A DNA stretch of 56,477 nt from Bacteroidales bacterium (GTDB lineage: Bacteria; Bacteroidota; Bacteroidia; Bacteroidales; JAFGUD01), in contig JAFGXO010000032.1 of the NCBI GenBank assembly GCA_016936595.1, positions 1 to 56,477 on the forward strand. Direction: 5' to 3'. This document shows positions 1 through 56,477 of this stretch, in pieces; position 1 is the first letter of the stretch, and every line of letters starts with the position of its first letter. The position numbers were made by a program, and so were the translations under genes. The notes under the pieces are model-generated. The model was not told where the DNA came from, made no database searches, and worked only from the letters and a program-made list of their open reading frames with translations.

Positions 1-112
1 AATTACTATTTTAAAAATCAATTAAAAAAAATTAACAATAAAAATTAAAAATTTAAGTTTACTTTTGACGGCAATTTTAACGCTAAGTATTATTTTTGTA
101 GGCTGTGAAAAA
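1..112 (+). repeat. Direct repeat copy A (lipoprotein leader), partner at 2180-2291
   Basis: The first 112 bases reappear at 2180-2291 with no indels and four substitutions that I can count (40, 47, 66 and 100 of this copy). The repeat covers the untranslated leader and the codons for a lipoprotein signal peptide, ending just after the lipobox cysteine and GluLysLys. Downstream the two genes diverge completely. It marks the left edge of an old tandem duplication; the left limit lies outside the window. Confidence 0.9.
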
Positions 113-775
113 CAGGAGTTAACGAAAACAACAGATGTTGAAGATTTGGATTTATCTACTTATGAGCATGAGGTATTTTTCTTTATTGATAACATTCAAG
201 CTACAGATTTCGATGGATACCCAGATGGCTTAATGATTGTTGTGAGAGATATTTTAGATAAAGAAAATGAAACAATAATTACAGAAAACTATGGATTTAC
301 GAGTGAAGAAGGTTATGTGAATTTTGGTATCGAAAATAATTATCCATTGAAAGAAGAATTAGATTATGTAAAACAAATGAGAACTTACATAGTTGAAAAT
401 GGAGTAGAAGAGTATTATGAAAATAATGGAGAATTACCTGAGGGATACATTGAATTCGAAGAAAATCTTCATGAAGCTATTTTTACTGAAAATAAAAATA
501 TACCAAGTTTACTATTAGGGTTGCTTTTAGCTGAAAAAAAATGGGGATTTGGAGGACATTGGATTGCATTTGTTAAAACTTGGCCAGTAATGTTACCTGG
601 TTGGGATAATGATGTGAGTTCATATAAACCTATTGGTTTAGCAGGAGTGGTTTCATTTTACGGTAGAACATTTTATAGAGATCGTTTGTTCACAAAAGTC
701 CAATGGGCAGAAAAATGGTACAATATGAGTTGGTATAACTGTGATAATGCCTTAAGTTCATGGTTTAGGATTTAA
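65..775 (+). CDS. Hypothetical lipoprotein; start codon eroded
   Basis: I do not recognise the family. The track starts at a TTG at 65, giving a hydrophobic stretch and a lipobox (IIFVGC) followed by EK, so the product would be a lipoprotein. In-frame codons upstream from position 38 (ATA AAA ATT AAA AAT TTA AGT TTA CTT) restore a typical positively charged N-region, IKIKNLSLLL, so the original start was almost certainly an ATG where ATA (38-40) now stands. Translation may use TTG at 65, may be weak, or may be lost. The mature part is acidic in its first half (many Glu/Asp/Asn), then has a hydrophobic SLLLGLLLAEKKWGFGGHW stretch and an aromatic-rich C-terminus. The next two envelope genes follow on the same strand at short spacing. 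Function unknown. Confidence 0.55.
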   Translation: MTAILTLSIIFVGCEKQELTKTTDVEDLDLSTYEHEVFFFIDNIQATDFDGYPDGLMIVVRDILDKENETIITENYGFTSEEGYVNFGIENNYPLKEELDYVKQMRTYIVENGVEEYYENNGELPEGYIEFEENLHEAIFTENKNIPSLLLGLLLAEKKWGFGGHWIAFVKTWPVMLPGWDNDVSSYKPIGLAGVVSFYGRTFYRDRLFTKVQWAEKWYNMSWYNCDNALSSWFRI

Positions 776-826
776 TGTTCTTTGTTATATGAATATTAAC
801 ATAATCTAAAATATATTAAAATAATC

Positions 827-1411
827 ATGAAACTAATTTTTGTTTTTTTATTACTTATTTCATTTTCGTTAACAGCTTTTGGTCAATTTATTGTTAAGAA
901 AATCGATGAACCAAAGTTTATTGTTGGAGTTCATAGTGCTGGAGTTATTGCGTTTGGAAAGGATACGTTAGAAAATAATTTTCATGAAATATTATTGGAA
1001 ACGGAGCCCTATTTCTGTTATTTCCCTGTTAAAAATCTTGGATTTGGATTGATGTTTAATTATATGTACACCAACAGTACTTTCAATAATTATAAAAATT
1101 TTTATAGCTTTGGATTGCTTACACGTTATTATGTGCCTTTTCAGATAAATAAACCGGTTTTAGGAAAACAAAAAATCTATTTTGAATATAACATTAACTT
1201 TACAAATTATTTATTTGAAAACAGATATAGTTACCCTGTTGTCTATGATAAGTTACAACAAATAAGGAATAATTTTGTAGTTGGATTAAATATTAATTTA
1301 GTTAAAGAGTTTTATTTAGATTTTGGTTTTCAGTATTTGAAATTTGTAAAAGGAATAGGCTTTGTTGAACCAAGGCTAGCACTTGAATATCATTTTAATA
1401 AAATTGAATAA
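827..1411 (+). CDS. Putative outer-membrane beta-barrel protein
   Basis: The 194-aa product begins with a clear signal peptide (MKLIFVFLLLISFSLTAFGQ, cleavage before or after the Gln). The rest consists of alternating aromatic/polar strands such as FGFGLMFNYMYTN, FYSFGLLTRYYV, IYFEYNINF, FVVGLNINLV and FYLDFGFQYLKF, ending in EPRLALEYHF. This pattern fits a small outer-membrane porin-like barrel of the OmpW / beta-barrel OMP type common in Bacteroidota, although no family motif is diagnostic. The stop at 1411 is two bases before the ATG of the next lipoprotein gene, so the two are probably translationally coupled. Substrate or role cannot be read from the sequence. Confidence 0.7.
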   Translation: MKLIFVFLLLISFSLTAFGQFIVKKIDEPKFIVGVHSAGVIAFGKDTLENNFHEILLETEPYFCYFPVKNLGFGLMFNYMYTNSTFNNYKNFYSFGLLTRYYVPFQINKPVLGKQKIYFEYNINFTNYLFENRYSYPVVYDKLQQIRNNFVVGLNINLVKEFYLDFGFQYLKFVKGIGFVEPRLALEYHFNKIE

Positions 1412-1413
1412 TC

Positions 1414-1791
1414 ATGAGAAAAATTGTGAAATTTATTTCTGTATTTTTTATTGTTGCATTTCTTTTTAGTTGTAATAAAAAACCGGATTTTCCGGTTTGT
1501 ATTTATCCCACAAATGGAGAGAAAAAAATAACTGATAGTGTTTTCGTTTTATCTTGGGACTGTGAAGATCCTAATGGAGATAAATTAGTTTTTGATGTTT
1601 TTCTTTCAGAGGAGGAGGAAGGCACACTTGAAAGTTACAACCAAATTGCTGAATTTTATGAGAGTAAAACAATAGAAGTAAAAGACCTTAAAGATAATAC
1701 AACTTATTTTTGGCAAGTTGTAGCTATTGATCCTGCAGGAAAGTTCCGTATGAATTCTTGGCAATTTACAACAGGAGAAATTCAACATTAA
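1414..1791 (+). CDS. Small lipoprotein with a fibronectin type III-like domain
   Basis: The 125-aa product has a lipoprotein signal peptide with lipobox FLFSC at about residue 20. A single Ig-like domain follows, reading like FN3: VLSWDCEDPNGDKLVFDVFLS, then TTYFWQVVAIDPAGKF and a final WQFTTGE. The W-x-C-x-D-P-N-G-D-x-L and Y-x-W-x-V-x-A-x-D signatures are typical of FN3 modules in Bacteroidota lipoproteins. It starts two bases after the upstream barrel gene and is followed by a rho-independent terminator, so it ends the small operon. It probably sits on the outer membrane as a binding or scaffold module for its neighbour (inference). Confidence 0.75.
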   Translation: MRKIVKFISVFFIVAFLFSCNKKPDFPVCIYPTNGEKKITDSVFVLSWDCEDPNGDKLVFDVFLSEEEEGTLESYNQIAEFYESKTIEVKDLKDNTTYFWQVVAIDPAGKFRMNSWQFTTGEIQH

Positions 1792-1804
1792 AAATCATAT
1801 AATA

Positions 1805-1836
1805 AAAAACTCGTTCATAGTTTTGACCGAGTTTTT
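1805..1836 (+). terminator. Rho-independent terminator after the FN3 lipoprotein gene
   Basis: AAAAACTCG pairs with CGAGTTTTT around a short loop and is followed by T-rich sequence. It lies 14 bases past the stop codon. A near-identical hairpin at 3181-3212 belongs to the second copy of the duplicated region. The A/T symmetry means it could act in both directions. Confidence 0.8.
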
Positions 1837-1919
1837 CATGCTTGTAATAATAATATATTAGTAATCATTTTAAGCACCAAGATACTAAAGAAAAAACTAA
1901 AATTCTTAATGCCTAAAAA

Positions 1920-1991
1920 TTAAAACAAAATCATGTAAGTCATCTTATGCTAAAACCCTTGCTGGTAGTAGGTTCTTAGCGAGTTTGTGTT
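1920..1991 (-). pseudogene. Remnant of the 3' end of a TonB-dependent receptor gene
   Basis: Read on the minus strand, these 72 bases encode NTNSLRTYYQQGF, a stop, HKMTYMILF and a terminal stop. The last residues of the intact receptor at 3307-5673 are NTNSVRTYYQQGFMPMMTYRILF, so about 18 of 23 codons match. This is the tail of a duplicated receptor gene whose body has been deleted; an internal TAG confirms decay. It lies after the terminator in the same arrangement as the intact receptor lies after the second terminator. The rest of 1837-2179 shows no gene. Confidence 0.8.
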
Positions 1992-2179
1992 TGCAAAAAA
2001 CAATTAACTTTTTGATGAATGAATTAATCTTTAACATTAAAAATAAAATATTGTTTTTTTAGATACGTTAATTTTAAAGACTTTTGGTTTGTTTTTGATA
2101 AAAATATATTAGAATAGGTGTTTTTTGTCTTTGTGGGCGTAAATGTTTACTAAAAAAAACTTTAACCCGCTGTTAATTA

Positions 2180-2291
2180 AATTACTATTTTAAAAATCAA
2201 TTAAAAAAAATTAACAATTAAAATTTAAAATTTAAGTTTACTTTCGACGGCAATTTTAACGCTAAGTATTATTTTTGTCGGCTGTGAAAAA
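2180..2291 (+). repeat. Direct repeat copy B (lipoprotein leader)
   Basis: Second copy of bases 1-112, colinear with four substitutions. Here the equivalent of the start codon is ATT (2217-2219), and a TAA at 2226-2228 interrupts the signal-peptide frame, so this copy cannot be translated as a lipoprotein. Confidence 0.9.
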
Positions 2292-3176
2292 GAATTAAGT
2301 GTAAGTGAAAATTCAAACATAACTAATTTTGATAATTTGATTGACCTTTTAATTGAGAAAAACATAACGACGGATTAGTTGAGTTTGAAAAATATTACTT
2401 TAAAAAGGACTAAATAAACAATTACTAATGAAGAAAAAATTGAAATTGTTTTACAATATTATTAGAATATAATGAAGCTGATATTTCTGATATATCAGAA
2501 GAGTTTGTTAATAGTTTAGAATTTTTAGATTCTATTAACAGTTTGCCTTTTCATGAAAATATTCAAATAGATAAAATTATTATTTCTCAATCTGAGAATT
2601 ATAGTGAATATTTTATTCAAAAAACATTTGATATTTATTACTTTTCTGAAAAAAATCAAGAAAACACAAAATTATTCAATGAATATATTGATATTTGTAT
2701 AGATGAAGCACTCATTGATGAAAATTTTAATGAAGAAGAAAAAGCTTTATTTATAAATACACTTTATGTTTATGATAGCACACTTTATTTTTGTTATAAT
2801 TTTTATAATAATTTAAAAACAGGAGAAGATGATTATTGGAAAGTGCCTGTAAGAGATTGGGTAGGTGGTATTATTGATTGTATTTCTGGTCAAGCAGGTG
2901 TAATCTCTGGTTATCTTGGAGGTTCTGCTCTATCAGCTATTAGTTTATTAAAATACAAAAATTTAAAAAGATACCAAATATTTTTAAAAAGTACAAAAAT
3001 TTGCAAAGTATTACAGTATTGCAATGGGTGTAGGAGTTATGATTTCTTTTTCTTTAAAATATCTTAAAAAAAAGGAAGTCTTAGCAATTTTAATTGCTGC
3101 TTTTATTTTTGCAATTCCTATTTCTATTTCTATTTCAGAAATTGTAATAGATAATCAAAACAATAAAGAGAAGTAA
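2217..3176 (+). pseudogene. Decayed lipoprotein gene with frameshifts and stops
   Basis: The frame beginning in repeat copy B reads a signal peptide (LSTAILTLSIIFVGCEKELSV) interrupted by an early TAA. It then stops after NLIDLLIEKNITTD. A second piece (TNEEKIEIVLQY) passes by frameshift into a third piece, which the track lists as 2543-3067. The third piece runs open from well upstream of its nominal TTG start. It ends in a Gly-rich hydrophobic segment, CISGQAGVISGYLGGSALSA, and then shifts frame again near 3000 into KYYSIAMGVGVMISFSLKYL and a terminal membrane-like segment, stopping at 3174-3176. I count at least two stops and two shifts, so it is a pseudogene. The body does not resemble the gene at 65-775. 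Original function unknown. Confidence 0.7.
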
Positions 3177-3180
3177 TATT

Positions 3181-3212
3181 AAAAACTCGTTCATAGTCTT
3201 GAACGAGTTTTT
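3181..3212. terminator. Bidirectional terminator hairpin
   Basis: AAAAACTCGTTC and GAACGAGTTTTT form a perfect 12-bp stem around ATAGTCTT. The flanking A and T tracts allow it to work for the plus-strand pseudogene and possibly for the minus-strand TonB receptor. It is the duplicate of the hairpin at 1805-1836. Confidence 0.8.
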
Positions 3213-3240
3213 CATGTTTGAGAAAACAACATTATTACTG

Positions 3241-3290
3241 CTACAAAGACACGAAGGTGCAAAAAACATAGAGCTTTAGTGTCTTTGTGG
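3241..3290. repeat. Intergenic inverted repeat of the ACAAAGACAC type
   Basis: ACAAAGACAC (3243-3252) and GTGTCTTTGT (3279-3288) are perfect inverted arms separated by 26 bases. The sequence resembles small non-coding repeat debris often seen between Bacteroidota genes (tctttgtggtaaa type). A partial relative lies at about 2129-2141 (tgtctttgtggg). Confidence 0.55.
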
Positions 3291-3306
3291 TAAAAATTTA
3301 CTCTTG

Positions 3307-5673
3307 TTAAAACAAAATTCTGTATGTCATCATTGGCATAAAACCTTGTTGATAGTATGTTCTAACAGAATTGGTGTTTGTATCCCAATCTTGCTGAAAA
3401 ATATTTTGGTGATTTGTTAAATTTTGCAAATCTAATCCCCATTCTTGACTCATGTTAGCTTTTTTAGCATTTGTTTTAAACGTTATGCGAGCATTGATTC
3501 TAAAATATGGGTCATATTGTTCAGCATAAGAGTTCTCGAAAAAATATTGAGTTCTTCCGGTTGTTTCTGACAATTCTTCATCTATTGGAATATATCTTTT
3601 ACCACCGGCATACATTCCTTTAATATCAAAAGCAAGAATAGAATAATCGCCTAATTTAAACTCATAACCTCCTAAACCATTAAAAACATAGTTTCCGTTA
3701 TATTTTGTGTTGCGTTCTATTCCGTCAAAAGCTGTATATTTTGATTCAAATATCGAAGTTGTTATTAGAAAATAAAAACCTTCTGATAAGAATTTTTCAA
3801 TGGTTAATTCAACGCCATAATTTCTACCTGTTCCATCATTAATCATTCCACTGTATGCCGGAATGTAAAAATCGTCGCCAATATTAAGCACCGAAAATTG
3901 TTGGTTTTCTTCCGAAATTGGAATATTATACAAATATTGATAATAAAGTTCAGTTTTTATTCTAAATCCGGTGTTTAACAAAAAATTGTGCCCGATTACT
4001 GCATGAATAGATTTATTAAAACCTAAGTCTTTATTTGTTTGAACTAGATTATTTGTAGAATCTTCAAAACTAACGTAATATAACAAAGGAATTTGCAATT
4101 GACTGTGCATTCCTGCTCCAAAATCTATTGATTGTTTATTGGTAAATTGCCATTTAAAACCAAATCTTGGTTCAGCGTTGTAACTGTTGTTAATATCTAA
4201 ATAATGTGCAAAAACGCCCAAGTTTAAAATAACTTTATCCGAAAACCTGTGTTGATATTCAACAAATGTTTGACTATGTATATAGCTTTCAGACATATCA
4301 TACTGACGAATGTATTTATTTTCCTCAAAAATAAATACAGAGTCTAAATAATTTATCTGATTATATTTTAAATTTAAACCAATCTTAAAAGAATTTTTTG
4401 CATTTATTTTAGAATAAAATTCTGGAGCAAAAACAGTTGTAAATGTTTCGCCATCAGAAGTATAAAACCTATAAGGATTAAATTGTCCATTATGATAAAG
4501 GGAATCTAATTGTGTTTGTTGCGAAATGTAACTTTCAGCTAATTTGATAGTTATTCTTGATTTATTATTAAAAAAATAAGTGTAATTTAAACCTACAGTT
4601 GCCATTTGGTTAGAGTAAAGTAAATCTGTTCCTCCAAATCCGTACGAAGCGCTATCTCCTTCGCTGTCATTCATTTGAATATGATTAATGCCGCCTATTC
4701 CAAAAACAGAAAGTTTTCCGAATTTTCCGCGCGGTATATTTATTTTAAAATTCAAATCCTGATAATGAGGCACTGCTGCACCTGTACCAACATCAAATCC
4801 CAAAGCACTCATTACAGCAAGTGTAGAATATCGATAATTTATCAAAAAAGATGAACCATTTTGTCTGGAAATTGGTCCTTCTATTCCTGCTTCAAAACCA
4901 CCAAAACCAACTTGTCCCAAAAATTCGTACTTCTGATTATTACCCGAACGCATTTGTAAATCAAAAACACCGCCTACTGCGTTTCCATATTCTGCAGGAA
5001 ATGCTCCAGTAAAAAAATCGGAATTTGTTAAAACATTATTATTAAGCATACTTACCGGTCCTCCGGTTGTTCCCATTGCTCCAAAATGATTTGGATTTGG
5101 AATATCAATGCCGTCTAATCGCCATAAAAGCCCAAGTGGTGAGTTCCCTCTAATAATTATATCATTACGTTGATCATTTACCGACATAACTCCGGCAAAA
5201 TTAGCTGCCATTCTTGACGGATCGCCTAAACTTCCGGCGTATCGTTCAGTTTCTTCTATCGAAAAAGATCTTGAGCTTACTGTTGCCATGTCGTTTTGTG
5301 TTGTTGCTTTATTAACCTGTGTCGAAATAACAACGTTTCCAATATCAATAGCACTTTCTTGCATTTCAATTTCAAGTACTGTTTCTTTACCTTTTACAAC
5401 CATCAAATTTGTAAGTTGAACCGGCATATATCCCATAAATTCAACAATAATAGTTTGTCGTCCAATAGGGGCATTTTCAAACTTAAATTCACCTTTTGCG
5501 TCGGTTGTTGTTACCATTTGAGGATTTGCATCTAAAATAACAACTGTTGCTCCAACCAAAGATTGTTTTGATTGCACATCAAATACTGTTCCTCTGATAG
5601 TTGAGGTTGATACTTGAGAATTTACATAAAGAAATGAAAAACTCAATAACAAAATAATTAGATTTTTTTTCAT
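3307..5673 (-). CDS. TonB-dependent receptor with CarboxypepD-like N-terminal domain
   Basis: The 788-aa outer-membrane protein starts with a signal peptide (MKKNLIILLLSFSFLYVNSQ). Next comes a carboxypeptidase regulatory-like domain (about residues 27-105: STIRGTVFDVQSKQSLVGAT, ATVVILD, GEFKFENAPIG). The plug domain contains DIIIRGNSPLGLLWRLDGI and GGVFDLQMRSG. A long 22-strand-type barrel follows, ending in the aromatic terminus MMTYRILF. The family imports large ligands (siderophores, vitamins, oligosaccharides, peptides) using TonB energy. The lack of a partner SusD gene and of the SusC-specific motif separates it from SusC proteins, so the substrate is not predictable. A duplicate of its last 24 codons survives at 1920-1991. 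The 549-bp gap upstream separates it from the divergent susC. Confidence 0.92.
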   Translation of the reverse strand: MKKNLIILLLSFSFLYVNSQVSTSTIRGTVFDVQSKQSLVGATVVILDANPQMVTTTDAKGEFKFENAPIGRQTIIVEFMGYMPVQLTNLMVVKGKETVLEIEMQESAIDIGNVVISTQVNKATTQNDMATVSSRSFSIEETERYAGSLGDPSRMAANFAGVMSVNDQRNDIIIRGNSPLGLLWRLDGIDIPNPNHFGAMGTTGGPVSMLNNNVLTNSDFFTGAFPAEYGNAVGGVFDLQMRSGNNQKYEFLGQVGFGGFEAGIEGPISRQNGSSFLINYRYSTLAVMSALGFDVGTGAAVPHYQDLNFKINIPRGKFGKLSVFGIGGINHIQMNDSEGDSASYGFGGTDLLYSNQMATVGLNYTYFFNNKSRITIKLAESYISQQTQLDSLYHNGQFNPYRFYTSDGETFTTVFAPEFYSKINAKNSFKIGLNLKYNQINYLDSVFIFEENKYIRQYDMSESYIHSQTFVEYQHRFSDKVILNLGVFAHYLDINNSYNAEPRFGFKWQFTNKQSIDFGAGMHSQLQIPLLYYVSFEDSTNNLVQTNKDLGFNKSIHAVIGHNFLLNTGFRIKTELYYQYLYNIPISEENQQFSVLNIGDDFYIPAYSGMINDGTGRNYGVELTIEKFLSEGFYFLITTSIFESKYTAFDGIERNTKYNGNYVFNGLGGYEFKLGDYSILAFDIKGMYAGGKRYIPIDEELSETTGRTQYFFENSYAEQYDPYFRINARITFKTNAKKANMSQEWGLDLQNLTNHQNIFQQDWDTNTNSVRTYYQQGFMPMMTYRILF

Positions 5674-6222
5674 AATTTTTTTTCTGCAAATAAACCAAAA
5701 TTGAAAAAAACTGCAATGATGTTTATATAAATGGGAATTTTTTTATTTGAATGGGAAAAAATTTGCAAATGTGAAGTTAATTTTAAAAATTTAAAATACA
5801 TAATACAAGACCATTAAAGTGGTTAATTAAATTCATAATATTGTTAACCTTTGGATATCCAAAATAAATAATTTATCTTGTCAAAAGTTGTGTTTGATAA
5901 GTTAAAATTAAAAAGTTCTAACATAGTACTGGAATTTAGAATAATATTTTAAAATAAAATTTAAATATTTGTACTGTCTTTTTTTGAATAATATAGAACT
6001 ATTTGTTCGTAACGCAAACGTTTGCAACAGGTTTATAACATTCAATTGCTAAATTTTATTTAATTTTGATTCAAAAATTAACTCATTTGTTGAAATTCAC
6101 AAGTGAAATCAATTTTTTTTTAATTTTTACTTGCAGTTTTGCAAATAAAAAATTTCTATTTATTTTTTCTTTTTATAGTTTTATAAATGTAACAATTTTA
6201 AAAATCAAAAAATTAATTACTT
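5674..6222. other. Divergent intergenic region upstream of susC
   Basis: This 549-bp region lies between the minus-strand TonB receptor and susC. It is very AT-rich, and the only distinct element I see is the palindrome at 6014-6025. The track ORF at 6066-6362 is a shadow running into susC in another frame. The susC leader is long, about 200 nt from the palindrome to the ATG. No clear TAnnTTTG box is visible except AACGTTTG inside the palindrome. Confidence 0.6.
6014..6025. promoter_or_regulatory. Candidate LacI-family operator upstream of susC
   Basis: GCAAACGTTTGC is a perfect 12-bp palindrome with a central CG, the hallmark of LacI/GalR-family operators. Its right half, AACGTTTGC, resembles a Bacteroidota minus-7 box, so bound repressor could block or reposition polymerase. 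It lies about 200 bp upstream of the susC start. Starch and maltodextrin Sus-type operons in several Bacteroidota are known to be controlled by LacI-type regulators, but no such gene is in this window. Confidence 0.55.
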
Positions 6223-9183
6223 ATGAGAACAAAATTTTTACAGTTTTTGAATCTGTTGTTGATTTTTTTTATCACAACAAGTTCAATACATGCTCAACGA
6301 ACAATTTCCGGGCAAGTTATAGATGCTCAAGGATTAGTAATTCCGGGAGTTACCGTTATTGAAAAAGGAACGAGTAATGCAGTTATTACTAATGTCGCCG
6401 GAAAATATTCTTTGACAGTTACTACTAATCCGGTTACATTAGTATTTTCTATGATGGGGCTTAGAACAGAAGAGGTGGAAATAACCGGAAACACTTTTGA
6501 TTTAACCATGTATGCAGATGACCAAGACTTGGGAGACGTTGTTGTTATTGGCTATGGACAAGTTAAAAAACAAGATGCAACAGGAGCTATATCTACTTTA
6601 GGTTCAGACGATTTTATTCAAGGAGCAGTAACTTCACCTCAGGATTTACTTACCGGAAAAATTGCCGGAGTTAGTATTACTTCAAACGGAGGTGCTCCCG
6701 GTAGCGGTGCTGTTATCAGAATTAGAGGAGGATCTTCTCTCTCTGCAAGTAATGATCCTCTATTTGTTATTGACGGTATTCCTATCGAAAATGATGGTGT
6801 TGCCGGTATGAGAAACCCTCTAAACGTTATCAATCCTGATGATATAGAGTCTTTTACAGTATTAAAAGATGCTTCGGCTACTGCAATATACGGATCAAGA
6901 GCTTCTAATGGTGTGATTATTATTACAACAAAAAAAGCATCACAAGGTTCTCCGTTAAAAATTTCATACACACTAAATACTTCTATTAGTACATTGCCCA
7001 CAACATTAGATGTTTTATCTGCCGACGAATACAGAACTCTTGTATTAGATAAGTTTGGAGAAGAATCTATTCAAGCTAATTTACTTGGAACAAGTAATAC
7101 TAACTGGCAAAATGAAATCTATCAAAGTCCTATAAACCAAGAACATAATTTGTCTTTGTCAGGGTCTATAAAATCGCTTCCTTACAGAGTTTCTTTAGCA
7201 TACACCGATCAACAAGGCATTCTTAAAACAGACGAATTAAATCGTATCAGTGGAGCAGTTATGCTTACACCTTCTGTATTGGATAATCATTTAAAGCTTA
7301 CCATAAACGCCAGAGGAATTAATGTGCAAAATCATTTTGCAGATGGTGGTGCAGTAGGTGCAGCTGTTAGATTTGACCCAACTCAACCTGTAAATGTTGA
7401 TGTTCAAACTTATGGTGGATATTATGCATGGCTAAGTGGTGGAGGTACTCCAATAACTATTGCAACAAAAAATCCGGTTGCTTTACTTAACCAAAGAGAA
7501 AATAATTCAAATGTAAACAGAGTTTTGGGTAGTGTTTTAATGGATTATAAACTGCACTTTTTTCCCGATTTACATTTTAATGTTAACGCTGCTTATGATT
7601 ATTCAGTTAGTTCCGGTACAAATGTAGTACCTGACAATGCCGCCTTCGACTGGGATCCTTCCGGCGTAACAAGCGGTTATAGTAGTAACTATGATCAGGA
7701 AAAACGCAATGAACTTATTGAAACGTATCTGAATTATTCAAAAAATATTTCATCAATAAGTAGCAAAATTGAATTTATGGGCGGATATTCTTGGCAACAT
7801 TTTTATATGAAAGAAGCTAATTTTTCAACAAATTATATAGGAGACGCAGACACTACAAGCAACAATAATGCTACTGAATATTACTTAGTTTCATTATTTG
7901 GAAGAATGAATTATACTCTTTTAGATAGATTTGTTTTAACCCTGACTTTACGTGATGATGGTACTTCCAGATTTGCACCCGAATCTCGTTGGGGCTTATT
8001 CCCCTCGGCTGCTTTTGCTTGGAAAATAAACGAAGAAAGCTTCCTGAAAAATTCAGATATAATTTCTGATCTTAAATTAAGAATTGGATACGGTGTTACC
8101 GGACAACAAAATATTGGACAGGGAAATTATCCTTACTTAGCTCGTTATACATATTCTTATGCCAATGCCGCTTATCCTTTTGGAGGCGCATATTACAATA
8201 CTTTAAGACCCGAAGCGTATAATTATGGACTAAAATGGGAAGAAACAACTACTTATAATGTAGCACTTGATTACGGATTATTTAAAAATCGCATCGTTGG
8301 TTCAATTGATTTTTATAAAAGAGTTACAAATGATCTTCTTAACGTAATTTCCGTTCCGGCCGGAACAAACTTTAACAATACAATCCTTAGTAATATTGGA
8401 AGTCTTGAAAATAAAGGCTTAGAATTTAGTGTTAATTTTAGACCAATTGTTAAAAAAGATATTTTCTGGGAATTTGGATTTAATATTGCTTATAATCAAA
8501 ATGAAATTACAAAATTAACTGTTGTTGAAGACTCTGCATACATTGGTGTTGAAACAGGTGGAATATCAGGTGGAATTGGAAATACAGTTCAAATGCACAG
8601 TGTTGGTTATCCTGCTTCTACTTTTTATTTAATGCAACAAATTTACGATACCGACGGAAATCCGATCGAAGGTGCTTATGTTGACAGAAATGAAGACGGA
8701 GTTGTTGATGAACAAGACAGATATCTTTCTGAAACCCCAACTGCAAATTATTTAATAGGATTTAATACTAACTTTAATTACAAAAATTTTGACCTAAGAC
8801 TTTCAGGTAGAGCAAGTATAGGAAATTTTGTTTATGATAATATTAGTTCTGTTAATGGATTATATATCGATATTTATAATTCTGCCGGATACATGAACAA
8901 TGTTACAAACGCTATTTATCAGCCAGGTTTTACCGACTATCAACTAAAGTCTGATTATTACATGAAAGATGCTTCCTTTTTAAAGGTCGATAATATTAGC
9001 TTAGGATATACAATTAAAAAATTATTTACTGATAAATTAAGTGCAAGAATTGGTGCGAACGTACAAAATGCCTTTGTTTATACCAAATACAACGGTTTAG
9101 ACCCCGAAATTTTTGGAGGAATTGACAATAACATGTATCCTCGCCCAAGAATTTATTCTTTAAGTATTAATATTCAATTTTAA
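6223..9183 (+). CDS. susC: SusC/RagA-family TonB-linked outer-membrane transporter
   Basis: The 986-aa product has a signal peptide (ends ...SSIHAQ) and a CarboxypepD-like domain (RTISGQVIDAQGLVIPGVTV). The SusC TonB-box region DLGDVVVIGYGQVKKQDATG comes next, then a plug domain with GSGAVIRIRGGSSLSASNDP and PLFVIDGIP, and the barrel, ending PRPRIYSLSINIQF. Length and motifs match SusC. It forms the transport barrel closed by the SusD lid in the outer membrane and imports oligosaccharides with TonB energy. susD follows after 18 bp and susE after a further 35 bp, a starch-utilisation-type arrangement. The start ATG at 6223 is supported by the signal peptide. The ligand is probably alpha-glucan or maltodextrin, because of the SusE partner (inference). 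Confidence 0.95.
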   Translation: MRTKFLQFLNLLLIFFITTSSIHAQRTISGQVIDAQGLVIPGVTVIEKGTSNAVITNVAGKYSLTVTTNPVTLVFSMMGLRTEEVEITGNTFDLTMYADDQDLGDVVVIGYGQVKKQDATGAISTLGSDDFIQGAVTSPQDLLTGKIAGVSITSNGGAPGSGAVIRIRGGSSLSASNDPLFVIDGIPIENDGVAGMRNPLNVINPDDIESFTVLKDASATAIYGSRASNGVIIITTKKASQGSPLKISYTLNTSISTLPTTLDVLSADEYRTLVLDKFGEESIQANLLGTSNTNWQNEIYQSPINQEHNLSLSGSIKSLPYRVSLAYTDQQGILKTDELNRISGAVMLTPSVLDNHLKLTINARGINVQNHFADGGAVGAAVRFDPTQPVNVDVQTYGGYYAWLSGGGTPITIATKNPVALLNQRENNSNVNRVLGSVLMDYKLHFFPDLHFNVNAAYDYSVSSGTNVVPDNAAFDWDPSGVTSGYSSNYDQEKRNELIETYLNYSKNISSISSKIEFMGGYSWQHFYMKEANFSTNYIGDADTTSNNNATEYYLVSLFGRMNYTLLDRFVLTLTLRDDGTSRFAPESRWGLFPSAAFAWKINEESFLKNSDIISDLKLRIGYGVTGQQNIGQGNYPYLARYTYSYANAAYPFGGAYYNTLRPEAYNYGLKWEETTTYNVALDYGLFKNRIVGSIDFYKRVTNDLLNVISVPAGTNFNNTILSNIGSLENKGLEFSVNFRPIVKKDIFWEFGFNIAYNQNEITKLTVVEDSAYIGVETGGISGGIGNTVQMHSVGYPASTFYLMQQIYDTDGNPIEGAYVDRNEDGVVDEQDRYLSETPTANYLIGFNTNFNYKNFDLRLSGRASIGNFVYDNISSVNGLYIDIYNSAGYMNNVTNAIYQPGFTDYQLKSDYYMKDASFLKVDNISLGYTIKKLFTDKLSARIGANVQNAFVYTKYNGLDPEIFGGIDNNMYPRPRIYSLSINIQF

Positions 9184-9201
9184 CTATTAAAATTTAATAA
9201 A

Positions 9202-10812
9202 ATGAAAATAAAAAACTATACAATAATGTTGCTAATTTTAGTTACATTATTTTCATCTTGCTTTAAAGATTTAAATACTATTCCTTTAGATGAAGATGAA
9301 GTAACTTCAGCAAATCTATTTAACAATTTAGGTGATTATCAGCAGTTTTTGGCAAAATTATATGCCGGTTTAGTTATAACCGGACAAGAAGGACCTGCCG
9401 GACTACCCGATATTAATGTAGCCGACGAAGGTTTCTCTTCTTATTTAAGACAATACTGGGTGCATCAAGAAGTTCCTACAGACGAAGTTGTTGTTGCCTG
9501 GACCGACCCCGGATTACCGCAGTACAATTTCCAACAATGGACTACATCAAGCGATTTTGCTGAAATGATGTATTACCGAATTTTCTATCAAATTACTTTG
9601 TGTAACGAATTTATTCGTAACTCAAGCGACGAAAAATTAGCAGAAAAAGAAATATCTGATACCGACATTGCCGTAATTAAAATATACAGATACGAAGCTC
9701 GTTTGTTAAGAGCTTTAAGCTATTGGCACGCTCTTGACCTGTTTGGAAATGTTCCTTTTGTAACAGACCAAGATGAATTGGGTGCATTTTTACCCCAACA
9801 AATAAACAGAGCCGACCTTTTTACTTTTATTGAAGCCGAACTTCTTGATATCGAAAACGGATTAATTGATCCTCATCAAAATGATTATGGAAGAATGGAC
9901 AAAGCATCGGCATGGATGATTCTGGCAAAATTGTATTTGAATGCCTCTGTTTATATTAATCAAGATAAAAACACTGAATGTATTACCTACTGTAATAAAA
10001 TAATTGATGCAGGTTATACTTTAGACAGTAGATACCAAAATTTATTCTGGCTTGGAAATGAAACTAATCCCGAAATTATTTTTGCAATACCTAACGACGG
10101 TGTGAATTCTAAAACTTATGGCGGTACAACATTTATTGTTTCAGCTGCTATTGGTGGAAGCATGAATGATATTTCTCCAAGCGTGTATGGAATAGGAGGT
10201 GGCTGGGGCGGACACCGTGCAACCCCTCAATTTGTGAATTTATTTGATGACCCTACCGGTTTAACTGATCACAGAGCAATGTTTTATACCAATGGTCAAA
10301 CATTTGAAATTGACGATTACGCTCAATTTACAAACGGCTATGCTATTGATAAATTCAGAAATTCATGGATAAGCGAAGATGGTAATGATACTTTACGCGG
10401 TGCCGATCAAACTTTTGTTGACACAGATTTCCCCTTGTTCCGTCTTGGTGATGTATATCTTATGTATGCCGAAGCTACTCTTAGAGGTGGTGCAGGTGGC
10501 GATTTAACAACTGCTCTCGGATATGTGAACGATTTAAGACAACGAGCTTATAACGACAACGCCGGAAATATTTCTTCAAGCCAATTAACTTTAGATTTTA
10601 TTCTTGACGAAAGAGGTAGAGAATTATATTGGGAAGCTCAAAGAAGAACTGATTTAATTAGATTCAATAAGTTAACTGGTAGTACATATTTATGGGCTTG
10701 GAAAGGTGGTGTTCAGGAAGGAACTTCTACCGACGAAAAATACAACCTATTCCCAATACCAGCTTCTGAAATAAATGCAAATCCTAATTTATTGCAAAAT
10801 ACAGGATATTAA
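9202..10812 (+). CDS. susD: SusD/RagB-family starch-binding lipoprotein
   Basis: This is a 536-aa lipoprotein with signal peptide and lipobox LFSSC. The SusD N-terminal region includes KDLNTIPLDEDEVTSANLF and helical TPR-like repeats (YYRIFYQITLCNEFIRNS, YRYEARLLRALSYWHALDLFGNVPFVTD, KASAWMILAKLYLNA). The C-terminal region has LFRLGDVYLMYAEATLRGG, YVNDLRQRAY, ERGRELYWEAQRRTDLIRF and the final YNLFPIPASEINANPNLLQN, all typical of the family. It sits on the cell surface, binds glycan and closes the SusC channel as a hinged lid. It begins 18 bp after susC, so co-transcription is nearly certain. Confidence 0.95.
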   Translation: MKIKNYTIMLLILVTLFSSCFKDLNTIPLDEDEVTSANLFNNLGDYQQFLAKLYAGLVITGQEGPAGLPDINVADEGFSSYLRQYWVHQEVPTDEVVVAWTDPGLPQYNFQQWTTSSDFAEMMYYRIFYQITLCNEFIRNSSDEKLAEKEISDTDIAVIKIYRYEARLLRALSYWHALDLFGNVPFVTDQDELGAFLPQQINRADLFTFIEAELLDIENGLIDPHQNDYGRMDKASAWMILAKLYLNASVYINQDKNTECITYCNKIIDAGYTLDSRYQNLFWLGNETNPEIIFAIPNDGVNSKTYGGTTFIVSAAIGGSMNDISPSVYGIGGGWGGHRATPQFVNLFDDPTGLTDHRAMFYTNGQTFEIDDYAQFTNGYAIDKFRNSWISEDGNDTLRGADQTFVDTDFPLFRLGDVYLMYAEATLRGGAGGDLTTALGYVNDLRQRAYNDNAGNISSSQLTLDFILDERGRELYWEAQRRTDLIRFNKLTGSTYLWAWKGGVQEGTSTDEKYNLFPIPASEINANPNLLQNTGY

Positions 10813-10847
10813 AAGTTATTTTATAACACCTTAAAAATCAATTAAAT

Positions 10848-11939
10848 ATGAAAAAAATTATAACTTTAATTTTAATGGTGGCTGTTTTGCTTTATTCTTG
10901 CGAAAAAGAAGTAGGGCCAGCCTTAGAATTAGTTACTGCTCCTGTTTTAATGGGGCTGGACAGTACAAATTTTGTGTTAAGCGATGATGTTTCTGCAGAT
11001 ACAATTATTACTTTCAAATGGAGCAAAGCAGAGTACAATCTTGCTACCGAAATTTATTATACCGTAGAAATTGCCGAGGCGGGCACCAACTTTAGCAATC
11101 CGGTTGTAATAATTTCTGATACTTATGCCGATTCGGCTTCAATTACTGCTTTTACTTTAAATAAATTTATGGCTGTTAATTTAGGATTAGGTGTTGGTTC
11201 TGTTGGCATGGTTGAATTTCGTGTAAATTCTTATGTTGGTAAAAGTGATCCTGGAGTATCAAATTCAGTTGAAGTAACTGCAACTACTTATGATCCGCCT
11301 TATACTCCCGTTACTGTTTCTTTAATGAACGGAGATGTTGAATTAAAATCCATAAGCTTGTTAGACGAATTTGTTGGAAACACTTCTTTAAATGTTACCG
11401 AATATGGAATGTACGAAGGATATGTGTGGCTTACCGAAGGCAATTTATCTATTACAATTAAAGGTGGAGAAGATTTAATTCTTGGAAGAGAACCCAGAGT
11501 TTACTTTTCTGAAAGTAGTGCTTCTGTCGGAGCCGTTACAACGCATATATTAGCTCAAGATGCTACAAATCCGATAACTGTTGATACTGCCGGTTACTAT
11601 AGATTTAAACTAAACATGAATACTTTAGTTCTAGAGGTTATGCCTACTTGTTGGGGCGTTATTGGTTCGGGGATTCCTCCTTATGATTGGTCAACAAGTG
11701 TAGTTATGGTCTATTCTGTTGAAGATGATTTATGGACTACACAAGTTGAAACTCATAGTGCCGAATTTAAGTTTAGACCAAATCAAACATGGGACCCGCT
11801 AAATTACGGAGATGATGGTAACAACGGTACTTTAAACGAATATGGATCAAATATTCCAGTTGATGCCGGAACAAAAATAATTACTCTTAATTTAAACCAA
11901 TTTCCTTACGAATACAGCGTTCAGAATGCAAAAAAATAA
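10848..11939 (+). CDS. susE: SusE/SusF-family surface starch-binding lipoprotein
   Basis: The 363-aa product has a lipoprotein signal (LLYSCEKE) and an N-terminal SusE-type Ig-like domain (about 25-150: ALELVTAPVLMGLDSTNFVL, ITFKWSKAEYN, EIYYTVEIAEAG). Two CBM-like beta domains follow. The last, from about residue 255, has the SusE/F pattern WGVIGSG, AEFKFRPNQTWDPLNYGDD and ITLNLNQFPYEYSVQNA. Members of this family are non-catalytic starch binders on the cell surface. Its presence makes an alpha-glucan target the best guess for this operon. It is the last gene before a terminator; no amylase or alpha-glucosidase gene accompanies it in the window. Confidence 0.88.
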   Translation: MKKIITLILMVAVLLYSCEKEVGPALELVTAPVLMGLDSTNFVLSDDVSADTIITFKWSKAEYNLATEIYYTVEIAEAGTNFSNPVVIISDTYADSASITAFTLNKFMAVNLGLGVGSVGMVEFRVNSYVGKSDPGVSNSVEVTATTYDPPYTPVTVSLMNGDVELKSISLLDEFVGNTSLNVTEYGMYEGYVWLTEGNLSITIKGGEDLILGREPRVYFSESSASVGAVTTHILAQDATNPITVDTAGYYRFKLNMNTLVLEVMPTCWGVIGSGIPPYDWSTSVVMVYSVEDDLWTTQVETHSAEFKFRPNQTWDPLNYGDDGNNGTLNEYGSNIPVDAGTKIITLNLNQFPYEYSVQNAKK

Positions 11940-11956
11940 AAACTACATTTTAAAAA

Positions 11957-11987
11957 ATAACCCGACAATAGTTGGGTTATTTTTTTG
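11957..11987 (+). terminator. Rho-independent terminator of the susCDE operon
   Basis: ATAACCC (11957-11963) and GGGTTAT (11974-11980) pair around GACAATAGTT and are followed by seven T. The hairpin lies 18 bases after the susE stop. Confidence 0.85.
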
Positions 11988-12006
11988 TTTTTTACAGCTT
12001 ATTATG

Positions 12007-12933
12007 TTAAAGTATTTTAAAAAAACTTATTATACATATAAATAGCAAACAAATATAAAAAAAATATGTTTTAATAGCATGAAAATTATGATGGCTCTGT
12101 AATTGTTTAATAATTTCTTGCGAAAAACTTCGGGAAACAGGTATTGTTATATCAGTATTTTTTAAATGGAAGCTGTAACTTCTGGAATTTCCGGTTACTT
12201 TATCAACGTTTTGTAAATTTACAATAAATGATTTATGATTTCTTACAATATCATTAACGTTTTGAAAAGCTAATTGTTCTATTATTTTTGATAAAGAAAT
12301 TCTTACTAACTTTTTTTCAATTTTATTATTTAAAATAAAATTAAACAACGCATAATTTCCTTCGGCTTTTATAAAAAGAAGATTTTGAGGTTTAAAATTT
12401 AGTTTTTCGTTGATATTTTCTGTTACTATTCTAATTTGCTGATTGTTATTTCCATGAAAATCTTCTTTTTTTTCAAGCACAGAATTAAGTTTGTAAAAAT
12501 TTTCCATGTAATACTTTCTTTCAACAAACAATGAAATATAAAAATACGGAATTCCTCCTAAAATAAAAGTTGTAAAAAGCATAATCCAAAAATTAAAGTC
12601 ATGATCAACTCTCCAAAAATAAAGAGCAATCCAGTTAAAAATTGCAATTGGTATAGCAATCATAAAACCCTTAATTTTATCAAAAATTGAAGAAACAAAG
12701 CTAAATTTCTTTTTCATAACAAATTTTCTAATAGCATCATTTATTAGCAAAATTACAAACGTAATTACACCAAAACTTAATGAAAAAATTAGTTTATTTT
12801 GTTCAATTTCAGATATTCCCAGCGGTTGTAGAGTAAAAAGAAATAAAAAAATAAATATCCCGAAAATTACAGGAACCAGAAAAATATTGTTTTCATAACT
12901 CCAAAATTTATTATTTGTATTTTGTGTTTGCAT
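12007..12933 (-). CDS. Membrane-bound LytTR DNA-binding regulator
   Basis: The 308-aa protein has four predicted N-terminal membrane helices (about 18-38, 49-67, 90-107 and 115-137). A LytTR domain follows (about 165-275), with LNFKPQNLLFIKAEGNYALF, VRNHKSFIVNLQNVDKVTGNSRSYSFHL and TDITIPVSRSF. LytTR domains bind direct repeats in promoters; membrane-anchored forms without a receiver are common in Bacteroidota. Unusually, the LytTR domain is followed by a further hydrophobic segment, TYFFYICLLFICIISFFKIL, so it could be tethered at both ends. The gene converges with susE. CAAATTTA at 12950-12957 is a possible minus-7 box. Its target is unknown; linkage to the neighbouring sus operon is only positional. 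Confidence 0.85.
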   Translation of the reverse strand: MQTQNTNNKFWSYENNIFLVPVIFGIFIFLFLFTLQPLGISEIEQNKLIFSLSFGVITFVILLINDAIRKFVMKKKFSFVSSIFDKIKGFMIAIPIAIFNWIALYFWRVDHDFNFWIMLFTTFILGGIPYFYISLFVERKYYMENFYKLNSVLEKKEDFHGNNNQQIRIVTENINEKLNFKPQNLLFIKAEGNYALFNFILNNKIEKKLVRISLSKIIEQLAFQNVNDIVRNHKSFIVNLQNVDKVTGNSRSYSFHLKNTDITIPVSRSFSQEIIKQLQSHHNFHAIKTYFFYICLLFICIISFFKIL

Positions 12934-13055
12934 GAAATTTTAAATAGTGCAAATTTAAAAAAATAATTTTGATGTTAAATTAAGTTTACAAATTTTGTTT
13001 TGAACATTGTTTTTTCTTATTTTGCTAAGTTTTCACGGTCAATTTTTTATCTAAT

Positions 13056-14276
13056 ATGAATTTTTCATTTTTTATAGCAAAAAAATATCTTGTTTCTAAA
13101 AAAAACGCAAACATAATAAACATTATTTCTTTTATTGCAATAGTAGGGGTTGCTTTTGGAACAATGGCGTTTATTGTTGTGTTATCTGTATTTAATGGAA
13201 TTGAAGGACTCGTAAGCTCTCTTTTTAATTCATTTGATCCCGATTTAAGGGTAGAAGTAAACGAAGGAAAAAGTTTTAGTACCGATAGTTTAATTTTTGA
13301 CGAATTAAAAAATTACAATGAAGTTGCTTATATGTCGTTTATTATTGAGGAAAATGCTCTGCTTGAATATGATGGAAAACAAGTAGTTGCAACAATGAAA
13401 GCTGTTGACGAAAATTACATTAATGTTACCGGAGTTGATACAATGTTATACGATGGTAGTTTTGTGTTAAATGAAAACCCTCGTCAGTACGCCGTAATCG
13501 GACATGGTATAGCTGCACGGCTTGGTGTAGGTTTAAATTTAATATACCCTTTAAAAATTTGGGCTCCTCTGAGAACTCAAGGTATTACTTTAAATTCAAA
13601 CAATGCTTTTAATGCCGATATTATTAATCTTTCTGCAATATTTGCAGTTCAGCAAGAATATGATAATAAGTACGTTATAATACCTCTTGATTTTGCTCAA
13701 AATTTGATGAATTATGAAAATAGGGCTACAACAATTGAAATAAAACTTGTTCAAAATGCAAATGTTGCAAAATCGCAAGAACATATTGCCGAAATTTTGG
13801 GAGATGGTTTTGTTGTAAAAAATAGATTTGAACAAAAGCAGTTAGTTTACAAAATAATGAAATCCGAAAAATGGGCAACTATTGCAATATTGTCTTTTAT
13901 TCTTTTAGTTTCGTCGTTCAATATTATTGGCACAATGATAATGCTAATTATCGAAAAAAAGGACAACCTTTCAACTATGCACTCCATGGGTGCAGATATT
14001 GACAAAATTCGTAAAATATTTTTATTTGAAGGTTGGATGATTTCGGCTACTGGTGCAGTAATTGGGCTTATAATTGGGCTTATTATTTCTTTAGGACAGC
14101 AAACTTTCGGCTGGCTTAAATTTTCATCTACCGGTTCGTTTGTTCAAAGTGTTTATCCTGTTCAAGTTAATTTTACCGATGTTATTTTTGTTTTAATCAT
14201 TGTTCTATCAATTGGTTACATTGTTGCAAATTATCCCGTTCGTTTTATAACTAAAAAGTTTTTCACATTTAATTAA
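13056..14276 (+). CDS. LolC/LolE-type ABC transporter permease (FtsX-like)
   Basis: The 406-aa inner-membrane protein has the LolC/E start MNFSFFIAKKYLVSKKNANI, an N-terminal membrane helix (IINIISFIAIVGVAFGTMAFIVVL) and a large periplasmic domain (about 50-265). Three C-terminal helices (TIAILSFILLVSSFNIIGT, GWMISATGAVIGLIIGLII, VIFVLIIVLSIGYIVA) carry FtsX-domain signatures such as LSTMHSMGADIDKIRKIFLFEG. The family extracts lipoproteins from the inner membrane for delivery to the outer membrane. Bacteroidota usually carry a single such permease and a separately encoded LolD-type ATPase; none is next to it here. It stands alone between the LytTR gene and the DUF4294 gene. Confidence 0.88.
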   Translation: MNFSFFIAKKYLVSKKNANIINIISFIAIVGVAFGTMAFIVVLSVFNGIEGLVSSLFNSFDPDLRVEVNEGKSFSTDSLIFDELKNYNEVAYMSFIIEENALLEYDGKQVVATMKAVDENYINVTGVDTMLYDGSFVLNENPRQYAVIGHGIAARLGVGLNLIYPLKIWAPLRTQGITLNSNNAFNADIINLSAIFAVQQEYDNKYVIIPLDFAQNLMNYENRATTIEIKLVQNANVAKSQEHIAEILGDGFVVKNRFEQKQLVYKIMKSEKWATIAILSFILLVSSFNIIGTMIMLIIEKKDNLSTMHSMGADIDKIRKIFLFEGWMISATGAVIGLIIGLIISLGQQTFGWLKFSSTGSFVQSVYPVQVNFTDVIFVLIIVLSIGYIVANYPVRFITKKFFTFN

Positions 14277-14416
14277 CATAAAATCACATTTAAAATCTGA
14301 ATTTTTTTATATTTAACATTTCTTTTGAAACTTTTAATTTTTCTACTCGTTTTTTTTAGTGAAATTTCATTCTGTCAAAAATGGTTTTTTTTTAACCCCC
14401 ATAAAAACTAAAAGTT

Positions 14417-15040
14417 ATGAAAAAATTAATACTGCTATCCTTAATAGTATTGTTTTCAGCAAATATTTTTTCGCAAACTCTTGTTGCCAACGTTCCAACT
14501 TATAGAAATGTAATAGCATCTAATGATGGTTATTTATTACAAGGAATAATTATTGATGGAGACACTTTTCCGCATATTAAAATGTATCCTGTTGTTATTT
14601 ATCCAAAACGAACTTTTGCAAATGATCGTCAAAGACGAAAATATAACCGTTTGATGTTTAACGTTAAAAAAGTTTATCCTTATGCTATTCTTATTGGAAA
14701 TTATTACTCCGAAGTTGTTGAAGATTTGCAATATATTCCTAATAAAAGAGATCAAAAAAATTACATAAAATCTAAAGAAAAAGATTTAAAAGATCAATAC
14801 GAAGAAACTCTTACTAATTTAACCATCACTCAAGGACGATTGCTTATTAAACTTGTTGATCGCGAAACAGACCATACTACTTTCGAAGTTATTCAAGAGT
14901 TAAAAGGTAACATGAATGCGTATTTTTGGCAATCGCTTGCTGTGGTTTTTGGCTCAACTCTAAAATCCGATTACGATGCTACAACCGAAGACCAGTATAT
15001 TGAAGAAATTATTGCCATGATTGAAAACGGTCAACTGTAG
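14417..15040 (+). CDS. DUF4294 domain-containing secreted protein
   Basis: This 207-aa product has a signal peptide (MKKLILLSLIVLFSANIFSQ). The core resembles DUF4294: GIIIDGDTFPHIKMYPVVIYPKRTF, RRKYNRLMFNVKKVYPYAILIGNYYSEV and ITQGRLLIKLVDRETDHTTFEVIQELKG. The family is widespread in Bacteroidota and usually about this size. It is predicted to be periplasmic, and its function is unknown. It stands alone, 77 bp before the PPK2 gene. Lys/Tyr-rich helices dominate the middle of the protein, and no catalytic motif is evident. Confidence 0.85.
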   Translation: MKKLILLSLIVLFSANIFSQTLVANVPTYRNVIASNDGYLLQGIIIDGDTFPHIKMYPVVIYPKRTFANDRQRRKYNRLMFNVKKVYPYAILIGNYYSEVVEDLQYIPNKRDQKNYIKSKEKDLKDQYEETLTNLTITQGRLLIKLVDRETDHTTFEVIQELKGNMNAYFWQSLAVVFGSTLKSDYDATTEDQYIEEIIAMIENGQL

Positions 15041-15116
15041 TGAAGAATGAGTTTAAAGTTTGATTTTTAGGATTATTTTTATTAAATTGCGTTCGGTTTA
15101 ACGAAAAAAATACATC

Positions 15117-15992
15117 ATGGAATTTGATATTAATAAAATAATTGTGCCTGCTGGTAAAAAAATATCATTAAAAGATGATTTTAAAACAGATTACGTTGGA
15201 AACTACAGTAAAGATGTTGCAAAAGATTCTTTAAAACGAAACAGAAAAAAATTAGCTGAGTTGCAAGAAGTCTTTTGGGCTGATGATAAATATTCTCTTT
15301 TAATTATATTGCAAGCTCCTGATGCTGCCGGTAAAGATGGAGCAATTAGGCATGTAATGTCGGGCGTAAACCCTCAGGGGTGTAAAGTTACAGGGTTTAA
15401 AACACCTTCAAAAATAGAATTAGACCATAATTTTTTATGGCGGCATTACAAAGAGTTGCCTCAACGTGGGCAAATTGGAATTTTTAACAGATCGCATTAC
15501 GAAAATGTGCTTATTACTAAAGTTCACCCCGAATATATTTTAAATGAAAAACTACCCGATATAGATGCTGTTGATAAAGTAAATGACAGCTTTTGGCAAA
15601 AAAGGTACTGTCAAATAAATGATTTTGAACGCGAAATTTATGAAAATGGAACTCATATCCTTAAATTTTTTCTTAATCTTTCAAAAAATGAACAAAAACA
15701 AAGATTTTTAGACCGATTAAACGATCCTAATAAAAATTGGAAATTTAGCTCCGGCGATTTAAAAGAACGCAAATATTGGGCTGATTATCAAACTGTTTAT
15801 CAAGATATGTTAAATAATACTTCAACTGAATACGCTCCTTGGTATGTTATTCCTGCCGATCATAAATGGTTTTCTCGTATGGTTATTGGTGAAATTATTG
15901 TCGAAAAATTAAAATCACTCAATTTAAAATTCCCTCCGTCCGAAGACCCAAAACGTTTAGAAGAAGCTAAAAAGATGTTAGATAATGAATAA
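15117..15992 (+). CDS. Polyphosphate kinase 2 family phosphotransferase
   Basis: The 291-aa product carries the PPK2 signature: Walker A-like APDAAGKDG (about 67-75), the substrate region HVMSGVNPQGCKVTGFKTPS, the Walker B-type GIFNRSHYENVL (about 121-132), and the lid/C-terminal NDPNKNWKFSSGDLKERKYW and APWYVIPADHKWF. PPK2 enzymes transfer phosphate between polyphosphate and nucleotides. At roughly 290 aa with a single domain, this could be a class I or class III enzyme; which nucleotides it uses cannot be read from the sequence. It is monocistronic, ending in a strong terminator. Confidence 0.92.
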   Translation: MEFDINKIIVPAGKKISLKDDFKTDYVGNYSKDVAKDSLKRNRKKLAELQEVFWADDKYSLLIILQAPDAAGKDGAIRHVMSGVNPQGCKVTGFKTPSKIELDHNFLWRHYKELPQRGQIGIFNRSHYENVLITKVHPEYILNEKLPDIDAVDKVNDSFWQKRYCQINDFEREIYENGTHILKFFLNLSKNEQKQRFLDRLNDPNKNWKFSSGDLKERKYWADYQTVYQDMLNNTSTEYAPWYVIPADHKWFSRMVIGEIIVEKLKSLNLKFPPSEDPKRLEEAKKMLDNE

Positions 15993-15994
15993 AT

Positions 15995-16025
15995 AAAAGC
16001 CTCCTAAATTTTGGAGGCTTTTTTA
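15995..16025 (+). terminator. Rho-independent terminator of the PPK2 gene
   Basis: AAAAGCCTCC (15995-16004) pairs with GGAGGCTTTT (16013-16022) and is followed by further T. It begins three bases after the stop codon. From here to the promoter at 16315 (about 290 bp) no gene is visible, only AT-rich sequence with an imperfect GGGGTTTT...AAAAAAGCCCC pairing near 16108. Confidence 0.9.
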
Positions 16026-16314
16026 TTAAAAATGAACATTCTGTTTTTTTTTTTGTTTAATTTTTTAAAAAAAAGATGAAAAATAAAACTATATTTTGAT
16101 ATTGACCGGGGTTTTGATTACAACAAAAAAGCCCCCAAAAGCCGTTGATTTTTTTTCATTTTTGCCTCGATGACAATGCTTTTGTGTAAAAAAACTAAAT
16201 AAAAAAATAATAGTTGATGTCCTTTTAAATTCTTTTGAACTTATTAGAATTAAAAATTTGATAACAACCTTAAATATTTAATCTTAATTTATGTTGTAAA
16301 ACATTAGTTAAAAA

Positions 16315-16346
16315 TTTGCATTATGAACATAAGTTCACTATCTTTG
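16315..16346 (+). promoter_or_regulatory. Promoter of the DUF134 metal-cofactor cluster with embedded inverted repeat
   Basis: TTTG (16315-16318), a 20-base spacer and TATCTTTG (16339-16346) match the Bacteroidota sigma consensus (TTTG / TAnnTTTG). The spacer contains the inverted repeat TGAAC-ATAA-GTTCA (16324-16337), which ends one base before the minus-7 box. Such placement is typical of a repressor operator. The next gene, DUF134, encodes a DNA-binding protein, so autoregulation is a reasonable guess. Transcription should start near 16353, leaving a leader of about 78 nt. Confidence 0.7.
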
Positions 16347-16384
16347 CAAAGAATTCATTATACTATAACTTTAGTTTTATTTAC

Positions 16385-16411
16385 CATCTCTCTGTTTTAT
16401 ATAGAGAGATG
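16385..16411 (+). promoter_or_regulatory. Leader hairpin upstream of DUF134
   Basis: CATCTCTCT (16385-16393) and AGAGAGATG (16403-16411) form a perfect 9-bp stem with a 9-base loop. It lies 19 bases before the DUF134 ATG, inside the predicted 5' leader. No T-run follows, so it is not a standard terminator. It may influence translation or mRNA stability, or bind a protein. Confidence 0.5.
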
Positions 16412-16430
16412 TTTGAAAATTGATTAGTTA

Positions 16431-16874
16431 ATGCCACGAAAAAAGAAAGATAGAACAGTTAACCAGCCTCCATTATACGGAGAGTTTAAACCTACAGGTG
16501 TAGCTGCTAAGTATCTTAATCAAATTAATCTTAATTTAGATGAATATGAGGCACTTAGATTAAGTGATTATCAGGGAATGTCGCAAGAAGAAGCGTCAAA
16601 CGAGATGAATATTTCCAGACCTACTTTTACACGACTAATTGAAAATGCCCGAAAAAAACTTGTGGAATTTATTTTAACAGGAAAAAAACTAAAAATTGAA
16701 GGAGGTAATGTTCATTTTAAAAATAATGTTTACAAATGTTTTGATTGTGAACAAATGTTTGTTTCTGATATAAAAACTACAGTTGTTATATGTCCAACAT
16801 GCAGTTCGTCGGCAATTAAGAATTTAGCCGGTTCTTTCGGACACGGAAAATGTTGTACAGATCACGAATTTTAA
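16431..16874 (+). CDS. DUF134 (UPF0251) family DNA-binding protein
   Basis: The 147-aa product opens with the family signature MPRKKKDRTVNQPP and a helix-turn-helix in LNLDEYEALRLSDYQGMSQEEASNEMNISRPTFTRLIENARKKL (about 36-77). A C-terminal zinc-ribbon follows, with Cys103/106 and Cys121/124 (KCFDCEQMF, ICPTC), and a Cys141-Cys142 pair near the end (GHGKCC). COG1342 proteins are predicted regulators found mainly in anaerobes and archaea, often beside NifX-like and MinD/ferredoxin genes. The Cys-rich tail suggests sensing of metal, Fe-S status or redox (inference). It is the first gene of the cluster, behind a promoter with a palindromic site, so it is the likely cluster regulator. Confidence 0.9.
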   Translation: MPRKKKDRTVNQPPLYGEFKPTGVAAKYLNQINLNLDEYEALRLSDYQGMSQEEASNEMNISRPTFTRLIENARKKLVEFILTGKKLKIEGGNVHFKNNVYKCFDCEQMFVSDIKTTVVICPTCSSSAIKNLAGSFGHGKCCTDHEF

Positions 16875-16904
16875 TTTTATTAACCAATTAAAAAATTATT
16901 TATT

Positions 16905-17102
16905 ATGCCAAACAACGATAAAACCGGACCCCAAGGAAAAGGTCCAAAAACAGGAAAAGGATTGGGAAATTGTAATAACGAAAATACCAACAATACCAAC
17001 AATAACAATCAACGACAAGGTTTTGGTCGTCCATTAGGAAACGGCAGAGGTCTTGGTAATGGACGCGGCAGAGGTTGGTTCGGAAAAGGAAGAAATCAAT
17101 AA
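16905..17102 (+). CDS. Small Gly/Asn-rich DUF5320-like protein
   Basis: The 65-aa peptide begins MPNNDKTGPQGKGPKTGKGLG, which matches the DUF5320-type opening (M-P-x-x-D-x-T-G-P-x-G-x-G-P-x-T-G-x-G). It continues with an Asn/Thr-rich linker and repeated GRPLGNGRGLGNGRGRG. Only one Cys (NCNN) is present. Such peptides accompany DUF134 and NifX-like genes in anaerobes; their role is unknown. It starts 31 bp after DUF134, so the two are probably co-transcribed. The low-complexity, glycine-rich, basic composition suggests an unstructured binding peptide. Confidence 0.75.
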   Translation: MPNNDKTGPQGKGPKTGKGLGNCNNENTNNTNNNNQRQGFGRPLGNGRGLGNGRGRGWFGKGRNQ

Positions 17103-17298
17103 TTAACCCGAATTATTCATTTAATTCAGCAGTTATTAAGTTAAACGTTTAAAGTTTATAAAGTTTGTTCTGAAACAATATAATCAACATAAATTATTGA
17201 TTTTTAGTTTTATATGCTTTCAACATCACATTATTTATTAGTAATGAGAATTTAAAGATCTTCATTATAAATTGTTTTTTTTATTTGAGTTTATGTTT

Positions 17299-17329
17299 GC
17301 AGGTAGCCTAAAAACTGCCTGCTTTTTTT
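17299..17329 (+). terminator. Intrinsic terminator or attenuator inside the DUF134 cluster
   Basis: GCAGGTAG (17299-17306) and CTGCCTGC (17315-17322) pair over 8 bp with one G-T wobble, followed by seven T. It ends only 12 bases before the ATG at 17342. It either closes the DUF134-DUF5320 transcript or works as a leader attenuator for the seven genes downstream. The rest of the 239-bp gap (17103-17341) is AT-rich, and I see no clear second promoter in it. Confidence 0.75.
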
Positions 17330-17341
17330 AATTTAAATTTT

Positions 17342-17584
17342 ATGGAAAAAGATAAAAAAAATGTTGGCAAAAATGCCAATGGTGCTTTAAATAAAGCAAG
17401 AGGTGGACGGAATAACGGAGGTGCTTTTGGACCCGGAGGGTTTTGTGTTTGTGCTAAATGTGGCGAAAAATTATCGCATCAGCCCGGCGTAAAATGTACT
17501 ACCATAAAATGTCCTAAATGTGGAACAACTATGATTAGAGAGGAGCTACTGAATCTTAAAAAAAATAATAAAAACGACAAATAG
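17342..17584 (+). CDS. Small Cys-rich zinc-ribbon protein of the DUF134 cluster
   Basis: The 80-aa product has a Gly/Asn-rich basic N-terminus (GALNKARGGRNNGG) and a metal-binding region FCVCAKCGEKLSHQPGVKC...CPKCGTTM. The cysteines fall at about 35, 37, 40, 52, 57 and 60, enough for a zinc ribbon or a small Fe-S/metal site. Similar C-V-C-x-x-C-G...H-x-x-G-x-x-C...C-P-K-C-G-T peptides occur in anaerobes near NifX-like genes. It lies 12 bp after a terminator-like hairpin and 33 bp before the first MinD/ferredoxin gene. A metal shuttle or scaffold is plausible but unproven. Confidence 0.75.
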   Translation: MEKDKKNVGKNANGALNKARGGRNNGGAFGPGGFCVCAKCGEKLSHQPGVKCTTIKCPKCGTTMIREELLNLKKNNKNDK

Positions 17585-17617
17585 TTTGTTTGTTGGATAA
17601 TTTTTTAATATAAAAAA

Positions 17618-18466
17618 ATGAAAATTGCTATTGCCAGTGGGAAAGGAGGTACCGGAAAAACAACAATATCTACTAATCTTGCCCACTATTTATCTCAAAA
17701 AGAACAAACTGTTTTAGTAGATTTAGATGTTGAAGAACCTAATTCTGCACTTTTTATTAAGGGAAAACTTGATAAAGTTTATATAAAAACACGCAAAGTG
17801 CCGTTTTGGGAGCAACAAACTTGCGTGTTATGCGGCGATTGTGTTAGTAATTGTAATTTTAATGCCGTTACTAAGCTCAGAAACGAAATAATTATTTCAC
17901 CTCAATTATGCCACAGTTGTTATGCTTGTTCGGAGTTATGTTCTTCTAATTCGCTGCCAATGATAGGTTTACCAATGGGGGTTTTGCAAACTTTTAAGCT
18001 TGATAATTTATTTTTTATAGAAAGTAAACTTGATATTGGCGAAGAAATGGCTGTGCCTTTAATTGCTCAAACTAAGGAGTTTGTAAATCAAAACTATGAA
18101 AATAATATTTTTCAAATTTACGATTCTCCTCCCGGAACTGCTTGTCCGGTTATTGAAACTTTAAAAGATGTTGATTTTGTTTTGCTTGTTACAGAGCCAA
18201 CTCCTTTTGGTTTAAATGATTTAAAACTCGCCGTTGAAACTGTTCGTGAATTAAAAAAGGATTTTGCCGTAATAATTAACCGTGATGGAGTAGGGGACAA
18301 CGAGGTGGAAAAATATTGTAATGACGAAAATATTGAAATTGCAGCTAAATTTCCTAATAGCCGAAAAGTTGCTCAACTTTATTCTTCGGGCGAATTATTA
18401 TACAACAAAGTGCCGGAGTTTTATGAACAAATTCTGGTTTTAGAGAAAAAATTAAAATCAATTTAA
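17618..18466 (+). CDS. MinD-superfamily ATPase with inserted ferredoxin domain (first copy)
   Basis: This is a 282-aa P-loop ATPase of the COG1149 type. The deviant Walker A ASGKGGTGKTT lies at residues 6-16, switch I-like VDLDVEEPN at 34-42, and a DSPPGTACP motif near 170. Between them is a two-cluster ferredoxin insert with Cys69, 72, 75, 79 and Cys98, 101, 104, 108, the spacing for two [4Fe-4S] clusters. Relatives include Mrp/ApbC and NifH-type Fe-S carrier or reductase ATPases, so ATP-dependent electron delivery or cluster insertion is likely. It is followed 47 bp later by a paralogue with the same Cys numbering. The second cluster region (CHSCYACSELCSSNSL) lacks the proline usual after the last Cys. 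Confidence 0.92.
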   Translation: MKIAIASGKGGTGKTTISTNLAHYLSQKEQTVLVDLDVEEPNSALFIKGKLDKVYIKTRKVPFWEQQTCVLCGDCVSNCNFNAVTKLRNEIIISPQLCHSCYACSELCSSNSLPMIGLPMGVLQTFKLDNLFFIESKLDIGEEMAVPLIAQTKEFVNQNYENNIFQIYDSPPGTACPVIETLKDVDFVLLVTEPTPFGLNDLKLAVETVRELKKDFAVIINRDGVGDNEVEKYCNDENIEIAAKFPNSRKVAQLYSSGELLYNKVPEFYEQILVLEKKLKSI

Positions 18467-18513
18467 AATTGAAAAAACGTGCAATATATAATTGTGCTCT
18501 CGTATTCTGACTT

Positions 18514-19392
18514 ATGAAAGAAATAGTTGTAATATCCGGAAAAGGAGGCACCGGAAAAACATCAATAACAGCCTCATTTGCATACTTAGCTCGTTCGGTT
18601 GCAGTTATTGCCGATTGTGATGTTGATGCCGCCGATTTGCATCTTATATTAAAACCTACAATAAAAAGAAAGGAAAATTTTTACAGTAGTTTTGAAGCAA
18701 AAATTGATCCTGTGGCTTGTATAGGGTGCGGAAAATGTGAACGTGTTTGCCGATTTGATGCAATTTCTTCTGAAAATAGAATTTTTACTGTAAATCCATT
18801 AAACTGCGAAGGGTGTGGTTATTGCGAAAAAGTGTGTCCGGTTGATGCAATTAAAATGACGCAAAAACTTGATGGCGAATGGTATATTTCCGAAAGCAGA
18901 TATGTTACGCCTCTTGTGCATGCTAAACTTGGTATTGGCACCGAAAATTCAGGTAAACTTGTTGCTTTGGTTAAAAATGTTGCTAAACAATTAGCTCAAA
19001 AATCAAATAAAGATATTGTTCTTGTAGATGGTTCACCAGGTATTGGGTGTCCGGTTATTAGTTCTTTGTCGGGGGCTCATTTTGTGGTTTTTGTTACCGA
19101 GCCAAGTGTTTCGGGTATTCACGATTTAAAACGTGTTTATGAACTTGCCGCAAAGTTTAATATTTCGGCAGGCTTAATTATTAATAAATCGGATTTAAAT
19201 CATGAAAAAACCAATGATCTTATTAGCTTTGCTGAACAAAATAATATTCTGTTTTTAGGTCAAATTCCTTATAATGAAAATTTTACTCAGGCTATGATTA
19301 AAGGTTTAAGTATTGTTGAGTTTTCTGATGATGAAATTAGTAAAACGATAAGGCAAATGTGGACTAAAATTGTTAATTTTGTTGAAAATTAA
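18514..19392 (+). CDS. MinD-superfamily ATPase with inserted ferredoxin domain (second copy)
   Basis: This 292-aa paralogue of the previous gene has Walker A ISGKGGTGKTS at 7-17, ADCDVDAAD at 33-41 and DGSPGIGCP near 175. The ferredoxin insert has Cys69, 72, 75, 79 (CIGCGKCERVC) and Cys98, 101, 104, 108 (CEGCGYCEKVCPVDAI). It carries both canonical [4Fe-4S] signatures, including the Cys-Pro. Tandem MinD/ferredoxin pairs are a recurring feature of these clusters and suggest a heterodimer (inference). A plausible role is ATP-gated electron or Fe-S transfer to the NifX-like proteins encoded next. Confidence 0.93.
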   Translation: MKEIVVISGKGGTGKTSITASFAYLARSVAVIADCDVDAADLHLILKPTIKRKENFYSSFEAKIDPVACIGCGKCERVCRFDAISSENRIFTVNPLNCEGCGYCEKVCPVDAIKMTQKLDGEWYISESRYVTPLVHAKLGIGTENSGKLVALVKNVAKQLAQKSNKDIVLVDGSPGIGCPVISSLSGAHFVVFVTEPSVSGIHDLKRVYELAAKFNISAGLIINKSDLNHEKTNDLISFAEQNNILFLGQIPYNENFTQAMIKGLSIVEFSDDEISKTIRQMWTKIVNFVEN

Positions 19393-19440
19393 AAAAAGTA
19401 AACTTTATAAAAAGCATTTAATAACATAAAAAATAAATAA

Positions 19441-19779
19441 ATGAAAATAGCATTCACGTCTAAAGGAAACGATTTAGACGCTCAGGTTGACGCTCGTTTT
19501 GGTCGTTGTCCTTTTATTGTAATATTAAATACAGATGATAAATCATTTGAAGTAATTGATAATCAGTCTTCTGCTGATGAAGCTCATGGTGCTGGTCCTA
19601 AAACCGCTCAAAAACTTTCGGAATACGATTGTAATGTGCTTATTACCGGTAATGGTCCGGGGGGAAACGCTGCTACTTTGTTAGAAAAATTAAATATTGA
19701 TATTTACATCGGTGCCGGAGATATGTTAATTGATGATGCTCTTAATGCGTTTAATTCCAATAGTTTAAAGAAGTTTTAA
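19441..19779 (+). CDS. NifX/NifB-like Fe-Mo cluster-binding protein (first copy)
   Basis: The 112-aa product shows the dinitrogenase iron-molybdenum cofactor-binding fold (COG1433 type): MKIAFTSKGNDLDAQVDARFGRCPFIVI at the start, DNQSSADEAHGAGPKTAQKL in the middle, and VLITGNGPGGNAATLLEKLNIDIYIG near the end. Related proteins bind Fe-S or Fe-Mo precursors (NifX, NafY, VnfX) or unknown metal cofactors. Here the single conserved Cys is in FGRCPF. With no nifHDKEN genes in the window, a nitrogenase role is unlikely. It sits 48 bp after the MinD/ferredoxin pair and just before a second family member. Confidence 0.9.
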   Translation: MKIAFTSKGNDLDAQVDARFGRCPFIVILNTDDKSFEVIDNQSSADEAHGAGPKTAQKLSEYDCNVLITGNGPGGNAATLLEKLNIDIYIGAGDMLIDDALNAFNSNSLKKF

Positions 19780-19803
19780 TTTATAAACATAAACTCAATA
19801 ATT

Positions 19804-20199
19804 ATGAACTTTTTAGTAGGATTTGCTACCGATGATGGTATAAATATGGTTAATAAGCACTATGGAGATGCTGAATATTACTTAATTTACGAAATTTCTG
19901 AAACCAAAGCTGTTTTTATCGAAAAAAAACAAAATACTACCGACGAAAACGATGAGGCTTATCATGGAGACCCTAATAAGGCTAATAAAATTGGTAATAT
20001 TATGAATGGTGTTCAGATTTTATGCAACAAACAATTTGGAAAAAATATTGTTAGAATGAGTAAAAAATTTGTTCCTGTTCTTTTTGATATTGATAATATC
20101 GAAGAGGCTATAAAAATTATTCATTCAAGATTTAGCGAAATTGAAGAAGCTTGGAATTTAGGTAAAAATCGCAAACATTTGTCATTTAAAAGTATATAG
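19804..20199 (+). CDS. NifX-like protein (second, divergent copy)
   Basis: The 131-aa product shares the NifX-like fold at the N-terminus (MNFLVGFATDDGINMVNKHYGDAEYYLIYEI) and the block GDPNKANKIGNIMNGVQILCNKQFGKNIVRM. It lacks the GNGPGGNA loop of the first copy. It also has a C-terminal helical extension (FSEIEEAWNLGKNRKHLSF). Cys is present only in QILCNKQFG. The divergence suggests a specialised partner rather than a backup. It starts 24 bp after the first copy. Confidence 0.8.
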   Translation: MNFLVGFATDDGINMVNKHYGDAEYYLIYEISETKAVFIEKKQNTTDENDEAYHGDPNKANKIGNIMNGVQILCNKQFGKNIVRMSKKFVPVLFDIDNIEEAIKIIHSRFSEIEEAWNLGKNRKHLSFKSI

Positions 20200-20234
20200 T
20201 TTTTTTTATTATATTAACCGGTGAAATTTATTAG

Positions 20235-21014
20235 ATGAAAATTACAATATTAACCGATAATTTTGCCGGTGCCGGTTTTCTATCCGAACACGGGCTTTCG
20301 TATTTTATTGAAGTTGACGACAAAAAAATATTATTAGATGCAGGTAGTTCTGATGTGTTTTTACAGAATGCTACAAAGCTTCATGTAAATTTAGACGACG
20401 CAATTGTGGTGCTTAGTCATGGTCATTGGGATCATGGTAACGGACTTCAATATTTAAACAACAACAACAGATTAATAACTCATTCAAATTCATTTATAAA
20501 AAGATATCGAAAATCGAATAATGAATATCTTGGCTTAAATTTGTCGTTTAACGAACTTGCTGAAAAATTTAAAATCACAACAACCAAAGAACCTTTTTAT
20601 ATCAGCAAAAATATAATTTTTTTGGGCGAAATTGAACGAATATTTGACTTTGAAAATTGGCAAACTTCCTATAAACAAGCCGATGGTAAAGATGATTTTA
20701 TTTCTGATGATTCTGCGTTGGCAATAATCGAAAACAATAAGTTAAATATTGTTACAGGTTGCTCTCATTCAGGTATTTGCAATATAATTGAATACGCAAA
20801 AAAAATCACTGGACTTACAGAAATTAACTTGGTTATTGGAGGATTTCATCTAAAAAAAGCCGAAAACAGAACCTTAAAAACTATCGAATATTTTAAAGCT
20901 AATAATGTGGCTAAAATTTATCCTTCGCATTGCACTCAATTACCTGCTTTGTCAAAATTTTATGATGCTTTTAATATTGAACAAGTAAAAACCGGAATTA
21001 TTTTAAATCTTTAA
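20235..21014 (+). CDS. MBL-fold metallo-hydrolase of the COG1237 type
   Basis: The 259-aa metallo-beta-lactamase-fold protein begins MKITILTDN. It carries SHGHWDHG (His62, His64, Asp66, His67), GCSHSG (His178), IGGFHL (His205) and a terminal PSHCTQ, the binuclear metal ligand set of this subfamily. Relatives are annotated as 7,8-dihydropterin-6-methyl-4-(beta-D-ribofuranosyl)-aminobenzene-5'-phosphate synthase-like or as metal-dependent hydrolases, but most are uncharacterised. It is co-directional with the NifX pair (35-bp gap) and the DUF89 gene (11-bp gap). A hydrolytic step in cofactor maturation or damage control is plausible. Confidence 0.88.
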   Translation: MKITILTDNFAGAGFLSEHGLSYFIEVDDKKILLDAGSSDVFLQNATKLHVNLDDAIVVLSHGHWDHGNGLQYLNNNNRLITHSNSFIKRYRKSNNEYLGLNLSFNELAEKFKITTTKEPFYISKNIIFLGEIERIFDFENWQTSYKQADGKDDFISDDSALAIIENNKLNIVTGCSHSGICNIIEYAKKITGLTEINLVIGGFHLKKAENRTLKTIEYFKANNVAKIYPSHCTQLPALSKFYDAFNIEQVKTGIILNL

Positions 21015-21025
21015 CTTTTTTTGTA

Positions 21026-21886
21026 ATGAAAACATATTTGGATTGTTTCCCTTGTTTTATGACGCAAGCACTCAGAGCGGCAAGATTAACAACAACTGAC
21101 GAAACAAAAATAAAAGCGATATTAGATCAAGTTGGTTGTAGTATAAAGGATATGCCTGCAACTGCAACTCCTGCCGAAAATGGTGCTAAGGTGTATGAAA
21201 TTATCAGAAGTATTACCGGAGTTTATGATAGCTATAAGCAAATAAAACAAAATAGCATTAAAGAGGCTAAACAAATGTATAGTTATCTTAAAAATAAAAT
21301 TTTGCAATCCGATAATCCTCTTGAGACTGCAATTAGAATAGCCATTGCCGGAAATATTATTGACTTTGGTGTAAATATTGATTTTAATCTTAAACAAGAT
21401 GTAGAGAAAATTTTGTTTCAGGATTTTGCTTTTTTTGATTTTGAAAATTTCACAAATCAAATTAACAAGGCAAAAACAATACTTTATATTGGCGATAACG
21501 CCGGAGAATCTGTATTTGACAAATTACTTATTGAAACTATAAACAAAAAAACGATTTATGCAGTACGTGAAATTCCGGTAATTAACGATTCTGTTATGGA
21601 AGATGCTATTAATTCAGATCTTGATAAAGTTGCAACTTTAATATCATCAGGTAGCAAGGCTCCGGGAACTTTATTAAATCAATGCTCCAATGAATTTCTG
21701 GAAATATTTAACTCTGCCGATATTGTAATTAGCAAAGGACAAGGTAATTACGAAGGTTTGTCTGATGCTGATAGGTCTGTTTTCTTTTTACTAAAAGCTA
21801 AATGTTATATTATTGCAAATCATTTAAATGTTCCGGTTGGTAGCATTATTTTAAAAGAACATTTTCTTTCTAAAAAATATGCTTAA
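21026..21886 (+). CDS. DUF89 (ARMT1-like) family protein
   Basis: This 286-aa protein of the DUF89 fold has an N-terminal helical part with a CxxC (YLDCFPCFMTQALRAAR). The Rossmann-like C-terminal part has ILYIGDNAGESVFDKLLIE, the metal/phosphate site region, then REIPVINDSVMEDA and IVISKGQGNYEGLSD. DUF89 proteins studied elsewhere are Co/Ni/Mn-dependent phosphatases proposed to remove damaged phospho-metabolites. The CxxC-containing subgroup is typical of archaea and anaerobes. As the last gene of the cluster, 11 bp after the MBL gene, it likely acts on the same small molecule or cofactor intermediate (inference). Confidence 0.88.
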   Translation: MKTYLDCFPCFMTQALRAARLTTTDETKIKAILDQVGCSIKDMPATATPAENGAKVYEIIRSITGVYDSYKQIKQNSIKEAKQMYSYLKNKILQSDNPLETAIRIAIAGNIIDFGVNIDFNLKQDVEKILFQDFAFFDFENFTNQINKAKTILYIGDNAGESVFDKLLIETINKKTIYAVREIPVINDSVMEDAINSDLDKVATLISSGSKAPGTLLNQCSNEFLEIFNSADIVISKGQGNYEGLSDADRSVFFLLKAKCYIIANHLNVPVGSIILKEHFLSKKYA

Positions 21887-21919
21887 GTTGTTTATTAACA
21901 TGTTGTTACAGTGTGTTAG

Positions 21920-23557
21920 TTAGCTTTTTTTTACTCTATAAGTTCCATTATTAGTTTTTATTATTTGAAGAAAGTTTAAATATGTTTTTTCGTCAAAAAC
22001 TTTGTAAGTATCAAAATATTTAACATGAATTGGTAAAGCTTCCAAATCGCTTCGTAAAACTTTGTGGGTATTAAAAATGCTCTTGAACAACCAATTCATA
22101 AAATTACTATTTAAGATGTCGCTTAATTGTTTTTTTGAAATTCCTGTATTTTTATCAGGGATAAAAAGGTTAGCACTATTAAGAATAAATCGTTGTTCTG
22201 TATCGCAATAAAAAGCCAAATTAGATGAAATAAACTTGTAAATTAGTTTTACAGGGGCTTTGTATAATTCCAAAGGTGCAACTTGTTGATATATTGAAAA
22301 ATCGGTTGGAATATAGTTTGTTGGTTTTTTAAGTTCATTGGGTTTTATGTCAGAGCCTTTAAATACAGGCACATATCCTTTTTTATGTTCATTTAAGCAA
22401 TATTTAGAGTTATTGCCGGTTACAATTCCTAATGCCCATTTTGCATTATTTTTAAGAGATATGTGAGGTAAATTATAAATATGCTTGATCACTTCTTCCT
22501 CTTGCTTATTTATCCAAAAATTAAATATTTTTTTTGGGTTATTTTTGAAGGAGATTAAATTTCTTTTAAAAGGTTTATTGTTTATTTGGCAGCAGATTTC
22601 ATCATTTTCGTCGCACAATTTTTTTTGTAAAATAATTGCTTGAGCCTTTGTTAACAATCCTTTAAAGGCTTTACCGTAATCAATAAATCGTTTTATTTTA
22701 TATTGTAATGCAACTTCTCTTGCTTCTTGGAATGAAGCAATATTAAAAAATGCCTCGGGTAGCAGAAAACCAAGAATTCCTTCTTTTTTTAATATTTTTA
22801 TGCTTGCAAAAAAGAATAACGAACTTGTATCCAGGCTTTTACCTGAGTTAAATATTTCCCCAAATCTTTCTTTCTCATTTTTGTTTATTTTTTTACCCCA
22901 TGGAGGATTGGTGAAAATTAAGTCAAATTTAAGTTTATTGTTTGGCAAAGCAGCAAGTTCCAAAAAATCTGCACAAATAATATTTTCAGAATGGTAGCCG
23001 GTTTTTACAAATATTCTTTTTTTTGTGATTGCAACAGCATTTGCATCAACATCATATCCGTAAACATTCTCAGGTTTTAACCCTAAATTTATTGCTTCTA
23101 AAATAAAATTACCTGACCCGCAACTCGGATCACAAAAAGTAGTAGATGAAGTCGTTTTTATATCTTTTAACATATCCACAATTATTCGTTGTGGAGTGTA
23201 ATATACTCCTTCTTTATTTCGGTACGAATTTGACAGAGAGCTTTGGTATTCTTCTCCTAACTTGTCAGTATTTATGTCTTTTTTTGCTAATTTTTTAAAA
23301 ATTTCAGACGATAATTTAATATGATTATGTTCATCTTTTTTTAACTTATTTGCCCTTGAATTAAGCTTTTCCTTTCCCGCAATGTTTTGCATAAAAGAAT
23401 TAAAACTTTCATGTGAAATAACTCCTTTTGTTTTTTCTGTTAGATAGCCTGTTTTAATCCAATTTCTAATAGTAATTTCAGAAACATTTGCAATATGAGC
23501 TGCTTTTGCAATAGATAATATGGTTTTTTCTGTTTCTTCTGATGTTTTTTTTTGCAT
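21920..23557 (-). CDS. Orphan N6-adenine DNA methyltransferase with N-terminal helix-turn-helix
   Basis: The 545-aa product has an N-terminal MerR/excisionase-like HTH (LSIAKAAHIANVSEITIRNWIKTGYLTE, about 14-41). A class I AdoMet methyltransferase domain follows, with YTPQRIIVDML, motif I TFCDPSCGSGNFILEA (about 140-155), GYDVDANAVAITKKRI and catalytic motif IV FTNPPWG (about 215-221). The C-terminal half looks like a TaqI-type target-recognition domain (GIVTGNNSKYCLNE, VFKGSDIKPNEL, LNSNFMNWLFKSIF). It methylates adenine N6 in a specific DNA site. No restriction endonuclease gene is adjacent, so it is an orphan or a fragment of a modified R-M system. It ends 34 bp from the oppositely oriented DUF89 gene. 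Confidence 0.88.
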   Translation of the reverse strand: MQKKTSEETEKTILSIAKAAHIANVSEITIRNWIKTGYLTEKTKGVISHESFNSFMQNIAGKEKLNSRANKLKKDEHNHIKLSSEIFKKLAKKDINTDKLGEEYQSSLSNSYRNKEGVYYTPQRIIVDMLKDIKTTSSTTFCDPSCGSGNFILEAINLGLKPENVYGYDVDANAVAITKKRIFVKTGYHSENIICADFLELAALPNNKLKFDLIFTNPPWGKKINKNEKERFGEIFNSGKSLDTSSLFFFASIKILKKEGILGFLLPEAFFNIASFQEAREVALQYKIKRFIDYGKAFKGLLTKAQAIILQKKLCDENDEICCQINNKPFKRNLISFKNNPKKIFNFWINKQEEEVIKHIYNLPHISLKNNAKWALGIVTGNNSKYCLNEHKKGYVPVFKGSDIKPNELKKPTNYIPTDFSIYQQVAPLELYKAPVKLIYKFISSNLAFYCDTEQRFILNSANLFIPDKNTGISKKQLSDILNSNFMNWLFKSIFNTHKVLRSDLEALPIHVKYFDTYKVFDEKTYLNFLQIIKTNNGTYRVKKS

Positions 23558-23590
23558 TCTGTTAATATTTTTTACAAAAATGCTTCTTTT

Positions 23591-25249
23591 TTATTCAAAT
23601 TCTCTTGCTTTTTTGTATTCTTCTTTTAATTTTTCAATTGATTTTTGTTTAAATTCTTCAGTCCAACCAAATAATTCCTGTAAATAATTTGCTGCATCAT
23701 CTAATAGAGGCATAATTTCTTTAACAAAAAAATGTATCATTCCTGTTCTGCGAATAAAGAAATCTGTTAAGCAGGTAACTCCTTCGTAATTAACGGTATA
23801 TGATAATTCTGCTTTTAGCCAGGCTAATCTAAAATTCTTTTCTTGATTATAAAAATCAAAGGCTTTATTTGAAATATAATCAATGTTTTTTCCGTAGCGA
23901 TAAAATAATTTTTTAAAGTCAGCTATGCTTATGCCAAGTTGTTTTACTTCGTCAAATTTATTGTCGGCATATTCAATAAGTTTGATTAAGGAGTAGTCAA
24001 AGTCAAATTCACCACCGGCAAGTTTTATGTTTTTAGTTCGGCATTCTCCAATATCGTAACCTTCGGTTTTTTTAATTTCTTTGCGTAAAATTTCAATAAT
24101 TTTATTTGCCATCAACCGATATCCTGTAAGTTTTCCTCCGGCAATAGAAATAAGACCGGTGTTGGAATAAAAGATTTCATCTTTGCGGGATAATTCAGAT
24201 GGATTTTTACCTTCTTCGTGAATAAGAGGACGTAAACCCGACCAAGCAGAAATAACATCTTCAAATTTTAAATTAGCTTTTGGAGAGATGTTGTTAAAAG
24301 CGTTAATTAAGTATTGAACGTCTTCTGTTTTTATTGTTGGGTGTTCGTAATTATCTGTGTAATTTGTGTCGGTTGTGCCAATATAAACCACATCAAAACG
24401 AGGAACGGCAAACACCATACGATTATCGCCAACATCAAAATAAACGGAGTGTTGCAAGGGTAATTTTGTTTTGGGTACAACTATATGAATACCTTTAGTA
24501 ATATGTAATCTTTGTTCGGCTTTTTCGTCGTCTTTTTTTCGCATTCTGTCAACCCAAATTCCGGTAGCATTAACTACGTATTTTCCGTACACTTCAATTG
24601 TTTGATTGCTAATGGTGTCATTAACTATTACACCGTTTATTTTAAAATCCTGTTCGTATAAAAAGTCTGTAACTTGGGCATAATTAAAAGGTTTTACGCC
24701 GTATTCTACAGCTTTTTTCATTGTTTCAACAGTTAAACGGGCGTCATCTGTTTTGTATTCGTAATACATTGCACCACCTTTAAGAGCTTCGCTTTCTAAA
24801 AGAGGTTCGGCGTTAATAACTTCTTCGCGTGTTAACATTTTGCGTTGTTCCGATTTTTTTACGTCGGCTAAAAAATCGTACAATTTAAGGGCAATATTTG
24901 TTGTAAATTCACCTAAACTTCCGTCTTCGATGATAGGTAAAATCATTTTTTCGGGCAAAACAATGTGCATAGCATTTTCGTGTACAATTTTTCGTTCACG
25001 TCCAACAGCACGAACAATTCCAAATTCCATGTGCTCAAGGTATCGTAAACCTCCGTGTACTAATTTTGTAGATCTACTGCTTGTGCCTTGAGCAAAATCT
25101 TGTTTTTCAAATAATGCAACTTTTAATCCGCGTGAGGCTGCATCAAGGGCAATTCCTGCTCCTGTAATTCCTCCGCCTACTACTATTAAATCAAAGGTTT
25201 TGCCGTTAATGGCTTGTAAATCTTCTGAACGTTGTATTGCTGATATCAT
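23591..25249 (-). CDS. glpD: FAD-dependent glycerol-3-phosphate dehydrogenase
   Basis: The 552-aa flavoprotein has an N-terminal Rossmann motif DLIVVGGGITGAGIALDAASRG and the GlpA/GlpD block QGTSSRSTKLVHGGLRYLEH. Substrate-domain segments include HVLPEKMILPI-type sequence, YYEYKTDDARLTVETMK and IGTTDTNYTDNYEHPTI, and GLRPLIHEE lies near residue 345. The C-terminal DAO_C-type domain ends around NYLQELFGWTEEFKQ. It oxidises sn-glycerol-3-phosphate to dihydroxyacetone phosphate at the membrane, feeding electrons to quinone. No glpF or glpK is adjacent in this window. Confidence 0.95.
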   Translation of the reverse strand: MISAIQRSEDLQAINGKTFDLIVVGGGITGAGIALDAASRGLKVALFEKQDFAQGTSSRSTKLVHGGLRYLEHMEFGIVRAVGRERKIVHENAMHIVLPEKMILPIIEDGSLGEFTTNIALKLYDFLADVKKSEQRKMLTREEVINAEPLLESEALKGGAMYYEYKTDDARLTVETMKKAVEYGVKPFNYAQVTDFLYEQDFKINGVIVNDTISNQTIEVYGKYVVNATGIWVDRMRKKDDEKAEQRLHITKGIHIVVPKTKLPLQHSVYFDVGDNRMVFAVPRFDVVYIGTTDTNYTDNYEHPTIKTEDVQYLINAFNNISPKANLKFEDVISAWSGLRPLIHEEGKNPSELSRKDEIFYSNTGLISIAGGKLTGYRLMANKIIEILRKEIKKTEGYDIGECRTKNIKLAGGEFDFDYSLIKLIEYADNKFDEVKQLGISIADFKKLFYRYGKNIDYISNKAFDFYNQEKNFRLAWLKAELSYTVNYEGVTCLTDFFIRRTGMIHFFVKEIMPLLDDAANYLQELFGWTEEFKQKSIEKLKEEYKKAREFE

Positions 25250-25415
25250 GATAAATGTAATTTTAAAAGTTTAATATAGTGAATATTTTAATGCAAAAAA
25301 CAAGAAATTCTTTTTTGCATTTTAAAATTCAAAAGTGAACAAAAAATACTAAAAAATAGATGACTGAAATCAAGTATTCAACAAACTTGCAAAAAAACAA
25401 AATTTTTAAATTTGT

Positions 25416-26963
25416 TTATATCGTAATCATTTCGGCACATCTTATTCCATCAATAGCCGACGAAACAATACCACCTGCATAACCAGCTCCTTCGCCACAT
25501 GGATAAAGTTTTTTAATTTGAACATGCTCAAGGGTTTCATTATTTCGGGGGATTCTTACCGGTGATGAAGTTCTGGATTCTACGCCAAGTAAAATAGCTT
25601 CTTTAGAGATAAATCCTTTCATTTTTTTGTCAAATTCTTTTAGTCCGTCAATTAATCTTTGACTAATACTTTTAGGCAGCCATTTATTAATATCAGATGA
25701 TACAACACCTGGATTATAAGAAGTTTCAGGCAATTTATTTGAAGTTCTTTTTGAAACAAAATCAGCAATAGTTTGAGCCGGAGCAATAAGATTTTCGCCT
25801 CCTTTTTCAAATGCTAATTTTTCAAGATATTCTTGGAATTTTAACCCGGCAAGAACTCCGTTTTCTGCTTTTTTCGGAAAATCTTCAACTTTTATTTCAA
25901 CAACAAGCCCTGAGTTTGCAAAAGATGAATTTCGCATGGAGGGCGACATGCCGTTTACAACAACTTCGTTGGCATTAGTTGCGGCAGGTACAATAAATCC
26001 GCCCGGACACATACAAAACGAGTAAACTCCTCTGTCTTGAACTTGTGTTGCTAATTTATATTCGGCTGCCGGAAGAAATTTGCCTCGGTCGCTCATTTTA
26101 TATTGTAGCTCGTCGATAAATTGTTGGCTGTGTTCAATTCTTACGCCCATAGCAAAAGATTTTGCTTCGAGCAAGATGTTGTTTTTTTCTAAAATGTAGT
26201 AAATATCTCTTGCCGAATGTCCAGTTGAAAGAATAACGCTCACACCTTCAAATTTCTGTTCATCATCTGTGGTAACACCTTTTATTGTGTTATCTTTAAT
26301 AATAAAATCAGTAACTTTAGTGTTAAAGAAAATTTTGCCTCCGGCAGAAATAATTGATTTTCTGATTTCAACTATAATATTTGGCAATTTATTGGTGCCA
26401 ATATGCGGGTGAGCTTCTGTAAGAATTTTTTCGTCGGCACCGTGAAATTTTAGAACATCAAGAATGTATTTTGTGTTGCCACGTTTTTTTGAGCGTGTGT
26501 ATAATTTCCCGTCAGAAAAAGTTCCTGCACCACCTTCACCAAAGCAGTAATTAGATTCGGTTTTAAGTTCGTTGTTTCTGTTAATTTGAGCAATACTTTT
26601 TTTTCGTTCGCTAACTTTTTCGCCGCGTTCAATAATTACGGGTCTAAAACCGCGTTCAATTAGTTTTAAGGCGGCAAACAAACCTGCCGGTCCTGCTCCA
26701 ATAATAATAACTTCGGGTTTTGTAGAAACATTTTGAAGTTTTAATTCAAAAGTAGGTCGTTGAAAATTTTCAGTTTTAAACCAAACATTTGCTCTCAAAA
26801 CTACTCTAACTGGTTTTTTTCGAGCGTCAATTGAGCGTTTGAGTATTTCAATTTCCGAAATTTCCGAAAAATTAAAGTTGTTTTGTTTAGCAATTGCTGC
26901 TTTGTAAAGTTCTTCGGTTGCTGCAACTTCGGGGTTTAGTATTATTGATATTTCCTTTGGCAT
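25416..26963 (-). CDS. COG2509-type FAD-dependent oxidoreductase
   Basis: The track ORF begins at a TTG (27050). The first ATG, giving MPKEISIILNPEVAATEELY, is at 26963 and matches the usual start of this family, so I use it (515 aa). The N-terminal region carries KRSIDARKKPVRVVLRANV. A Rossmann motif EVIIIGAGPAGLFAALKLIERG follows, then GEGGAGTFSDGKLYTRSKKRG, ILSTGHSARDIYYILE, FCMCPGGFIVPAATN and PCGEGAGYAGGIVSSAIDGIRCAE. The family is widespread in Bacteroidota and Firmicutes as an uncharacterised FAD-dependent dehydrogenase. Substrate unknown. No tight operon partner. Confidence 0.88.
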   Translation of the reverse strand: MPKEISIILNPEVAATEELYKAAIAKQNNFNFSEISEIEILKRSIDARKKPVRVVLRANVWFKTENFQRPTFELKLQNVSTKPEVIIIGAGPAGLFAALKLIERGFRPVIIERGEKVSERKKSIAQINRNNELKTESNYCFGEGGAGTFSDGKLYTRSKKRGNTKYILDVLKFHGADEKILTEAHPHIGTNKLPNIIVEIRKSIISAGGKIFFNTKVTDFIIKDNTIKGVTTDDEQKFEGVSVILSTGHSARDIYYILEKNNILLEAKSFAMGVRIEHSQQFIDELQYKMSDRGKFLPAAEYKLATQVQDRGVYSFCMCPGGFIVPAATNANEVVVNGMSPSMRNSSFANSGLVVEIKVEDFPKKAENGVLAGLKFQEYLEKLAFEKGGENLIAPAQTIADFVSKRTSNKLPETSYNPGVVSSDINKWLPKSISQRLIDGLKEFDKKMKGFISKEAILLGVESRTSSPVRIPRNNETLEHVQIKKLYPCGEGAGYAGGIVSSAIDGIRCAEMITI

Positions 26964-27062
26964 GTTTAAGTTTTGAATGTTAAGAATAAATTGTTTAAGG
27001 TCATAAATACAAAGCGTTTTAGACCATTCGTATTTTGCAAAAATGCTCAAATAAATTGAAAT

Positions 27063-27090
27063 AAAAAAAGCTACCTGAAAAGGGTAGCTT
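27063..27090 (-). terminator. Rho-independent terminator of the POT transporter gene
   Basis: On the minus strand, AAAGCTACCC and GGTAGCTTTTTTT form a 6-bp or longer GC-containing stem followed by a T-run. It lies about 55 bases past the transporter stop codon and about 100 bases before the next minus-strand gene start. Confidence 0.75.
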
Positions 27091-27143
27091 TGTAAATGGC
27101 TTTTTTAAAATATATATCTATTTTTTAGTTTATAAATGTTAGA

Positions 27144-28583
27144 TTAATTTTTTTTCGATTTTAAAATAAATTTATCGTAAAGTATTAAACCAATGACAGT
27201 TGTAAGCCCTATTGCTGTAAAAACATACCAAATGTTTTGTGGATTATAAGCTGCCCACAAATAGTCTGACAAATGAGTTGGGTCAATATTAAGTTTTTTA
27301 GCTCCGAGTGTATAAAAGTCGTTTTGAGTAAAAGTTTTGGTTATTTCAGGGATATCCCATCGGTTTTTTGTAAATTCATTTTCTAATAATGTAACTTTGT
27401 CAGACATTTTACCGTAAACATTACCGGATAAAAAACCGCCCAAAAAATTACCGCCGGCAACTGGTAAAAACGACATTCCCATATAAAGAGCTTTTCTGTC
27501 TTTAGGGGCAATTAGTCCAATATATTCGGTTATTTTTGGTGAACTAGCCATTTCTCCAATTGCAAAAACTAATATTGCCATAAATATAAAAAATGGGTTA
27601 TTGAACATAAATGTTAAACCTATACCAAAAGAAGCCACAAAAATACCACTAATCATGGCATTTAATGCTTTCCATTTCATTACAACAGTTGAAATAATCA
27701 GTTGGAAAAATACAATGTAAAGAGCATCAACATTAAGTATCATTTCCGGAGCAATTGTGCCTTCAGGAGTTCCAATTTTAGAAGCTAACCAAGGCCAAAC
27801 GCTTGATAGAGAATCATAGAGAACAGATGTGTCTATCCATTGTTCTATAAATACAGGCAGAGTAAAAAATAACTGCATATACATTGTCCAAAAACCAACA
27901 ATTAATAGCAGAAAAATCAAGAATTTCCAGTCTTTAAATACAGTAAATATGTTATTTGCTATTTTTATAAAAGTTTCTTTTAAAGAGTCATTGTTTTTTT
28001 CTTTTTCGGGTTCTTTAAATAAGAAAAAAGCAAGAATAAAGTTAACAATAATCGCAGCTGCCGACGAAAAGAACACAAGATTCCAATTGCTTTCGCGCAG
28101 TTTAGAGGAAACAAACGGCCCAATTAAAGCACCAAAGTTAACCATCATATAAAAAATGCCAAAACCTAATGAAGATGTTTCTTTAGTTGTTGATTTTGAG
28201 ATAGTTGCTGAAATAATGGGTTTAAACATTGCAGCACCTAATCCTACAATTCCAAACGCAACAAAAACAGCAGCGTAAGTGTTCATTTGTCCCATTAAAA
28301 GATAACCTGAAAAATACAGAACAAAAGCTATTAAAAGGCTAACTTTGTAACCTATTTTGTCGGCAATAGCTCCTGTAAAAACCGGAAGAAAATATACCAT
28401 TGCTGATATTATCCCCATTAACATACCTTTTTGTTCTTGCGAAAAACCAAGCGCTCCGGTGTCGGTTGAAGCAGTAAGATAAATTGCCAAAACGTTAAAT
28501 AATCCGTACCATGCATAGCGTTCAAAAAGCTCTATGCTGTTTGCAACCCAAAAAATGCGAGGAAATTTTTTAAAAATGCTCAT
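27144..28583 (-). CDS. POT/PTR-like MFS transporter
   Basis: The 479-aa membrane protein has about 12 hydrophobic segments. The first helix region, SIELFERYAWYGLFNVLAIYL, is close to the POT motif ExxERFxYYG of proton-coupled peptide transporters. Further MFS signatures are FTGAIADKIGYKVSLLIAF, GLGAAMFKPIISATISK and FGIFYMMVNFGALIGPFVS. These point to proton-driven uptake of di- or tripeptides or a related solute. It is transcribed alone; a promoter-like TAGATTTG lies 130 bp upstream and a terminator follows. Confidence 0.85.
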   Translation of the reverse strand: MSIFKKFPRIFWVANSIELFERYAWYGLFNVLAIYLTASTDTGALGFSQEQKGMLMGIISAMVYFLPVFTGAIADKIGYKVSLLIAFVLYFSGYLLMGQMNTYAAVFVAFGIVGLGAAMFKPIISATISKSTTKETSSLGFGIFYMMVNFGALIGPFVSSKLRESNWNLVFFSSAAAIIVNFILAFFLFKEPEKEKNNDSLKETFIKIANNIFTVFKDWKFLIFLLLIVGFWTMYMQLFFTLPVFIEQWIDTSVLYDSLSSVWPWLASKIGTPEGTIAPEMILNVDALYIVFFQLIISTVVMKWKALNAMISGIFVASFGIGLTFMFNNPFFIFMAILVFAIGEMASSPKITEYIGLIAPKDRKALYMGMSFLPVAGGNFLGGFLSGNVYGKMSDKVTLLENEFTKNRWDIPEITKTFTQNDFYTLGAKKLNIDPTHLSDYLWAAYNPQNIWYVFTAIGLTTVIGLILYDKFILKSKKN

Positions 28584-28710
28584 AAATTTGATGAAAATTA
28601 TTTGTTTGTAATTTTAGTTGATTATTAGTTAATCTGTTTTATTAAAGGCTTAATTTGTTGGTATTAATTGTTTTAAATAATAATTATTGTTCAAAATGGT
28701 TTGTTTTTTG

Positions 28711-28740
28711 CAAATCTATAACTTTTTTTTAATCAACAAT
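28711..28740 (-). promoter_or_regulatory. Predicted promoter of the POT transporter gene
   Basis: Read on the minus strand: ATTG (28740-28737), an 18-base spacer, then TAGATTTG (28718-28711). This fits the Bacteroidota promoter pattern with a variant first box. It lies about 130 bases upstream of the start codon. Confidence 0.45.
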
Positions 28741-28764
28741 ATTATATGTATGGTGTCTTAATTG

Positions 28765-29256
28765 TTAAGTTCGTTCGTAAATAAAAAAATCATAATCATA
28801 CTTGTGTTTTTCGTCAGTTTTATTTTCAATTTTTTCTTTCAAATCCCAATTGTTGAAATTTATTTCCGGAAAAAAAACATCGGCATTAAAATCACCATAA
28901 ATACGAGTAATGTATAGTTTTTTAGCTTGATTTATAAATTGTTTGTATATTTCACTTCCTCCAATGATGAAGTTTTCTGATTGATTATCAAGATGTTGCC
29001 AAATGTCATCAATTTTGTTTACAATAATACAATTTTCGGCTATAAAGTTGGTGTTTGTTGTTAAAACAATATTTTTTCGTTTTGGTAACGCTCCGTTTGG
29101 TAAAGATTCAAAGGTTTTTCTGCCCATGATTATAGTTTTGTTCAAAGTGTTTTGTTTGAACCATTTTAAATCATTAGGTAAATTTGTTAACAGATTGTTT
29201 TTAAAACCAATAGCGTTATTGTTAGCTATTGCAACTATTATTGAAATTTTATACAT
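28765..29256 (-). CDS. folA: Dihydrofolate reductase
   Basis: The 163-aa product has the DHFR signatures ISIIVAIANNNAIGFKNNLL (N-terminal strand and Met20-type loop), LPNDLKWFKQNTLNKTIIMGRKTFESLP and ENFIIGGSEIYKQFI, ending with the beta-strand DYDFFIYERT. It reduces dihydrofolate to tetrahydrofolate with NADPH. Length is normal. A thymidylate synthase gene, often adjacent, is not in the window. The ATG at 29256 gives the standard N-terminus. Confidence 0.95.
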   Translation of the reverse strand: MYKISIIVAIANNNAIGFKNNLLTNLPNDLKWFKQNTLNKTIIMGRKTFESLPNGALPKRKNIVLTTNTNFIAENCIIVNKIDDIWQHLDNQSENFIIGGSEIYKQFINQAKKLYITRIYGDFNADVFFPEINFNNWDLKEKIENKTDEKHKYDYDFFIYERT

Positions 29257-29385
29257 GTAAAATATTCTATTTGGGTGTAAAATTTAATAAGAGATAAATT
29301 TAATGAGATTAAAATCTATTTTTAGATACATTACCTCTTTAGTACGGCAAAGAAACTTAAATTACAAAAGAAATCAAAACAAAAT

Positions 29386-29416
29386 ATTGAAAACTAAAGC
29401 TGTTTGTGTATTTTTG
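29386..29416 (+). promoter_or_regulatory. Predicted promoter of rbfA-ftsX
   Basis: ATTG (29386-29389), a 19-base spacer and TATTTTTG (29409-29416) match the Bacteroidota promoter pattern. The box lies 23 bases upstream of the rbfA ATG, implying a short leader. Confidence 0.5.
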
Positions 29417-29439
29417 CAAAAATTATAAACAGAATAATT

Positions 29440-29796
29440 ATGAGCGGATTAAGACACCAACGAATAACAAAACAAATACACAAAGATTTATCGGATATTT
29501 TTATTAGAATAAATAAAACACATTTTCAGGGTAAAATGATAAGCATTTCGGAGGTTAGATTAACTCCTGATTTATCTATTGCCAAAACTTATATCAGCGT
29601 TTTCCCTTCTTCCGAAGGACAAACTATTGTTGACGAAATTGAAACAATGACAAGCCAAATTCGTTTAGAGCTCGGTAATAAGATACGACATCAGGTCAGA
29701 AAAGTTCCCGAATTACGTTTTTATCTTGATGTTTCTTTTGATGAAATGGAAAAAATTGACAAGTTACTAAAAGGGGGTACCGATAATCAAGAATAA
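29440..29796 (+). CDS. rbfA: Ribosome-binding factor A
   Basis: I place the start at the ATG at 29440 (MSGLRHQRITKQIHKDLSDIF), not at the TTG of the track, which falls inside the promoter. The 118-aa product has the KH-like fold of RbfA: ISISEVRLTPDLSIAKTYISVFP, IRLELGNKIRHQVRKVPELRFYLD and a final SFDEMEKIDKLL. It binds the 30S subunit and assists 16S rRNA 5'-end maturation. ftsX starts five bases after its stop, suggesting co-transcription. Confidence 0.93.
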   Translation: MSGLRHQRITKQIHKDLSDIFIRINKTHFQGKMISISEVRLTPDLSIAKTYISVFPSSEGQTIVDEIETMTSQIRLELGNKIRHQVRKVPELRFYLDVSFDEMEKIDKLLKGGTDNQE

Positions 29797-29801
29797 AATT
29801 T

Positions 29802-30671
29802 ATGGCTGATAACGTTAAAAATAAAAGGTTTAAACTTGCAAATTCATACATTATTTCATCAATAAGTATAACCTTTGTGTTGTTAATCCTTGGTTTTTTT
29901 TCTTTGTTTCTTTTTAACACAAAAGACTTATCGGTTAATGCAAAAGAAAGTGTGATTGTAACTATTTTTTTAAAACCCGACGCCCAACAAGGCGAAATCG
30001 ACGTTTTAAGAAATCAAATTGCAGCCGAAAATTATTGCAAAGAAATTAAACTTGTTTCCCCTGGTGATGCATTGGAGGATTTAAAAGATGAATTGGGTGA
30101 AGATATTGTTGATGTTTTAGATCATAATCCGTTGCCAACAACAATAAATTTGAATTTGTATGCTGATTATTCAAATACCGATAGTTTGCAATTTATTGAA
30201 ACCGATATTAAACAAAGTTCGATTGTTGACGATGTATTTTACAACAGATCAATGATTTATCAATTAGATAAAAATGTCAAAAAAATAACGGTTGTTGTGC
30301 TTGTGCTGGAAATTTTACTTCTTTTAATGGCTACATCGCTAATAAGTAATACCGTAAGGCTTTTAATTCATTCAAAACGTTTTGAAATAAAAACCATGCA
30401 ACTTGTTGGAGCTACTTCAAAATTTATATTAAAACCCTTTTTAATAACCAGTTTTTGGCATGGTTTACTTAGTTCTCTTTTTGCAATTTCGGCTTTGATT
30501 ATTGCAATTTTGTATTATCAAAGCAGTGTTGACGATATTATAAAAATTGGTCATCTCGAAGAAGTTTTTGGAGTGGTTTTACTTGCCGGAATTTCGTTAA
30601 CTGTTCTTTCAACAATTTTTTCGGTAAGAAAATACCTAATTTCTTCATCGGAAGATTTATTTTTTAATTAG
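29802..30671 (+). CDS. ftsX: Cell-division permease-like protein FtsX
   Basis: This 289-aa protein has one N-terminal membrane helix (SSISITFVLLILGFFSLFLF) and a periplasmic FtsX extracellular domain (about 45-165: VIVTIFLKPDAQQGEIDVL, VDDVFYNRSMIYQLDKNVKK). Three more helices follow, with the FtsX motif SKRFEIKTMQLVGATSKFILKPFLI. With FtsE it transmits ATP-driven signals to periplasmic peptidoglycan hydrolases. Length is typical for Bacteroidota. It is coupled to rbfA by a five-base gap; ftsE is not nearby. Confidence 0.92.
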   Translation: MADNVKNKRFKLANSYIISSISITFVLLILGFFSLFLFNTKDLSVNAKESVIVTIFLKPDAQQGEIDVLRNQIAAENYCKEIKLVSPGDALEDLKDELGEDIVDVLDHNPLPTTINLNLYADYSNTDSLQFIETDIKQSSIVDDVFYNRSMIYQLDKNVKKITVVVLVLEILLLLMATSLISNTVRLLIHSKRFEIKTMQLVGATSKFILKPFLITSFWHGLLSSLFAISALIIAILYYQSSVDDIIKIGHLEEVFGVVLLAGISLTVLSTIFSVRKYLISSSEDLFFN

Positions 30672-30737
30672 CTTTAATTTTTTTGATTATTAGCTGAAAC
30701 TTCAATTTGCATTTAAATATTTTAAACAACTAAAAAT

Positions 30738-31589
30738 ATGAAACTTTTTTCTATAGAAACCGGAAATTTTAAACTCGATGGCGGTGCAATGTTTGGCGTT
30801 GTGCCTAAAGTTTTGTGGAATAAAATATATCCCGCCGATGAAAATAATCAATGCGACTGGGCTATGCGATGCTTGCTTGTTGATGATGGCAACCATAAAA
30901 TACTTATTGATACGGGAGTAGGAGACAAACAAGATGAAAAGTTTCTTAAAAATTTTGGGCTTTTTGGTGATGACACTATGATTGGTTCGCTTGCTAAACA
31001 TGGCTATAAACCCGAAGATATAACCGATGTTGTTCATACTCACTTACATTTTGACCATGCAGGTGGAACAATAAAATATGACCAAAATAAAAAACTTGTA
31101 CCAACTTTTCCTAATGCAACGTTGTGGGTAGGTAAAGAACATTGGAACGAAGCAACAAACGCAAATGAACGCGAAAGAGCTTCATTTTTAAAAGAAAATA
31201 TTCTTCCTATGCAAGAAAGCGGAAAATTAAAGCTTATTGATGAAGAATGTGAACTTTTCCCAAATTTTCATGTAAAGTTTTTTTACGGACACACAATTGG
31301 GCAGCTTATTCCACACATAAATTTTAACGGAAAATGGATTGTTTACGGAGCCGATTTATTTCCGTCGAGTGCACATATTTATGAACCTTATATTATGGGT
31401 TACGATATGAACGCCCGACAAACTTTAGCCGACAAAAAACGTTTTTTTGCTGAGGCTCACGAACATAACTATACAATATTTTTTGAACATGATATTTATA
31501 ACGAATGTGCAACGCTACTTAAAACAGAACGTGGAACTAAAGTGAAAGAAACTTTTTCGTTACAAGATTTTATTTCACAAAGTAGATAG
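30738..31589 (+). CDS. MBL-fold metallo-hydrolase, lactonase/YtnP-like
   Basis: The 283-aa protein has a metallo-beta-lactamase fold with MKLFSIETGNFKLDGGAMFG at the start, KILIDTGVGDK, the metal motif HTHLHFDHAGG (about 100-110), YGHTIGQLIPHI and GADLFPSSAHI, and FFEHDIYNECATL near the end. The HxHxDH arrangement and overall layout resemble quorum-quenching N-acyl-homoserine lactonases and YtnP-type enzymes. Many such Bacteroidota proteins have unknown substrates. It sits between ftsX and hemW, 23 bp before hemW. Confidence 0.82.
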   Translation: MKLFSIETGNFKLDGGAMFGVVPKVLWNKIYPADENNQCDWAMRCLLVDDGNHKILIDTGVGDKQDEKFLKNFGLFGDDTMIGSLAKHGYKPEDITDVVHTHLHFDHAGGTIKYDQNKKLVPTFPNATLWVGKEHWNEATNANERERASFLKENILPMQESGKLKLIDEECELFPNFHVKFFYGHTIGQLIPHINFNGKWIVYGADLFPSSAHIYEPYIMGYDMNARQTLADKKRFFAEAHEHNYTIFFEHDIYNECATLLKTERGTKVKETFSLQDFISQSR

Positions 31590-31612
31590 AAAGCATATAA
31601 GAAAAAAATATT

Positions 31613-32743
31613 TTGGGAATCTATATTCACATACCATTTTGTGCATCAAAGTGTAGATATTGCGATTTTTTTTCGAGAGTTGTTAATAATGAGCAAGATA
31701 AAGATGCTTATGTTGACGCTTTGTGCCAAGAAATAAAGTTACAGAAAAATTATCTTGATACTTTAAAAATTGATACTCTTTATTTTGGTGGAGGAACACC
31801 CTCTGTGTTGAGTATTAAGCAATTAGAGCGTTTATTTGCAGCTATATTTCAGGTTTTTGAGTTAGAAAAAAACAATGAAATAACCCTTGAAGCAAATCCT
31901 GAAGATTTGAATATTTTTTATCTGAAAAATTTAAAAAAATACACGCCGATTAATAGGTTAAGTGTTGGTTTACAGTCTTTTAGTGATGCAGAGTTGGATT
32001 TTATGAATCGTAAACATTCTGTTGAAACATCTATTTTGGCAATAAAAAATGCACAAAAAACAGGTTTTGAGAATATAACAGGAGATTTAATATTTGGTTT
32101 ACCAAATCAAACTTTAGAGCAATGGAATAATAATTTAAAACAATTTTTTGAGCTTAATATACCTCATCTTTCTGCGTATAGTTTAACAATAGAAGAGGGA
32201 ACAGTGTTTGGGCTTTGGAAAAAGAATAACAAAATTAAAGAAGTTGATGAAGAATTAAGCTTAAAAATGTACGAAACTTTGATTCTTGAAGCAGAAAAAA
32301 AAGGCTATCAACATTATGAAATTTCAAATTTTGCAAAAGATGGATTTATAGCAAAACACAATTCATCATACTGGACAGGGCAAAAATATATTGGAGTAGG
32401 GGCTTCGGCACATTCTTTTAATCAAAAATCACGACAGTGGAATGTTGCAAATATTAAACAATATATTGCTTCGATAAAAAATGGAATAATACCAGCCGAA
32501 ATTGAAATTTTATCAGAAAAAGATAAATTTAACGAATATATTCTTACGGGATTAAGAACTTATAATGGTTTGTGTTTGAGTAAATTAGAACTGGAATTTG
32601 AACAATTTTACAAAAAAATAAAACAAACTTTGTTTAACTTCGTAAATAGTAATTTTATAGATTTTAAAAATAATAGGTTCATTTTATCTTCAAAAGGAAA
32701 ATTTTTATCGGACGCTATAATGTCGGATTTAATATTGTTATAA
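31613..32743 (+). CDS. hemW: Radical SAM heme chaperone HemW
   Basis: The 376-aa product begins MGIYIHIPFCASKCRYCDFFS, with the radical-SAM CxxxCxxC at Cys10, 14 and 17. It continues with LYFGGGTPSVLS, ITLEANPEDLN, RLSVGLQSFSDAELDFMNRKH, DLIFGLPNQTLEQW and HYEISNFAKDGF...HNSSYWTG, all diagnostic of HemW. The cysteine motif CxxxCxxC lacks the extra Cys of true coproporphyrinogen dehydrogenase HemN. The start is TTG (31613); no ATG fits the conserved N-terminus, which is unusual. HemW binds heme and is thought to deliver it to cytochromes. Confidence 0.93.
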   Translation: MGIYIHIPFCASKCRYCDFFSRVVNNEQDKDAYVDALCQEIKLQKNYLDTLKIDTLYFGGGTPSVLSIKQLERLFAAIFQVFELEKNNEITLEANPEDLNIFYLKNLKKYTPINRLSVGLQSFSDAELDFMNRKHSVETSILAIKNAQKTGFENITGDLIFGLPNQTLEQWNNNLKQFFELNIPHLSAYSLTIEEGTVFGLWKKNNKIKEVDEELSLKMYETLILEAEKKGYQHYEISNFAKDGFIAKHNSSYWTGQKYIGVGASAHSFNQKSRQWNVANIKQYIASIKNGIIPAEIEILSEKDKFNEYILTGLRTYNGLCLSKLELEFEQFYKKIKQTLFNFVNSNFIDFKNNRFILSSKGKFLSDAIMSDLILL

Positions 32744-32796
32744 AATAAACAAATAATAAAAAACAATTCAATTTTATAAACATAAGATATTTTTAA

Positions 32797-33090
32797 ATGG
32801 AAATAATAGTAAATCATGCTTTAGAAACTCAGGAAGCAAAAAATAGAATTTTAAAATTAGCCGATGAACTTAAAAAAGACTACGGTAATCAGATAACAAA
32901 TTATTCTGAAACATGGAAAGAAAACACGGCCGACATTGCATTTAAAGCAATGGGTTTGAGCATAAAAGGAACATTAAACATATTGCCTAACAAAGTAACA
33001 ATGAACGGTAAAGTACCATTAATGGCAAAACCTTTTCAAGGGCAAATAGAAAGTTTAATAAAAACAAAGTTAGCTGAACTGTTGGCATAA
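32797..33090 (+). CDS. Polyhydroxyalkanoic acid system family protein
   Basis: The 97-aa product reads MEIIVNHALETQEAKNRILKLADELKKDYG, then TWKENTADIAFKAMGLSIKGTLNILPNKVTMNGKVPLMAKPF. This matches the small PHA_gran_rgn family (poly-beta-hydroxyalkanoate granule-associated or regulatory). The family is widespread in bacteria that do not make PHA, so a storage role should not be assumed. It stands alone between hemW and the aldo/keto reductase. Confidence 0.8.
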   Translation: MEIIVNHALETQEAKNRILKLADELKKDYGNQITNYSETWKENTADIAFKAMGLSIKGTLNILPNKVTMNGKVPLMAKPFQGQIESLIKTKLAELLA

Positions 33091-33183
33091 AAAAGAGAAT
33101 TTCAGAAACAAAAGTATAATTTTAATATAGTCTAAAGCCTGTATAATATGTTAATAATCAATATGTTATGCAGGTTAACTTAT

Positions 33184-33266
33184 CTTATATGCCCTTATGT
33201 AGTTCAAAAAACCTTATGTGATCTTATGTTCCTTATATGGTTCAAAAACTTATGTGGTTCAAAAAT
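33184..33266. repeat. Short degenerate CTTATGTGGTTCAAAAA repeats
   Basis: The gap between the PHA-like gene and the aldo/keto reductase holds three degenerate units of the form CTTATGTrGTTCAAAAA (near 33193, 33232 and 33249) and shorter CTTATGT fragments. They look like non-coding repeat debris of a type common in Bacteroidota genomes. No ORF is present. Confidence 0.6.
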
Positions 33267-33268
33267 AA

Positions 33269-34087
33269 CTAAAAATTAAAATTATCAGGATCAGGACCAA
33301 CTCTCATATTTTTATTCAAACCACATATTTGATTCATCTCATCAGCAGATAATTCAAAGTCAAAAATATCAATACTTTGGGTAATTCTTGAGGTATTTGT
33401 AGATTTAGGTATTGCAATCAATCCACGTTGAATATGCCAACGTAATACAACCTGAACAGCCGTTTTATTGTGTTTTTTTCCTATTTCCTGTAGCAACGAA
33501 TCGTTTGCTACGCTGCCTTTTGCAATTGGCGACCAAGCTTCAACAACAATATCATTTTTTTTACAAAATTCAGTTAAAGATTTTTGAGTTAAATACGGGT
33601 GAAGTTCAATTTGATTAACCGCAGGAATAACCGTAGCTGTTTTAAACAATTGCTCAAGATGATGAACATGAAAATTACTAACACCAATATTCTTCACACG
33701 CCCATCGTTGTATAATTTTTCCATTGCACGCCATGTTTCCAACATCGTTGATTTTTCTTTAGGCCAATGAATAAGGTATAAGTCTAAGTAATCAGTTTGA
33801 AGTTTTTTTAAAGTTCGTTCAAAAGAACGTAAAGTTGTTTCGTAACCTTGTTCGCTATTCCAAACCTTTGATGTAATGAATAAATTGTAGCGTTTAGCAC
33901 CGAACTTTTTTAACGAATTACCAATTTCCTGCTCATTAGCATATATTTCGGCTGTATCAATTAAGGTAAAGTTGTTTTTTAGAGCCGATTCAATAGCATT
34001 ATCAACATCCGAAGGTTTTGTGATTTTGTATGTTCCAAGTCCTAAAGACGGAATTTTATTTTGATTATTAAGAGTGAAATGTAACAT
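33269..34087 (-). CDS. Aldo/keto reductase
   Basis: The 272-aa (beta/alpha)8 NADPH-dependent reductase has GLGTYKI, the catalytic tetrad Asp44, Tyr49 (DTAEIYANE), Lys74 (FITSKVWN) and His107 (DLYLIHWPK). It also has NIGVSNFHVHHLEQL, AVNQIELHPYL and the cofactor-binding IPKSTNTSRI. It resembles the 2,5-diketo-gluconate reductase-like group (AKR5). The physiological carbonyl substrate cannot be deduced. It is transcribed alone from a good promoter. Confidence 0.93.
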   Translation of the reverse strand: MLHFTLNNQNKIPSLGLGTYKITKPSDVDNAIESALKNNFTLIDTAEIYANEQEIGNSLKKFGAKRYNLFITSKVWNSEQGYETTLRSFERTLKKLQTDYLDLYLIHWPKEKSTMLETWRAMEKLYNDGRVKNIGVSNFHVHHLEQLFKTATVIPAVNQIELHPYLTQKSLTEFCKKNDIVVEAWSPIAKGSVANDSLLQEIGKKHNKTAVQVVLRWHIQRGLIAIPKSTNTSRITQSIDIFDFELSADEMNQICGLNKNMRVGPDPDNFNF

Positions 34088-34103
34088 AATAAATTTTTTA
34101 CGA

Positions 34104-34134
34104 CAAAGATAAAATTCAATCTAATGTTTGCAAT
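34104..34134 (-). promoter_or_regulatory. Predicted promoter of the aldo/keto reductase gene
   Basis: On the minus strand ATTG (34134-34131), a 19-base spacer and TATCTTTG (34111-34104) match the Bacteroidota consensus. The box ends 17 bases upstream of the start codon. Confidence 0.6.
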
Positions 34135-34239
34135 GAATTTTTGCAATATTTATTACTTTTGACTAATCCTAAAATTTTTAAAAGGGGCGTTCTATAATAT
34201 CATAAACTACAAAAAACTAAACTGTAAAACTAATATAAA

Positions 34240-35040
34240 ATGACATTAAAAGACTTGATAATCAATTATTTAATTGAAAACAAAGAGCTTTTTACAACGC
34301 ATAAAGCATATATTTTTCCGGATATTCCGGCCGAAAAGTTATCGACAGTAAAAGAAAATCAAAAAATAGGTGAAAATGAACAAATTTTGTGGGTTGTTGA
34401 TTTAACCTTGTCGGGGAAAGCTGATAACAGCCTTATTTTTACCGAAACAGGGATTTATTATTTTTCAAAACTGATAGGAGTAGTAACCGAAAAAAACGTT
34501 TTATGGGCAGAAATATCTGATTCTTTTTACGACAAAAAAAGAGGATTTGTTATTATAAAATCTACCGGCGACGAGCTTGTGTTTGAAAGAATGCATTTTG
34601 ATGTTTTTTATAAAAAAGAAGATGATTTAATTGATGCACGAGTAAAATTATTACAAAAAGTTAAAGATTTTGTTGAATTAAAACCTCAAGAAATTCCTGT
34701 AACCAACAACGAAAAAGATTTTATTGAAGACATAAAATTTATGCTCTACAACGATGGAATAATTGAAGAAACAGAAAAAAGTATATTAACAGTGTTGAAA
34801 AACAATTATAATATTGATGAAATTAGAGCACAAGAGTTGATAAAATCGGCAGAAGAGGAATATCAAACTTCGCCAGAAAAGATGTTTATTGATGAAGTTA
34901 ATAAAATATTAGACTCCAAAGCCCAAATATCAGAATCGGAAAACAGAGCTCTTGATTTTTTTGCTCAGAAATTAAATTTGAATACTCAAACTGTTCAAAA
35001 ACTTAAACAAATTGCCGTTGATAAAAAACAAATTTATTAG
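34240..35040 (+). CDS. Uncharacterised protein with PH-like and TerB-like regions
   Basis: I do not recognise a named family for this 266-aa soluble protein. Residues about 40-150 alternate beta strands and end in a helix (DNSLIFTETGIYYFSKL, KNVLWAEIS, GFVIIKSTGDELVFERMHF, DARVKLLQKVKDFV), reminiscent of bacterial PH/YokE-like domains. Residues about 160-266 are helical with acidic, TerB-like spacing (FMLYNDGIIEETEKSILTVL, MFIDEVNKILDSKAQISESENRALDFFAQKLNL). No signal peptide is present, so it is cytoplasmic. It has no operon partner. Domain assignment is an inference from pattern only. Confidence 0.6.
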   Translation: MTLKDLIINYLIENKELFTTHKAYIFPDIPAEKLSTVKENQKIGENEQILWVVDLTLSGKADNSLIFTETGIYYFSKLIGVVTEKNVLWAEISDSFYDKKRGFVIIKSTGDELVFERMHFDVFYKKEDDLIDARVKLLQKVKDFVELKPQEIPVTNNEKDFIEDIKFMLYNDGIIEETEKSILTVLKNNYNIDEIRAQELIKSAEEEYQTSPEKMFIDEVNKILDSKAQISESENRALDFFAQKLNLNTQTVQKLKQIAVDKKQIY

Positions 35041-35195
35041 AATAGTGAACTATCTTTTTTATAAAACAGAAAAAAATATAAACATATTTTAACTTACATG
35101 TTAAGATTTTTAGATTTGTTATGTTAATTATTTTGGCCGTATTTAAGGTTTTTATGAAAATACTTTTAAAAAACAATTAAATAATTGATAAATTG

Positions 35196-35229
35196 TTTGG
35201 TTTATTGCCTTTTTTTTTATTTATATTTG
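35196..35229 (+). promoter_or_regulatory. Possible promoter upstream of the broken lipoprotein gene
   Basis: TTTG (35196-35199), a 22-base spacer and TATATTTG (35222-35229) fit the Bacteroidota pattern, about 126 bases upstream of the old ATG at 35355. The surrounding gap 35041-35354 otherwise holds only AT-rich sequence. Confidence 0.4.
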
Positions 35230-35354
35230 TACTCGAAACTAAATGCCGGTTTTTTCGTTTCAAACGTTCTATGGATATATAAATATAAGATTATTAAGCT
35301 TGTCATTTGTATCCTTTAAAATAAATTATTTTTTAACTTTTAAAAAACAATAAA

Positions 35355-35755
35355 ATGAAACATTTCTTTCGATTTCAATAGTAGTTTTAATATTGTTCTT
35401 GTTTGGAGTTAGCTCTTGCGAAAAATAATCAGAGTTGAAACTTGCAAATGAGAACGATAATAGTAGTTCTGAATTATTTAAAAATTGGATAAAAGAGAAT
35501 ACTATTCTTGTTGATTCTAATTTTATTGATGATAGTGGTTGTAATGGCTCTCTTTATGAAACAAGTTCTAAGCAGCAATTTTTTATTCCAAATTCAAATA
35601 TTCAAAAGATTATTGTGGAATCTGTTGAATATGCTATGGCAGTTGATTTTGGAGATGATAATATAACTTGTTCAGGAGTTGGAGGTTGTTGTAATATTTA
35701 TACCTATGGCAATGGTGTAACGATTAGAATAAATCCGAATTGTTTGCATTATTAA
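35355..35755 (+). pseudogene. Small lipoprotein gene broken by a frameshift and a stop
   Basis: An ATG at 35355 starts MKH and hits a stop after eight codons. One base further in frame, the sequence reads FLSISIVVLILFLFGVSSCEK, a textbook lipoprotein signal. This frame meets TAA at 35426-35428 immediately after CEK, then continues open as SELKLANENDNSSSELFKNW to the stop at 35753-35755 (the track ORF from 35435). One T missing near 35363 and one nonsense codon therefore separate it from an intact gene of about 130 aa. The mature part is acidic and ends in a Cys-rich stretch (ITCSGVGGCCNIYTYGNG). Family unknown. Confidence 0.75.
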
Positions 35756-35810
35756 AGATTTATTTATCTATGGGGCAGTTTACAGCCCCATGGATTTAAA
35801 CAAACTTATC

Positions 35811-37442
35811 ATGACAAAAAATAATTTTTTCATTTATGTGTTAATAATAGCAATATCAAGCCGTAATCGTGTTAATAATACCATTGAGGAGATGGTTTTG
35901 CTTCCTGTGGATAGTATTGAACTTGATTTAATTGATTTTTCTAAGAATGTTATTTCTGACATGCAATTATATGAAAAAGATTCTTTATTAATGCTTTTTT
36001 TATACACAAAAAGTAGTAATATTGCTGTTTATAATTTTACAGAAAAAGAATTAGTTGCTCAAGTTCCGTTACAAAAAAACAAACAATTACATTCATTTTA
36101 TGTCAAAAACTTTGATAGTATTTTTGTTTTTTACAACTCTTTTTTTTATCATGGTTACTCTGATAGTTTATTTCAACTGATTGATATTGAAGGGAATGTG
36201 AAAGAAATATATCCATTAAACAACACCTTTTTTAAAACAGAAACTAATGATATTTCAATTTTTGATTCGTATTATCCTCATGTTATTTTTCATAAAATTG
36301 TTTTTTTAAAAAACACCTTATATTTTTTGGTGTCAAAATATAATCAGTATAGTCTTGGAGATAGTTTATCTCGTTCATCGGAATTACCTCCTGTTGGTTC
36401 TATAAATATTGACAATAAAAATTTTACTCCCATTAATTTTAATTTTGTTTTTCCTCATGAAAATCAATTTTATCCGCAATCCTTTAATCATTATTTTATA
36501 ACAAATGCTTTGAACGGAGATGTTTTATTTTACACTAAATATTCAAATATTATTCAAAAATTTGATATTTCAAAAAAAACGATTTCGTCGTATTTGCTAA
36601 AATCCGAAATATTAGACACCATACCTCCTGAGGAAGATGAAAGAAATTGTAATCAAATTAATTATATTCAAAATAAAGGTTCTTTTAATACAATTTATTT
36701 TGATAAATTCTTAAATCTATATTTTAGAACAATTTTATTGCCTAAAAAGACTTTTAAAAATGATTTATTTATTGTTGCCGATTCTAATTTTAAAAAAATA
36801 GGAGAGGGGATAATTCCTTCAGGATATAGCTCTAATATGTTGTTTTATAACGATTATGTAATTTTGTGGGATAAGGCTAAAACTTATGCAACGGAAGGGA
36901 AAATATATTTTACCAAATTTAAGATTCAACAAAAACTTTTTAATAAGGATAGTATTTTAAAAACAATTTCAATATCTGACGCACTCGATACGCTTAAATG
37001 CAGTATTCCCTCAAATGACACAGCAACAATTGCTATTCGTCCATTTTTAGATAGTTATATTATTAAAGAATCATTCTGTGTGTTAATAGTTCCTTTTATG
37101 TATAGTTGCCCTTCGTGTAAAGATTATGCTGTTAATTTTTATTCTTTAAATAAAGATGTTTTTTATAATTCCAATGTATTTTTATTGTTTGATTCTCAAA
37201 ATGTTTCTGGTTTAAAATCATATACAAATTCTTTTAATTTAAGATTAGAAAATAAAAATATTTTATTGGATTCGCTTGGTTTGTATTCTAATTATATTGT
37301 TAATGGGTATTTTAACCCGAGAGTAGTGGTTGTTTGTAAAAATATAGTTGTTTATGATAAAACTTATAAACCCGATGAGATGGAAAATATTGCAACTCCT
37401 ATATTTAAGTTTGTTTTAAACCAGATGTGTGACAGCCTTTGA
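35811..37442 (+). CDS. DUF4221-like propeller protein with C-terminal CPSC motif
   Basis: The product (543 aa from ATG 35811; the track ATG at 35790 adds seven residues) has an N-terminal hydrophobic segment FFIYVLIIAISSRNR. At the point where a lipobox Cys would be expected, Arg (CGT, one transition from TGT) is found. Residues about 30-400 are strand-rich, like the six-bladed beta-propeller DUF4221 lipoproteins of Bacteroidota (SFYVKNFDSIFVFYN, QKFDISKKTISSYLL). The end, CVLIVPFMYSCPSCKDYAVNFY, resembles a thioredoxin-fold CPSC site followed by FLLFDSQN and VVVVCKNIVVYDKTY. It follows the broken lipoprotein gene by 55 bp. Very AT-rich. The exact role is unknown. Confidence 0.65.
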   Translation: MTKNNFFIYVLIIAISSRNRVNNTIEEMVLLPVDSIELDLIDFSKNVISDMQLYEKDSLLMLFLYTKSSNIAVYNFTEKELVAQVPLQKNKQLHSFYVKNFDSIFVFYNSFFYHGYSDSLFQLIDIEGNVKEIYPLNNTFFKTETNDISIFDSYYPHVIFHKIVFLKNTLYFLVSKYNQYSLGDSLSRSSELPPVGSINIDNKNFTPINFNFVFPHENQFYPQSFNHYFITNALNGDVLFYTKYSNIIQKFDISKKTISSYLLKSEILDTIPPEEDERNCNQINYIQNKGSFNTIYFDKFLNLYFRTILLPKKTFKNDLFIVADSNFKKIGEGIIPSGYSSNMLFYNDYVILWDKAKTYATEGKIYFTKFKIQQKLFNKDSILKTISISDALDTLKCSIPSNDTATIAIRPFLDSYIIKESFCVLIVPFMYSCPSCKDYAVNFYSLNKDVFYNSNVFLLFDSQNVSGLKSYTNSFNLRLENKNILLDSLGLYSNYIVNGYFNPRVVVVCKNIVVYDKTYKPDEMENIATPIFKFVLNQMCDSL

Positions 37443-37524
37443 TATTTAAATTGTTTTTATATGTTGGGCTTTTAATTTTGATTTAAAAGGTTACATTTGT
37501 GTACATCTTAAAAATCCAAAACCC

Positions 37525-38583
37525 ATGAAAATAAAATTATTTTATTTTGCATTATTGCTTTCAATTTTTGCATTTTCTTGCAAACCGTATAGTCGAGATA
37601 ATAATGATAACAATCAAGATGTTGATGAACAAGATACAACTCAGAGTAGTTTTAATAATAATGATGTTGATTTTGAATTTGCCTTTGTATCATCAAATAA
37701 ATATATTGTTCTTGAAGCAGATGCAGACACAGCTATTTCAACCGGGAAAGCCTATTCTCCAATAGGTTATGCTGATTACAGGTATTCAGCGGTTAGAGAT
37801 ATTTCGGCAGATTTTGTGCCAAGTGAATATCAAAATATTGTTGGAAAAACTGTGTTGGTAAGTACAAAAGCCGGAGATGTTTTTGAAGTTAAAATAACTT
37901 CTGTTAAAATGATAGCCGATTGTATTCCGCATTTTGGCACAGTTCAAACATGGGACGGATATCTGGACGGCAACAAATATACCGATGCACAAAAAGCGGC
38001 TCAAATTTGGAACATGGGAGACCATTTTGTTGTTGCCGAATTTGAAACATCTGAACAAATTGATGATGAAATAGTTTTTGCTGTTCCCGATAATGATATT
38101 AAACCTTTTGTTTATCCTTCTTCGGATAAAAATTCTGAAAAAGTTGCTATGAGACAACGTATTTTAGATGGTTTGTCAGGCACAAAAATTTTTAATAATT
38201 ATCAAAATATGTATGTTGAATATGATGATACAGGCCAAAAATGGTGGAATAATTCAGATATTTATGAGGTTTTTTCTTTTATTGAAACAAAACCAAATGA
38301 AATTTATGTAGCACTATATCAGGCTCTTGGTAATCCTTGTGGAGGAGAGTATTTTTATACAGCTTTTTCAGTTTCAAAATTTAGAACAGATGGTTTGATT
38401 GAAACAATGTATTTAACCGAACAAGGTTTTGATTTGGTTTTAGCAATTGATTATAATGGAGATGGCGAATTAGAATATATAGTAGATAATTTTTACGGAA
38501 AACGTATTTTGATTTTTTTGGGCGAGCCCGATTGGGTAAACAAATTTGAATGGACTATTCCGTTTTTAGATTGTCCTTGTTAA
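37525..38583 (+). CDS. Hypothetical lipoprotein with acidic linker and calcium-loop-like motif
   Basis: The 352-aa product begins with a lipoprotein signal (LLLSIFAFSC) and a low-complexity Asp/Asn/Gln-rich linker (about 22-50). A long domain without recognised family follows: YRYSAVRDISADFVPSEYQN, AGDVFEVKITSVKMIADC, FDLVLAIDYNGDGELEYIVDN. The DYNGDGELEY element resembles an EF-hand/FG-GAP-type calcium loop. It is predicted to be surface- or periplasm-anchored. A weak TACATTTG box is at 37492-37499. Its last four bases overlap the end of the convergent response-regulator gene. Confidence 0.65.
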   Translation: MKIKLFYFALLLSIFAFSCKPYSRDNNDNNQDVDEQDTTQSSFNNNDVDFEFAFVSSNKYIVLEADADTAISTGKAYSPIGYADYRYSAVRDISADFVPSEYQNIVGKTVLVSTKAGDVFEVKITSVKMIADCIPHFGTVQTWDGYLDGNKYTDAQKAAQIWNMGDHFVVAEFETSEQIDDEIVFAVPDNDIKPFVYPSSDKNSEKVAMRQRILDGLSGTKIFNNYQNMYVEYDDTGQKWWNNSDIYEVFSFIETKPNEIYVALYQALGNPCGGEYFYTAFSVSKFRTDGLIETMYLTEQGFDLVLAIDYNGDGELEYIVDNFYGKRILIFLGEPDWVNKFEWTIPFLDCPC

Positions 38584-39323
38584 AAATCTTGTAATTTAGT
38601 AATAAGATCTTTCACTTTACGCGAAGCAATTTTAATTTCACCTTTTGATAATTCAATTTTTCCCGATTGGTGAATTGCTTTAATGTGTAAAGGGTTGATA
38701 ATAAAAAACCTCGAAGGTCTTATAAAACCTTGATTTAATAGTTCTTTTTCAAATTCACCTAATCCTTTAGAGGCTTCAATGTGCTTTTCTTGAGTAGATG
38801 TATGAATGTATGAACAGCTCTGACCTTTAACGGTTTCTAAAAAAATAATATCTTTATAATCAACAAAATAAGTTCTGCTAAACGACGATATAATACATTT
38901 TTTAAACGACGAAGCAAGTTGTTTTTTTAGGTTTTGAATATTATAAGTTTCGGCAATTTTGTTTCTTAATCTGTTAATGCTACATTCAAGTTCTTCTTTA
39001 TCAATAGGTTTTAACAAAAAATAAACAGCTTCGTGCCTTAAAGCTTCAATAGCATATTCTTTGTGAGCGGTAGTAAAAATAATGTAAGGAGTAATATCAA
39101 ATTCTTCTATTTGTTCGATTATTTCAAAGGCTTGTTTTCCAAATAGTTGAACGTCAAGAAAAACAAGATTAGGTTTTTGGTTAATAATTAAATTTGTGGC
39201 ATCTTCTACTTTAGCAGCGGTTCCAACAATTTTAATATCGTTGTAAGGAGAAAGAAGTTTTTGTAATAATTGTTGTTCAATTGCTTCGTCTTCGATTATA
39301 ACTGCGGTAATTTTTTGATCCAT
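38580..39323 (-). CDS. LytTR-family response regulator
   Basis: The 247-aa product has an N-terminal receiver domain with acidic pair IIEDEAI (Asp12), phospho-acceptor LVFLDVQLFG (Asp57), FTTAHKEYAIEA (Thr84/85) and YFLLKPIDKEEL (Lys105). A LytTR DNA-binding domain follows, with SSFSRTYFVDYKDIIFLETVKGQSCSYIHT and FIRPSRFFIINPLHIKAI. It is transcribed 27 bp after the large propeller histidine kinase, so the pair forms a two-component system. Its targets probably carry LytTR-type direct repeats; the nearby secreted proteins at 42.4-43.5 kb are candidates by position only. Confidence 0.93.
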   Translation of the reverse strand: MDQKITAVIIEDEAIEQQLLQKLLSPYNDIKIVGTAAKVEDATNLIINQKPNLVFLDVQLFGKQAFEIIEQIEEFDITPYIIFTTAHKEYAIEALRHEAVYFLLKPIDKEELECSINRLRNKIAETYNIQNLKKQLASSFKKCIISSFSRTYFVDYKDIIFLETVKGQSCSYIHTSTQEKHIEASKGLGEFEKELLNQGFIRPSRFFIINPLHIKAIHQSGKIELSKGEIKIASRKVKDLITKLQDF

Positions 39324-39350
39324 ATAACGGTATAAAAATTTAAGTCAAAA

Positions 39351-42266
39351 TTATAAAATTTTTGATGGAATAAAAATTTCAATCCTGGTGCCTTTAAGTT
39401 TGTATTTGTAAAGATCAATAATTTTGTAACTTATATTTGTTTTGTATCTGCTGTTGTAGAGTTTAATAATTTCGTTAATAATTTTTAATCCCTGTCCTGA
39501 ATTTATTTTTTTAATGTTTTTAGATGCTTCAAACCCCATTCCGTTGTCTTGTACAGCAAAAACAACAGTGTTTTTGATTAAAGTTCCGTCAATTAATAAT
39601 TTCCCGCCGGTTTCAAGGTGTTCTAAACCGTGTTTTATAGCGTTTTCAACAAAAGTTTGAATAATCATTTGAGGCACTTTAATTGATAAATTTATTTTAG
39701 GATCAATTTTGAATTCGTATTCAAATCTGTTTTCAAATCTAAATTTTTGAATATTAATAAATTTCTCAACAAAAATAAGTTCGTCTTTTAATGATCTTTG
39801 AATGCTTTTTTGGTCTTCCTGAACTTGCCTGATTAGTGCGGTTAATTTTGTAGTATAATCGTAAGCAGTATCTTGATTTTGAGTGTAAATAGCCCCCGAA
39901 ATATTTGCGATGGCGTTGTATAAAAAGTGTGGATAAAGTTGATTTGAGAATGAGTGAAATTGCAGGTCAATTATTTTACGCTTGTGTTCTCTGCGTTTGT
40001 AAATAAATCTAACACCACCGAGCGTAAGTAAAAAAGTAAGAAGAACAATAGCCGAAACATAAATATATTTAAACCATGTTTTTTGCCATAATGCTTCTTG
40101 TATTTCAAAACTCCATTCGGTAGGATTATCATTCCAAACTCCGCTTTCGTTACAAGCCCAAACTTTAAAAACGTAGTTGCCCGGAGGTAAATTTGTATAA
40201 GTAGCTGTCCTTTTTTTAGTAGGCGGCGACACGGCTTTGTCGTATCCTTTAAGCTGGTATTTATACAATACTTGTTTAGGTGCTCTATGGGAAATACCTG
40301 TGTATGAGATGCTTATGTTATTTTGAGAGTAGTCTAAATTAAATATAGAGTCATGGATTGTAAAGATTTCAAGGTTTTTGTCTGAGTATGTTTTTTGAGT
40401 AATTAAAGTAATTGGAGGCGTAAAATTTTCGGTTAATTTTAGGGGATTAAATTTAACAACATGAGATTTTGTTGCCACCCAAATGTTGCCTTTTGAGTCT
40501 TTAAAAATACCGTTTAAAATTACTTCTACTCCTAAAAAACCGCTGGAATGATCATAAAATCGAATAGTTGTATCTTGGTTTTGGTACATTGTATTCAAGT
40601 TTAGTAATCCAATTCCGCGAACTAATCCAATAATTAGAGTATGGTTATTGCTACCGTTAATTGCAGTAATGTTTGTTTTTAGTTCGGGGTGGTTAACTTT
40701 TGTAAAGTTGTTATAATCATAAACAAAAAGCCCGTTTAAAGCACCAATCCATAAATTGCCCGTGTAATCTTTGTAAATGGTCATTGCTCCCATTATTGGC
40801 AGGGAATCTTGATTAAAAAAAACAGTGTTTTTATAGTTGTACATTCCAATTTCTTGACTTGTGCAAAAATAAATATTTCCATCGGAGCCTTTTTCAATGT
40901 CGGTTACGGGTTGGTAATTTGTATTTGAAGAATTATTTATTATTTCAAAAGTTTTAAAATCGGGTTTAGTAATAAAAATGCCGTTTGAAGTACCAATAAA
41001 AATTTTGTTATTAGAAGTATCTTCGTATATGCAATATTGTTTGTCGAGGGCATCGAATTTAATTTTTTCAAATTTTTGTTCTTTAAATAAATATATGAAG
41101 TTTTGATTGGTTGTAAAAACAACTGTTCCGTTTGAAAGTTTAGTTGCTCCATAATTAAACGCAAATTTTTTGCCACTGGTTTTGTTTTCAATATCTGCAA
41201 TTTGCTCAATAAGTTTAGGGCTTGCAAGTTTTATGTTGTTTTTTTTGTAATTAAAAAAAGATAAACTTCTATTATCAATAGAAAATTGGTAAGAAGATGT
41301 AAACCAAATATCTCCAACAGCATCTTCAACAATAGAAGTTAAACCGTGGTTAATTTCATACAAATCGGTAAAATTTTGAAATGCAGTAATTCTGTACAAA
41401 CCATTTTCGCTTCCTACCCAAATATTTTCTTGGTTATCTATTAAAATGTCTATAATTCCTTGTTTTTCAGTTATTTTGCTTGTGTTTTTTTCGGAAGAAA
41501 AGGAGTAAATCGTATTTGTGTTTTGATTGAAGCTGATAAATTCGCCGGTTTTTAGTATTGTTTTAATTTTTGAGTTAGGTATTATTGCAATTGTTGTATC
41601 AATTTTATTGTTATTAAATCTGTAAATAGAATCGTCTGAAATAAAATAGATGTAGCCAAATTTATCGCTAAAGCAATATTCAAAACAACTTTTATTGGTG
41701 TATTTAAATTTAGAAGAGTCGGGCACAGAAAAAACGCCTAATTCGCTTATTGAAAATAAGTATTTATTTTTTGGGGAATAAAAAAGATCAAATATCCACT
41801 GATTATTAAATGCTCCCAAAGAATTAAATTTATTGTTTTTAAATGAATATATTGTTTGTTTGTAAAAACCAACATCTAAAATCCAAATATTGTTTTCAAA
41901 ATCAATTTCAAAATCCTGAAATTTACTGGCAGAATCTAAAGAAAAAGATGTGAATTTATTGTTTTGAAATTTGTTAACGCTTTTACGATTTAAAACCCAA
42001 ATATTGCCGTTTAAATCTTCAAGTATTTTTACAATATAGTTTTCGGCTAATCCCTCAAAAGTTGTGTAGTTTATAAATTCAAAGCCGTCAAATTTACTTA
42101 GACCTCCTTGAGTTCCAATCCAAATATAACCTTTAGAATCCTGGAATAGAGTAGTAATATGCGACTGAACTAAACCGTCGGCAGGTGAATAATAAACGAA
42201 ATCTGTTTGTGATTTTGCGTTAATGAACAAAAAAAGAGTAATTATTACAAGAGATATTCTTTTCAA
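39351..42266 (-). CDS. Propeller-type sensor histidine kinase (HisKA_7/LytS-like core)
   Basis: The 971-aa membrane protein has a signal peptide (ends NAKSQ) and about 650 residues of two-component regulator propeller repeats (VQSHITTLFQDSKGYIWIGTQGGLSKFDG; LAENYIVKILEDLNGNIWVL). A Y_Y_Y domain contains RTATYTNLPPGNYVFKVWA. One membrane helix (FKYIYVSAIVLLTFLLTLGGV) precedes a His-kinase domain with QLYPHFLYNAIANI (phospho-His box), FVENAIKHGLEH (N box) and VQDNGMGF (G box). The periplasmic propeller pair should sense an extracellular or periplasmic ligand and signal through the adjacent LytTR regulator. It is not a hybrid: no receiver or AraC domain is fused. Confidence 0.94.
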   Translation of the reverse strand: MKRISLVIITLFLFINAKSQTDFVYYSPADGLVQSHITTLFQDSKGYIWIGTQGGLSKFDGFEFINYTTFEGLAENYIVKILEDLNGNIWVLNRKSVNKFQNNKFTSFSLDSASKFQDFEIDFENNIWILDVGFYKQTIYSFKNNKFNSLGAFNNQWIFDLFYSPKNKYLFSISELGVFSVPDSSKFKYTNKSCFEYCFSDKFGYIYFISDDSIYRFNNNKIDTTIAIIPNSKIKTILKTGEFISFNQNTNTIYSFSSEKNTSKITEKQGIIDILIDNQENIWVGSENGLYRITAFQNFTDLYEINHGLTSIVEDAVGDIWFTSSYQFSIDNRSLSFFNYKKNNIKLASPKLIEQIADIENKTSGKKFAFNYGATKLSNGTVVFTTNQNFIYLFKEQKFEKIKFDALDKQYCIYEDTSNNKIFIGTSNGIFITKPDFKTFEIINNSSNTNYQPVTDIEKGSDGNIYFCTSQEIGMYNYKNTVFFNQDSLPIMGAMTIYKDYTGNLWIGALNGLFVYDYNNFTKVNHPELKTNITAINGSNNHTLIIGLVRGIGLLNLNTMYQNQDTTIRFYDHSSGFLGVEVILNGIFKDSKGNIWVATKSHVVKFNPLKLTENFTPPITLITQKTYSDKNLEIFTIHDSIFNLDYSQNNISISYTGISHRAPKQVLYKYQLKGYDKAVSPPTKKRTATYTNLPPGNYVFKVWACNESGVWNDNPTEWSFEIQEALWQKTWFKYIYVSAIVLLTFLLTLGGVRFIYKRREHKRKIIDLQFHSFSNQLYPHFLYNAIANISGAIYTQNQDTAYDYTTKLTALIRQVQEDQKSIQRSLKDELIFVEKFINIQKFRFENRFEYEFKIDPKINLSIKVPQMIIQTFVENAIKHGLEHLETGGKLLIDGTLIKNTVVFAVQDNGMGFEASKNIKKINSGQGLKIINEIIKLYNSRYKTNISYKIIDLYKYKLKGTRIEIFIPSKIL

Positions 42267-42332
42267 ATAAAAATAGATTTTTTAGCAATGAGTAATCAAC
42301 AAAAGTAACAATTTTTATCGATTTTTTAAAAT

Positions 42333-42366
42333 AAAAAAAGCCCTAATCAAAATAATGAAAAGGGCT
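42333..42366 (-). terminator. Terminator after the first small secreted protein gene
   Basis: On the minus strand AGCCCT (42366-42361) and AGGGCT (42344-42339) pair around a 16-base loop and are followed by a T-run. It separates the small secreted protein gene from the downstream histidine kinase. Confidence 0.7.
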
Positions 42367-42388
42367 AATTAGTTTTAAAAACAAAGAA

Positions 42389-42799
42389 TTATTTATAGAA
42401 AACCATAAATTTGATTTGATAAGAAGAATAAGAAGAATAGCTATCGTAGTTTTTCATTACAATTTTCATTTCTCTTGTTGTGTAGCAAGTAAATTCAATA
42501 ACTTCTACGTTATCATCAGTTGTTGATTTGTCGTACAAAGAACCATCATCATCGTATAAATAAAGGTCAGCATCATTTACGCCGTCATCTTCGGGGAAAC
42601 AAACAACTACATAGTCATTTCCTGAATAAAATGTTTTCCACTCAGAAAAAGTTTCTCCTTCACTTAAATAAGCATATTTTGTTAGTGAAAGGCTGTAACC
42701 TTCGTTTTCCATTAATTCTTGAACTTCTCTTTCAGTGCTTTGCGAGAATGCAACAGTAGCAATAGCTACGATAAATAAAGATAGTAATAACTTTTTCAT
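42389..42799 (-). CDS. Small secreted acidic protein, PPC-like (paralogue 1)
   Basis: This is a 136-aa product with a signal peptide (MKKLLLSLFIVAIATVAFSQ). The mature part of about 115 residues contains FSEWKTFYSGNDYVVVCFPE, DADLYLYDDDGSLYDKSTTDD and MKNYDSYSSYSSYQIKFMVF. The neighbouring gene at 43057-43476 encodes the same architecture with conserved WKTFYSGN, DLYL-D-x-x-G and KNYDSYSS blocks. The D-x-D-L-Y-L-x-D-x-x-G signature is reminiscent of PPC-type beta-sandwich domains that ride on secreted proteins. The exact family and role are unknown. It has its own terminator and lies upstream of the propeller kinase on the same strand. Confidence 0.8.
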   Translation of the reverse strand: MKKLLLSLFIVAIATVAFSQSTEREVQELMENEGYSLSLTKYAYLSEGETFSEWKTFYSGNDYVVVCFPEDDGVNDADLYLYDDDGSLYDKSTTDDNVEVIEFTCYTTREMKIVMKNYDSYSSYSSYQIKFMVFYK

Positions 42800-43006
42800 A
42801 TTTTATTTTTTTAAGTTTGAGTAAATTTACGTAATAACTATTAAATAAGTTTGTTGTTTTCTTGTTTTTTGTACGAAAATGCAAATTTGGGTAATGAACA
42901 ATCATTTTTAAGGTATTAAAACATATCAATTCTAAATTTATAAAAAGATATTTTGACAAAAATTGTTGATTTTTTTGGAGTTTAGTCTTGTAATTATTTG
43001 TTAAAC

Positions 43007-43038
43007 AAAAAAAGAGCCTCAATTTTTTGAGGCTCTTT
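43007..43038 (-). terminator. Strong terminator after the second small secreted protein gene
   Basis: On the minus strand AAAGAGCCTC pairs with GAGGCTCTTT (10 bp) around an 8-base loop, followed by T7. It lies 18 bases past the stop of the gene at 43057. Confidence 0.88.
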
Positions 43039-43056
43039 TGTGTGATTTTGTATCAA

Positions 43057-43476
43057 TTATTTCCAAAAAACTAAAACGTGAACTTTGTATCTACTTGAAC
43101 TTGAATAGCTGTCGTAGTTTTTAATTTTAACTTTTAGTCTTTGGTCAGATGTACCACTGTAAGTTAAAATTTCCATTTGATTGTCTGTTGTTCCTTTGTC
43201 AATTTCATTTCCATATTCGTCAATTAAATATAGATCAAGATCATACACTCCTTCTTCTTCAGGGAAAGCAACAATAATATATTCATTCCCCGAGTAAAAA
43301 GTTTTCCAAAAATGGTCAAAATCGTCTTCAGCAAGATAAGTTTCGTATTCGTCTGAAGAAACATCGTAACCTGCGGCATCCATTAGCTTAATTAAATTGT
43401 CTGCTTCATAATAACTTTGAGCAAACGTACTTCCAGCAAATGCGAAGAAAATTGCAATAACAAATAATTTTTTCAT
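43057..43476 (-). CDS. Small secreted acidic protein, PPC-like (paralogue 2)
   Basis: The 139-aa product has a signal peptide (MKKLFVIAIFFAFAGSTFAQ) and a mature domain with FDHFWKTFYSGNEYIIVAFPE, YDLDLYLIDEYGNEIDKGTTD and IKNYDSYSSSSRYKVHVLVF. Identity with the protein at 42389-42799 is concentrated in three blocks (WKTFYSGN, DLYL, KNYDSYSS), and both have an acidic N-terminal helix region with a conserved G-Y. A tandem duplication is the likely origin. Each copy has its own terminator, so they may be regulated separately. No known family name is claimed. Confidence 0.8.
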   Translation of the reverse strand: MKKLFVIAIFFAFAGSTFAQSYYEADNLIKLMDAAGYDVSSDEYETYLAEDDFDHFWKTFYSGNEYIIVAFPEEEGVYDLDLYLIDEYGNEIDKGTTDNQMEILTYSGTSDQRLKVKIKNYDSYSSSSRYKVHVLVFWK

Positions 43477-43652
43477 AACAGTAAATTTTTAAAATTTGTG
43501 TAAAAGTATTTTTTATTTTTATTAAAATCAACTTTTTTTTTGTTTTTTTGATGAAACTACAATTTACAAACATGAGTGGGCAAATATTAAAGTTAAAATT
43601 TTATTTGCTTAACTAAGAATTTATTTAATGTTTTTTAAAATATAATTTTAAT

Positions 43653-44126
43653 ATGAAAGAAATAGAGAGAAAATTCCTCTTGGAGGCTATTCCGAAAGAT
43701 ATTTACATTGTTGAAAAAATAAATATAGAGCAGTATTATTTGTGTTCCGATAATGGTTTTGTTACAAGAATTAGGAAGATTGATGAAGTTTATAATGTTG
43801 GTTTTAAAACCGGTAGTGGACTTGAACGCTTGGAAAAGGAGATTTTAATTAGCGAGAATGATTTTAATGATTTGAAGAAGATGAAGATTGAACGAAAAAT
43901 TCGCAAATTTAGGCATATTTGTAAAATTGATGAATATAAAATTGAAATAGACGAATTTAGAGATAATTTGCAAGGTTTGCTTGTTGCGGAGGTTGAGTTT
44001 TTAAGTTTAAATGATGCCGAAAATTTTACGCCTCTAAGTTGGTTCGGCATTGAATTAACTAACGACATGAGGTTTACAAATGCACAATTATCAAAACTTA
44101 AAGATTTGACTTATTTACATTTGTAA
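43653..44126 (+). CDS. CYTH-domain protein
   Basis: The 157-aa product begins with the CYTH signature MKEIERKFLL (ExExK), followed by QYYLCSDNGFVTRIRKI, NVGFKTGSGLERLEKEI, CKIDEYKIEIDEFRDNLQGLLVAEVEF and a terminal FTNAQLSKL. These alternating acidic and basic residues line the triphosphate tunnel. CYTH enzymes hydrolyse inorganic triphosphate or other triphosphates; class IV adenylate cyclase activity is rarer. Length is typical for the stand-alone type. Its last 12 bases overlap the end of the convergent aat gene. Confidence 0.9.
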   Translation: MKEIERKFLLEAIPKDIYIVEKINIEQYYLCSDNGFVTRIRKIDEVYNVGFKTGSGLERLEKEILISENDFNDLKKMKIERKIRKFRHICKIDEYKIEIDEFRDNLQGLLVAEVEFLSLNDAENFTPLSWFGIELTNDMRFTNAQLSKLKDLTYLHL

Positions 44127-44807
44127 TAATTTTGACCAGTTGCCAATTAGCGAGTTATATTTTTTGCTCTCAAGTAAAAGTTGAGCAAATTTTTTGCGAG
44201 GAATTGTTTTGCACCCAAGTGAGCTTAAGTGGTTGTTTGGCATCTGGCAATCAATAAATAAAAAGTTGTTTTTTTCAAGTATTTTGCACATTGATATAAA
44301 TGCAAATTTTGAAGCATTTGTTTGATAAGAAAACATTGATTCTCCAAAAAAAGCGTTATTCAACGAAATGCCGTATAAACCTCCAACAAGTTTTTTGTTT
44401 TGCCATGTTTCAAATGAGTGTGCGTATCCTTTTTTGTGCAATTTTATGTAGTTTTTTAGCATATTATCTGTTATCCAAGTGCCGTCTTGTTTTTTTCGTT
44501 TTATTTTTTGACAATTAGATATAACTTGCTCAAAATCAGCATCTATTTTAAGTTCAAAAATATTTTGGTTGAAGTAAACATTCATGCTTTTGCTGATTTT
44601 AACCTCCGACGGACTCATAACAGCTCTTGGGTTTGGCGACCACCAAAGTATATGTTGTTCTTCGTTAAACCAGGGGAATATTCCTTTAGAGTATGCTTCA
44701 ATAATCCATGTTGGATTTAATAGTCCGCCAACAGCAAGCAAGCCGTCTTCATTTGCGTTCTCTATTTCAGGAAAAGAGGGTGGATCAAACGGGAGCAGAA
44801 AAAACAT
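44115..44807 (-). CDS. aat: Leucyl/phenylalanyl-tRNA-protein transferase
   Basis: The 230-aa product carries the Aat signatures FPEIENANEDGLLAVGGLL, IEAYSKGIFPWFNEEQHILWWSPNPRAVM, YIKLHKKGYAHSFETWQNKKLVGGLYGISL and AFFGESMFS, and ends IDCQMPNNHLSSLGCKTIPRKKF. It attaches Leu or Phe to N-terminal Arg/Lys of proteins, making N-degrons for ClpS/ClpAP. clpS lies directly upstream on the same strand (30-bp gap), so the two genes form a coherent N-degron operon. Confidence 0.95.
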   Translation of the reverse strand: MFFLLPFDPPSFPEIENANEDGLLAVGGLLNPTWIIEAYSKGIFPWFNEEQHILWWSPNPRAVMSPSEVKISKSMNVYFNQNIFELKIDADFEQVISNCQKIKRKKQDGTWITDNMLKNYIKLHKKGYAHSFETWQNKKLVGGLYGISLNNAFFGESMFSYQTNASKFAFISMCKILEKNNFLFIDCQMPNNHLSSLGCKTIPRKKFAQLLLESKKYNSLIGNWSKLLQM

Positions 44808-44837
44808 TTTTTTGATTTTTTTGTGAATAGATAATTT

Positions 44838-45134
44838 TTAGTTTAACCCTCCTCTTTGGACTATTGCAGATAAACCGCAGTTAACTAATTTATCTTTCAT
44901 TTTTTTCATTTCTTCAAATTCGCCGGTTTTTACTACGCTGCTTCCGGTGTGGTGTATAATTATTGCAAATTTAAAAGCTATTTCATGGGTAAGTTCGCAA
45001 ATTTCTATAAAGCAATTAATTACGTGTTCAAAGGAGTTAATATCATCATTAAAAACAATTAGAGAGGCGTCAAAATCGTTTGTAGTTTTAGGTTTTGTTT
45101 TGGTTCGTTTTTTTTCTTTAGTATTCGGATCCAT
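44838..45134 (-). CDS. clpS: ATP-dependent Clp protease adaptor ClpS
   Basis: The 98-aa product has a basic, disordered N-terminus (MDPNTKEKKRTKTKPKTT) and the ClpS core with VFNDDINSFEHVINCFIEIC, the Asn-Asp pocket, ELTHEIAFKFAIIIHHTGSSVVKTG with the conserved His, and a final LVNCGLSAIVQRG. ClpS recognises destabilising N-terminal residues and delivers the substrates to ClpA/ClpC. It is followed by aat, and a good promoter lies just upstream. Confidence 0.94.
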   Translation of the reverse strand: MDPNTKEKKRTKTKPKTTNDFDASLIVFNDDINSFEHVINCFIEICELTHEIAFKFAIIIHHTGSSVVKTGEFEEMKKMKDKLVNCGLSAIVQRGGLN

Positions 45135-45163
45135 TTTGTGAAATTTTTAATGCCTGACTGTTG

Positions 45164-45197
45164 CAAAGATAATTGATTTTAATTAAAATTTCACAAA
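45164..45197 (-). promoter_or_regulatory. Predicted promoter of clpS-aat
   Basis: On the minus strand TTTG (45197-45194), a 22-base spacer and TATCTTTG (45171-45164) match the Bacteroidota consensus. The minus-7 box ends 29 bases before the clpS ATG. Confidence 0.6.
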
Positions 45198-45348
45198 AAA
45201 AACATTGTTCGGTTAAGCGAAATAATGGATTTATAAAAATTTATTATTTGTAAAAATATTGAACTGTTCTGTTTAGGTTATTACCAAAATAAACAATGTT
45301 TAGTTCTACTTTACGAAGTTATAAAATGCTTATTTACATTAAAATGCG

Positions 45349-45438
45349 TTACATTCCCGATGATAAACCTGAGAGGGTTTGCACATGAATAACCGCAGGT
45401 GCAACCGGTGGATAAATACTTGAATGATATGGTCTCAT
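45349..45438 (-). CDS. Possible 29-codon ORF in the clpS-BACON intergenic region
   Basis: The 393-bp gap between clpS and the BACON gene (45135-45527) holds one short minus-strand ORF of 29 codons, MRPYHSSIYPPVAPAVIHVQ and onward to TLSGLSSGM. It stands out by much higher GC and proline content than the surrounding AT-rich DNA. No ribosome-binding site is obvious. It may be the end of a degenerate repeat or a former gene and not an expressed peptide. Nothing else in the gap looks coding. Confidence 0.25.
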   Translation of the reverse strand: MRPYHSSIYPPVAPAVIHVQTLSGLSSGM

Positions 45439-45527
45439 TTTTTATTTCCTTGCTTCAAAAATAAAAAAAAACGAATAAAAAACTTGAAAAAAGAATTTTA
45501 TTCGTTGTTTTTTTAATTTGATTTTTT

Positions 45528-46157
45528 TTATTGTTTTAAATAGGTATAACCTCCTATTTCAAGAGTAGTTGCATCTATAAAATTATAGCTCATAGTATAA
45601 TTGCCTACATTTGGAATGTTTAAATATAATTGTTTTGAACCTTCATTATAGGAAAAAGTTCCAATATCTGTTCGAGTTACACCTGTTGAACCATTGAATT
45701 TGTTATATTGAAAAGAGTTGTCTGCATTAAAAGTGTATTTGGCATAACTATTCTCATGTTCGAAATCCCAAGCATCATCTCTCCAAGCACCAATAAATGG
45801 ATTACTTGGTGTTGATGGTCCACTTTGCAGTACAGAAACAATCTGTACCATACCATCTTTTGTTGTTACTGTAATGTTACCACTTCTTGAACTTTCGGTT
45901 GTGTTTTCCTGATAAGTTACCGAAAATGCACCGTTGTCTTCACCTGATGCTGTTCCCACTGTCAGCCAACTTTGGTCTGCTGTTGCTGTCCAACTTGTGT
46001 TGCTGGTAACATTTATTGAGAAACTACCCGCTTCTTTTGCTAAACTCTGGCTTGTTGGCGATAAAGTTAGCAACTCTTCTTTATTACAACCAGTGAAACT
46101 AATCACTACTGCCATTAAGGCAACCGCCACAATACTGAAAAAATTTTTCTTTTTCAT
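45528..46157 (-). CDS. BACON-domain lipoprotein
   Basis: The 209-aa lipoprotein (lipobox ISFTGC) has a BACON domain at about 30-115: LTLSPTSQSLAKEAGSFSINVTSNTSWTATADQSWLTV, then GNITVTTKDGMVQIVSVLQ. The C-terminal domain (GAWRDDAWDFEHENSYAKYTFNADNSF, ...IGGYTYL) looks like the lipocalin-like fold often fused in small Bacteroidota lipoproteins. BACON modules are proposed to bind glycans or mucin at the cell surface. It directly follows the long palindrome at 46222-46387 and is transcribed away from the toxin-antitoxin-like pair. No partner hydrolase is encoded nearby. Confidence 0.85.
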   Translation of the reverse strand: MKKKNFFSIVAVALMAVVISFTGCNKEELLTLSPTSQSLAKEAGSFSINVTSNTSWTATADQSWLTVGTASGEDNGAFSVTYQENTTESSRSGNITVTTKDGMVQIVSVLQSGPSTPSNPFIGAWRDDAWDFEHENSYAKYTFNADNSFQYNKFNGSTGVTRTDIGTFSYNEGSKQLYLNIPNVGNYTMSYNFIDATTLEIGGYTYLKQ

Positions 46158-46221
46158 AAAAATAATTATTTGTTTGCCGTCAATTCCCCAAAAAGCAAGA
46201 TTAAATTAATTTTAATTATAA

Positions 46222-46387
46222 AAAAGCGTGGGAACTGTAACTTATCCGTTTTCAGAGGTATCGCCAAACACCCACAGTTACAAATAAGAACAGCCCACGC
46301 CACAAGCGTGAGCATTCGTCTTATTTCTTGTAACTGTTTTGAAAATTGGCGATTTTCTGAAAACAAGAAAATAAGCTAAACGCTTTT
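46222..46387. repeat. 166-bp imperfect palindrome between AbiEii-like and BACON genes
   Basis: The element starts AAAAGCGT and ends ACGCTTTT. Nested inverted segments match inward: CTTAT with ATAAG, GTTTTCAGA with TCTGAAAAC, ATCGCCAA with TTGGCGAT, ACAGTTACAA with TTGTAACTGT, and ATAAGA with TCTTAT. An alternative pairing exists inside the left half: GCGTGGG (46226-46232) with CCCACGC (46294-46300). The whole piece could fold as one long hairpin in either strand. It is clearly richer in GC than its flanks and is non-coding. It could be an integron attC-like site, a MITE or a structured RNA. Track ORFs at 46166-46366 and 46170-46379 lie inside it and are not genes. Confidence 0.75.
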
Positions 46388-46455
46388 AACTTTTAATATT
46401 TTAATTTTTTATACCATTGGCACTATTTTAATTTGATTGCAAAAATAATATTTTT

Positions 46456-47088
46456 TTAAACAAACAATTTTATTTGTTCCTGAATTTCTTTTTTTACTTC
46501 TTCCCAACTAACTTTTTTAATCATTATTGGGTTAATTTCTGTATCGGCATCTTCAAAATATCCAAGACTTTTTACTACATGAAAATAATTTACATTAGGA
46601 AATTTCTTTTTAAATAAATCAAACATTTCTTTGAGTGTAAATTCTTTAAGCAAAAAGTAAATGTCAAAAAAATCTTTTTTTGACCCACGATTTCCAATTG
46701 CTGAAAGTTTCATTGGAATTATATCTTCTTTTGAAAGCATTCTAATTCCGTCTATTTCAAGAACTTTTTCAATTAACGGATAAGGATATTTTATGATGTC
46801 AATCTTTATATAATTGTTTGAATTGTCTGGATACTCAATTTTGTTTATTACTGAATTTTCAAACTCTGTAACAATTTCTAATTTGTAGTTTTTTCTTAAT
46901 TCCGATAATATTTGTTGTGGTTCAAAATCAATGTCCGCAAACAAATCTAAATCCACAGAAATTCTGTGTCCGAGCTGTAAAGCAAGTGCAGTTCCGCCAA
47001 CAAGATTAAATGGCTTTAAGCATTTTTCTTGCATTAACTTTTTTAAAAGTTCCAAAGTTTTTGGATAGACTGCGGTGTATTGTAGCAT
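46456..47088 (-). CDS. AbiEii-type nucleotidyltransferase (toxin-like)
   Basis: The 210-aa product has the nucleotidyltransferase core FNLVGGTALALQLGHRISVDLDLFA (about 27-51), which holds the GG-x-x-L and the S-V-D-L-D-L-F metal-binding carboxylates. It continues with VLEIDGIRMLSKEDIIPMKLSAIGNRGSKKDFFDIYFLL, the AbiEii/AbiGii signature. Such proteins are toxins of type IV TA/abortive-infection systems that modify nucleotides or tRNA. Its start overlaps the upstream DUF6922-like gene by 46 bp, suggesting a tightly coupled pair. The module sits between unrelated housekeeping genes, consistent with horizontal acquisition. Confidence 0.85.
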   Translation of the reverse strand: MLQYTAVYPKTLELLKKLMQEKCLKPFNLVGGTALALQLGHRISVDLDLFADIDFEPQQILSELRKNYKLEIVTEFENSVINKIEYPDNSNNYIKIDIIKYPYPLIEKVLEIDGIRMLSKEDIIPMKLSAIGNRGSKKDFFDIYFLLKEFTLKEMFDLFKKKFPNVNYFHVVKSLGYFEDADTEINPIMIKKVSWEEVKKEIQEQIKLFV

Positions 47089-47333
47089 TTGAATTCTGTT
47101 TTTGGTATATTAAAATAAAAACTGCAAAAATTTAATGTTCTTTTATCTAAAAATTTCATCTTTTGGATTTCTTCTTTAATTTTTTCTATTCCGTAAAATA
47201 TTTTTAATTGCTCCCAATCCTGTATATTTCCACGCAAAAGTATCCTGTTGATAATATGTCGTGCATTTTTTTCAAAATCTGCACTTTCAATATCAACGTC
47301 CCAAAATAATGATTTATCAAGTTCAAATTCCAT
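47043..47333 (-). CDS. DUF6922-like partner of the AbiEii-type protein
   Basis: The 96-aa protein reads LDKSLFWDVDIESADFEKNARHIINRILLRGNIQDWEQLKIFYG, then IQKMKFLDKRTLNFCSFYFNIPKTEF. This pattern (FWD-x-D, hIINRhL-x-R-G-x-x-x-D, hDKRTLNF-x-x-x-YF) matches DUF6922-type small proteins commonly encoded just before AbiEii-like nucleotidyltransferases. It has a winged-helix-like helical content and probably serves as the antitoxin or cognate regulator. The 46-bp overlap with the downstream gene supports translational coupling. Confidence 0.75.
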   Translation of the reverse strand: MEFELDKSLFWDVDIESADFEKNARHIINRILLRGNIQDWEQLKIFYGIEKIKEEIQKMKFLDKRTLNFCSFYFNIPKTEFKCYNTPQSIQKLWNF

Positions 47334-47759
47334 TTGTTATTTCAAGTTTGTTTTATAATGCAAATTTACGAAAATTATTATTTAAAAACTTAATTCTTTC
47401 TTATTTTTTTTTTAGTTGACCATATCAAATCGCAGTTATTATTTGCCACGCATTGCATACGAGGTTATTCATATTAAAGTACTGTCGGGCTTGAAGCTAA
47501 TTACTTAAAATAGTGAGGTATAATTAGAATACAACTATCTTTGGGGAGTGTTTTGATCAGAGCAAATTATCTGAAACTATTCCACGTAATTTTTTTAAAA
47601 AAGAAAAATTATGATATATGAAAAACTTTTAGACGATATTGTTTGCAATGTTTTACTGCAATAGAAGCTATTCTTTTAGCTGGTCATATTTAGCGAGATG
47701 AAAAATATTTTATTTTTTTAATTTTTTATTGTTGATAAAGGCAAAATTAATTATAAGAA
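47334..47759. other. Intergenic region without a convincing gene
   Basis: This 426-bp stretch separates the toxin-antitoxin-like pair from the SthA-like gene. A 17-codon plus-strand ORF at 47611 (MIYEKLLDDIVCNVLLQ) is too short to support. The segment near 47420-47510 (cgcagttattatttgccacgc) is less AT-rich than its flanks and may be remnant DNA. I see no clear promoter, RNA or repeat. Confidence 0.5.
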
Positions 47760-49247
47760 TTATTCGTCTCTCGGAGCCCACGAAGCAGTTTTGATTAAAT
47801 CGGGGAATGCGAATGGTTTAAAAATTGATTTTCCTTTTAAAATTCGTAAGCAATCTTGAATCCCCTCGGTTATGCTTGGGTGAGGGTGAATTGTTTTTAA
47901 TACCTGATCAACGCTGTTTTTTTGGTTCATAATATGAGCAATAGAAACAATAAAAGCAGAAGCTTGCGGGCCTGCGGCACGCATACCTAAAATACGCTCT
48001 TCGCCGTCGTTGCTAGCAAGTATTTTAATAAAACCGTTAGTGTTTCGCATTGCTAACGCCCTGTTTATTAGTGCATTAGAATAAAAAACCATTTTGTATG
48101 GAATTTTCATTTCGCGTAAAGTTTTTTCATTTAATCCAACTGCTACAACTTCGGGTTTAAAAAACATTAAGGTTGGCATGTTGTAATAGCTAATAGGGTG
48201 ATTAATTTTATTATACACTCCTCTAACGGCATATCTGCCTTGCATTTCGGCAACACTGTAAAGTTGAGTTTGTCCGGTAATGTCGCCGGCAGCAAAAATA
48301 TTTGTATAACCAAGTTCCGAATAAACACAATTTCTGTCGTCTATAGTTAAATGACCATTTTTAGTTGGTGTTACTCCAATGTTTTTTAAACCTAAATTAT
48401 CAGTATTTGGAATGCGTCCGATTGCTATAAATGCAACATCAACTTCAATAACTTGGCTGTGTCCGTCGTCGTAATCGAGCACAACTTCTAAGCTGTTTTC
48501 TTCTTTTCTGATAGTGCGTAAATTTGCAGTATGGTGAATAATAACGCCGTTATTTTCAAGGTTTTGAGAAACAAAATCGCTCACATCGTCATCTTCAAAT
48601 GGAATAACTCTATGTTGACGGTCGAGTAGGTGAACCTCTGTTTGTTTAAAATTTGAAAAAATTGTGGCAAACTCAGAACCTATAATTCCTGAACCAACAA
48701 TTACCATTTTTTCGGGAAATTCTTTAAGATTAAAAATATCGTTGGAGGTTATAATGCGTTGATGATCAACTTCTATACCCGGATATAATCGGGGGCGAGA
48801 GCCGGTTGCAATAATAAAATTATCGGCTTGAATTTTTTCGGAGGTATCGCCTCTAACAATTTCAATTGTATTTTGATCTATAAAACTGGCATGACCATGT
48901 TTAAGTGTTAAACTTTTATCTGCAAATCGTCCTTTTGTAAGAGTTTCTATTTGCGATTTTATTTGATAAACTTTAATTTGTGCTGCGGCTCTAACCGATT
49001 TTAAAACTTTTCTAAAATCAACTTGTAAACCCGAAGCCCGATAGCCGCGTTCAACATTTGCAGCAATTGCATAATCTTCGGAAAGATGCCAAAGGGTTTT
49101 TGAAGTTAAAGCTCCATGAAAAACACCTGCTCCTCCAAGTGCTGATTTTTCAATAATACAAACATGTTTATTCATGTCTATTGATCGCATTGCTGCCGAA
49201 AATCCGGCCGGACCTGAACCAATTATTATTATGTCGAATTTTTCCAT
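47760..49247 (-). CDS. SthA-like pyridine nucleotide-disulfide oxidoreductase without redox cysteines
   Basis: This 495-aa flavoprotein has the FAD motif FDIIIIGSGPAGFSAAMRSID, the NAD motif EKMVIVGSGIIGSEFATIFSNF, NIFAAGDITGQTQLYSVAEMQGR and the C-terminal dimer motif HPHPSITEG. In the position of the redox-active disulfide it has GGAGVFHGALTSKTLWHL (about 38-55). The layout follows soluble transhydrogenase SthA (GGGCTHWGTIPSKAL type), but even the single Cys of SthA is replaced. It therefore cannot use a disulfide and may act as an NAD(P) transhydrogenase or diaphorase-like enzyme. CAAAAATA at 49271-49278 is a possible minus-7 box. Confidence 0.82.
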   Translation of the reverse strand: MEKFDIIIIGSGPAGFSAAMRSIDMNKHVCIIEKSALGGAGVFHGALTSKTLWHLSEDYAIAANVERGYRASGLQVDFRKVLKSVRAAAQIKVYQIKSQIETLTKGRFADKSLTLKHGHASFIDQNTIEIVRGDTSEKIQADNFIIATGSRPRLYPGIEVDHQRIITSNDIFNLKEFPEKMVIVGSGIIGSEFATIFSNFKQTEVHLLDRQHRVIPFEDDDVSDFVSQNLENNGVIIHHTANLRTIRKEENSLEVVLDYDDGHSQVIEVDVAFIAIGRIPNTDNLGLKNIGVTPTKNGHLTIDDRNCVYSELGYTNIFAAGDITGQTQLYSVAEMQGRYAVRGVYNKINHPISYYNMPTLMFFKPEVVAVGLNEKTLREMKIPYKMVFYSNALINRALAMRNTNGFIKILASNDGEERILGMRAAGPQASAFIVSIAHIMNQKNSVDQVLKTIHPHPSITEGIQDCLRILKGKSIFKPFAFPDLIKTASWAPRDE

Positions 49248-49451
49248 TTAACTTATTGTTATAATTTTTTCAAAAATAGGATTTTTTTATCTGTTTTAAA
49301 AATTGATTTTAAAATTTATAATATTAAGTGTGTAGTTTGTTGTTAAAAAAAATGTTGTATAAAAAAAACGTTCGGTTGCTGATTTTGGCGATAAAAAAAA
49401 TATATGTTTTGTTTTTTCTTCAAACTTTTTTTTATTTCAAGAAATATTCAC

Positions 49452-49497
49452 ACAAAAAAACAAACCCGAATTCAAAATTAACTGAAATCGGGTTTTT
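49452..49497 (-). terminator. Bidirectional terminator next to the T9SS cargo gene
   Basis: AAACCCGA and TCGGGTTT pair around an 18-base loop, with A-rich and T-rich flanks on both sides. It lies 27 bases past the stop of the minus-strand gene at 49524. The track ORF at 49328-49537 running through it on the plus strand is not a gene. Confidence 0.75.
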
Positions 49498-49523
49498 TCT
49501 TCATAATAAACTTAAATTAAAAT

Positions 49524-50216
49524 TTAGTGTCTTATAGCAAATTTTTTGCTTTCGTTACCAATTTTAACTATATAAATGCCATTAGGCAAGTATGATGTGT
49601 TCATATAAAAATTTCCTTTAGCGGAATTAATTGAAAATTGTTGCAACAAACTTCCTTTGATATCATATAACTCAACATATTCTGAATTTAGTACATCATA
49701 AGTAATAAATACTTGATTAGATGCAGGATTTGGAGCAATGGTGATATTATTTTCTGTTACTACCGAAGGAACTCCGGCAAGTGAATAATCGTACATAAAG
49801 CATATTGTTGCAGTGTCGGTATCATCGTTTGTGTTAACAAATTTAAGTCTCATAAAAAAATCTTGGATTGAACTGTTCGACCAGTAATTTAAATGGCCTG
49901 CATCACAAGAATCGGCACCGATAGTTATTCCAAATCCAATATCCTGAGGTCCGGTAGGTGTTGCACAAGTTCCGGCAGTACAAACTTCTACGCCAATAGC
50001 GTCGGCAGGAATATAGATATGTGTTACAATTGCTTTATAAGTTAAATCGGTTGTATGTGCATTGTACACGCTAAAATTGAATTCTTGGTCGGCATTAATA
50101 TAAATTGTGTCGCCGTTGTTATAAACTGTTTCACAATCTGAAGCTTTAACTAAAATTTGAGAAAAAACACTATTAGTAACAAATACTAAAAAGGCAAAAA
50201 AGATAATTTTTTTCAT
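49524..50216 (-). CDS. Secreted protein with T9SS type A sorting domain
   Basis: The 230-aa product has a signal peptide (MKKIIFFAFLVFVTNSVFSQ) and a beta-rich passenger of about 130 residues with three Cys (VEVCTAGTCATP, GADSCDAGH). The C-terminal type IX secretion sorting domain is NNITIAPNPASNQVFITYDVLN, YVELYDIKGSLLQQFSI, MNTSYLPNGIYIVKIGNESKKFAIRH. It would be exported through the type IX system and anchored at or released from the surface. Passenger function unknown; it may be an extracellular binding or structural protein. Monocistronic with its own terminator. Confidence 0.9.
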   Translation of the reverse strand: MKKIIFFAFLVFVTNSVFSQILVKASDCETVYNNGDTIYINADQEFNFSVYNAHTTDLTYKAIVTHIYIPADAIGVEVCTAGTCATPTGPQDIGFGITIGADSCDAGHLNYWSNSSIQDFFMRLKFVNTNDDTDTATICFMYDYSLAGVPSVVTENNITIAPNPASNQVFITYDVLNSEYVELYDIKGSLLQQFSINSAKGNFYMNTSYLPNGIYIVKIGNESKKFAIRH

Positions 50217-50251
50217 GATAATTAATTTTGTGATTTTAAATTACAATTTAT

Positions 50252-51463
50252 TTATGAATTAACCCAATCTGATAAATAGTTGTACTTTTCTGTAAGACTA
50301 CCATTTTCTGTAATGGTTGCACGTTTAATAACAGATTCTGTATCGTTTCTAAATAAAAAAGGGAAAATATTATCGATAAGGGTTTTACTAAAGTCTTCGG
50401 ATGAATCGCGAGGTAATTCGCCGGGCAAATTATCTATTGCCATAACCGAAATATTTTTTTCGTTGCTAAAAGCCGGTTCTTCTTTTTGTGTTTGAATATT
50501 GTAATCGTAAAATGGTTCAGCAATAGTAGATGCTCTGAGCGTTGATGCAATAGGTTGTTTTATATCACAAGAAACATCGGCAACAACTTTAATATTAAAG
50601 TTGGTTTGTTTTGTTTGTTCTGTGGTAATAAATTGAGGCGATTTTGGATGCCAAAAATGGCAAGCTACGTAAATATCTGCTACTTTAGTATATGGTTCAA
50701 AGGTAGTTTCGTATTCTTGCGGATTTGCAAAAAAATGAGGGTATTCAAATTTTTTCCCGTGCTTGTGTTTAACGTAATGTGGTGGTTCAACCTTAGCAAA
50801 TACTGCTTCATTAAAAGATTTTTTTAAAAACTCTTCGGGTGTAACTTCTTTAATGCCAAAAGCTTTAAGGGTTTCAGTTGCACCAATAGCTACACGTCCG
50901 CCGCCTGTGATTACAATTTTTAATGGTTTTAGTTGTATGTTTTTGCAGTGTTCGTACATTTCTTTTTTGTCGAGGTATTCGTTTGCCGGTTTTATGTTAA
51001 AATCACCAGAACGAAGCCCCCATGCACGCATTCCGTTATATGCTCCAACTACGCCTGCCCATTTACCAAAAGCAACTAATCGCATGCCTTTAGTGTTTGT
51101 TAGATATTCATAGTCGATTAAATTAATTTTTTTGTTGATTATGGCTTTTAATAAAGGTTTGTTGTAGGGTTGTTTTTTTGCAACGTGGGAGAAAAATAAA
51201 TAGGTTTTGTTTGGAATTAATGCTTCAATTTTTACTTCTTTTACACCAATTAAAATATCACAATCCGATAAATCTTCTTTTAAAGTTAGTCCTTTTGATA
51301 AATATTCTTCATCTTTAAAAGCTCTTAAAATGCTTGGTTGAACAAAAAGATCAACATTGGGAAATTTTTGCAACATTTCTATTGCTGTATTGGGGGTTAA
51401 AGCAGCTCGTTTATCGGGTGGATTTTTTGTTTCTTTTAATAAACCTAATTTTATTTTCTTCAT
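50252..51463 (-). CDS. LYS1-like saccharopine dehydrogenase / alanine dehydrogenase-fold oxidoreductase
   Basis: The 403-aa protein has the N-terminal AlaDh/PNT-like motif KETKNPPDKRAALTPNTA, DILIGVKEVKIEALIPNKTYLFFSHVAKKQPYN and LIDYEYLTNTKGMRLVAFGKWAGVVGAYNGMRAWGLR. A nucleotide-binding loop KIVITGGGRVAIGATETLKAFG follows. These are the signatures of the lysine-forming saccharopine dehydrogenase family (LYS1-like). Bacteroidota members are often annotated as NAD(P)-dependent oxidoreductases; the lysine route is not proven here because no partner genes are adjacent. A TAATTTTG-type box lies at 51497-51504 on the minus strand. Confidence 0.82.
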   Translation of the reverse strand: MKKIKLGLLKETKNPPDKRAALTPNTAIEMLQKFPNVDLFVQPSILRAFKDEEYLSKGLTLKEDLSDCDILIGVKEVKIEALIPNKTYLFFSHVAKKQPYNKPLLKAIINKKINLIDYEYLTNTKGMRLVAFGKWAGVVGAYNGMRAWGLRSGDFNIKPANEYLDKKEMYEHCKNIQLKPLKIVITGGGRVAIGATETLKAFGIKEVTPEEFLKKSFNEAVFAKVEPPHYVKHKHGKKFEYPHFFANPQEYETTFEPYTKVADIYVACHFWHPKSPQFITTEQTKQTNFNIKVVADVSCDIKQPIASTLRASTIAEPFYDYNIQTQKEEPAFSNEKNISVMAIDNLPGELPRDSSEDFSKTLIDNIFPFLFRNDTESVIKRATITENGSLTEKYNYLSDWVNS

Positions 51464-51711
51464 GTAAATTATTTTTTATATTTTTTAGCTTTCTTGCAAA
51501 ATTAATATTTTTAATTTATCTAAAAAATTCATGTTATTAACCTGTTTGTTTTTAAAACTTTGAATTGAATGGATTAGAGGATATTTTATTCAAAATATAA
51601 ATTTTTTTTATCTTTGGCTTTAAAAAATATGCTTACATTTTGTGAATTAAATAAGCAAATGCAGGTTAGTGATATTTTGAATATATTTTAGTAGTTTTTA
51701 TAACTTGATAA

Positions 51712-53901
51712 ATGATAAAAATGGATGGAAAATCAATAAATAGACGAAAAAAAACTAACAATTATAGTGAAAACACAAAAACAATAGTTGAAAATGAGGA
51801 AATAATTAAAAATCCATCAAATATTGATGACAAAAAAACAGAAACAAATATTAATTTTGATGTCAAAAAAAATGTTATATATCTTTTTTTACTTGTAGTT
51901 GTTACTTTTGGGGTTTTTTCGCCAACATTTAAAAATACTTTTACAAATTGGGACGATGGTAAATATGTTGCCGAAAATCCTTTAATTCAACCTTTAAATT
52001 TTGAAACCGTAAAAGAAATTTTCTTTTCAAAAGATTTAGGGAAACGCTATTGGATGGGGAATTATCACCCCTTAACAATGTTGTCGTTGAGCATAAATTA
52101 CGCTTTTTCGGAGGTTGATGATGATGGTAATGCCAATGCTTTTGGTTTTCAGCTTGTGAATATTATTCTGCATGTTTTAAACACATTATTAGTGTTTTTT
52201 GTGATAAAATTATTGTTGAAAAATTTGAATATTGCTTTTTTTGCCGCAATTTTGTTTGGTATTCACACATTACACGTTGAAAGTGTTTCTTGGATTGCCG
52301 AGCGTAAAGATGTTTTATATACTTTTTTCTTTCTTTTAGGGTTGCTTTCGTATATTAAATATTCTTATGATTTTAAAATTCGTAACTATTTATTTGCTTT
52401 TCTGTTTTTCTTTCTGAGTTTATTGTCTAAAGGTCAGGCAGTTACATTGGCTGTAACGATAATTTTAATTGATTATTTTAAAGACCGAAAATTATTAAGC
52501 ACCAGAGTAATTGTAGAAAAATTATTATTTTTAATTTTGGCTTTTGTATTTGGTTTAATAGCAGTTACGGCACAAAAAGAAGGCAATGCTCTTCAGGTAA
52601 TTAACTCAACTCCTTTTTTAAATAGAATTGGAATAGCAAGTTATGGTTTTACGGTGTATATTTTAAAATTATTTGTACCAATAAATTTAAGTGCAGTTTA
52701 CCCATATCCCGATATTGTGCACCAAACAATTCCGGCGTATTTTTGGCTTGGCTTAATAACTGTTGCTTTAACAGCCTTTGCTGCTTTTAAAACAATGAAA
52801 TCTAATAAAATTATCTTTTTAGGGATTGGTTTTTTTGTGGTTAATATTGTTTTGCTTTTACAATTATTGCCAGTTGGAAGTGCTATATATGCAGATAGAT
52901 ACGTGTACATTCCTTCTATTGGATTTTATTTAATTTTTGCGTATTTTTTAAATAAAGTGAAAGATAAAAACATGCAATTTGTAATTCTAAGCGTTTATGT
53001 TGTCACTCTTTCATTTTTTACAATAAATAGAATTGATGATTGGAAAGACAGCACCACTTTGTGGGAAGACGTAGTTGTAAAACAGCCAAATTCGGTTGTT
53101 GCGTGGAATAATCTTGGAAGTGAGTATAATAGGACAGCAACATATTATTTAGATTCCGGAAATGTTCAAAAATTTGAAGAATATTCAAACAAAGCTATCG
53201 ATTGCTTTAATACAGCTATTATCCAAAAACCTGATTATACGAGTGCTTTTTATAATCGTGGATTTTCAAAATTTAACATTGCTGATTTTTCCGGCGACAC
53301 TACTATAATGCTGTCGGCTCTCGAAGATTTTAATAGTTCTATTTCAACTGATATTGAATTTTTTGAAGGTTATTTGCAGCGTGGTATTATTTACGATTGG
53401 CTTGGAAATTATCAAAAAGCAATTATTGATTTTAATTATGCTTTAAAATTCAGACCAAAAAATACACGCTTGATTGTTAACAGGGGTACAACAAAAGGCA
53501 AAACCGGCGACTATGATGGTGCTATTGATGATTTTAATTTAGCAATTAGTATAAATCCCGACCAACCACAGGCATATTCAAACAGAGGTTTAGCTTATGC
53601 TTTTAAAAAGGAATATGAATTGGCTATTGCAGATTATACAACATCTTTAAATTTTGAAAACGACGGAAAAACTTTTTTTAACAGGGGTATTGCATATTTT
53701 AGAATTGAAGATTATTCAAATGCAATTATTGATTTTGAAAAAGCAATTATGTTAAATTTTGCAATCGGTGAACTTTATTTTTATAAAGCTTTAAGTGAAC
53801 AAAATTTATCTCAAAAAGAAAAAGCTTGCGAAGATATGCAAAATGCTGTAAATAAAGGGTTTAAGCCGGCTTTAAATTATTTGCAAATTTTTTGTGGGTA
53901 A
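51712..53901 (+). CDS. TMTC-like multi-pass membrane protein with TPR repeats
   Basis: The 729-aa product has an Asn/Lys-rich cytoplasmic N-terminus (about 1-50) and about ten hydrophobic segments. A GT-C-type loop FKNTFTNWDDGKYVAENPLI and HPLTMLSLSINYAF follow the first helix. ADRYVYIPSIGFYLIF precedes the C-terminal half, which has TPR repeats (AWNNLGSEYNRTA, YTSAFYNRGFSKFN, TRLIVNRGTTKGKTGDYDGAIDDFNLAI, PQAYSNRGLAYAFKKEYELAI). The layout matches TMTC/PMT-like tetratricopeptide proteins of Bacteroidota, some of them predicted O-mannosyltransferase relatives. Acceptor unknown. A second in-frame ATG three codons on (51721) is an alternative start. Confidence 0.8.
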   Translation: MIKMDGKSINRRKKTNNYSENTKTIVENEEIIKNPSNIDDKKTETNINFDVKKNVIYLFLLVVVTFGVFSPTFKNTFTNWDDGKYVAENPLIQPLNFETVKEIFFSKDLGKRYWMGNYHPLTMLSLSINYAFSEVDDDGNANAFGFQLVNIILHVLNTLLVFFVIKLLLKNLNIAFFAAILFGIHTLHVESVSWIAERKDVLYTFFFLLGLLSYIKYSYDFKIRNYLFAFLFFFLSLLSKGQAVTLAVTIILIDYFKDRKLLSTRVIVEKLLFLILAFVFGLIAVTAQKEGNALQVINSTPFLNRIGIASYGFTVYILKLFVPINLSAVYPYPDIVHQTIPAYFWLGLITVALTAFAAFKTMKSNKIIFLGIGFFVVNIVLLLQLLPVGSAIYADRYVYIPSIGFYLIFAYFLNKVKDKNMQFVILSVYVVTLSFFTINRIDDWKDSTTLWEDVVVKQPNSVVAWNNLGSEYNRTATYYLDSGNVQKFEEYSNKAIDCFNTAIIQKPDYTSAFYNRGFSKFNIADFSGDTTIMLSALEDFNSSISTDIEFFEGYLQRGIIYDWLGNYQKAIIDFNYALKFRPKNTRLIVNRGTTKGKTGDYDGAIDDFNLAISINPDQPQAYSNRGLAYAFKKEYELAIADYTTSLNFENDGKTFFNRGIAYFRIEDYSNAIIDFEKAIMLNFAIGELYFYKALSEQNLSQKEKACEDMQNAVNKGFKPALNYLQIFCG

Positions 53902-53924
53902 TAAGTTTTCCAATATTTTTTAAA

Positions 53925-53962
53925 AAAAAGAACGCAAAATATTTTTGTTTTGCGTTCTTATT
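53925..53962. terminator. Bidirectional terminator between the TPR protein gene and frr
   Basis: AAGAACGCAAAA and TTTTGCGTTCTT pair over about 12 bp around TATTTTTG, with A- and T-rich flanks. It serves the plus-strand TPR gene (ends 53901) and the convergent minus-strand frr (ends 53980). Confidence 0.88.
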
Positions 53963-53979
53963 AATTTTATCTTTTAAAG

Positions 53980-54546
53980 TTAAACGCTCATAATATCTTT
54001 TTGTTTTGCGTCGATAACTTTGTCAATTTTTGCAGTAAATTCATCAGTAATTTTTTGAATATCGTCTTGTACGCCTTTAGATTCATCTTCAGAAATTTCT
54101 TTGCTTTTTTCTAATTGTTTAATTTCAGCAATTGTATCTCTTCTGATGTTACGAACAGCAATTTTAGCGTTTTCGCCTTCGTTTTTAACCATTTTAGACA
54201 TTTGTTGACGGCGTTCTTCGGTAAGTTCGGGTACAACAATACGAATAATTTCGCCATTATTTACCGGATTAAACCCCAAATTAGCTTTTAAAATTGCTTT
54301 TTCAACTTCGCCAATCATTTTCTTTTCCCAAGGTTGAATTACAATTGTTCGGGCATCTGAAGTTCCTACATTTGCCATTTGCGTTAAAGCAGTTAACGAC
54401 CCGTAGTAGTCAACTTTTACATCTTTTAACATTGCCGGCGATGCCTTGCCTGCTCTAATTTTTGTTAATTCTGATTCTAAGTGGTTTAATGCCTTATCCA
54501 TACGGTCTTTGGCATCGTCCATATAAATTTCAACTTCTTCGTTCAT
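53980..54546 (-). CDS. frr: Ribosome recycling factor
   Basis: This 188-aa product is ordinary RRF: MDKALNHLESELTKIRAGKASPAMLKDVKVDYYGSLTALTQMANV, TIVIQPWEKKMIGEVEKAIL, ANLGFNPVNNGEIIRIVVPELTEERRQQMSKMVKNEGE and a basic/acidic C-terminal helix. It splits post-termination ribosomes with EF-G. pyrH, its usual neighbour, is not in the window. A promoter-like site lies just upstream. Confidence 0.97.
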   Translation of the reverse strand: MNEEVEIYMDDAKDRMDKALNHLESELTKIRAGKASPAMLKDVKVDYYGSLTALTQMANVGTSDARTIVIQPWEKKMIGEVEKAILKANLGFNPVNNGEIIRIVVPELTEERRQQMSKMVKNEGENAKIAVRNIRRDTIAEIKQLEKSKEISEDESKGVQDDIQKITDEFTAKIDKVIDAKQKDIMSV

Positions 54547-54574
54547 TTTGTGATTGGTTTTTGTTTAAACGCCG

Positions 54575-54606
54575 CAAATATACCCTTTTTTTGAATATTT
54601 TCCAAT
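54575..54606 (-). promoter_or_regulatory. Predicted promoter of frr
   Basis: On the minus strand ATTG (54606-54603), a 20-base spacer and TATATTTG (54582-54575) match the Bacteroidota consensus. The minus-7 box ends 28 bases before the frr ATG. Confidence 0.6.
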
Positions 54607-54658
54607 TTTTAATTTTCAATGTTCTATTTAAGAGCATTTTTAAAACCTCCTTATATAT

Positions 54659-55420
54659 TTAAATAATATTTGAATGACGAATTACAAACTCATCGCAAAA
54701 TTTGTTATAGTCGGTTGCTCCATTACTATTGGGTTTGTATTGAAAAATATCAACTCCGTCTTTTGACGATTCTGCAAGATGAATGTTCTGTCGTATTTTT
54801 GCGGTGTAAAGTTTTTCATTAAAAAACACCTCAACTGTATTTTTAATTTCTTGATGAGAGCTAACTCTGGCGTCAAAAAAAGTAAGCAAAACGCCCTCTA
54901 CTGTTAGCATTTTATTTGCTTTTCGTTTTATTTTATTAACTACGCTTATTATTCGCGTAAGTCCTTTTACAGCAAGATAATGAGCTTGTAAAGGAATTAA
55001 AATTTCGTCGGCAGCTATAAAAGCGTTTATTGTTAATATTCCAAGAGAAGGTGGACAGTCGATTAATGTATAATCGTAGTCGTTTCTTACTTCATCTAAA
55101 AAAATTTTTAATAAATATTGATTGTTTGTCAGGTCTTGAGTATCGAGCAAAAAATTAGCCAAATCGCTGCGGGTTGGTACAATATGGATATTATTATTTA
55201 CAGCAAATGCTTGTTTTTCTTTTTTATCTTTAATAATTTCATATATAGAAGTTTGAAATTTTGTAACGCCAAAACAGTAAGTTAAATTTGCTTGTGGGTC
55301 AAAATCAATAAGTAGAACTTTTTTGCCTCGATTTGCTAAACCGGCTGCAAGATTAACAGTGGTTGTGGTTTTGCCTACTCCGCCTTTATTATTGCTTAAT
55401 GCTATTATTTTTCCTTCCAT
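54659..55420 (-). CDS. parA: ParA/Soj-family chromosome-partitioning ATPase
   Basis: This is a 253-aa ATPase with deviant Walker A SNNKGGVGKTTTTVNLAAGLA (about 9-29), DFDPQANLTYCFG, DYTLIDCPPSLGILTINAF and LTFFDARVSSHQEI, the layout of chromosomal ParA/Soj and of MinD-like family members. It would act in DNA segregation or positioning. parB and gidB, usual neighbours of chromosomal parA, are not adjacent; the gene lies beside a degraded, IS-containing region. It may be a stand-alone ParA-like protein and not the chromosomal partition ATPase. Confidence 0.9.
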   Translation of the reverse strand: MEGKIIALSNNKGGVGKTTTTVNLAAGLANRGKKVLLIDFDPQANLTYCFGVTKFQTSIYEIIKDKKEKQAFAVNNNIHIVPTRSDLANFLLDTQDLTNNQYLLKIFLDEVRNDYDYTLIDCPPSLGILTINAFIAADEILIPLQAHYLAVKGLTRIISVVNKIKRKANKMLTVEGVLLTFFDARVSSHQEIKNTVEVFFNEKLYTAKIRQNIHLAESSKDGVDIFQYKPNSNGATDYNKFCDEFVIRHSNII

Positions 55421-55549
55421 TTTAAAAATTTTATAAAAATAATAATTATCAGCTAAATTTTAAAATTATTCTGCTTTAATTAACTTAATTATTACTGCAT
55501 CAACTTCGGTGGCTGATTGTTTTAAACTGTTTTTTTTTGCCGATTGATA

Positions 55550-55826
55550 TTAAAATGTTACGTTATACGTTACGTGATTAATTGAAGTTGTGCTATTTTC
55601 AACAATTAAATAATTTGTAGTTTTTTTAGAATTAACAATAAAACTTGTTATGTTACTTGAAAAAAAATTGATTTTGAGTTTTAATATCCTCATTTAGGTA
55701 CGCAGATGCTGCATAACCACCGCTTGATGGTTCTATTTGAACAGAATAAAATACCGGAAGATACACAATATCTATATAATCTATTTTTCGATTATTGAAA
55801 GTTGTAGGAGGATTGTTTTCTGTAAC
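55550..55826 (-). pseudogene. Frameshifted gene remnant next to the transposase fragment
   Basis: The minus strand reads VTENNPPTTFNNRKIDYIDI and then VYLPVFYSVQIEPSSGGYAASAYLNEDIKTQNQFFFK to a stop. A second frame continues SSNITSFIVNSKKTTNYLIV and then ENSTTSINHVTYNVTF to TAA at 55550-55552. Together they look like about 95 codons of one gene separated by a frameshift. No start codon or known family is evident. The strand-rich C-terminus suggests an envelope protein (inference). The rest of 55421-55549 is AT-rich and featureless. Confidence 0.45.
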
Positions 55827-56029
55827 AATAAAATTATAATTTTAAGCATTGTTCTTGGTTAATAAGGAGGTTTGCCTTCTTTTGAAAAATCCTTCAATAA
55901 TGGTTCAATACGAATATGATTTACAAATTCATCAACAACTCTTAACAAATGATTTTTTGCAATTAAATCTTCAAGGTTTAATAGAAACATTGAGAGTTGA
56001 TTTTTATTTGTATCTTTGAATCGTTTCAT
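55826..56029 (-). pseudogene. Remnant of an IS1182-type transposase N-terminus
   Basis: The minus strand from ATG at 56029 encodes MKRFKDTNKNQLSMFLLNLE, then DLIAKNHLLRVVDEFVNHI, EGKPPY, a stop and PRTMLK. This closely follows the start of IS1182-family DDE transposases (K-N-Q-L...DLIPKNHLVRVVDEFV...GRPPYHPAMMLK). After about 60 codons it is interrupted by TAA and the similarity ends near 55826, so only a fragment survives. The DDE catalytic domain is absent, and no terminal inverted repeat was identified. Confidence 0.7.
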
Positions 56030-56206
56030 AATTTAAAATTTATGCTCAAATTTAGTAATTTATCGAATACCAGCAAAACGCGCTATGTTGAGCATCGTAA
56101 CTCATTAATAATCAATGCATCACGGCGTTTACGAGTCGTCGATTATCAAACGGTTAGATAGTTGTATCGATTTTAATATATTTTAACATTTTAGTGTTGA
56201 TACAAT

Positions 56207-56450
56207 CCCGACCCGTATGTAGTGGGGAACTTTAGTACCACAAAAAAGTCCCGAAGGGACGACCCGTATGTAGTGGGGAACTTTAGTACCACAAAAAAGT
56301 CCCGGAGGGACGACCCGTATGTAGTGGGGAACTTTAGTGTCACAAAAAAGTCCCGGAGGGACGACCCGTATGTAGTGGGGTACTTTAGTGCCACAAAAAA
56401 GTCCCGGAGGGACGACCCGTATGTAGTGGGGTACTTTAGTGCCCCCAAAT
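56207..56450. repeat. Tandem repeat array of 51-bp units (about five copies)
   Basis: GACCCGTATGTAGTGGGG recurs with exact 51-bp spacing at 56210, 56261, 56312, 56363 and 56414. Each full unit contains GTCCCGGAGGGAC or a variant, a small inverted repeat (TCCC...GGGA). The units differ by a few substitutions. Because 51 is a multiple of three, both strands stay open (SRRDDPYVVGNFSTTKK on plus, SLRDFFVVLKFPTTYGS on minus), which explains the two track ORFs. The array may continue past the window end. It looks like a known kind of Bacteroidota intergenic repeat, not a gene or CRISPR. Confidence 0.9.
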
Positions 56451-56477
56451 ATAAAATAACATTTTTATAATACACCA

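Follow-up and report, generated by a model that had tools for sequence, protein, structure and literature searches.

A covarying quasi-palindrome upstream of genes across the Bacteroidota, probably a cis-acting structured leader RNA

The window analyzed here is a stretch of 56,477 nucleotides, contig JAFGXO010000032.1 of the Bacteroidales bacterium assembly GCA_016936595.1. It contains a nested quasi-palindrome of 166 bases at positions 46222-46387, situated between genes that are encoded on the - strand. The upstream gene (46456-47088) belongs to the AbiEii nucleotidyltransferase toxin family (Pfam PF08843) and is accompanied by a DUF6922 gene (47043-47333, PF21956), its probable partner; both are neighbors that lie outside the element. 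The downstream gene (45528-46157, start codon at 46157) encodes a BACON-domain lipoprotein (PF19190/PF13004). Pfam agrees with the initial annotation, which had placed the palindrome between a toxin-antitoxin-like pair and a BACON gene. Also on the - strand, the sequence TATTTTTG at 46440-46447 matches the Bacteroidota-type -7 box (TAnnTTTG), with a possible -33 TTG upstream of it at 46465-46467. A two-codon mini-ORF, ATG GTA TAA (ATGGTATAA, 46409-46417), lies between this predicted promoter and the element and is a candidate leader ORF. A small hairpin with the loop motif TTTTTGGGGAATTG (46172-46199), which recurs in Bacteroidales copies, lies between the U-run that closes the element and the start codon. 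At the far end of the window, positions 56191-56475 hold short direct repeats, RRDDPYVVGNFS on the + strand and YPTTYGSSLRDFF on the - strand, which are open in both directions.

The palindrome is real, as its folding energy is -34 kcal/mol as single-stranded DNA (z -6.9) and -56.1 kcal/mol as RNA (z -7.6), and neither value is equalled by any of 200 shuffled sequences. The nesting consists of an outer stem, AAAAGCGT/ACGCTTTT, followed by two middle stems and a center, CCACGC/GCGTGG, and the alternative pairing GCGTGGG/CCCACGC that had been pointed out earlier is also found in 46222-46387. With a GC content of 0.39 the element is richer than its flanks (0.20 and 0.15), again as first described. 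The conserved element is a little longer than the palindrome first reported, extending from about 46215 to 46401, and its functional strand is the - strand, on which the covariance model R1 scores 184.7 bits, compared with 29.8 bits on the + strand. Four copies of one similar motif make up the element, which is thus a palindrome of palindromes. Its 5' half ('RE', 46302-46385 on the - strand, AAAGCGTTTAGCTTATTTTCTTG ... CAAGAAATAAGACGAATGCTCACGC) has a local fold of -19.4 kcal/mol and its 3' half ('LE', 46215-46301, - strand, GGCGTGGGCTGTTCTTATTTG ... GGATAAGTTACAGTTCCCACGC) one of -32.7 kcal/mol. Each half is a potential hairpin, and the apical loop of the 5' half, ATCGCCAA, is complementary to that of the 3' half, TTGGCGAT. 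The GC hairpin that the 3' half can form stands directly before the U-run (46220-46225, - strand), a terminator-like tail that is nearly invariant in alignment A1.

In partial support of the initial annotation, BLAST, pattern, and covariance searches reveal a dispersed, multi-copy family in Bacteroidota that often lies near variable accessory genes. The genome of the window carries a second copy on another contig (89% identity), a BLAST search of 99 genomes from the same order detects copies in 22, and, among 198 genomes from the whole phylum, the covariance model, whose E-values are rough, detects the element in 23, closed genomes included. Copies occur in unrelated contexts rather than only beside conserved neighbors, and so neither outcome named by the initial annotation as a refutation (a lack of further copies, or invariably the same neighbors) is seen. 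An exact 19-letter core pattern retrieves 68 stretches from public genomes, all labelled Bacteroidota or Chlorobiota, with carriers in Flavobacterium, Tenacibaculum, Formosa, Polaribacter, Lutibacter, Gelidibacter, Cellulophaga, Leeuwenhoekiella, Aequorivita, Sunxiuqinia, and Mariniphaga; a profile search extends nearly all of them to full elements. A copy in Phocaeicola massiliensis scores 82.5 bits with the covariance model. Many of the carrier genomes are fragmented metagenome-assembled genomes, and gene calls are simple ORFs. The window region and nine related loci have no family match in Rfam 15 at E up to 1, and literature searches of open-licence papers returned no description of the element; the family is apparently undescribed.

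The fold is a conserved secondary structure whose compensatory change is very strong. Across 64 aligned copies, 95.6% of the cells in the long hairpin are paired, and 330 cells are doubly changed, compared with 101.5 in column shuffles (none of 500 reaches 330) and with 33-58 in slid-partner controls, through which alone the relatedness of the copies is handled. These changes involve 14 pairs of the hairpin. When the halves are swapped between copies, a copy's own halves pair better in 97% of cases (t -22.6). Wobble pairs are distributed unevenly between the strands, with 178 G·T against 11 A·C on the gene-sense (-) strand, and by subtraction in the per-pair table 51 against 10 once the four positions at which G·T is commonest or most frequent are left out. 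Wobble that falls almost wholly on the gene-sense strand indicates that this strand is under selection, although G·T wobble occurs in single-stranded DNA too and a folded-DNA role of the same strand is therefore conceivable. Conservation is highest in the central GGCGTGGGCTGTTCTTATTTG, followed by CCACGC and the terminal T-run.

The position of the element relative to genes is regular. In the set of 101 distinct full copies, 91 of the 96 downstream genes and 70 of the 88 upstream genes lie on the sense strand. The distance from element to start codon in Bacteroidales-type loci has a median of 53 nt (interquartile range 42-61; 38-66 nt in 51 of 77), and that from the end of the upstream gene to the element a median of 126 nt (interquartile range 52-210); in several Flavobacteriaceae islands, element and start codon are only about 3-11 nt apart. 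A TAnnTTTG box is present upstream of 67 of the 101 copies, mostly 25-71 nt before the element, whereas shuffled sequences yield 11.6 on average and 20 at most. Many Bacteroidales copies also have a two-codon ORF about 32 nt before the element. The in-frame pattern ATG-N3-TAA occurs 45 times in 118 copies, compared with about 8 in shuffles, and there are few occurrences at the out-of-frame spacings of 1 or 2. Beyond the T-run and before the start codon, a hairpin with a TTGGGGATTG-like loop and a varying stem displays weak covariation (t -3.1, 40 copies). Judged from sequence, the element is located between a predicted promoter and a start codon in fixed orientation, and the layout of promoter box, element, and start codon is that of a 5' leader.

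The genes that follow the element are diverse. By a crude hydrophobicity rule, 53 of the 77 proteins encoded downstream in Bacteroidales-type loci look signal-peptide-like, compared with 78 of 338 control ORFs. A second, diverged subfamily has the same layout, with the promoter box directly upstream, and precedes TonB-receptor (SusC-like) operons and ECF-sigma-like genes, while an HTH regulator gene diverges on the opposite side. At loci L225, L224, L230, and other Flavobacterium-like loci, the leader stands at a SusC/SusD-like operon with a divergent XRE-type HTH gene, and AAA, methylase, and ParB-like genes lie beyond the latter, possibly marking a defense-gene hotspot. The Phocaeicola massiliensis copy (L154 6005-6235, from the ~40.6 kb record OY726002.1) follows a promoter box and precedes a histidine kinase gene in the rpoC-rpsL region, between rpoC and rpsL/rpsG/fusA. 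In Flavobacteriaceae, the element often comes after a mobilization block (DUF5712, ParA, and a small RHH-like gene) and is followed by variable cargo. Five Flavobacteriaceae isolate loci (L091, L104, L109, L150, and L153) share a conserved island with BtgA/BfmA-like, DUF5712 (relaxase-like), ParA, and ~77-aa RHH-like genes, which is directly followed by the element and then by variable cargo. A resemblance to retron msr/msd, in which an outer repeat is followed by TTAGC, was dropped because the downstream genes are not reverse transcriptases.

The long hairpin has a predicted competitor in which the two halves fold separately. Alone, the 3' half folds at about -32 kcal/mol into a GC stem with a U-run, with a mean z of -4.7 over 64 copies. 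At most positions in the base of this terminator-like stem, over 90% of copies form the pair, its wobble pairs are 129 G·T against 6 A·C, and three further pairs are compensated between the subfamilies. The upper stem has no within-subfamily covariation, and own halves beat swapped ones in 54% of cases, which is not significant. The 5' hairpin has moderate covariation support, with own pairing better than swapped in 67% of cases (t -7, 92 copies); this swap test was used since RNAalifold returns no consensus for the 5' halves alone, where the two-subfamily alignment fails. The two folds, terminator-like and long hairpin, are predicted to be mutually exclusive. For the window copy, the long hairpin has an energy of -65.0 kcal/mol, compared with -52.1 for the two separate halves; since the long hairpin is the lower in energy, a nascent transcript would pass through the local hairpins first and refold afterwards unless these were held.

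We consider the element most likely to exert on/off control in messenger RNA rather than to be a gene-capture site or a jumping element, and from sequence features it is probably a cis-acting structured leader RNA. Fixed orientation and spacing, the promoter box, the sense-strand wobble, and copies that are few and diverged are together characteristic of a 5' leader RNA. The ability of the 3' half to fold as a GC hairpin with a U-run makes attenuation the leading candidate mechanism, and we tentatively propose a terminator/antiterminator switch or translation-coupled attenuation. In such a model, transcription would start on the - strand about 30-60 nt upstream of the element, as the promoter box suggests, and the transcript would run through the element into the BACON gene. 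The RNA would fold as the single long interrupted hairpin that covariation supports, and its halves could refold into separate hairpins, the second of which, a GC stem followed by U residues, is predicted to resemble an intrinsic terminator. A signal, which may be a protein, a ligand, or translation of the two-codon leader ORF, would tip the balance between the folds, and this balance would decide whether RNA polymerase or the ribosome gains access to the gene. Two observations fit a leader RNA less well. Its downstream genes have no common pathway, which is unusual for a riboswitch, and it leaves unaccounted for the copies, truncated at their 3' end, that stand behind toxin-antitoxin genes in same-direction arrays.

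Attenuator leaders are among the closest parallels. The leader ORF of tetQ is three codons long. The primary paper on the tetQ leader of Bacteroides CTnDOT is reportedly that of Wang et al. (2005, J. Bacteriol.). Like the tetQ (CTnDOT) and ermC leaders, of which the former comes from the same phylum, the element would be a 5' leader between promoter and gene with a very short leader ORF and hairpins that are predicted to exclude each other. It differs from them in serving many unrelated genes and in its 180-nt length, with a long hairpin that covaries phylum-wide around a nearly invariant center, and its switch is a predicted one. A published list names tetQ as an attenuator that acts on translation (PMC5418344). 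The element also resembles the orphan riboswitch-like candidates of Weinberg et al. (2010, PMC2864571), which were found by covariation upstream of genes and have no assigned ligand, but unlike them it has no Rfam counterpart and its genes do not point to one metabolite.

The truncated copies retain about 24, 55, or 95 nt from the 5' half and lie between toxin-antitoxin or similar genes in some genomes; where they form same-direction arrays, a full copy stands at the array end. Examples are located at 7568-7606 and 8358-8446 in L045, 5308-5399 in L064, 8246-8305 and 8666-8760 in L066, and, on the reverse strand, 535-632 and 1189-1290 in L103. Each truncated copy in these four loci is followed by a gene pair, often a PIN-domain toxin-antitoxin pair, with a promoter-like box of its own, and the truncation points cluster past the first motif or past the 5' half. 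Another repeated hairpin, CTTTGyAGyTTCAC...AACTGCAAAG, lies immediately upstream of a truncated element in two contexts (L045, ~7500-7570; L067, ~8010-8075).

Such arrays bear on an integron-like site, the first of the two identities suggested by the initial annotation. In this reading, a recombinase cuts and joins the folded strand, and single genes, often toxin-antitoxin modules, enter as cassettes with uniformly oriented elements between them. Elements or 5' halves do lie between toxin-antitoxin and other genes in same-direction arrays (L073, L045, L103, and L120), the element lies at the junction of mobilization block and cargo in the Flavobacteriaceae islands, there are four inverted boxes, and the fold is strand-specific. 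An attC site is likewise a long imperfect, strand-specific, intergenic hairpin with variable sequence and a conserved fold, sometimes found between toxin-antitoxin cassettes. However, the element is tightly spaced from the downstream start and loosely from the upstream stop and so belongs to the downstream gene, the opposite of an attC at the 3' end of its cassette. Its conservation also peaks at the tip and not at the base, its strand is the gene-sense strand, and most copies are solitary. At a spacing of about 50 nt, the boxes are too widely separated to form one tyrosine-recombinase core, and they lack R/L core spacing; inspection of the aligned ends, AAAGCGTTTAGC / CCACGCTTTT, likewise finds no GTTRRRY/RYYYAAC match, as had been noted before. 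None of 11 element-bearing genomes, among them G000 (85% complete), has an IntI above the TIGR02249 cut-off. An integron-like site is accordingly unlikely.

The second suggested identity, a non-autonomous transposable element that favors sites upstream of genes, either as a MITE or as a REPIN mobilized by a RAYT/Y1 transposase, is improbable. Dispersal would account for the occurrence of ~90% similar copies with unrelated neighbors in genomes of different families and for the many assembly breaks close to copies, and one RAYT-like gene adjoins a copy in L074. On the other hand, complete or near-complete genomes carry only 1-7 diverged copies each, with a within-genome identity of about 80% and a near-identical pair in a single tandem duplication, which does not look like a recent burst; a MITE burst is unlikely. 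The fixed strand and start-codon spacing would also be unexpected under random insertion. REPINs (PMC3116915) are similarly palindromes of smaller palindromes dispersed between genes, but they comprise two short REPs, compared with 180 nt here, and the element differs in its low copy number and in having no link to Y1 transposases. These are absent from two of 10 element-bearing genomes, and only one weak element match occurs among 30 Y1 loci; with Y1 genes elsewhere unflanked by copies, a REPIN/RAYT system was rejected.

The truncated copies in same-direction arrays leave a small place for a cassette-capture role beside that of a leader RNA. It is quite improbable, yet conceivable, that the element doubles as leader-RNA switch and gene capture point, the same folded strand acting as RNA or as DNA. 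If true, this dual role would account for the arrays of genes in one direction, for the 5' halves left truncated behind toxin-antitoxin genes, and for the constant position at the boundary with the cargo in mobilizable islands, and it would let toxin-antitoxin and defense cargo join behind the element. Least probable is a single-stranded DNA structure for the replication or transfer of mobilizable islands (a single-strand origin, an oriT-like site, or a ssDNA promoter), which would suit a long imperfect hairpin with conserved unpaired parts that follows DUF5712, ParA, and RHH-like genes in Flavobacteriaceae, but most copies lie outside such islands, the Phocaeicola copy is in the chromosomal rpoC-rpsL region, two core patterns found no element in 2.9 million viral contigs, phage records did not contain it, and plasmid records are nearly empty, their one match being the Phocaeicola contig, a probably chromosomal sequence with ribosomal protein genes.

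The leader RNA reading, which we favor, is testable in cultured strains. The human gut and many soil and marine communities are dominated by Bacteroidota, yet few regulatory RNAs are known from them. A very strongly covarying leader of 180 nt would be common to lineages from Flavobacteriaceae through Phocaeicola, standing before surface proteins, nutrient receptors, and the cargo of mobile islands. If the element is such a leader, current annotation pipelines would be overlooking a common means of controlling envelope and accessory genes.
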